Below, one piece after another: positions 1 to 33,070 of a stretch of 33,070 bases of DNA (within the stretch, counting starts at the first letter, position 1; every line of letters begins with the position of its first letter). Where the stretch lies: assembly GCA_001304215.1 (NCBI GenBank), contig LJVB01000019.1:1-33070 (forward strand), written 5' to 3'. The notes below the pieces were generated by a model. The model was given only the letters and a program-made list of their open reading frames with translations. It was not told the origin of the DNA and made no database searches. Both the position numbers and the translations under genes were made by a program. This stretch comes from Acidithiobacillales bacterium SM1_46. GTDB lineage: Bacteria > Pseudomonadota > Gammaproteobacteria > Acidiferrobacterales > Sulfurifustaceae.

Positions 1-2
1 AG

Positions 3-179
3 GAATCGACCTTTGGCGCGCTGTTCAGCTGTCCGCCGTATGGTCGCCTCGATGACCTCGGAAAGAAGTACGCGCGACGCTATTGGGTGGCGGTGGCGAT
101 AATGCTGGGCTGCTTGCTGGCACTCGCCTATGTGACCGATTTTGCCGCTTGGAAGTTGTTCACGGCCAAGCCAACCTAG
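3..179 (+). CDS. C-terminal fragment of an unrecognised membrane protein
   Basis: This is an open frame running in from the left edge and ending at TAG. It encodes 58 residues. The first half is hydrophilic and basic (GKKYARRYW), followed by one strong hydrophobic segment at about residues 29-47 and a short tail ending in FTAKPT. It therefore looks like the last transmembrane helix of a protein with a basic cytoplasmic loop. I do not recognise the family and the N-terminus lies outside the window. The ModA-like gene follows on the same strand 81 bases downstream, so the two may be co-transcribed. Confidence 0.5.
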   Translation, partial: ESTFGALFSCPPYGRLDDLGKKYARRYWVAVAIMLGCLLALAYVTDFAAWKLFTAKPT

Positions 180-260
180 CGTCCATCTGCTGCATGATTC
201 CCCAGCTCCAATGGCCGCGCGAATGGGCGCGCGACCGCCCCGAGCATCCGGTGTGGTTCC

Positions 261-1019
261 ATGCCGGATCCAATCTCTGTCTCGATTTTCATGGCTTTTC
301 ATGGCGATCCGGTCGCCGCCGGTGTCACCGTCTTCTCCGATGGCAACCACCATATGGCGCTCGCTGATGCGTTGCAGCAGTTCTATGTGCGCCATCCGCA
401 GGTGCGAGATGTCTTTTACGCCACCACGCCACCGGGGGTGCTGACTTCGGCGCTTGCGGCCGGGGGCTTCAGTCTAGGGAATCTGTTTCTGTCAGCGCGC
501 CCGCACCTCTTCATCAGCCCGGCGCCAATTCTGGATCAGCTGCTGGCGAAGGGTCTTGTAGCGACGCACGAACCATTCATGCGCTCGCGCGGGAATGTGT
601 TATTGGTGCGGGCTGGCAATCCGCGGGCGATCCATTCGGCGCGCGATCTTGCGCGTGCGGAAGTGCGTATCTTTCTCTCAAATCCCGAAACCGAGTCGGC
701 GAGTTACCAGGTGTATGCGGAGACGCTGGCGCGCCATGCTCGCGGGTTGGGGGTCACGTTCGACTTTCTCGAATCCGGACGGTCCGGACGCGTGGTGTAC
801 GGTCTGCGTTACACGCGTATCTTTCCGGGATGCTTCGAGATCATTTCGCTCGATGGAAGCGCAGACATCAGCCCGGCGATGCGGGAAGAAAACGTGGTGA
901 CCGTGTATCACCTCGGGCTGGTCGGGCAAGGCGGCGAGTGGGGCGCGCACCTGAGAGATTTTCTGCAACACGAAGCGGTAACGCGAATTTACCGGCACCA
1001 CGGCCTTGAGCGGCCGTAG
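261..1019 (+). CDS. ModA-like (type 2 periplasmic-binding fold) substrate-binding protein
   Basis: The 252-residue product has the outline of the ModA/PBP2 family. It opens with a beta strand and ligand-contact turn (VTVFSDGNHH), then a helix (ALADALQQFYVRHP), and later has hinge-like segments (ARDLARAEVRIFLSNPETESASYQVYAETL). It resembles molybdate/tungstate-type binding proteins, but the ligand cannot be assigned from sequence. No hydrophobic signal peptide or lipobox is visible ahead of the fold, so it may be a cytoplasmic ligand sensor, or the true start may be misplaced. There is no clear Shine-Dalgarno at the ATG, and a second in-frame ATG lies ten codons in (position 291). No permease or ATPase partner is present. 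It ends 6 bases before the convergent ntrC. Confidence 0.65.
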   Translation: MPDPISVSIFMAFHGDPVAAGVTVFSDGNHHMALADALQQFYVRHPQVRDVFYATTPPGVLTSALAAGGFSLGNLFLSARPHLFISPAPILDQLLAKGLVATHEPFMRSRGNVLLVRAGNPRAIHSARDLARAEVRIFLSNPETESASYQVYAETLARHARGLGVTFDFLESGRSGRVVYGLRYTRIFPGCFEIISLDGSADISPAMREENVVTVYHLGLVGQGGEWGAHLRDFLQHEAVTRIYRHHGLERP

Positions 1020-1025
1020 CGCCAG

Positions 1026-2423
1026 TCAGTCCTCGAGCTGCAGTTCCTTGAGCTTGCGCGCCAGGGTGTTGCGGCCCCAACCCAAGCGGCGGGCAGCATC
1101 CTGCTTGCGTCCGCCGGTGGCACGCAGTGCTGCTTCAATCAGCACGCGCTCGAAATGCGCGTTGATGTCAGGAAAGATATTTTGTTCACCGCGGGAAAGG
1201 CGTTGCTCGATGCTGGCGCGCAGGGTTTCTTCCCAGGCGTCCGCTGGTGCCTCGCTCTCATCGGCGCGTAATTCCGGCGGCAAGTCTTCGATCCGCACGA
1301 CCTGACCTGGCGCCATCACCATCAACCAGCGACAGGTATTCTCGAGCTGGCGGACATTCCCAGGCCACGGCAAATGGCTAAGGAACTCTTCTGTTTCGGC
1401 CGCCAGTTGCTTTGCCTCCACGCCTAATTCCTTCGCCGACTGGCGAAGAAAGTGGCGCGCGAGCGTTGGGATGTCCTCGCGCCGCTCGCGCAATGGCGGC
1501 AGATGAATCCGAATGACATTTAGCCGATGGAACAGGTCTTCGCGAAAGCGCCCTTCGGCCACGCGTTTTTCGAGATTCTGGTTGGTGGCCGCGATGATAC
1601 GCACATCGGTCGTGATCTGGTCATGGCCGCCGACCCGGTAGAATTTGCCATCCTGCAGCACCCGCAGCAGCCGAGTCTGCAGGTCGGCTGGCATGTCGCC
1701 GATTTCGTCCAGGAACAATGTGCCACCACTGGCCTGCTCGAAGCGTCCACGGCGCTGCTGCATGGCGCCGGTGAAGGCACCCTTTTCGTGGCCGAACAGC
1801 TCGCTTTCAAGCAGCTCATTCGGGATGGCAGCAATGTTGATTGCGATAAACGGCTTGTCGGCTCGCGGACTGTGGTTGTGCAGCGCTCGCGCTACCAGCT
1901 CCTTGCCGGTGCCTGACTCGCCGTTGATCAGAACGCTCAAGTGCGAACCAGACAGGCGGCCGATGGCGCGGAACACCTCCTGCATGGATGGGGCGGCGCC
2001 GAGAATCTCCGGTGCGCGGTCGACGGCAACGGCGGCTGCGGTCTTCTGCCGGCGCCGGTGCTCGAGTGCGCGACGCACCAGACGCACGGCATCGTCGACA
2101 TCAAAGGGCTTGGGCAGGTATTCGAAGGCGCCGCCGCGATAGGAGGCCACGGCGCTTTCCAGATCCGTGTGCGCGGTCATGATGATGACCGGAATGTGCG
2201 GGGCCTTGGCGCTGATCGCTGCGAGCAGGTCGAGGCCGCTAACACCGGGCATGCGGATGTCGCTCAGGATCACATCCGGCTGCTGGCGATCCAGCAAGTC
2301 GACAATTTCCTCGCCGGACTCGAAACTGCGCACGCTGCATCCGGCCTGCGCCAGGGCCTTTTCCAGCACCCAGCGAATCGAGCGGTCGTCGTCTATGACC
2401 CAGATAATATCCTGGCTAGTCAT
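1026..2423 (-). CDS. ntrC: Nitrogen regulation response regulator NtrC (GlnG)
   Basis: The 465-residue product is a full-length sigma-54 enhancer-binding protein. It has an N-terminal receiver (acidic pocket DDD at 11-13, phosphoacceptor D55 in SDIRMPG, K105 in LPKPF), and a central AAA+ domain with Walker A GESGTGKE (168-175) and the sigma-54 contact loop GAFTGA (215-220). It ends in a Fis-type helix-turn-helix (about 425-460). Phosphorylated NtrC activates nitrogen-assimilation promoters such as that of glnA. The start codon overlaps the end of ntrB by 8 bases (ATGACTAG), so translation is probably coupled. The gene order ntrB-ntrC beside glnA supports NtrC over other regulators of this class. 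Confidence 0.96.
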   Translation of the reverse strand: MTSQDIIWVIDDDRSIRWVLEKALAQAGCSVRSFESGEEIVDLLDRQQPDVILSDIRMPGVSGLDLLAAISAKAPHIPVIIMTAHTDLESAVASYRGGAFEYLPKPFDVDDAVRLVRRALEHRRRQKTAAAVAVDRAPEILGAAPSMQEVFRAIGRLSGSHLSVLINGESGTGKELVARALHNHSPRADKPFIAINIAAIPNELLESELFGHEKGAFTGAMQQRRGRFEQASGGTLFLDEIGDMPADLQTRLLRVLQDGKFYRVGGHDQITTDVRIIAATNQNLEKRVAEGRFREDLFHRLNVIRIHLPPLRERREDIPTLARHFLRQSAKELGVEAKQLAAETEEFLSHLPWPGNVRQLENTCRWLMVMAPGQVVRIEDLPPELRADESEAPADAWEETLRASIEQRLSRGEQNIFPDINAHFERVLIEAALRATGGRKQDAARRLGWGRNTLARKLKELQLED

Positions 2424-3513
2424 GTTCGCTCTCCACCGGCAGATATAGCGTGAAGACGGTGTGACCCGGACGGCTCACACATTCGATGAGCCCGCCATGG
2501 CGCTGGGCAATGTCCTGCGCGATGGACAGGCCCAGACCGGTGCCTTCCGGTCGACCCGTGACCATCGGATAAAAGACATGTTCCTGCAGCGCCGGAGGGA
2601 TTCCCGGGCCGTTGTCCTCGATGTCGACGCGCACGATTAGTCGGTGGCGTTTGCCACCGATCGTGAAGTTGCGCTCAATGCGTGTGCGCATGACGATGGT
2701 TCCGTCGCCTTGCATCGCCTGCACGGCATTGCGGACGATATTCAGCGCTGCCTGGATCAGCTGTTCGGCATCACCGGCGAGTTCCGGCAGGCTGGGGTCG
2801 AAGTCGCATTCGAACCGCAAGCCGCCCGGGTGCTCAGCGAGCACCAGGCGGCGTACGCGTTCCAGCACTTCGTGGATGTTCACGGGCTCCCGCCGGTAGG
2901 GGCGGGCCGGGCCAACCATTCGATCTACCAGATTTCGAAGTCGGTCGGCTTCGTGAATAATGATCTGTGTGTACTCGTTAAGAGAGGGCTCCGCGAGCTC
3001 GCGCTCCAGCAGTTGGGCTGCCCCGCGCAAACCGCCCAGCGGATTCTTGATCTCGTGCGCGAGGCCGCGCAGCACGGCGCGATTCGCAGTTTGGCGATCT
3101 CGCATCAACTCCTCGCGCGCGAGTCGCAGCAACCGGTCAATTTGACTGAGTTCCACGAGTAACGCGCCACCGGCAGTTCCCTCGGGAAGTGGTGTCACAG
3201 CGCAATCGACCGTGACGGCTTGTCCACCGAACAGCCGCAATCGGACACTGCGGGCGGTAAAGGGATGGCGCGAGCGGAGCGTATCGGTCAGGACCTTGGC
3301 AAAGTCCTTCCCGTCGGCGATGAGTTCATTCAGCGTGAGGCCCGTGAGCTTGCGGGCGCTGGCGGCAAGGAGCATCTCACCCGCCGGATTGATCGAGACC
3401 AGTCGCAGTTCGACATCGAATACGAGCACCGCCGTCGACAGGCTCTCCAGGATGCGTTGTGGCGAGTCAGGCAGCATGCGCTGAGGTGCTGGTTGAGATC
3501 GTGCGGAGGTCAC
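2416..3513 (-). CDS. ntrB: Nitrogen regulation sensor kinase NtrB (GlnL)
   Basis: The 365-residue product has no transmembrane segment and begins with a PAS domain (about 20-120). Next come the H-box with phosphorylated H153 in AHEIKNPLGG and the HATPase domain with N-box NIVRNAVQAM, G1 DNGPGIP and G2 GTGLGLS. It phosphorylates NtrC when nitrogen is limiting and is inhibited by PII in the known system. I take the GTG at 3513, which has GGTGGG upstream; an ATG twelve codons further in (3477) lacks a ribosome binding site. It is separated from the upstream glnA by 170 bases containing a terminator, so ntrBC probably has its own promoter, perhaps near a TATACAAT-like element at about 3557-3564. 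Confidence 0.95.
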   Translation of the reverse strand: MTSARSQPAPQRMLPDSPQRILESLSTAVLVFDVELRLVSINPAGEMLLAASARKLTGLTLNELIADGKDFAKVLTDTLRSRHPFTARSVRLRLFGGQAVTVDCAVTPLPEGTAGGALLVELSQIDRLLRLAREELMRDRQTANRAVLRGLAHEIKNPLGGLRGAAQLLERELAEPSLNEYTQIIIHEADRLRNLVDRMVGPARPYRREPVNIHEVLERVRRLVLAEHPGGLRFECDFDPSLPELAGDAEQLIQAALNIVRNAVQAMQGDGTIVMRTRIERNFTIGGKRHRLIVRVDIEDNGPGIPPALQEHVFYPMVTGRPEGTGLGLSIAQDIAQRHGGLIECVSRPGHTVFTLYLPVESEHD

Positions 3514-3615
3514 CGTTCGCCCACCACAAGATAACCTTTTGATCCGAAATCAATTTCCATTGTATACAGGAATTTCCAAGCTAACGCACCAAATCGGGGC
3601 ATCCAATCATTTCTC

Positions 3616-3646
3616 AAAAACAAACGCCCCCTTGCGGGGGCGTTTG
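3616..3646 (-). terminator. Rho-independent terminator of glnA
   Basis: A perfect 11-base inverted repeat (CAAACGCCCCC at 3621-3631, loop 3632-3635, GGGGGCGTTTG at 3636-3646) is followed on the minus strand by a run of five T (3616-3620). It lies 38 bases past the glnA stop codon, in the orientation expected for glnA, and should separate glnA transcription from ntrBC. Confidence 0.92.
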
Positions 3647-3683
3647 GCTTGCTGCAAGGGACCGCGACAGCACCTGCGCGTGA

Positions 3684-5096
<1,413 letters not shown>

Positions 5097-5224
5097 TTTG
5101 GATTTCCTCCTCAGGGAACGATTGAATATACGAAACGTCGCCGCTCACTCACGCTGGCTGGCCCAAACTGGGGCAGTGAAGCGGAGTGCAGTGTATCGGT
5201 TAGAAGCTTCTGGCTCCACTTTGG

Positions 5225-5240
5225 AGCAGAATCCATGCCA
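5225..5240 (-). promoter_or_regulatory. Sigma-54 promoter of glnA
   Basis: The minus strand reads TGGCATGGATTCTGCT. This fits the sigma-54 -24/-12 consensus (TGGCACG, four bases, TTGCW) with the conserved GG and GC at the correct spacing. The predicted transcription start is near 5214, about 118 bases before the glnA ATG. Its position between two NtrC boxes and glnA matches known NtrC-controlled glnA promoters. Confidence 0.85.
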
Positions 5241-5303
5241 TGTCTTTTATCTATTAAAGAACAACAGGTTAATACACTATTCATCGTGGCCGAGGTCAAC
5301 GAA

Positions 5304-5320
5304 TGATCCATATGAGTGCA
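5304..5320 (-). promoter_or_regulatory. NtrC-binding site, promoter-proximal and degenerate
   Basis: The minus strand reads TGCACTCATATGGATCA. The left half agrees with the NtrC consensus (TGCAC, five to seven bases, GGTGCA) and the right half is degenerate. The centre (5312) is about 98 bases upstream of the predicted start and 31 bases from the second, stronger box, which is three helical turns. Confidence 0.68.
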
Positions 5321-5334
5321 AATTGTTTCTCCCT

Positions 5335-5351
5335 CGCACCATATCAGTGCA
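5335..5351 (-). promoter_or_regulatory. NtrC-binding site, promoter-distal and strong
   Basis: The minus strand reads TGCACTGATATGGTGCG, a near-perfect NtrC dyad (TGCAC...GGTGC). It is centred about 129 bases upstream of the predicted sigma-54 start. It ends three bases from the stop codon of the upstream metal-transporter gene, so the glnA enhancer fills the whole gap between the two genes. Confidence 0.82.
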
Positions 5352-5354
5352 CCT

Positions 5355-6521
5355 CTAATGGAATTGGATGTCGACCTTGGCGATCGCGCTATCTGTTGCA
5401 ACCGCCGTCTGAAAGCGCTCCCGTAGCGCAGCTGCATCATGGTGCGCCAGCACGCTCAGCGGTAGCAGTAGCTCGATATGCAGTCGTCCATTCAGGTAGT
5501 GCAGCGTGATGCGATCCAGGTAGGTGGCCTCAGGGATGTCCTGAAAGTACTCGGCAAGTCGGTCGAGCACCTCCTTGCGTAGCGGCAGGTGCGCGCAGCT
5601 TGGACCCTCAACATCCTCCTCTGTATCGATATGCACCATGACGTCGCTTACCGGTTCGACTTCCCTGATGATCCGCGCCCGAACGGTTTCGCTTATCTGG
5701 TGTCCTTCGGACACGCTCACGCGGTCATCGACAATAATGTGCACATCCACCAGCGCCCGCCCGCCAACGCGACGCGTGCGCAACAGGTGTAGTGCCCGGA
5801 CGTCCGGAACCTCTGCGATGGCGCGGCGGATCGCCGCCAGGTTCTCCGGATCGAGCCCGGTGTCCACCAGCTCACGTAGCGACTGCCAAGCGAGCTCGAT
5901 GCCTACCTTGATGATCATGGCCGCAACCACGATAGCGGCTACCGCGTCGAGATAGGCGAGACCAAGCAGGCTGCCGCCGATACCGGCGGCGACGATTAGC
6001 GACGATAGTGCGTCCGAGCGGTGATGCCAGGCGCTGGCACGCAGCATGTTGGAGTCAAAGCGCGTGGCGATGTGCATGGTGTAGCGATACATCGCCTCCT
6101 TGGCGAACAGCGTACCGATCGCGACCCACAACGTCAGCATGCTCGGCGTGACAAATTCCTCAGCTGCCGCAAGCTTGAGAGCGGCCCGAATCGCGATACC
6201 AGTACCCACGGCGACGAGAATCACGCCGAGGATCATGGTGACGGCGGTTTCGATGCGCTCGTGCCCGTAGGGGTGGTCGGCATCCGCGCCCTTTCGCCCG
6301 TGGGCGAGCGCGAACAACACGAGAAAGTCCGCAACCAGATCGGATAGCGTGTGCAGGCCATCGGCCACAAGCGCTTGGGAGTGGCCAACAGTTCCAACAA
6401 TCACCTGCCCGACCGTGAGCAGGAGGTTGGAGGTAACGTTGATCAGCGTGACGCGCAGGCTCGCGGCGAAACGCTCCGGGCTGGAGCGATCGACGGTACC
6501 ATGCTCGTGTGCTTCGCTCAT
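5355..6521 (-). CDS. Cation diffusion facilitator family divalent-metal transporter
   Basis: The 388-residue product is a CDF-family proton-coupled exporter of divalent metals from the cytoplasm. It has several membrane segments in the first 220 residues. The transport-site pairs are H57xxxD61 (in DGLHTLSD) and H166xxxD170 (in HHRSD), with a third likely metal motif HPYGHER (83-89). A ZT-dimer type domain follows (about 225-300). The C-terminus is about 80 residues longer than the usual ~300, forming a second small cytoplasmic domain of unknown role. The H/D pairs suit Zn or Fe; the metal is not certain. The ATG overlaps the stop of the upstream tusA-like gene (ATGA), which indicates translational coupling. 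Confidence 0.88.
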   Translation of the reverse strand: MSEAHEHGTVDRSSPERFAASLRVTLINVTSNLLLTVGQVIVGTVGHSQALVADGLHTLSDLVADFLVLFALAHGRKGADADHPYGHERIETAVTMILGVILVAVGTGIAIRAALKLAAAEEFVTPSMLTLWVAIGTLFAKEAMYRYTMHIATRFDSNMLRASAWHHRSDALSSLIVAAGIGGSLLGLAYLDAVAAIVVAAMIIKVGIELAWQSLRELVDTGLDPENLAAIRRAIAEVPDVRALHLLRTRRVGGRALVDVHIIVDDRVSVSEGHQISETVRARIIREVEPVSDVMVHIDTEEDVEGPSCAHLPLRKEVLDRLAEYFQDIPEATYLDRITLHYLNGRLHIELLLPLSVLAHHDAAALRERFQTAVATDSAIAKVDIQFH

Positions 6522-6748
6522 GCGCCCAGGACTTTCACAGTAATCGTGATTTCGGCCTCCTCGCGCCGTGTGGCCGTCACCATGTGCCCATGGACCCGGC
6601 ACCAGGCAGGGATATCGTGGAGTGCGCCCCGGTCGGTGCAGCGCACTGTGAGGGTATCCCCGGGTTGCAGCATCGCCACCCGTTCCTGGGTGCGGATCAC
6701 CGGCAGCGGGCAAAGCAATTGACGCGCATCGAGCTCGTGGTGGCTCAT
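6518..6748 (-). CDS. TusA/SirA-family sulfur carrier protein
   Basis: The 76-residue product carries the diagnostic CPxP motif at residues 13-16 (LCPLPVIRTQ), in which the cysteine carries persulfide sulfur. The length and beta-alpha-beta pattern are those of TusA. TusA proteins relay sulfur to tRNA thiolation, to molybdenum cofactor and, in sulfur oxidisers, to rDsr or Hdr-type enzymes. I start at the ATG directly before SHHELDARQ; the preceding bases have no clear Shine-Dalgarno. The gene sits 40 bases after a PP-loop enzyme and overlaps the CDF transporter by four bases, which suggests one transcript. Because sulfur oxidisers carry several TusA paralogues, I do not assign the tusA symbol. 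Confidence 0.9.
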   Translation of the reverse strand: MSHHELDARQLLCPLPVIRTQERVAMLQPGDTLTVRCTDRGALHDIPAWCRVHGHMVTATRREEAEITITVKVLGA

Positions 6749-6788
6749 AGAGGAAGCCCTACTTCGCTTCGCTCCATTTTTCCTATCG

Positions 6789-7910
6789 TCATAAATACCA
6801 GTCCGAGGGGATTTCGTCCGCGCCGAGCGGCTCGACGTCGAGCTCGCATGTTTCACCGGCTTGGGTGGTGATCGCGATCCGAACTTGTGCCGCTTCCCGA
6901 CCCTTGCCAAAACGCGCCGTCAGCCGCGCTGCCAGCACCATGTCCTCGTCCGCGAGCGTGCCAACTGCCAGCACCAGCGGCCCAACGTGGCTCGTGGCAT
7001 ACAGATGGGTGAACTGCCGCCGATAGCCATGCAGGAACTGGTTTTCACCCTCATCGCGCGCCACGATGAGTTTGAAATGACGACGAGGACGCAGGTGCCG
7101 ACCGACCTTTAGCAGCATGATGTCGTCAAAGTCGTAGCGCTTCTCGCCACGGGTTTGCCACAGGTCGGCGAGCTTGTGGGTGTAGTGCGGGTTCACCAGA
7201 AAGCAGCAGCCTCCGGCCGGCTGGGCGTAATCGTGCATGCCGTAGGCGGCCGCCAGTGCCATCTGGGGTTTACGGTTGCGCCCGCTGAAATTCAGCAACT
7301 TCTCGCGGTCTACCCAACCTTCCCGTTCGGGCAGGGTGGGGGGAAGAAGCCGTGCCGAAAGCGGCCGCAGCAGCCGATCGAACGCTCCCGACTCCCGCGC
7401 CACGACCGGCATCGTGTCACGACGCTGCGACATCGGGCGTTGGCCGACGACCTCGCCCGTAATGATGAAGTCGAAACCATGCTGCTCCATCCATTCGCGT
7501 GCCTTGCGAACCATGAAGCCCTTGCAGTCGAGGCAAGGGTTCAGATAACTGCCATAGCCATGCTTGGGGTTAATCACGACGTCCTTGTACTCCTCGATGA
7601 CGTCGACGATGTGCAACTTGATGCCGAGTTGCTCCGCCACCCACAGGGCATTATTGCGCTTGGGCTTGTCGCGGTGCTCGCGCCGGATCGCATGCGTGTG
7701 TCCTTCGACGCAGAAGCCCGTATAGAAATTGATTCCCTCGACATGGATTCCCTGCTCAAGCATAACTTTGGCCGCCAGCATGGAATCGAGGCCGCCGGAA
7801 ATGAGTGCGACCGCCCTGCGAGCTGTGACGGGACCAGTTGCGCGCCGTGCGGGTGCTTTGACAGGGGACGGCTGGGTCATGGGTATTGGCGACTCAATCG
7901 GGTTCGACAT
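6789..7910 (-). CDS. PP-loop (ThiI/MnmA-like) tRNA or sulfur-transfer enzyme
   Basis: The 373-residue product begins with the PP-loop ATP-pyrophosphatase signature SGGLDS (38-43). It then has NPCLDC and a later GGCC cysteine pair, which could hold the sulfur-transfer cysteines or a metal cluster. The N-terminal half resembles the MnmA/ThiI thiolation superfamily (adenylate a base, then insert sulfur). The C-terminal ~110 residues (LLKVGRHLRPRRHFKLIVARDEGEN and onward) resemble an NFACT-R-type RNA-binding module. An adjacent TusA-type donor supports a sulfur-insertion role; the actual substrate is unknown. The start is uncertain: I take the ATG at 7910, and another lies at 7880. Neither has a clear ribosome binding site, and the open frame extends upstream with composition that does not look coding. 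Confidence 0.82.
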   Translation of the reverse strand: MSNPIESPIPMTQPSPVKAPARRATGPVTARRAVALISGGLDSMLAAKVMLEQGIHVEGINFYTGFCVEGHTHAIRREHRDKPKRNNALWVAEQLGIKLHIVDVIEEYKDVVINPKHGYGSYLNPCLDCKGFMVRKAREWMEQHGFDFIITGEVVGQRPMSQRRDTMPVVARESGAFDRLLRPLSARLLPPTLPEREGWVDREKLLNFSGRNRKPQMALAAAYGMHDYAQPAGGCCFLVNPHYTHKLADLWQTRGEKRYDFDDIMLLKVGRHLRPRRHFKLIVARDEGENQFLHGYRRQFTHLYATSHVGPLVLAVGTLADEDMVLAARLTARFGKGREAAQVRIAITTQAGETCELDVEPLGADEIPSDWYL

Positions 7911-7956
7911 GGTAGCCCAGCGGCGTGGACAGTGTTCGGTCGGGTGCCCAAAATCG

Positions 7957-8003
7957 AACGGGCCCCGCTGGGGGGCCCGTTCCCTACGGGCCGCAGCCCG
8001 TAG
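7957..8003. terminator. Tandem GC-rich hairpins, possible terminator or leader structure
   Basis: Two perfect hairpins lie back to back: a 10-base stem AACGGGCCCC/GGGGCCCGTT (7957-7981, loop 5) and an 8-base stem CTACGGGC/GCCCGTAG (7984-8003, loop 4). On the minus strand they are followed by a short T run (CGATTTTGGG). They sit between the M48-like gene and the PP-loop gene, both read on the minus strand. They could end the first transcript or form part of the leader of the second. Confidence 0.5.
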
Positions 8004-8091
8004 ATCCTCCTGAGTGTTTTTCTTGGTGGTTCGGACGCGTCCGAAGCGTCGCCACCTTAGCGCAATCGATCTGGCCTGTCCAACCGCCGGG

Positions 8092-9444
8092 CTATTCGCT
8101 GGACCCCGGCCCGGAGGTGGTGGGTCCGGCCGGGCTGCGAGACAGTTGCTCGGTGAAGCGCGCCTCCTTCCAATGGTAGGCACGCACATAGGATGGTCGG
8201 CCCGGCTCGAATTCGCCGAAGGCAACCACGGTATAGACGAGCGGCTCATCGCAACTATATGCGTAGCGCTGCGCGGGGAAGTTGAGACGCAGCGCGCCAA
8301 TGTTGCCAACCTCACACGGGTTGCCGCCGTGCTTGCGAAAGCGTGTGGCGGCGAGATTCCCGAGGGTCTTCAGGTCTGCATCGAGCAGCTGGCGGGTCTC
8401 ATTGGCTGCGGCCAAGCCGTTAGGCGCCGCAGGGGGGGCAGCCGGAGCAGGCAAAGCGCGCGCGGCGCGTCCCGCGGCGCGCGGGAGAGGGGTCTCATAC
8501 AGTGCGCCACATACCGCGTACCCGGTGATGCCGGCGAGGCCCGCCCACAACAATATGAAGAGCGCTCGACCGCTGGCCCCAGGGCGGCGCCAGACAAGGC
8601 CCGGAACGAACAAGGCGATCAGGTAGGCAAGTGCATGCCGAGCGGGCACAACGGCGGGATTGTCAGTCGCGACGGCGCGCAGATGTGCGATGCGCCTGGA
8701 AAGCCAGGGTTCCGGCTGCGTAAGTTCCATCAGCGCGATCATCGGGTTGGTGGCCGACGCGCTCTGGGCTGCGAAGTGTGCGATATTGAAAGAGCGCCAA
8801 CGCCGCGGCCCGCTCGCGAATACTGCCAGCGCCAGCGCGGCATCCGCCTTGGCGCGACAAGCCAGCAGGCCGAAACGGTCGGCCGTATATATCCGGGCGC
8901 GCCCGATGGCGGGTCCGAGCAGTGGCAGGACGCGTGCCGGTGCGAGCCACGCCCACCAGCGCGTCAGTGGATGCTGCCGCCACCCGATTTCGTAGCCGAT
9001 GAAAAAATCGAGCGCGCCGGGATGCTCGCTGAAGGCTCCCGCGAGTTCGGCATTGAGCGCGACAATGTCCCGCCCGCTGTCGCTGAGACTGAAGCTGGCG
9101 GCGCTGCAACCACGGTCGTAGAGATAAGCGTCTGGCGGAGTGGCCAGATCAAGTCGTTTGGTCACTTGTCGCACGCGCGCCAGCAGATCCGGGTATTGCT
9201 TGTCCGAGAGTTCCACCGCGTGCCCCCGCAAGAAGGCCACTTGTCCGACGCGCCGCAGGCGGCTCGCGAGGTAGGTTAGAATAACCACGGCAAACACAAG
9301 CGCCGCCGTCGCACCGATCGCGTTTTCCGGGATCAAGCGATCTGCGGCGGTGTACAGGATGTACACAAGTGAACCCCAGAACAGCGCAGCGCAGATTGCC
9401 GCCGCAATCAGCAAACCTTTCTCGCGCGCATAGGGAATCGGCAT
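8092..9444 (-). CDS. Membrane M48 (HtpX-like) peptidase homologue with degenerate zinc site
   Basis: The 450-residue product has two N-terminal membrane helices (about 10-33 and 42-62), a domain laid out like M48 peptidases, and further hydrophobic segments after about residue 290. The segment HPGALDFFIG-YEIGW-RQH (141-158) aligns with the M48 motif GHExxH, with both histidine zinc ligands replaced (Y151, W155) and only the glutamate kept. The later motif, usually REYxAD with the third zinc ligand, reads RIYTAD. All three ligands are therefore missing and the protein should not be an active zinc protease. The remaining C-terminal part has no recognised domain. The start chosen is the ATG before PIPYAREKG; an in-frame GTG lies slightly upstream. 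It diverges from mtgA. Confidence 0.75.
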   Translation of the reverse strand: MPIPYAREKGLLIAAAICAALFWGSLVYILYTAADRLIPENAIGATAALVFAVVILTYLASRLRRVGQVAFLRGHAVELSDKQYPDLLARVRQVTKRLDLATPPDAYLYDRGCSAASFSLSDSGRDIVALNAELAGAFSEHPGALDFFIGYEIGWRQHPLTRWWAWLAPARVLPLLGPAIGRARIYTADRFGLLACRAKADAALALAVFASGPRRWRSFNIAHFAAQSASATNPMIALMELTQPEPWLSRRIAHLRAVATDNPAVVPARHALAYLIALFVPGLVWRRPGASGRALFILLWAGLAGITGYAVCGALYETPLPRAAGRAARALPAPAAPPAAPNGLAAANETRQLLDADLKTLGNLAATRFRKHGGNPCEVGNIGALRLNFPAQRYAYSCDEPLVYTVVAFGEFEPGRPSYVRAYHWKEARFTEQLSRSPAGPTTSGPGSSE

Positions 9445-9538
9445 TCGGACAGTGATTGTTGGGCCCGCCGCCTTCGCGGTCAAGGCGCCCTGACGCAGAC
9501 AGTGATGAGATTGTTGCAACGACTTTCGCAGTCCATGG

Positions 9539-10387
9539 TTGTCCCAGGCGCGCCGCGGGGCGACGATACTGCGCTGGACGCTGCGCGTCGCACTGATCCT
9601 GTTGATCATCGATCTCTTTTACCTCGCCGTGACTTGGCCCGACTGGCGGAAGTTGGCAAGCGGCCCAGTACCAAAGTCCCGTTTCATCCAGGAGTATGAG
9701 CGCGAGGCAGCTGCGCAACGGGATCGGCCAGGGCTGCGCTGGCAGCCGGTGGCACTTCAGGCGATCCCGAAATATATGGTGCGTGCGGTGATCGTCGCGG
9801 AAGACAGCCGCTTCTACGAGCACAGCGGCTTCGACCTCATCGCGTTTCGCGAAGCGATGCAGTACAACTGGAAAGAGGGTCGTCTGGCGCTAGGGGCAAG
9901 CACCATCTCGCAGCAAACGGCCAAGAACCTGTTCCTGAGTTCCGCCAAGAACCCGATTCGCAAATGGCATGAACTGGTGCTCACCTGGGGCATGGAGCGC
10001 AATTTGAGCAAGCGGCGCATCATGGAGATCTACCTGAACGATGCCGAGTTTGGCGTCGGCGTTTACGGCGTGCAGGCGGCCGCGCGATTCTACTGGGGTG
10101 TCGATGTCGGCCAGCTCACGCCCCAGCAGGCCGCCGAGCTTGCCGCGACGCTGCCAAGTCCCCTGAAGCATAATCCCGCGACGCGTACCGAGCAGTTCGA
10201 CAAGCGGATGCGCAAGATCCTCAACCTCCTGACCCGCTATCCGGGGGACGCCGCCGAGGCGCTGGCCGCCCATGAGATCGATCTGGAGAGCCCGGGGGAG
10301 CCGTTGACACCGCAAGAGATGGAGCGCTTCCGGGAGGATCCTCCTGCGCGGGCCCCGCCAGCGCCGCTTATTCGCGACACGCTTTGA
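9539..10387 (+). CDS. mtgA: Monofunctional peptidoglycan glycosyltransferase MtgA
   Basis: The ~282-residue product has an N-terminal signal-anchor helix (about 14-33) followed by a GT51 glycosyltransferase domain. Diagnostic motifs are EDSRFYEHSGFD with the catalytic glutamate, GASTISQQTAKNLFL, and KRRIMEIYLNDAEFG. There is no transpeptidase domain, so it polymerises glycan strands from lipid II in the periplasm without cross-linking. The only initiation codon in frame ahead of the anchor helix is TTG at 9539, and no ribosome binding site is evident. A different frame has ATG codons just upstream (9505 and 9535), so a frameshift near the start cannot be excluded. The start is the weak point; the family assignment is not. 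Confidence 0.92.
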   Translation: MSQARRGATILRWTLRVALILLIIDLFYLAVTWPDWRKLASGPVPKSRFIQEYEREAAAQRDRPGLRWQPVALQAIPKYMVRAVIVAEDSRFYEHSGFDLIAFREAMQYNWKEGRLALGASTISQQTAKNLFLSSAKNPIRKWHELVLTWGMERNLSKRRIMEIYLNDAEFGVGVYGVQAAARFYWGVDVGQLTPQQAAELAATLPSPLKHNPATRTEQFDKRMRKILNLLTRYPGDAAEALAAHEIDLESPGEPLTPQEMERFREDPPARAPPAPLIRDTL

Positions 10388-10424
10388 AGGAAATTCCGCG
10401 GCTGCGGGATGAGCGGGGGGTGGG

Positions 10425-10430
10425 TATAAT
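10425..10430 (+). promoter_or_regulatory. Perfect -10 hexamer immediately before glyQ
   Basis: TATAAT lies six bases before the GTG of glyQ. The matching -35 region (around 10402-10407) is poor. If used, transcription would begin at or next to the initiation codon, giving a leaderless message, which would fit the absence of a Shine-Dalgarno sequence. Confidence 0.5.
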
Positions 10431-10436
10431 CCGGTC

Positions 10437-11405
10437 GTGCCGAAGTCCCGCCAGAGAAAGCCCGATTCATTTCAAGACCTGATTCTTGCCCTACAGCGCT
10501 ACTGGGCAGAGCACGGCTGCGTGGTGCTGCAGCCCTACGATATGGAAATGGGGGCGGGCACGTTTCATACCGCCACCTTCTTGCGCGCGCTTGGACCCGA
10601 GCCATGGCGCGCCGCCTACGTGCAGCCCTCGCGCCGCCCCAAGGACGGTCGTTATGGCCAGAATCCGAACCGCCTGCAGCACTACTACCAGTTTCAGGTG
10701 GTGCTGAAGCCTTCACCGCTCGATATCCAGGAACTTTACCTCCAGTCGCTGCGTGCCATCGGTATCGATACCCAGCTGCACGACATCCGCTTCGTCGAGG
10801 ATGACTGGGAGTCTCCCACGCTCGGTGCCTGGGGCCTTGGTTGGGAGGTGTGGCTGGACGGCATGGAGGTGACACAATTCACCTATTTCCAGGAGGTTGG
10901 CAGCCTGCCGTGCAAGCCGGTGCTCGGCGAAATCACCTATGGACTCGAGCGGCTCGCCATGTACTTGCAGGGCAAGGAGAACGTGTTCGATCTGGTATGG
11001 ACCGAGGGCGTGACCTATGGCGATGTCTATCACCAGAACGAGGTTGAGCAGTCCAAGTACAATTTCGAGCAGGCCAATGCGAACTGGCTGTTTCAGCAGT
11101 TCAATGACTACGAGGCAGAAGCAAAGCGCCTCATGCTGCTCGACCTGCCATTACCGGCCTATGAGATGGTCATGAAGTGCTCGCACGCCTTCAACCTGCT
11201 GGATGCGCGCGGCGCGATTTCCACCACCGAGCGTGCCGCCTACATCGGGCGCGTACGAGGCCTTGCCCGCCTCGTCGCCCAGAGTTACTTCGATTCGCGC
11301 GAGCGTCTGGGGTTTCCGATGTGCCGAAGCACGAGTTCCGCACAGACCAGCGGTGGCCGAGAGCGGCCTTTGCTGAAGCGGCCGCGGAGACGCGTCCGTG
11401 GCTGA
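10437..11405 (+). CDS. glyQ: Glycyl-tRNA synthetase alpha subunit
   Basis: The 322-residue product charges tRNA-Gly as part of the alpha2-beta2 enzyme. Hallmarks are [17 protein letters not shown] near the start, [26 protein letters not shown] and [19 protein letters not shown], which form the class II catalytic core. The conserved family end, RERLGFPMC, is followed by about 27 extra residues rich in serine and arginine; most homologues stop close to that point. The extension ends eight bases inside glyS, so it may serve mainly to couple translation. The start is GTG at 10437 with TATAAT six bases before it and no Shine-Dalgarno; no better start exists. Confidence 0.96.
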
Positions 11406-13482
11406 GTCGCTGCTCGTTGAGCTCCTTACCGAAGAACTGCCACCCAAGGCGCTGTCGCGCCTTATGGAGGCATTTTCGCATCATATCTTTGAAGGACTGA
11501 AGGACAGGGGTTTTCTTCTTGCGGGCAGCGAGCCGCAACCTTTCGCCACACCCCGCCGGCTGGCCGTTCTGATTTCACAGGTGCTCGACAAGCAGCCCGA
11601 CCGGGTGGTGGAACGCAAAGGTCCCGCCGTGGCAGCGGGTCTGGACGCGGACGGCAAGCCGACCCCGGCGCTACTCGGATTTGCCAAGTCGTGTGGCATG
11701 GAGGCGTCGAAGCTTGAACGGCGAGGCGGCGACAAGGGCGAGTATTTCGTCTACTCCGCGAAACAGAAAGGCGAGCTGCTTAAGCGGCACCTCGCGCCGA
11801 TTGTCGAGGCGGCACTGAAGAAACTGCCGGTCCCAAAGACCATGCGCTGGGGCGATGGCGAGGCCCAGTTCGTTCGGCCTGCGCACGGTGTCGTGTTATT
11901 GCATGGCAAACGCGTGGTGGCCGGCACGGTGCTTGGATTGCCGAGCGGCAACAAGACCCGCGGACACCGTTTTCTCAGCAAGGGGATGTTGACGCTGAAG
12001 AACGCGCGCGATTACGACCGTAGTCTCAAGCAGGAGAGGGTAATCGCGGATTTCGAGGCACGCCGCGATATGATTGCGCGTGCCCTCGATCAGGCCGCCC
12101 ACAAACTCGGCGCCGGGGTGCGCTGGAATATCGGGCGATCAGCCGACTTGATTGATGAGGTCAACAGCATCGTGGAGTTTCCGGTGGTGCTGACCGGCAG
12201 TTTCGACGACGCGTTCCTGGAGGTACCGAAGGAATGCCTGATTATCAGCATGCAGCAGCACCAGAAATACTTTCCCGTCGCCGATGCGCACGGTCGCCTG
12301 CTGCCCCGCTTTCTGTTCGTGTCCAACATGAAGGCCGCCACGCCGCGCTACATCATCGCCGGAAACGAGCGCGTGTTGCGGGCGCGGCTGTCCGATGCGC
12401 GCTTCTTCTACGACCAGGATCGCAAGCAGCGCCTCGACGCGCGCGTGCCGCGGCTTGCCAATGTCGTCTACCACAACAAGCTCGGCAGCCAGCTCGAGCG
12501 GGTGCAGCGTCTGACCAAGCTCGCCGGCGAGATCGCCCAGCTTCTTGGCGGTGATGCCTCGTTCGCGGAGCGCGCGGCGACGCTCGCCAAGGCCGATCTG
12601 CTCACCGACATGGTGGGTGAGTTCCCCGAGTTGCAGGGCATCATGGGGCGCTACTACGCGCTGCACGACGGCGAGCCCGCGATGGTGGCCGATGCTATCG
12701 AACAGCAGTATTTCCCAAGGGGCGCAGGCGCTGCGCTGCCGGAGCACCCGGTGAGCCTGGCGCTCGCGCTGGCGGACCGCCTCGACACGCTGGTCGGAAT
12801 CTTCGGTATTGGTCTCTCACCGACCGGTGAGAAGGATCCGTTCGGGCTGCGGCGCGCGGCGCTCGGTGTGGTGCGCATGCTCGCCGAGCGGGGTTTGCCT
12901 CTCGACCTGATGGAGCTGTTATCACGCGCACGCGCGCACTTTCCGGCCGGCGTGGTGGCCGAAAGCGTCGCGCAGGACCTGCATGGCTTTGTGCTCGAGC
13001 GTCTCAAGCCCTATCTGCGCGATCAGGGCTTCGAGCCGGATGAGATTGACGCCGTGGTATCGCTCAATCCGACCCGCATTGATCAGGTACCGGCGCGCAT
13101 GAAGGCGCTTCGGGAGTTTCGGGCGCTACCCGAGGCCGAGGCCCTGGCCGCCGCCAACAAGCGCATCCGCAATATCCTGCGTCAGGCCGGGGGCGCCCCG
13201 GGCGATATCGTCAATCCGGGCCTGCTCAAGGAGGAAGCCGAACGACGCCTGGCGGACGCGGTGCGCGATGCCGCGCAAGCCATCGAGCCGCTGCTGGCGG
13301 CGGCACGCTATACCGAGGCGCTGAAGGCGTTGGCGGGGCTGCGCCCGGCGGTTGATGAGTTCTTCGATCGCGTGATGGTCATGGTCGAGGACAGCGCCGT
13401 GCGTGCCAACCGCCTGTCGTTGCTGGCGCGCCTGAGCGACCTGTTCTGCAATGTCGCCGATATCTCCCGTTTGCAGGGCTAA
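11398..13482 (+). CDS. glyS: Glycyl-tRNA synthetase beta subunit
   Basis: The 694-residue product is full length for bacterial GlyS. The N-terminus [17 protein letters not shown], the ATPRRLAV segment, the central [34 protein letters not shown] region and the HD-like and anticodon-binding C-terminal part ([20 protein letters not shown]) are all present. It holds the tRNA in the alpha2-beta2 synthetase. The start is GTG, overlapping the glyQ stop by eight bases, so the two subunits should be made in step. No frameshift is apparent. Confidence 0.97.
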
Positions 13483-13489
13483 TGCCGAT

Positions 13490-13819
13490 ATGAATGCCGA
13501 CTCTTATGCCGAGATGCTGAAAGCCGTGCAGGCTTTTCACGACAAACACCGCTTCCGCGAAACCGGCGGCGAGGACCTGATCTACCGCGTGGCGTTGATG
13601 AGCGAAGAACTTGGTGAGATCGCCGAGTGCGTGACGAAGGGCAAGGCGCGCGAGCAGCTCGCCGAAGAGGTCGCGGACCTGTATATCCTTCTCCTCGGGA
13701 CAGCGATCGCGGCGGATTTCGATCTGCGCGAGGCGTTCTGGCGCAAGATGGACAAGCTTGCTGCCCGGGAATCGCGCATGATTAACGGGCGGATTCGTGT
13801 TTCGGAATTCAGGGATTAG
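13490..13819 (+). CDS. MazG-like nucleotide pyrophosphohydrolase
   Basis: The 109-residue product has the MazG-type metal-binding pattern. EELGEIAE is followed about 20 residues later by EEVADLYILL, giving the EExxE...ExxD arrangement that binds Mg and hydrolyses NTPs or dNTPs to monophosphates. It is a single-domain protein, like the short MazG/iMazG proteins rather than two-domain E. coli MazG. The start is the ATG directly before NADSYAEML, 8 bases after the glyS stop. The extra sequence upstream in the same frame overlaps glyS and is not likely coding. It probably belongs to the glyQS transcript. Confidence 0.8.
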   Translation: MNADSYAEMLKAVQAFHDKHRFRETGGEDLIYRVALMSEELGEIAECVTKGKAREQLAEEVADLYILLLGTAIAADFDLREAFWRKMDKLAARESRMINGRIRVSEFRD

Positions 13820-13846
13820 CAAGCCGTGTCCAAATCCGCCACCGCG

Positions 13847-13956
13847 CCATCCCTCGTACACGGCCCTTGCCTTGGTCCCATCGGCGAGGGGAGTGCTCTT
13901 TCTGCAGGTTTTTTTGTGCACCATTCCTCGCGCGCGGCCCTTGCCTCGATCCCGTC
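13847..13956 (+). repeat. Pair of degenerate 36-base direct repeats
   Basis: Copies at 13847-13882 and 13921-13956 match at 29 of 36 positions, including an uninterrupted core CGGCCCTTGCCT. All seven differences are transitions. They lie in the 190-base gap between the MazG-like gene and gmhB, separated by 38 bases that include a run of seven T. I see no open reading frame or protein-level reason for the repeat. Confidence 0.6.
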
Positions 13957-14010
13957 CCCAGAAGCCGCTAGGTTGACGGACTCTGTAACCGGGAGCCGGC
14001 AGGAGAATCC

Positions 14011-14556
14011 ATGAAACTCGTCATCCTCGATCGTGACGGCGTTATTAATTTCGACTCCGACGAGTACATCAAATCGCCGGAAGAGTGGGCGCCGATCCCT
14101 GGCAGCCTCGAAGCGATTTCGCGGCTGCACCGCGAAGGCTACACGGTGGTCGTGGCAAGCAACCAGTCGGGGGTGGCGCGTGGACTGTTTTCCATGGATA
14201 TGCTTGCCAAGATTCACGACAAGATGCTGACCGCCGTGCGCGCCAAGGGTGGCGAGATTGACGCCATTTTCTTTTGCCCGCACGGTCCGGACGACGGTTG
14301 TCGTTGCCGCAAACCCCTGCCAGGATTGTTTGAGGAGATCGCCACGCGCCTCAACCGAAGTCTCGAAGGCGTTTTCGCCGTGGGCGACTCCGAGCGCGAC
14401 GTGGTCGCGGCGCGCGCGGTGTCCGCGCGCCCGGTGTTGCTGCGCACCGGCAAGGGCGAGCGGACGCTAAGGAAATCCAAGTCGCTTGATAGCGCGCCGG
14501 TGTTTACGGACCTTGCCGCCTTCACGGACGCCCTACTCGCCGGGGAGCTCGCCTGA
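14011..14556 (+). CDS. gmhB: D-glycero-beta-D-manno-heptose 1,7-bisphosphate 7-phosphatase
   Basis: The 181-residue product is a HAD-superfamily phosphatase. It has the DxDx signature D7-R-D9-G (VILDRDGVIN), ASNQSGVARG with the second catalytic motif, and GDSERDVVAA with the last acidic pair. The Cys/His zinc-binding loop typical of GmhB is present (CPHGPDDGCRCRKP). It removes the 7-phosphate in ADP-heptose synthesis for the lipopolysaccharide core. The ATG has a good ribosome binding site (CAGGAGAATCC). The gene lies between glyS and plsC, a common gammaproteobacterial order. Confidence 0.95.
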   Translation: MKLVILDRDGVINFDSDEYIKSPEEWAPIPGSLEAISRLHREGYTVVVASNQSGVARGLFSMDMLAKIHDKMLTAVRAKGGEIDAIFFCPHGPDDGCRCRKPLPGLFEEIATRLNRSLEGVFAVGDSERDVVAARAVSARPVLLRTGKGERTLRKSKSLDSAPVFTDLAAFTDALLAGELA

Positions 14557-14561
14557 TCGCC

Positions 14562-15278
14562 GTGCAGTGGCTGCGCTCGCTTCTGTTTAACCTGTTCTTG
14601 TGGATCTCGGTGCTGATCTATGCACCGCTTGCGCTCTTTACGTTTCCGTTTCCAGTGCGGGCGCGATATGCCTTCATTTCCGGCTGGGCCCGAATGCAGC
14701 TGTGGCTCGCGCGCTGGCTGGTCGGTATCCGCTATCGGGTCGAGGGGCGCCAGCACCTGCCAAAGGGCGCGGCGATTGTGCTTGCCAAGCACCAGTCCAC
14801 ATGGGAGACCATCGCCTTTCAGGAGATCCTGCCGCCGCAGGTGTGGGTGCTGAAGCGTGAACTTATGTGGCTACCGCTGTTCGGTTGGGCGCTCGCCCTG
14901 TTGAAGCCGATTGCGATCGATCGCGGGGCGGGGCGCAAGGCGGTCGAGCAGGTGATTGAGCAGGGCAGGCGTCGCCTCGCCGACGGTTTTTGGGTCATCG
15001 TGTTCCCGGAGGGCACACGCGTGGCACCGGGTCATCGCCGGCGCTTTGGGATCGGCGGGGCCGTGCTGGCGGCCGAGACGGGTTATCCAGTTGTGCCGAT
15101 CGCCCACAACGCCGGCAGCTTCTGGCCGCGGCGAAAGATCCTGAAGAAGCCCGGGACAGTGCAGGTTGTGATCGGTCCGGTGATCGAGAGCGCCGGCAAG
15201 ACGGCCCAGCAGATCACGGCCGAGGCCGAGCACTGGATCGAGACCGAAATGGCGCGCATCGAAAACCGGGCCAGCTGA
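14562..15278 (+). CDS. plsC: 1-acyl-sn-glycerol-3-phosphate acyltransferase
   Basis: The 238-residue product has an N-terminal membrane helix (about 5-30), the acyltransferase box H77-QSTW-E82 and the substrate motif FPEGTR (148-153). The usual catalytic HxxxxD is HxxxxE here, which I believe is common in the branch encoded next to gmhB. It makes phosphatidic acid from lysophosphatidic acid at the inner membrane. The start is GTG at 14562, five bases after the gmhB stop, with GGGGAG upstream inside gmhB. The cluster position supports plsC over lipid A acyltransferases. Confidence 0.9.
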   Translation: MQWLRSLLFNLFLWISVLIYAPLALFTFPFPVRARYAFISGWARMQLWLARWLVGIRYRVEGRQHLPKGAAIVLAKHQSTWETIAFQEILPPQVWVLKRELMWLPLFGWALALLKPIAIDRGAGRKAVEQVIEQGRRRLADGFWVIVFPEGTRVAPGHRRRFGIGGAVLAAETGYPVVPIAHNAGSFWPRRKILKKPGTVQVVIGPVIESAGKTAQQITAEAEHWIETEMARIENRAS

Positions 15279-15305
15279 GCGCAACGCGGGTCGGTGCCGC
15301 TCGCG

Positions 15306-16085
15306 CTAGCCGTCGGTACCCAGGCGGGCGAGCCGGCCAAATTCCTCAAGCGTTAGCGTTTCAGCGCGTCGTTGCGGATCGATCCCGGCGGCGAGCATCT
15401 GTTCCGCATCGATGAGCCCGCGCAGGGTATTGCGCAACGTCTTGCGCCGCTGGGCAAATGCGGCGCGCACCAGCTGGCCGAAACGTGTCGGGTCACGCAC
15501 GGCGATCGGCGGCTGCGCGTGCGGCGTGAGGCGCACCACCGACGAGTGCACCTTGGGCGGCGGGGAGAACGCGCCGGGCGCGACATCGAAACAGCGTGAA
15601 ACGCCGAGTCGCCACTGGATCATCACACTGAGCCGGCCATAGTCCTTGCCGCCCGGCGTCGCAACAAGGCGATCGACCACCTCTTTTTGCAGCATGAACA
15701 GCATGTCCTGCACGACCCCGAGCTGTTCGATCAGGTGAAACAGCAGGGGGGTCGAGATGTTGTAGGGCAGATTGCCGATGAGTCGCAGTTTCTCGCCGCT
15801 TGCGACGAGGGTGCTGAAGTCGAAGGTCAGGGCATCTGCGCTGTGGATGGTGACCTGATCGGGGGGCAAAGCGCGCTGTAGGAGCGTGACCAGATCGCGA
15901 TCGAGCTCCACGGCGTGCAATCGCGCGACTCTTCCGAGCAGCGCACGCGTCAGCGCACCCTCTCCCGGCCCGATCTCGCAGACCGAATCGGTTGGCTGCG
16001 GCGCGAACGCGTGCAGGATGCGATCGATGACGCGGGCATCGCGCAGAAAGTGCTGCCCGAAACGCTTTTTGGCGCGGTGACTCAT
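15306..16085 (-). CDS. rsmA: 16S rRNA (adenine(1518)-N(6)/adenine(1519)-N(6))-dimethyltransferase
   Basis: The 259-residue product has the KsgA/RsmA signature: [11 protein letters not shown] at the N-terminus, the SAM-binding [10 protein letters not shown], the acidic residue loop HAVELDRDL, and the catalytic motif NLPYNIST. It dimethylates two adenines near the 3' end of 16S rRNA late in 30S assembly. Its ATG overlaps the pdxA stop codon (ATGA), so it is the last gene of the lptD-surA-pdxA-rsmA operon. It converges on plsC across 27 bases in which I see no clear terminator. Confidence 0.97.
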
Positions 16086-17053
16086 CGCCGGCAGAGCTCG
16101 CGGGCGAGATCGATGGCGGCGTAGAGACTCGAAGGGTCGGCTTTGCCCGAGCCGGCCAGCTCAAGGGCGGTGCCGTGGTCCACTGACACACGGACGAATG
16201 GCAGGCCGAGCGTGATGTTCACGGCATGCTGGAAGTCGTGATGTTTCAAAACCGGCAGGCCTTGATCGTGGTACATGGCAAGGACCGCGTCGATGTCGGC
16301 GAGGCGCGACGGAATGAAGGCCGTGTCGGCCGGCACCGGACCAATGAGTTGCATGCCCACAGCACGCAAGCGCTCGAGCGTCGGTTCAATTATCTCGCGC
16401 TCTTCGCGTCCCAGATGGCCGGACTCGCCGGCATGCGGGTTTAGCCCGCATACGAGAATCCGCGGCTCGGCGATGCCGAACCTGCTGTGCAGGTCAGCGT
16501 GAAGGACTTTGATCACGGCAGTCAGCCGCTCGCGGGTGATGGCGCGCGGCACGTCCGCAAGTGGCAGGTGGGTGGTGACCAAGGCCACTCGCAGATTCTG
16601 GCAGGCCAGCATCATCACGACCGGAGCATTGCCGCAGCGCTCGGCCAGGAATTCGGTATGGCCGGTGAATGGTATGCCAGCGTCGTTGATTACGCCTTTG
16701 TGCACCGGGCCGGTTACCAGCCCGTCGAATTCGCCGTGCCGGCAGCCATCTATGGCGACGCGTAGCGTTTCGATCACGTAGCTGCTGTTGGCAGGATCGA
16801 GAACGCCGGGAACCACGGGGGAGGTTGTCTGGATGTGCAGCAGGTAGACTCCGGCCGCGGCCGCGGCGCGTCCGGGCCAGTCCGGCAAGGCAGGCGTCAG
16901 GTCGAGCATCGCGGCACGTTGATGCAGCATGGCGCGATCCGCGACCAGGACAATAGCCGCGTCGTCGGCGCGGACATCGATCGTGAGGCACAGGTCGGGA
17001 CCGATACCGGCGGGCTCACCGGGGGTCAGGGCAAGTACCGGCAGGCTGGGCAT
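16082..17053 (-). CDS. pdxA: 4-hydroxythreonine-4-phosphate dehydrogenase
   Basis: The 323-residue product matches PdxA of pyridoxal phosphate synthesis, which oxidises 4-phosphohydroxy-L-threonine with NAD and divalent metal. Seen motifs are [13 protein letters not shown] at the N-terminus, [22 protein letters not shown] around the first metal-site histidine, [19 protein letters not shown] and [15 protein letters not shown] with further metal and substrate ligands. The length is normal. It lies 40 bases after surA and is coupled by ATGA to rsmA. The ATG has no strong ribosome binding site, so translation may depend on upstream ribosomes. Confidence 0.97.
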
Positions 17054-17093
17054 AGGGGAATTCTACCCGCAAGCACTGCCAGGGCGCCGTTGC

Positions 17094-18428
17094 TCAGCCT
17101 GCGTCTTCCAGGAAATACTCGACATATGCTTCGTCGCGCAGCTGGCGTATCCACTGTTCGAAGCGCTCATTCGCCTTGCGGCTGTGAATCTGCTGGCGCG
17201 CAGCGGCGCGCAGCCGCTCCTGGGTGACATCGCGGTCGCGGCGTTCGAGCACCTGGATCAGGTGCCAGCCGAACTGGGACTGTACCGGTGGACTGAGTTC
17301 TCCGGGTTTCAGGTCGGCCATCGCCTTTTCGAATTCCGGCACCATCTGGCCAGGATTGACCCACCCGAGATCGCCGCCACTGGCGGCCGAACCGGGGTCC
17401 TCCGAGTGCGCGCGCGCCAAGGCGGCAAAGTCCTCTCCCAGCAGCACACGCTCGCGCATCTGTGCGAGTTTGCGCTGCGCTTCCTGCGGCGACTGGATTT
17501 CGCTCGGCCGCAGCAGGATGTGGCGGGCGTGTGTTTGAATAATCGGGTCGGTCTTTACTTCGCCGCGCTTGTCGATGAGCTTGAGCAGATGAAAACCGCT
17601 CGGACTGCGGAGTACCTCGCTGATCGCTCCGACCGGCATCGTCTTGAGCGCGGCGACGAACAGCTCCGGCAGCTCCCCCGATTTCTTCCAGCCAAGCTGA
17701 CCGCCTTGCAGGGCCTCAGCGCCCTGCGACTGGCCGATGGCTGTCAGGCTGAATTCCGCCCCGGCGATGAGCTTCTGTCGCAAGGCCTCGGCGCGCTGGC
17801 GGGTCTCCTGAATTACCTCGGGCGAGGCCGCCTCTGGCAACGCCAGCACGATATGGGCGATGTTGTACTCGACACTGACGTTGCGGCGGCTCTCCTCGCT
17901 CTCAATGAACTCCGTAATCTCATTGTCGGTGACCATCACGCGGTTGCCGATCTCGCGTTCCTGCAGCTGTTGGATGGCAATCTGATCGCGGAGGTTCGCG
18001 CGAAAGCTCGCCCAATCGCCGCCTTCCCGTCCGACTCGCTCGCGCAGCGCGTCCACCGTCATGCCGCCACGTTCGGCGATGCGCGCGATCGCGCGATCCA
18101 CGTCTGCTTCGGCCACCCGGATGCCGGTTTGTGCGGCAAGTTGCAGCTGGATCCGCTCAATGATGAGCCGATCGAGCAGCTGGCGGCGAAGCACGTCATC
18201 GGCAGGCAACGCGCCCCGCCGCTCGGCAGCCAGCTGGCGTTTCACCTCGGCGAGTCGGCGCTCGAGCTCGGTTGCCGTGACCACATCGCTGTTGACGATG
18301 GCGACAATCCGGTCGACGTCCTGTACAGCGGCGTCCGTCTTGGCGCCGGACTCCGCGGCGAGAAGGCGCACGGGGGCCAGCGCAGTAAGCGCCAGCAATA
18401 TGATGAGAGAAGACCCAGAAAACCGCAT
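17094..18428 (-). CDS. surA: Periplasmic chaperone and peptidyl-prolyl isomerase SurA
   Basis: The 444-residue product has a signal peptide (MRFSGSSLIILLALTAL... cleaved near LLAAES), a SurA N-terminal chaperone domain beginning VDRIVAIVNSDVVTATEL, and two parvulin (PPIC) domains whose ends read SPSGFHLLKLIDKR and SQFGWHLIQVLERR. It guides outer-membrane proteins, including LptD, through the periplasm. I choose the ATG at 18428 because it places the signal peptide at the N-terminus; an upstream TTG start would add 12 residues. It follows lptD by 82 bases, a conserved pairing. Confidence 0.97.
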   Translation of the reverse strand: MRFSGSSLIILLALTALAPVRLLAAESGAKTDAAVQDVDRIVAIVNSDVVTATELERRLAEVKRQLAAERRGALPADDVLRRQLLDRLIIERIQLQLAAQTGIRVAEADVDRAIARIAERGGMTVDALRERVGREGGDWASFRANLRDQIAIQQLQEREIGNRVMVTDNEITEFIESEESRRNVSVEYNIAHIVLALPEAASPEVIQETRQRAEALRQKLIAGAEFSLTAIGQSQGAEALQGGQLGWKKSGELPELFVAALKTMPVGAISEVLRSPSGFHLLKLIDKRGEVKTDPIIQTHARHILLRPSEIQSPQEAQRKLAQMRERVLLGEDFAALARAHSEDPGSAASGGDLGWVNPGQMVPEFEKAMADLKPGELSPPVQSQFGWHLIQVLERRDRDVTQERLRAAARQQIHSRKANERFEQWIRQLRDEAYVEYFLEDAG

Positions 18429-18510
18429 GGTGAACGACGTGGTATGAGCTGCCAGGACCCGCAAGGCGCCAAAGCATAGCAGAAGGCGCTGCCCCCAAGC
18501 AGGGAGACCG

Positions 18511-20763
18511 CTACGGATCGAATAGGTTCCGGGTCGGTGGTGGCGTCTCGTAGCGGGTCAGGCCCTGCTCGAGCGGATCCTCAGGGTGGCGCCCAGTGTG
18601 TCCAAGACCGATCAACTGGATTTCGAACAAGATACTGCTGACCTGTTGGACATCGCTGGGAGAGTAGCGCCGGCTCCAGTAGATGCGCGCGCCCCAGCAA
18701 CAGCTCCGGTACTGGATGCCGGCATTGGTCTCGACATTGCGTTCATCGAAGAATGAGTAGAGTGACCGGCCGAACAGCCCCCACCGATTGAACACCGGCC
18801 AAGTACCTGAAATGTCAAACTGGCGAAGATCGTTACGGATGTAGCGGTTTCCCACATTGATGATGCGGTACTTGTCGGGGTGGTACTGGAGGTAGACTCC
18901 CGACCTCTCGGTCTTTCTGTCATCGGCATTCCACTGGATGTCAGCCTGGGCGTACCAGCCTTGCCCGATCCCGCCAAAAATCTCGCCGGCGTAGTCAGAA
19001 CGCCTAACATCGACCGTACCGGGAGGTAGGTTGACACGACGCTCGTCGAGATAAGCGATTCGACCGACACTGATGTGCATGTACTCGTGCCCATCAGTGC
19101 CACTCAGGACTCGGGCTGTCAGTGCGGTCGTAAGCTGATTGGCGTCGCCAATGCGGTCGCCGCCCACGAAGCGGTTCTCCTGGAAGAGATTTCCAAAGGC
19201 GAAAGTGGGCGTGGAGGTATCGAATATCGGCAAACTGTCCTGATTCTTGTACGGGACATAGACATAGAACAATCGCGGTTCTAGCGTCTGCTTGATTCTC
19301 GTTCCGAACCATTGCGTCGAGCGATCGAAGAAGAGACCACTATCAAGAGTCGCGTATCCAAGCGCGATAGCGGGGTTGTCATCTTCGGCGTTATCAAGAT
19401 GGTATCCCAAGTATCGCGCACCCACTTTTGGGGTCAGGAATGCATAAGCGTTGGCTAGGGGAAGCGCCAGACCCGGAATTATCTCGAGTCGTGTTCCGGT
19501 CACTCTGGCGTCGTCCACGAGGAAGTAGTTCGCTTCGCTGTACAGTTGTGGGTGTAGCTGATTGGGGGCGGCGTGATCTTGATAGGCGAGTATCAGCTGG
19601 GGCAGCCGCTTGTAAGGGTACTGACTGCTGGTCAGAGTCGGATCAATTGTCTGAAAATTCATCGCCTGCGCCTGAAAGCGCCAATCCGGGCCACCGTAGG
19701 TAAGCGCAGCGACCTGTGGCAAGACCGTCTGGGCAGTAACCCCGATATTGTTGCCAAAGTCATCCAAATATTGCTTGTCAGACACCGCGCTGACATCGAT
19801 TGACGCCGACCAGCGGGAGCTGAGCCGACTCTGCTGCAGCCATCGGCCGGCGGCTCGATCGTCATTGGCGACCCGGTCGTTCGGCAGATACTCAAGGTCG
19901 AGCTTTCCTGTGGTGCCAGGGAACAGATAACGGAACTCGTTCTGCACCTGCAGCCCGCGTTTAGTGAGCAGTCGAGAGGTCAGCGTGTCATCGAGATTCG
20001 GAGCGATGTTGAAATAGTAGGGAATGTCCAGTTCGAAGCCGCGCTTGTCCGACAAACCTGCAGCAGGCATCAGGAAGCCGGACTTGCGCCCCTGGCTGAT
20101 CGGAAAGTTGAGGTATGGCCAATAGAAGACCGGCAGCCCCTCAATCTCCAGGGTGGTGTGGTAGGCCGTGCCGATGTCGTCGGCGGTGTCGAGCTTCAGC
20201 TCCCCCATGCGCAGGTACCAGTCATCCTCGCCCGGCGGACATGTCGTGTAGCGCACGTCGAAAAGCTTGGTCAGATCGGGGCCGGCAAACTCAATCCGCT
20301 GGGCATCCCCACGTGCACCGATACGGTCGACCCGGTAAGTCGCCGCAGCGGAGTGCCCCTCGCGGCTGCGACTATTGAGCTCGAGCTCGGAGGTTGCGAA
20401 TTGCGCGGTGCCGGTCTCTTGCAGTACCACGCTGCCGCGCGCGCGCGCCGTGGTATCCCGTTCGTCGTAGTCCATGTGGTCGGCACTCAGGCTCTGACCG
20501 TCGCGCTCGAGCTGGACGCGCCCGACAAATTCTGCCTTCTCACCCGGCGTGCCGCTGGCCTCCTCGGCCCGAATGGTGATTAGGGCATCGGCCGGGATCG
20601 GGACGCGCGGCGTGGTCGGTCGCACTACCTGACCCTTCGCGCTGACCTCCGGGCATCCTGGCGGTGGGGGGACGTCCGCGCGCGCCACGTTGTACGCCGG
20701 CCGAATGCCGCCGGCAATGCCTAGGCCGCACAGGAGGCCGACCAGCAGGCGGGCACGGTGCAT
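18511..20763 (-). CDS. lptD: LPS-assembly protein LptD
   Basis: The 750-residue product has a signal peptide (MHRARLLVGLLCGLGIAGG...), an LptA-like beta-jellyroll domain (about 60-200, ITIRAEEASGTPGEKAEFVGRV onward) and a long C-terminal beta-barrel. Cysteines expected for the interdomain disulfides are present: GCPEV near the N-terminus, CPPGEDDW at the end of the jellyroll, and an adjacent CC pair near the C-terminus (YRSCCWG). With LptE it inserts lipopolysaccharide into the outer leaflet. The ATG at 20763 sets the signal peptide correctly. A third of the barrel is richer in polar and aromatic residues, as expected. It is first in an operon with surA, pdxA and rsmA. Confidence 0.97.
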   Translation of the reverse strand: MHRARLLVGLLCGLGIAGGIRPAYNVARADVPPPPGCPEVSAKGQVVRPTTPRVPIPADALITIRAEEASGTPGEKAEFVGRVQLERDGQSLSADHMDYDERDTTARARGSVVLQETGTAQFATSELELNSRSREGHSAAATYRVDRIGARGDAQRIEFAGPDLTKLFDVRYTTCPPGEDDWYLRMGELKLDTADDIGTAYHTTLEIEGLPVFYWPYLNFPISQGRKSGFLMPAAGLSDKRGFELDIPYYFNIAPNLDDTLTSRLLTKRGLQVQNEFRYLFPGTTGKLDLEYLPNDRVANDDRAAGRWLQQSRLSSRWSASIDVSAVSDKQYLDDFGNNIGVTAQTVLPQVAALTYGGPDWRFQAQAMNFQTIDPTLTSSQYPYKRLPQLILAYQDHAAPNQLHPQLYSEANYFLVDDARVTGTRLEIIPGLALPLANAYAFLTPKVGARYLGYHLDNAEDDNPAIALGYATLDSGLFFDRSTQWFGTRIKQTLEPRLFYVYVPYKNQDSLPIFDTSTPTFAFGNLFQENRFVGGDRIGDANQLTTALTARVLSGTDGHEYMHISVGRIAYLDERRVNLPPGTVDVRRSDYAGEIFGGIGQGWYAQADIQWNADDRKTERSGVYLQYHPDKYRIINVGNRYIRNDLRQFDISGTWPVFNRWGLFGRSLYSFFDERNVETNAGIQYRSCCWGARIYWSRRYSPSDVQQVSSILFEIQLIGLGHTGRHPEDPLEQGLTRYETPPPTRNLFDP

Positions 20764-20781
20764 GGAGGTGATGGGGTCAGG

Positions 20782-21527
<746 letters not shown>

Positions 21528-21670
21528 CGACTGGGGCGTTCCCGCACCATCAGTTTTATATGTTTTTCAGTGAGTTACGATAGTGCTGGCAGTTGCCAGC
21601 CGAAACCGGGGACAATATGACTGCGGGGCCGCCTGCCTGGTGCCCCGAAGATTCACGGGTTAAGGATGAT

Positions 21671-21723
21671 AAAAAACCGGTAACACCGCGCACCTGATGA
21701 GGGTTGGGACGGGTGTTACCGGT
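21671..21723 (-). terminator. Rho-independent terminator downstream of the lysine-rich peptide gene
   Basis: A perfect 12-base inverted repeat ACCGGTAACACC/GGTGTTACCGGT (21712-21723 and 21676-21687) with a 24-base loop is followed on the minus strand by six T. It ends a minus-strand transcript coming from the region of the 16-codon gene, about 117 bases past that gene. No other minus-strand gene lies between, so it argues that the small locus is transcribed. Confidence 0.85.
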
Positions 21724-21839
21724 CCGATACGTACAGCCGCGGGGTTTGTCATCCGTTTCGGGTTCTTCGGTGTCCGGTATGGCGGTTTCCCGCTTTGCGG
21801 TCCACGCGTCACACCCCGGATGTTCCCCGCCTAAGCCAC

Positions 21840-21890
21840 TTACTTCTTCTTCTTAGCGGCTTTCTTCTTGGCTTTTTTCTTCGCTGCCAT
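21840..21890 (-). CDS. 16-residue lysine/alanine-rich peptide
   Basis: The minus strand encodes MAAKKKAKKKAAKKKK and then TAA. The start codon is preceded by AAAGGAG with a 6-base spacer, a better ribosome binding site than most genes here, and a strong terminator lies downstream. Ten of sixteen residues are lysine and five are alanine. The composition resembles the tails of histone H1-like bacterial proteins, such as AlgP or Hc1, and could bind nucleic acid. It could instead be a leader peptide that senses lysine supply or translation rate. Nothing identifiable follows it in the same transcript. Function is unknown; the evidence that it is a real gene is the combination of ribosome binding site, start, stop and terminator. 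Confidence 0.6.
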   Translation of the reverse strand: MAAKKKAKKKAAKKKK

Positions 21891-21935
21891 GGTGAGCTCC
21901 TTTGGGTTGTGGGTTAAGGGACTACTACTGCTGAT

Positions 21936-22030
21936 AAGCCGGCTGTAGCCGGCTTGGTACTGCCCGGTTTGCCGCGTTCGCGCCTCTGGCGCACGCAGCC
22001 AAGCAGGAAGGACGGTGCTCCACTGTCCTT
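21936..22030 (-). ncRNA. Cluster of hairpins upstream of the lysine-rich peptide gene
   Basis: Three stem-loops lie within 95 bases: AAGCCGGC/GCCGGCTT with a four-base loop (21936-21955), GCGCC/GGCGC with a three-base loop (21980-21992), and a 10-base stem AAGGACGGTG/CACTGTCCTT with one G-T pair and a three-base loop (22008-22030). If transcribed on the minus strand they would form a structured leader ending about 45 bases before the peptide start codon. They match no RNA family I recognise. Confidence 0.35.
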
Positions 22031-22300
22031 GAGGGTTCTGTCAGGGTGAGGGATGGGGGGTTCGCGCGGGTGATCAGCTGTCGCGGACCAACATGCTTTC
22101 CCGAATAACCCGACCCGGCGGCCTCGCGGTGCCCCCAGGTCTCGTACCGCATGCTAGCTGCTGTGGTACTTCGCAATCGAACCAAAATGACTTTCGGCTC
22201 CGTTGGGTTTCCAGTTCCGCCTCGCTTCCCGGTATCACTCGCCGCGCATTGCGACGAACTCCGTTAACGGGTCGGTGACTACCTTGTCATCGCTACTTCA

Positions 22301-22328
22301 GACTTAGCACAGCATCCTTGTGTGTCAA
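22301..22328 (-). promoter_or_regulatory. Candidate sigma-70 promoter reading toward the lysine-rich peptide gene
   Basis: The minus strand has a perfect TTGACA (22323-22328), then 16 bases, then TAAGTC (22301-22306). The predicted start is near 22294, which would give a leader of about 400 bases before the peptide gene. The -10 match is only partial, so this is tentative. Confidence 0.35.
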
Positions 22329-22447
22329 GACACTAATGCAAAAGCATGCCAATTGCAATACGAGCGGACACCAACGCAACGACTGATCGCGAGTACTGAG
22401 TGAGCTACATTCACGCGTCGATCGCGACCACGATGCATTCGTTGATC

Positions 22448-23122
22448 TCATCCACACTTCGAGTCCGCGCAGTTGAGACAGGTCATGCATCCATCCATCT
22501 TGATGACCGCCTTGGTGTGACATTTCCCGCAGACTTGCGCGTCGGCAGGGAACTCGCCGTTCTGTTCCGGGTTTTCGCGTGACGGATCCTGGCGTGCCTG
22601 CATCTCCGCACGCTTCTCCGCAATAAACTGTTTGCGGTGTTCGTCCAGATCGTCGGTCGGAATGAGTCCGATCATGCGAAGGTGACACTCGATCACATCG
22701 CCGAGATCGGCCACCAGTGATGGCGTATAGCGACCCTTCTTGAAATAGCCCCCGCGCGGATCGAATACCGAGCGCAATTCCTCGACGAGGAAGGTCACGT
22801 CACCGCCTTTGCGGAAGACTGCAGAGAGGACGCGCGTTAGCGCAACCACCCACTGGAAGTGATCCATGCTCTTCGAATTGATAAAGATCTCGAACGGGCG
22901 CCGCTTTTCGTGCGCCGTGCCCGCATTCAGCACGATATCGTTAATCGTGACGTACAACGCGTGCTCGGTGAGCGGCGTTTTTATTTTGTAGGTCGAGCCA
23001 AGCAGAACCTCCGGGCGCTCGAGCTTTTCGTGCATGTGCACGACATTGCTTTCGACCCGCTTGGGCTCCTCGTTCTTGACGACTTCGTAGCCGGTAATCT
23101 TTTCGCTGATCTTGATGGTCAT
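22448..23122 (-). CDS. nrdJb: B12-dependent ribonucleotide reductase, NrdJb subunit
   Basis: The 224-residue product matches the separate C-terminal piece of split class II ribonucleotide reductases (NrdJb of Pseudomonas aeruginosa). It has a TSCPD-type domain (about 60-150, with HFQWVVALTRVLSAVFRKGG) and a cysteine-rich tail containing CGKC, CMTCLNC and a final KCG. That tail is the likely zinc ribbon and the redox pair that re-reduces the active site in NrdJa. The start is the ATG with GGGAGAG upstream; sequence ahead of it in frame is not convincing. It follows nrdJa by 88 bases on the same strand. Confidence 0.88.
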   Translation of the reverse strand: MTIKISEKITGYEVVKNEEPKRVESNVVHMHEKLERPEVLLGSTYKIKTPLTEHALYVTINDIVLNAGTAHEKRRPFEIFINSKSMDHFQWVVALTRVLSAVFRKGGDVTFLVEELRSVFDPRGGYFKKGRYTPSLVADLGDVIECHLRMIGLIPTDDLDEHRKQFIAEKRAEMQARQDPSRENPEQNGEFPADAQVCGKCHTKAVIKMDGCMTCLNCADSKCG

Positions 23123-23210
23123 TTTGTTCTCTCCCGTGGGGTCGCCGGGCACAAGCGACTGCGAATCAGCCTCGCACTGCCCAGGCCCCGAAAGGTGCTC
23201 CTGTCTGTCC

Positions 23211-25373
23211 TCAGAACTTGCCGTAATAGCCTTCCTTAAGCGCGTCGTAGAGATTGGCGGCGGTATGCCGCTCGCCGTCGTATTCGATCTCGTCGTTGCC
23301 CTTGACCTCGACCGTCTCGCCATTGTCCAGCGTGAACCGGTAACGCGTGTTTTCCAGATCCTTGTCCTTCACCAGTACGCCCTGGAAGGCCTCCGGGTTG
23401 AATCGGAATGTCGTGCAACCCTTCAGGCCTTTTTCGTAGGCATACATATAAATGTCCTTGAAATCGTCGTAGGGAAAAGTTGTCGGGACATTGGCGGTCT
23501 TGGAAATCGACGAATCCACCCATTTCTGAGCCGCCGCCTGAATATCGACGTGCTGGCGAGGGGAGATGTCATCCGCCGCGACGAAATAGTCCGGTAGGGC
23601 ATGCTTTGGGTCCGCCGCATCGGGTGCGGCCTCGGCATTGATTAGTTCCTTATAAGCTAGCAACTCGTAGGAGTAGACGTCGATCTTCTCCTTGCTCTTC
23701 TTGCCCTCACGGATCACGTTGCGGGCATATTTGTGGGCGAATGACGGCTCGATACCGTTTGAGGCGTTGTTGCCGAGCGACAGAGAGATCGTTCCGGTGG
23801 GCGCGATCGACGTATGATGGCTGAAGCGGGCGCCGTGCTTGGCGATGCGTTCCGTGAGCGCATCGTCAAACTGCTGCATGTACCGGCTGTACCTGGCGAG
23901 CAGGACCTTGCCCTTTACTTGGTCTCCTACCTTGTGGCCGTCGCGACGCATCTCGGGACGTCGGGCCAGCATCTCCTCGGTCACGGTAAACGGTACTTCC
24001 ATGATCGGGGCCGGCCCTTTCTCGACGGCAAGCGCAACACCTTCTTCCCAGCCTACCTCGGCCATCTCGCGCGCGACCGCCTCGGTGAATTCGAGCGACT
24101 CAGGTGACCCATACCTTATCCTCAGCATCGTGAGCGCCGACCCAAGGCCGAGGAACCCCATGCCGTGGCGGCGCTTGTGGTGGATCTCGTGGCGCTGCTG
24201 CTCGAGCGGCAAACCATTGATCTCCACCACGTTATCCAGCATCCGCGTGAAGATCCGCACCACCTCGCGGTAGCGGTCCCAGTCGAAGCGGGCTTCGGGA
24301 GAAAAGGGCTGTTCGACGAATTTCGTGAGGTTCACAGAGCCGAGCAGGCAGGAGCCATACGGGGGAAGCGGTTGCTCTCCGCAAGGATTGGTAGCCCGAA
24401 TATTCTCGCAGAACCAGTTGTTGTTCATCTCGTTGATACGGTCAATCAAGATGAACCCGGGTTCAGCATAGTCATAGGTGGACGTCATGATGAGGTCCCA
24501 CAGCCGCCGCGCCGGGATGGTCTTGTATACCCTGCAGGCAATGCGACCAAGAGAATCCTTCACATAGTTGCTGCTCTCGTATGGCCAGTAGCGCCAGACG
24601 ATCTTGTTGTCGGGATCCTCGTACTCATGCTGGTTGGCCGGGAACACCAGGTCCCAGGCCGCATCATTCTTGACGGCCTGCATGAATTCATCGGTAATCA
24701 GGCAGGAAAGGTTGAACTGCCGCAGCCGGCCGTCCTCGCGCTTGGCGCGGATGAAGTCGGCCACGTCCGGATGAGCGATATCGAAAGTCCCCATCTGGGC
24801 GCCACGCCGTCCCCCGGCCGAGGACACCGTGAAGCACATGGCGTCGAAAATATCCATAAAAGAGAGGGGGCCGGAGGTATAAGCTCCGGCCCCGCTCACA
24901 AACGCCCCTTTGGGGCGCAGGGTAGAGAACTCGTATCCGATGCCGCAGCCGGCCTTAAGGGTTAGGCCGGCCTCATGGACCGAGGTCAGGATGCCATCCA
25001 TCGAGTCCGGAACGATGCGCGACACCGTGCAGTTGATGGTCGAGGTTGCGGGCTTGTGCTCCTGCGCACCCGCGTTCGAGACGATCCGGCCGGCCGGAAT
25101 TGCGCCGTTCTTCAGCGCCCACAGGAAACGGGCAAAACAGGTCTCACGCTTTTCGGGCGTGGCCTCCACATCGGCGAGCGCGCGGGCGATCCGGGCATGC
25201 GTATCGTCAATGCTCAGGTCGACCGGTTGGCTGGTCTTGGTCTTTAAGCGGTACTTCTTGTCCCAGATGTCATAGGACGCAGGCTGGAGGGGAATTTCCC
25301 TGGTACTGGTTTCGCGGACGGCAGGCTGGGTCTTGGGGGCAGCACTCTCTTCCTGGAGCTGAACCGCTTTCAT
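23211..25373 (-). CDS. nrdJa: B12-dependent ribonucleotide reductase, catalytic NrdJa subunit
   Basis: The 720-residue product is a class II (adenosylcobalamin) reductase that makes deoxyribonucleotides with or without oxygen. Visible are the redox cysteine in STINCTVSR (C115), the effector and substrate regions (AGCGIGYEFSTLRPKG, SSAGGRRGAQM), and the radical site NPCGEQPLPPYGSCLLGSVNLT with C331, E333 and the second cysteine C342. Also present is the phosphate-binding segment SIAPTGTISLSLGNNASNGIEP. The C-terminal zinc/redox module is absent and supplied by NrdJb. The ATG has an excellent ribosome binding site (GGAGGAGAGTGA). An NrdR-type box lies about 90 bases upstream. Confidence 0.96.
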   Translation of the reverse strand: MKAVQLQEESAAPKTQPAVRETSTREIPLQPASYDIWDKKYRLKTKTSQPVDLSIDDTHARIARALADVEATPEKRETCFARFLWALKNGAIPAGRIVSNAGAQEHKPATSTINCTVSRIVPDSMDGILTSVHEAGLTLKAGCGIGYEFSTLRPKGAFVSGAGAYTSGPLSFMDIFDAMCFTVSSAGGRRGAQMGTFDIAHPDVADFIRAKREDGRLRQFNLSCLITDEFMQAVKNDAAWDLVFPANQHEYEDPDNKIVWRYWPYESSNYVKDSLGRIACRVYKTIPARRLWDLIMTSTYDYAEPGFILIDRINEMNNNWFCENIRATNPCGEQPLPPYGSCLLGSVNLTKFVEQPFSPEARFDWDRYREVVRIFTRMLDNVVEINGLPLEQQRHEIHHKRRHGMGFLGLGSALTMLRIRYGSPESLEFTEAVAREMAEVGWEEGVALAVEKGPAPIMEVPFTVTEEMLARRPEMRRDGHKVGDQVKGKVLLARYSRYMQQFDDALTERIAKHGARFSHHTSIAPTGTISLSLGNNASNGIEPSFAHKYARNVIREGKKSKEKIDVYSYELLAYKELINAEAAPDAADPKHALPDYFVAADDISPRQHVDIQAAAQKWVDSSISKTANVPTTFPYDDFKDIYMYAYEKGLKGCTTFRFNPEAFQGVLVKDKDLENTRYRFTLDNGETVEVKGNDEIEYDGERHTAANLYDALKEGYYGKF

Positions 25374-25426
25374 TCACTCTCCTCCGGTGAAGCTTTTTTA
25401 GGATTAAACGGGGCCGGACTGCTCCC

Positions 25427-25442
25427 CGCTTATATAAGGTGT
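25427..25442. promoter_or_regulatory. Degenerate second NrdR-type box
   Basis: CGCTTATATAAGGTGT shares the TATATA core and GTGT right half of the NrdR consensus but not its left half. Its centre is 34 bases from the strong box, close to but not exactly the usual spacing of paired NrdR boxes. It could equally be only an AT-rich promoter element. Confidence 0.3.
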
Positions 25443-25460
25443 CGGCAGCTTGCCGAGCGA

Positions 25461-25476
25461 CCACTATATATTGTGG
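25461..25476. promoter_or_regulatory. NrdR-type box upstream of nrdJa
   Basis: CCACTATATATTGTGG is a near-palindrome that fits the NrdR box consensus (acaCwAtATaTwGtgt) through the central ten bases. NrdR represses ribonucleotide reductase genes when dATP is abundant. The site lies 88-103 bases before the nrdJa ATG. The nrdR gene itself is not in the window. Confidence 0.75.
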
Positions 25477-25565
25477 TCGCTGCGAAATTTAGTCCCAGCA
25501 GATTGGGGTGTCAAGGAATTTCCCGTCCCATCTCAGGCCGTGGAACACTTCTCGAATCGTCTGAC

Positions 25566-27134
25566 TCAAGTCGCAACCAGGCGAGCACGCACGGCGCGCG
25601 CGATTTCCTCCGATAGCGGCAAGCTTTCGGTGTCGAATTCGATCACCAACTCCCGTTCGTCGCCGACGATCGGTTCGAGCCCCGCGAGCTGGCGTGCCAG
25701 AACGTCGAGGTTTGCCTCCGATGCGTCGCGACCGGCGACCGCACGGGTCGCGATCCGCGCGCGCAACGTCTGCTCAGTTGCACGCGTCGCCAGTACAAGG
25801 AAGGGAATATCGAGTGAGCGCGCCAGTTCAGCAAAAGCCTTGCGCTGTGCGGCCTGAAGAAAAGTCGCATCGACGATCGCCGTCATACCCCCCTGCAGAA
25901 CGGCGCGCGCGAGACTTGCGAGGCGTGCGTAGGTTTCGCGCGTAACCGACTCAGCATAGAGCCCGGTGGCAACTCCCGAGCCACTACGTGCCTCGGCACT
26001 CAGGCCTTGCAATCGTTTTCGCTCCACATCGCTGCGGATGCGAATGGCGCCAAGCGATTCGACGAGCCCTTGCGTCAGGAAGGTCTTGCCGGAGCCGGAC
26101 AGACCATGGGTGATCAGCAGTCCCGAACTGCCGGTCCGCGTGTAGCCCTGCGCGAGCTCCAGGTAGCTGCCCAAGTCCTTCTCCGCGCGGGTGCGGTCGG
26201 TCACGCCGATCGCTGCCTGACCGAGGCGGATGGCGGCCACCTTGGCGCGTACCAGGGCCCGATAGACCTGATAGAAGCGCAGCAAGCGCACCCCCGCATA
26301 GTCACCGGTGTGCTCCAGATAGCCGTTGACGAACCGCCACGCGAGATCCTTGCGTCCGCGATCGTCCAGATCCATGGTTGCGAAGGCGAGTTCGCTGATT
26401 ATGTCGATCCAGCGAAGGTTGGCGTTGAATTCGAGGCAGTCGAACAGCACCACTTCACCTTCCAGCAGTGCCATATTGGCCAGATGGGCGTCGCCATGGC
26501 ACTCACGCACAAAGCCCTCGCGCTTGCGAGCGGCGAGCACCGGTGCCAGTTGTTCATAGGTTCGCGCGGTCCACCGCTCCAGCTGTGCGAGAAGGCCATG
26601 CCGGCCCGCCTCCACCCGCGGGCGGATCTGCTCGAAGTTCTCGCGCATGGGAGCGAGAACCACTGCGGGTTCGCCGAAAGGGGTTTCGGGCCGAGCAACC
26701 AGAATCTCGCCATGGAAGCGCGCCAATTCCCGGGCTAGGGAATCGATGTGTTCGGGTCGTAGCTCGCCCCGGGCAAGCACGCGATCGAGCTGGGCGTCCT
26801 GGGCAAACTGGCGCATCTTCACGGCGTACTCGATCGGTTCGCCATCTCCGCCCGCGACACGCAGCGTCCCCGCCGATTCGGTGATGGGCACGACGTCGAG
26901 ATAGAGCTGCGGGGCGAGTCGGCGGTTGAGGCGCAGCTCCTCGTCGCAAAAGTGCCGCCGCTTTGCCAAGGTGGAAAAGTCCAGGAATCCGAGGTCGACG
27001 GGCTTCTTGATCTTGTAGGCGTATTCGCCGGTCAGCAGTACCCAGGAGATGTGCGTTTCAACGAGTTCAATGCGTCCGACCGGATGGGGATAGCAGCCCG
27101 GCTCAAGCAGCGCCTCGAGGAGTGGCGGCAGCAT
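25566..27134 (-). CDS. Fusion of an aminoglycoside-phosphotransferase-like kinase domain and a P-loop kinase
   Basis: The 522-residue product has two domains. The first (about 1-330) has an APH-like fold, with the phosphotransfer loop HGDAHLAN (213-220) and metal-binding FDCLEF (231-236). The second begins with Walker A HGLSGSGKT (343-351) and resembles the zeta-toxin/gluconate-kinase type P-loop kinases, with a following basic region (RIRSDVERKR). Such two-domain proteins are widespread and of unknown function; a role in resistance should not be assumed. The ATG follows AGGAAACCAGA, a fair ribosome binding site. It lies 59 bases after a PfkB-type kinase gene and may share its transcript. Confidence 0.82.
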   Translation of the reverse strand: MLPPLLEALLEPGCYPHPVGRIELVETHISWVLLTGEYAYKIKKPVDLGFLDFSTLAKRRHFCDEELRLNRRLAPQLYLDVVPITESAGTLRVAGGDGEPIEYAVKMRQFAQDAQLDRVLARGELRPEHIDSLARELARFHGEILVARPETPFGEPAVVLAPMRENFEQIRPRVEAGRHGLLAQLERWTARTYEQLAPVLAARKREGFVRECHGDAHLANMALLEGEVVLFDCLEFNANLRWIDIISELAFATMDLDDRGRKDLAWRFVNGYLEHTGDYAGVRLLRFYQVYRALVRAKVAAIRLGQAAIGVTDRTRAEKDLGSYLELAQGYTRTGSSGLLITHGLSGSGKTFLTQGLVESLGAIRIRSDVERKRLQGLSAEARSGSGVATGLYAESVTRETYARLASLARAVLQGGMTAIVDATFLQAAQRKAFAELARSLDIPFLVLATRATEQTLRARIATRAVAGRDASEANLDVLARQLAGLEPIVGDERELVIEFDTESLPLSEEIARAVRARLVAT

Positions 27135-27193
27135 TCTGGTTTCCTGTGCCTTGGGTCGTCTCCCGGGGTACGGGTCGATGAGGCGGTGCGGCG

Positions 27194-28126
27194 CTAGAGA
27201 TCGCCGCCAAAGGCCTCGCGGAATCGTGTGCCGAACTCTGCGCGCGTGAAGCGATGATTCTGCGTTCCCGGCTGCTCGATCTTGATGGTGCCCATGAGCG
27301 AGGCGATGCGCCCCGTGGTATCCCAGTCGAGGCCCTTTCCCAGTCCGTACAGCAGGCCGGCGCGGAAGGCGTCGCCACAACCGGTCGGATCCTTGATGGC
27401 GCGCGGTTTCGCGGCCGGAATATCAATGACGCGACCCTGGGTATGGATCCGCGATCCGTCGGCACCGCGTGTAACGATCAGCGCCTCCACTCGCGCGGCG
27501 AGTTCGCCGAGCGCCAATCCGGTGCGGTCTTCGAGGAGGCCCGCCTCGTAGTCGTTCACCGTCACCCAGCTTGCCTGATCGAGGAGCCGGAGCAGCTCTT
27601 CGCCGTTGAACAAAATCAGACCCTGGCCCGGATCGAAGATGAACGGAATCTTGCGCTCGGCGAATTCGGCGGCGTGGGCGATCATGCCGTCGCGGCCATC
27701 CGGCGCGACGATGCCGAGTTTCACCTTGCCTGTATCGCCCATGGTGGCGTGATGCGAATGATTCATCGCGCCGGGATGGAAGGCGGTGATCTGGTTGTCA
27801 TCCATGTCGGTGGTGATGAAAGCCTGGGCTGTGTAGGTCTCCTCGATGACCTTGACGCGTCGGCGTTCGATGCCCTGGCGGTCCATCCACTCCGCATAGG
27901 GGCCGAAGTCGCGCCCCACGGTGCCGAGCGGCTCGGGGTCGCCGCCGAGCAGCTTCAGGTTGTAGGCGATGTTGCCCGCGCAGCCGCCGAACTCGCGGCG
28001 CATTTCCGGTACCTGGAACGAGACATTCAGGATGTGCACCTTGTCCGGAAGGATGTGATTCTTGAAGCGATCACGAAACACCATGATGGTGTCGTAGGCA
28101 AATGAGCCGCAGATGAGTGCCGACAT
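27194..28126 (-). CDS. PfkB-family carbohydrate or nucleoside kinase
   Basis: The 310-residue product has ribokinase/PfkB landmarks: GGCAGNIAYNLKLLGG (47-62, the N-terminal GG motif region) and the C-terminal catalytic motif DPTGCGDAF with the general base D252. It phosphorylates a sugar or nucleoside hydroxyl using ATP. The ALICGSFAYDTI start resembles proteobacterial proteins annotated as adenosine kinase, but the substrate cannot be read from sequence. It is the first of two minus-strand kinase genes and diverges from the 68-residue gene at 28290. Confidence 0.85.
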   Translation of the reverse strand: MSALICGSFAYDTIMVFRDRFKNHILPDKVHILNVSFQVPEMRREFGGCAGNIAYNLKLLGGDPEPLGTVGRDFGPYAEWMDRQGIERRRVKVIEETYTAQAFITTDMDDNQITAFHPGAMNHSHHATMGDTGKVKLGIVAPDGRDGMIAHAAEFAERKIPFIFDPGQGLILFNGEELLRLLDQASWVTVNDYEAGLLEDRTGLALGELAARVEALIVTRGADGSRIHTQGRVIDIPAAKPRAIKDPTGCGDAFRAGLLYGLGKGLDWDTTGRIASLMGTIKIEQPGTQNHRFTRAEFGTRFREAFGGDL

Positions 28127-28231
28127 GCGCGATGGGATCCCGATAATGACGAAAGAGGCAGCGCGCTGGTGCCACGCCGCATGCCGGCCGATTCTGGCAG
28201 AAATTGCCGATCGCGTCGAAGACCTGCGTCA

Positions 28232-28260
28232 TTAACAGCGCCGGGCAGATTGGATATTCT
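28232..28260 (+). promoter_or_regulatory. Candidate sigma-70 promoter of the 68-residue gene
   Basis: TTAACA (28232-28237) and TATTCT (28255-28260) are separated by 17 bases, 29 bases before the start codon. Both hexamers are good partial matches to consensus. Confidence 0.45.
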
Positions 28261-28289
28261 GGTCACCATCGCCATCAACGGGAGGGGCT

Positions 28290-28496
28290 ATGTATCTCAA
28301 GCACAAGCCGAGCGGAGATGCGGTCGAAGTGCTCGACCTGGGGGCGTTGTTTGACCCGTTCCAGGCGAAGATCAGCGGGCGCTTCCACGCTGGTGAGGAA
28401 ATGCAGGATCCGGCCGAGTTTCCGAAGGCCGAGCTTTGTTTTCCCTCTGGGGAGAATTTGCCGCGCTGCTGGGTCGATCCGAACTATCGCAGCTAA
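28290..28496 (+). CDS. Small uncharacterised protein of 68 residues
   Basis: The product, MYLKHKPSGDAVEVLDL... ending CWVDPNYRS, has no membrane segment and no motif I can name. It is acidic to neutral, with two cysteines (LCFPSGE and RCWVDP) that could be functional. The ATG has a strong GGGAGGGG ribosome binding site close upstream and a plausible promoter, so it is likely expressed. I recall similar short proteins in sulfur-oxidising Gammaproteobacteria, but I cannot give a function. It converges on the VWA gene, with a short GC-rich hairpin spanning that gene's stop codon (28507-28528). Confidence 0.7.
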   Translation: MYLKHKPSGDAVEVLDLGALFDPFQAKISGRFHAGEEMQDPAEFPKAELCFPSGENLPRCWVDPNYRS

Positions 28497-28511
28497 ATAT
28501 CTGGCGGCCGG

Positions 28512-30638
28512 CTAAAGCGTCAGCCGGCGGTAGATGTCGGACACCTTGAGCGGCAGACGGCGCACGTCATCGACCAGCGTCCAGTTCACCGCGCCGTACA
28601 TGTGCGGCAGGTAGTCGCGCGCTTCGTTATCGATGGTGATGCAGAACGGGTGGATGCCGGCATTGCGCGCCTCGATCAGCGCCTGGCGTGTGTCCTCGAT
28701 TCCGTAGTCCCCGCGATAGCCATCGTAGTCATCCGGTTTACCGTCCGAGAGCGTGATGAGCAGCTTGGTGCGCGCCTCGATTTCTCCCAGCAGATAGGTG
28801 AGGTGGCGGATCGTGACGCCCATGCGGGTGTAGTCCTTGGGCAGGATGCCGGCAATGCGCTGGCGCACTTCGTCATTGTAGGGCTCGTCGAGGCGCTTCA
28901 CCCGGTAGAGCTCGCAGCGCATGCGCGTCATGCCGGAAAAGCCGTAGATCGCGTAGCGGTCGCCGAGGATCTCCAGCGCTTCGCACAGCAGCACCAGTGC
29001 CTCGCGCTCGGCGTCGTTGATCCAGCCCTTGGTGGAGCCCGACATGTCCACCATGAACATGACGGCGATATTGCGCTCGAGGCGCCGGCGCTTGATGAAC
29101 AGCCGTTCGCCGGACTCGCGTCCGCGGTGCATGTCGACCTGTGCCTCGACCAGCGCATCGAAGTCGACGTCGTCGCCATTCAGTTGGCGTCTGAGCAGAC
29201 GGTCTTCGCCACGCAGTGCCTCGAACGTGCGGCGCAGCTCCGGCAGTACGCCGGCGTACTTGCGCAGCGTGCGTTCCACGAACGGCTCGTCCTGTGGGCT
29301 CACGTTGTGTTCGCGCAGCACACACCAGTCCTTGCGATAGTGGCTGCGAGCGTGGTCCCACTCGTTGTAGAGAAATACTCCCTGCTCGCGGGTGGTCTCC
29401 GTGCCGCCCTCAGTCCGGTCCATGTCGGCCCGGTAGCCCCCGTCACCCGCGGCGACGAGATAGTCTTCGGGGATGTTCCCGAGATCCTGGATGATCGAGT
29501 CCATCAGCGCCCGGACATCGGCGCCGGGGGCGAGCGGCTGTCCGTCGAGCGTCAGGGAAAACTCGTGGCGCTCGGGGTACTGCGAGTCGGGCAGCGCTCG
29601 CAGTTCGAACCGCCCCGGGGTGCTGGCCCGGACGGCACCGCCCCGGGGGGCCTGCTCCATGCGCAGGCGTGCGAGCGCGACGCGAAACTGGTCGCGCTCG
29701 CGGGCAATACGTTCCCGCATCGCGCGTTCGGCAAGCTCGACATGCAGCACTCCCTCATAACAGTGGGGCGCAGGCGGCTCGGTCGCGTAGTGCGCCTCCA
29801 GCAGGGCAGCGCTGTCCTCCACGCTCGCACCGGGCGCCGCCAGCCGTTGGCGCGCCTGCGCCCAGGGCCCATCGCGTTCCTCGCGCCAGCCGCTCAGGTC
29901 ATCCAGTGCCATGAGGTCGCGATGCAGTCCGGGAAGCTCACGGGCCAGGCAGGCGATGAGACGCATGGTCTCAAACGCATTGAATACGCGTAGCGCCCGC
30001 GCCGGCTGCGGGTAGCGTTCGAGCAGATCCGGCAGCGCGTCGGCATGACGGGCGCTCAGCCTGAAAGTGCCATACCAGGTCTGCGCCCAGAGCAAGGCGA
30101 CGGTGGCCTTGTAGAGCCGCAGATTGTCGTCGCGCGTCGGGAACACATGCAAACGGTCCGGCAGGAACAGGCTGACGGTGTCGGTATACGGTTCATCGGC
30201 AACGTCAATGCGCAGCTTGCGGCCCGACAGCCCTTGCACGAACAGCTCGAGCACGTGGCTCATCTCCTCGAGCGCGACCCCGTTTACGGCAGCGGCGGCT
30301 TCGGCCGCGAACAGCGCAGCGCGGCCCAGGATGGCGCAGCCCGGGTAGAGTCCCTCGCGGTCGTAGACATCCATCGCCCGGATGATCCAGGCATCCACGG
30401 TGGGCGGCGGCATGAGCGAGAGCGCCTGCGGCGCGTTCGCAACGAATTGGTAGGCGAGGTCGGTATTGGTCTTGCAGATGACCTCCGCCCAGCGCAGTAC
30501 GTATTCCTGCTCGGCGCGCGTGAGCGGGGCGAGCGCCGACGCGAGCGGCGCGGCGGAATAGCGCGAGTACTGCACGAGTTCGAGCGCGGCTTCGAGGCGC
30601 GCCTCGATCTCGCGGGCAGTCATGGCCGTCTGGTGCAT
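28512..30638 (-). CDS. VWA-domain protein of the CbbO/NorD family
   Basis: The 708-residue product has a long helical N-terminal region and a C-terminal von Willebrand A domain with an intact MIDAS motif DMSGS (531-535) and a later TLSDGKPDDYDGYRGDYG segment. In this family the VWA protein pairs with a MoxR-type AAA+ ATPase. CbbQ/CbbO reactivate inhibited RuBisCO, and NorQ/NorD assemble nitric oxide reductase. The matching ATPase lies about 860 bases away on the same strand, with an opposite-strand OmpA gene in between. Neither RuBisCO nor nor genes are in the window, so I do not choose between cbbO and norD. An alternative start five codons in (MTAREIEARL) is possible. Confidence 0.85.
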   Translation of the reverse strand: MHQTAMTAREIEARLEAALELVQYSRYSAAPLASALAPLTRAEQEYVLRWAEVICKTNTDLAYQFVANAPQALSLMPPPTVDAWIIRAMDVYDREGLYPGCAILGRAALFAAEAAAAVNGVALEEMSHVLELFVQGLSGRKLRIDVADEPYTDTVSLFLPDRLHVFPTRDDNLRLYKATVALLWAQTWYGTFRLSARHADALPDLLERYPQPARALRVFNAFETMRLIACLARELPGLHRDLMALDDLSGWREERDGPWAQARQRLAAPGASVEDSAALLEAHYATEPPAPHCYEGVLHVELAERAMRERIARERDQFRVALARLRMEQAPRGGAVRASTPGRFELRALPDSQYPERHEFSLTLDGQPLAPGADVRALMDSIIQDLGNIPEDYLVAAGDGGYRADMDRTEGGTETTREQGVFLYNEWDHARSHYRKDWCVLREHNVSPQDEPFVERTLRKYAGVLPELRRTFEALRGEDRLLRRQLNGDDVDFDALVEAQVDMHRGRESGERLFIKRRRLERNIAVMFMVDMSGSTKGWINDAEREALVLLCEALEILGDRYAIYGFSGMTRMRCELYRVKRLDEPYNDEVRQRIAGILPKDYTRMGVTIRHLTYLLGEIEARTKLLITLSDGKPDDYDGYRGDYGIEDTRQALIEARNAGIHPFCITIDNEARDYLPHMYGAVNWTLVDDVRRLPLKVSDIYRRLTL

Positions 30639-30801
30639 GCGTGCAGTTTCGCGCCAACTGGTCCTTGTTGTTAGCGTATCACCGCATCGATCTGCCCGGT
30701 CGTGCGAAACTGTCGTATGCGGGAGCGGTCCTAAGTGCTGGACCCGCCCGCACAGACCGCGGGTAGCATTGTCCGGTTTCCATCAATAGCGAGGAATAGT
30801 C

Positions 30802-31494
30802 ATGAAACGAACGATCCAGGCACTCGGAGCTGCCATCATCGGGGCGGCGCTCGCACTTGCCGGCTGCGCGACGGACGAGTACGGCCGTACCCGTCCGCTC
30901 ACGGATGCTGAGACCGGCGTACTGATCGGTGCCGCGGCCGGGGCGGCGGTCGGCGCCGCCGCGAGCAAAAAGGGCAGGCGCACCAAGGGCGCCGTGATCG
31001 GCGCGGTCGGCGGCGGGATCGCCGGCGGCCTGGTCGGTAATTACATGGATAACCAGAAAAAGGACTTCGAGAAGCAGCTCGCCAGCGAAATCGGTGCTGG
31101 CGCCATCGAGCTCGAAACCCTGCCCGATCACGGGCTGCGAGTGGTGATGACCGAGCGCACTTCGTTCGATTTTGACTCCGCCGACATCAAAGCCGGGTTT
31201 CACCCGACCATGGACAAGATCTCGACCATCGTTAATCGCTACGGCAAGACGACGCTCGATGTCGTGGGTCATACCGACAGCGTCGGGTCAGCGCAATATA
31301 ACCAGGGTCTGTCCGAGCGCCGGGCACAGGCCGTGGAGCGTTACCTGCTTGGTCGCAATGTCCATCCGCAGCGCCTCACGGCCACCGGCCGGGGTGAAAC
31401 CGTGCCGCGTGCCAGCAATGACACCAAGGAAGGACGCGCGCTCAATCGCCGCGTGGAAATCCTGATCGAGCCGGTGGTGGCCCAATCCGGCTAG
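30802..31494 (+). CDS. OmpA-family peptidoglycan-binding lipoprotein with glycine-zipper
   Basis: The 230-residue product begins with a lipoprotein signal peptide and lipobox LAGC (lipidated C22). A glycine/alanine-rich zipper follows (about 40-80, VLIGAAAGAAVGAAASKKG and GGGIAGGLVGNY), then a C-terminal OmpA domain (about 115-225) with GHTDSVGSAQYNQGLSERRA and NRRVEI, the diaminopimelate-binding pattern. It is probably anchored in the outer membrane and tied to peptidoglycan, like YiaD/YfiB-type proteins. The ribosome binding site is GAGGAATAGTC. It reads opposite to the two ATPase/VWA genes on either side and ends six bases from the AAA+ gene. Confidence 0.92.
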   Translation: MKRTIQALGAAIIGAALALAGCATDEYGRTRPLTDAETGVLIGAAAGAAVGAAASKKGRRTKGAVIGAVGGGIAGGLVGNYMDNQKKDFEKQLASEIGAGAIELETLPDHGLRVVMTERTSFDFDSADIKAGFHPTMDKISTIVNRYGKTTLDVVGHTDSVGSAQYNQGLSERRAQAVERYLLGRNVHPQRLTATGRGETVPRASNDTKEGRALNRRVEILIEPVVAQSG

Positions 31495-31500
31495 GGCTAG

Positions 31501-32328
31501 TCAGAACAGCGAGGCGGAGAGCTCGTTCACCGCAGCCAGCATTTCCGGGTCATCGGTGAGCGCCTCGGCGATAGCGCCGCGGCAGGCAATGCGCGGGTCA
31601 ATGTCGGAGGCGATCAGCTTGCCGGCGTGCACCAGCAGGCGCGTGCTGGCACCTTCCTCCAGCCCGCTGCCCTTCAGGTTGCGAGTCATGCCGGCGAACT
31701 TCACCAGCATGTCGGCCATCGATTCGTCGACACCAGTTTCGTGCATGACGATCTTTTTCTCGAGCGCGGCCGACGGGTAATTGAACTCGAGCGCCACGAA
31801 GCGCTGGCGCGTCGACTGCTTCAGGTCCTTCAGTACGCTCTGGTACCCTGGGTTGTAGGAAATAGCGAGGCAGAACTCGGGCGGTGCCGCGAGTAGCTCG
31901 CCGGTTTTCTCCATCGGCAGCACTCGCCGGTCATCCGCGAGCGGATGAATCACGACCGTGGTGTCCTTGCGCGCCTCGACCACTTCATCCAGATAGAGGA
32001 TCGCGCCGGCGCGCACGGCGCGCGCCATCGGGCCATCGACCCACACCGTCTCGCCGCCCATGATCAAATAGCGGCCGACAAGGTCAGAGGCGGTGAGGTC
32101 GTCGTGACAGGAAACGGTGATCAGTGGGCGTTTCAGGCGCCACGCCATGTGCTCCATGAAGCGCGTCTTGCCGCAGCCTGTCGGCCCCTTCAGCAATACC
32201 GGCAGCCCGTTGCGATAGGCTGCCTCGAACAGCTCAACCTCTTTGCCAACCGGCTGATAGTAGGGCTCCTCGTGGATCAGGTATTCCTCGACTTTCAGAA
32301 CACGGGCTTTGTGGGCGGCGGCCGACAT
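31501..32328 (-). CDS. MoxR-type AAA+ ATPase of the CbbQ/NorQ family
   Basis: The 275-residue product has Walker A GPTGCGKT (48-55), Walker B ILYLDEV (about 110) and a C-terminal helical lid, the standard length for CbbQ/NorQ. Together with the VWA partner these ATPases act as chaperone-like activases (RuBisCO in the CbbQO case, nitric oxide reductase in the NorQD case). It sits upstream of the VWA gene on the same strand, separated from it by the opposite-strand OmpA gene. It diverges from qmoA across a 414-base gap. No obvious Shine-Dalgarno precedes its ATG (the bases are CCATATAT). Confidence 0.88.
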
Positions 32329-32742
32329 ATATATGGGTGCGCGGTAGTCTACGGGCAGTCGTTGAGCGATTCAGTCTGACAAAAGAATACTACCACCGCC
32401 GGCGTGACATTGGTTGACGCCCCCCGGTACGGCGCCGAGAATAGCCGGCTCTCGCGCGGGGCATACTCTATTCAAGTGTTCTATCCCTGCATACGAAACT
32501 TCGATCTATTGCAGCGGTTTGGGCGGTGGCACCTCGCTGGATTGCAGGGTATCGTTGCCGTCCCCGCGGGGTACCGGGGCACATCGCAAGAAGTCCCATG
32601 CGATGCGGCAAGTGCCCGGATGTGAGGGATTTTTTCTTTCTGGCGCCCCGCGCCGGACGATGCACCAAGCCGCGCATCAATTAAGAAGGAATCGGCGGCG
32701 GTGCCGGGTGATTACTGATCTTTCCGTGGTGGAGGCCTGTCC
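32329..32742. other. Divergent intergenic region upstream of qmoA
   Basis: This 414-base gap separates the AAA+ gene from qmoA and holds no convincing gene. It contains the candidate qmoA promoter, overlapping GC palindromes around CCCCGCGGGGTACCGGGG (about 32567-32584), and a T-rich tract (about 32630-32640) roughly 105 bases before the qmoA ATG. The palindromes and T tract could form leader structure, but no clean terminator or attenuator is visible. Confidence 0.45.
32414..32442 (+). promoter_or_regulatory. Candidate sigma-70 promoter of qmoA
   Basis: TTGACG (32414-32419) and GAGAAT (32437-32442) are separated by exactly 17 bases. The predicted leader would be close to 300 bases. The -35 match is good and the -10 match partial. 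Confidence 0.4.
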
Positions 32743-33070
32743 ATGACAGCTGTGGTCGCAACAAACGAAACAATATTGGTAGTGGGCGGGGGTATCAGCG
32801 GCGTGACCGCGGCCCTTGAGGCAGCGGAATGCGGCAAGGATGTGGTGCTGGTGGAGAAGCAGCCGACCCTCGGTGGCCGCGTGTCGCAGCTGTACCGCTA
32901 CTTCCCCAAGCTTTGCCACCCGACCTGCGGCATGGAGATCAATTTCAAGCGCCTGAAGGTCAACAAGCGCATCCGTGTGCTGACCATGGCCGAGGTCACT
33001 TCCCTGTCCGGCAAGGCTGGCGATTACACCGTGGCGGTGAAGATCGCGCCGCGTTACGTGAACGAGAACT
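32743..33070 (+). CDS. qmoA: N-terminal part of QmoA (HdrA-like FAD protein of the Qmo complex)
   Basis: The first 109 residues are present; the gene runs off the right edge. They contain the dinucleotide-binding motif VVGGGISGVTAALEAAE and then YFPKLCHPTCGMEINFKR followed by KIAPRYVNEN, which resembles QmoA rather than the larger methanogen-type or sHdr HdrA. QmoA belongs to a membrane complex that passes electrons between quinone and APS reductase, used in reverse by sulfur oxidisers. The ATG follows GGTGGAGG. Genes aprAB and qmoBC would be expected nearby, outside the window. Generic HdrA is the alternative name. Confidence 0.82.
   Translation, partial: MTAVVATNETILVVGGGISGVTAALEAAECGKDVVLVEKQPTLGGRVSQLYRYFPKLCHPTCGMEINFKRLKVNKRIRVLTMAEVTSLSGKAGDYTVAVKIAPRYVNEN

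Follow-up and report, generated by a model that had tools for sequence, protein, structure and literature searches.

The stretch of DNA analysed here, a 33,070-nucleotide window, carries on its minus strand a gene of only 16 codons that is probably functional and that would represent the shortest form of a histone H1-like lysine-repeat protein, transcribed alone, controlled by a long leader and yielding a polycation that binds polyanions. The compared sequences show selection on the frame, conservation of the ribosome binding site (RBS) and the terminator, a position shared with long H1-like proteins, and a leader that is specific to the lineage.

The micro-gene and selection on its frame

The AAAGGAG site, the ATG and the lysine-rich frame that follows can be read directly from the minus strand (Table 1), where the preliminary description had placed them, and the product contains ten lysines and five alanines among its 16 residues. 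A gene of this size is below the usual limit of gene calling and is missed by normal annotation, and in the list of open reading frames of the window none of at least 30 aa shares its stop codon. Frames with an AGGAG site and an ATG, at least 12 codons and at least 50% lysine were absent from 200 windows (6.6 Mb) simulated with a first-order Markov model of the window's composition, against one in the real window.

Table 1. Positions of the micro-gene and its associated elements in the window
Feature	Position	Strand	Remarks
16-codon gene, product MAAKKKAKKKAAKKKK, stop TAA	21840–21890	minus	ATG at 21890, TAA ends at 21840; 51 nt
Ribosome binding site AAAGGAG, 6 nt 5' of the ATG	21897–21903	minus	AGGAG invariant in all aligned orthologs
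Predicted promoter: TTGACA (22328–22323), 16-nt spacer, extended -10 TGC-TAAGTC (hexamer 22306–22301)	22301–22328	minus	Conserved in the alignment
Intrinsic terminator: 14-bp stem, 24-nt loop, T run	21671–21725	minus	Perfect pairing; conserved in most orthologs
Leader motif TTGGTTCGATTGCGAAG	22169–22185	minus	Near-invariant in f1, f5, f6 and f7
Leader hairpin 1, AAGGACAGTG-gag-CACCGTCCTT, about 110–120 nt before the ATG	22008–22030	minus	Covariation in relatives
GCAGTACC motif (21963–21956) and hairpin 2, AAGCCGGC-taca-GCCGGCTT (21955–21936)	21936–21963	minus	Motif nearly invariant in f1

Twenty genomes were compared within f1, the family of the window and of Sulfuricaulis, and a DNA search detected relatives of the window DNA in most of them. 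The frame and its RBS are found at the same place in 17 of the 20, with 14–21 codons that encode peptides such as MAKKKAKKKAAKKKK, MAAKKKAKKKAPKKK and MAAKKKAKKAKKKAAKKKK. The other three are not counted as true absences, since in at least one of them (G004) the locus is missing or truncated at the end of a contig. Nine f1 genera retain the micro-gene together with its promoter, RBS, frame and terminator, and no frameshift or nonsense allele occurs among the 17 copies.

Fitch counts for the f1 orthologs, made on the tree of the neighbouring TSCPD protein, give 5, 4 and 35 changes at the first, second and third codon positions respectively. The third positions have 2.3 changes per site, which compares with 2.1 and 3.1 in the upstream and downstream flanks, and the first and second positions have about 0.3. 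Gap runs within the frame are multiples of three in all 28 cases, as against 6 of 59 just upstream of the gene, and pairwise codon differences, counted over non-independent pairs, amount to 499 synonymous and 88 non-synonymous. The bias between codon positions and the gap runs in multiples of three indicate that the frame is translated and that purifying selection is acting on it. For a protein gene of 14–21 codons, this evidence of selection is enough for it to be counted as real from sequence alone. The preliminary description had made its proposal depend on conservation of the frame in relatives; the frame is kept and synonymous changes are favoured, and this family conservation, along with the direct reading, bears out a separate micro-gene that has an RBS and a terminator of its own.

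Locus and longer orthologs

The order nrdJ, TSCPD gene, micro-gene and convergent murU is common to families f1, f4, f5, f6 and f7. The TSCPD-domain protein, which has a cysteine-rich C-terminus and is strongly conserved across the order (about 71–82% identity), is encoded in the window at 22448–23119 on the minus strand, directly 3' of nrdJ (23211–25373, minus). A covariance model covering the gene plus its near leader matches 41 of the 57 genomes of the order at a threshold of E <= 0.01, the weakest matches, mostly in f2, being marginal. In a scan of named genomes with the TSCPD alignment, those with the locus belong to the Acidiferrobacterales, namely Sulfuricaulis, ‘Candidatus Muproteobacteria’ and Acidiferrobacterales MAGs.

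The length of the product at the syntenic locus varies widely, from 14–21 aa in f1, 18–26 aa in f7 and 21–30 aa in f5 to 49 aa in one f2 genome and 79–98 aa in f4 and f6. The long f4 and f6 orthologs are plain Lys/Ala repeat proteins, for example MATKKKATKKKAAKRKTAKRK..., and may be described as histone H1-like in composition. Two traits of H1-like proteins extend to the short forms: low complexity dominated by lysine and alanine, which the window peptide has in common with the long orthologs, and change of length by whole in-frame repeat units, seen as 14–98 residues at one syntenic locus. A third, a length of tens to hundreds of residues, is found only in the f2, f4 and f6 orthologs, the window peptide having 16. 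Because a single locus encodes 14–98 residues and its long forms are H1-like, the micro-gene is best understood as lying at the short extreme of an H1-like family of variable length, and the histone-like connection that had been suggested for the peptide is borne out by its synteny with the orthologs of 79–98 residues. Orthology is judged here by position, RBS and leader, and terminator rather than by a sequence score, and low-complexity lysine repeats could be of independent origin. Curated family models gave no Pfam match and one insignificant NCBIfam match (E 0.67) for three long orthologs. A search of f1 with an 89-aa H1-like protein, a low-complexity query that is poorly scored and was run without a positive control, gave no match, which does not count as evidence that f1 lacks other H1-like proteins. 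The class-wide model R1 found mostly unrelated lysine-rich genes, and as it matches by composition its matches are excluded from claims of orthology outside the order.

The direction of the change in length is settled for f5 only. The f5 forms (21–30 aa) are nested among the f6 forms (79–89 aa) in the TSCPD tree, and shortening therefore occurred in f5; the MurU tree does not fix the point at which f2 joins. In a MAG placed immediately outside these families, the corresponding position after the TSCPD gene is occupied by a product of about 155 aa. No TSCPD gene was found in the f2 genomes tested, in which a Lys/Ala-rich protein of roughly 80–120 aa nevertheless adjoins murU (e.g. L228–L238). 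As f2 keeps such a gene at murU without the TSCPD gene, the link with murU may predate that with nrdJ or be the firmer of the two.

Promoter and terminator

Nearly all orthologs in the order are preceded, at the same place and with a constant spacing of 16 nt, by a TTGACA..TGNTA arrangement, 5' of which lies a GTTTGCAATTTTT-like sequence. The arrangement is plausibly an extended -10 promoter, and transcription would then start near 22294. A generic consensus scan did not report this promoter because its -10 hexamer is without the final T. The automatic terminator scan likewise passed over the terminator, as it allows loops of up to 8 nt. The terminator arms, GGACCGGTAACACC (21725–21712) and GGTGTTACCGGTTT (21687–21674), pair with no mismatch and are followed by TTT to 21671. 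In most orthologs the stem and T run stand 48–145 nt past the stop codon, and paired substitutions are seen between genomes, such as TAACACC/GGTGTTA to TAGCATC/GATGCTA.

The preliminary description was correct about the 12-base core of the terminator, ACCGGTAACACC/GGTGTTACCGGT, and about its distance past the stop (around 115 nt). Its statement that nothing else in the gap needs that terminator is incomplete, since the same transcription unit also includes a conserved promoter and around 400 nt of conserved leader upstream. Not recorded there were this promoter, the extended leader, the hairpin 5' of the gene and the differences in length across the order. The predicted transcript has around 620 nt, of which the gene takes up 51 nt, and the promoter, leader and terminator are retained in genomes with a long protein as well.

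The leader

The leader contains a motif with the consensus TTGGATCGATTGCGAAG, from which the window copy differs by one base. Searched as a 17-base pattern, it is confined within the family to this locus and has a single occurrence in the window's genome, against none for the reversed control. Hairpin 1 has in relatives a stem of 11–12 bp and a U-rich tail, thereby resembling an intrinsic terminator, and changes on both sides are seen at 6 of its 11 pairs, with 94.8% of cells paired. In the window copy the stem contains one A-C mismatch and the U tail is weak, which makes a terminator character doubtful there. The sequence of hairpin 2 varies between genomes, and a CC(C/T)(T/C)TAACCACAACC-like stretch lies 5' of the RBS. 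The covariation score of the two helices is higher than in all 500 shuffles and all slid registers, the shuffles being of a kind that leaves relatedness in.

A model of the leader alone matches 38 of the 57 genomes of the order and hits once in the window's genome; in the class sample outside the order it gave weak matches of 23–29 bits and no strong one. Rfam 15 gave no match at the gathering threshold in the window, and at a relaxed threshold only chance-level matches in the window and five relatives. The conserved leader is regarded as a candidate for a new cis-regulatory RNA. Ahead of some other genes, including an HU-like gene, there are weak matches of 24–27 bits that look like a generic resemblance of a hairpin plus RBS. 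In two g10 genomes a gene for an HU-like nucleoid protein is directly 3' of matches of about 25 bits (L223, ~707–830; L224, ~989–1126), which are probably due to chance, though the kind of gene is suggestive.

In three f5 genomes (G042, G044 and G043; L172, L175 and L178) a second lysine-rich gene, of about 67–79 aa, is found elsewhere with a copy of the leader. This copy comprises hairpin 1, the GCAGTACC motif, hairpin 2, CCTCTAACC and the RBS, an arrangement that a duplication of the leader together with a paralog might have produced.

Proposed function and alternative explanations

The micro-gene's own promoter would give rise to an mRNA of around 620 nt with a structured leader of around 400 nt, if the promoter and transcript ends are as predicted. 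The strong RBS would direct translation of a 16-residue polycation with ten lysines, and the intrinsic terminator would end the transcript. By analogy with H1-like tails, the peptide, with a net charge of about +10, is likely to bind DNA, RNA or polyphosphate electrostatically and without sequence specificity. Were binding of this kind, the number of repeats would be free to shrink or grow, and the combination of a labile length with a conserved composition and conserved control regions would fit a function that depends on dose and charge. The long leader suggests that output is regulated. It may tune the amount of peptide, possibly through hairpin 1 acting as a hypothetical attenuator or terminating a short, separate leader RNA. 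A more far-reaching version, in which the leader is a new Acidiferrobacterales RNA element that senses cell state and controls output of the polycationic peptide via hairpin 1, with the f1 unit being a dual-function RNA that carries the smallest selected H1-like peptide, is offered tentatively and is considered unlikely.

The strongest rival to a functional peptide gene is that the main product is the RNA itself, in the form of a regulatory RNA of around 620 nt (around 270 nt if stopped at hairpin 1) with a small coding part, comparable to SgrS/SgrT. A frame of 51 nt within a transcript of around 620 nt leaves about 90% of it non-coding, in a layout conserved across families; the leader motif is unique to the locus, hairpin 1 covaries and is terminator-like, and the leader persists with a protein of down to 14 residues. 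Set against this, purifying selection on the frame is clear, the f4 and f6 unit encodes a full-length H1-like protein, and the presence of the f5 leader before another lysine-rich gene points to a role in cis for genes of this type; the RNA is therefore an unlikely main product, with perhaps a modest chance of being so. Far less probable is a decaying remnant of a histone-like gene that has no present function. The window gene is indeed much shorter than the f2, f4 and f6 orthologs, but nine f1 genera keep the promoter, RBS, frame and terminator, and the codon-position bias, the exclusively in-frame gaps and the lack of any frameshift or nonsense among 17 copies largely refute decay. The earlier suggestion of a remnant, if decay was meant, is thus wrong for a frame under purifying selection.

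Little credence can be given to a leader peptide that stalls ribosomes, as the preliminary description suggested, or senses lysine, and so regulates a gene downstream. The product is short and lysine-rich and has a strong RBS, but it is followed by the terminator and then by murU, which is convergent in the window as it is in relatives, so that there is no same-strand gene 3' of the micro-gene to serve as a target, and elsewhere the locus encodes proteins of 79–98 aa. Gene order rules this reading out, unless the peptide acts in trans. It is equally improbable that the frame arose by chance in the 3' end of the nrdJ-TSCPD transcript, to which the terminator would then belong. The TSCPD gene is on the same strand and ends around 560 nt upstream with no intervening terminator noted, but a conserved promoter separates it from the micro-gene, no comparable frame arose in the 6.6 Mb of simulation, and f2 genomes that lack the TSCPD gene keep a related gene beside murU. 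The codon-position and gap evidence for selection refutes a chance frame.

Comparison with known systems

H1-like lysine-repeat proteins are already known, and the window peptide is far shorter than those described. The selected form of 14–21 residues and its leader were not found in the family and RNA databases or the literature searched, and in that literature neither the repeat strings nor a small protein from Acidiferrobacterales turned up. The locus provides a natural length series of 14 to around 100 residues at one place and with one leader, which would allow a test of how minimal an H1-like tail can be and still act on the nucleoid or on polyphosphate.

Coxiella ScvA is a basic peptide of around 30 residues that is thought to bind DNA. 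As generally described, it is similar in being a very small basic bacterial peptide, but it is roughly twice as long and differs in sequence and lineage. SgrS/SgrT is a dual-function RNA, in which a regulatory RNA contains a very small frame. The locus described here resembles it in having a long regulatory-looking RNA, a very small frame and its own terminator; unlike SgrS/SgrT, it has longer protein genes at the same place in relatives, and there is no Rfam match.

AlgP of Pseudomonas aeruginosa has H1-like C-terminal repeats, and the repeat peptides bind DNA in vitro; the protein also associates with polyphosphate granules (PMC9239181). It has in common with the present family its low-complexity Lys/Ala-rich repeats and their variable number. 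However, AlgP has around 350 aa, an N-terminal helical domain and KPAA repeats, whereas the locus here encodes no other domain, has KKKA/AKKK spacing and in f1, f5 and f7 reaches only 14–30 residues. Hc2 (HctB) of Chlamydia and a similar Bordetella protein vary in length through in-frame gain or loss of lysine-rich repeats (PMC2848022). Lysine-rich repeats and in-frame variation are thus shared with both, although Hc2 has 165–237 aa in Chlamydia and the repeat units differ.

An element upstream of the promoter

A GTTTGCA(A)TTTT-like element is situated 5' of the promoter at 22332–22360 of the window and is also present upstream of orthologs. Similar TTGCA stretches occur 5' of lysine-rich genes in other orders (L061, L063 and L085), and in f7 the element forms the palindrome GTTTGCAATTTTTGCAAAC. 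It is possible that it represents a shared operator.
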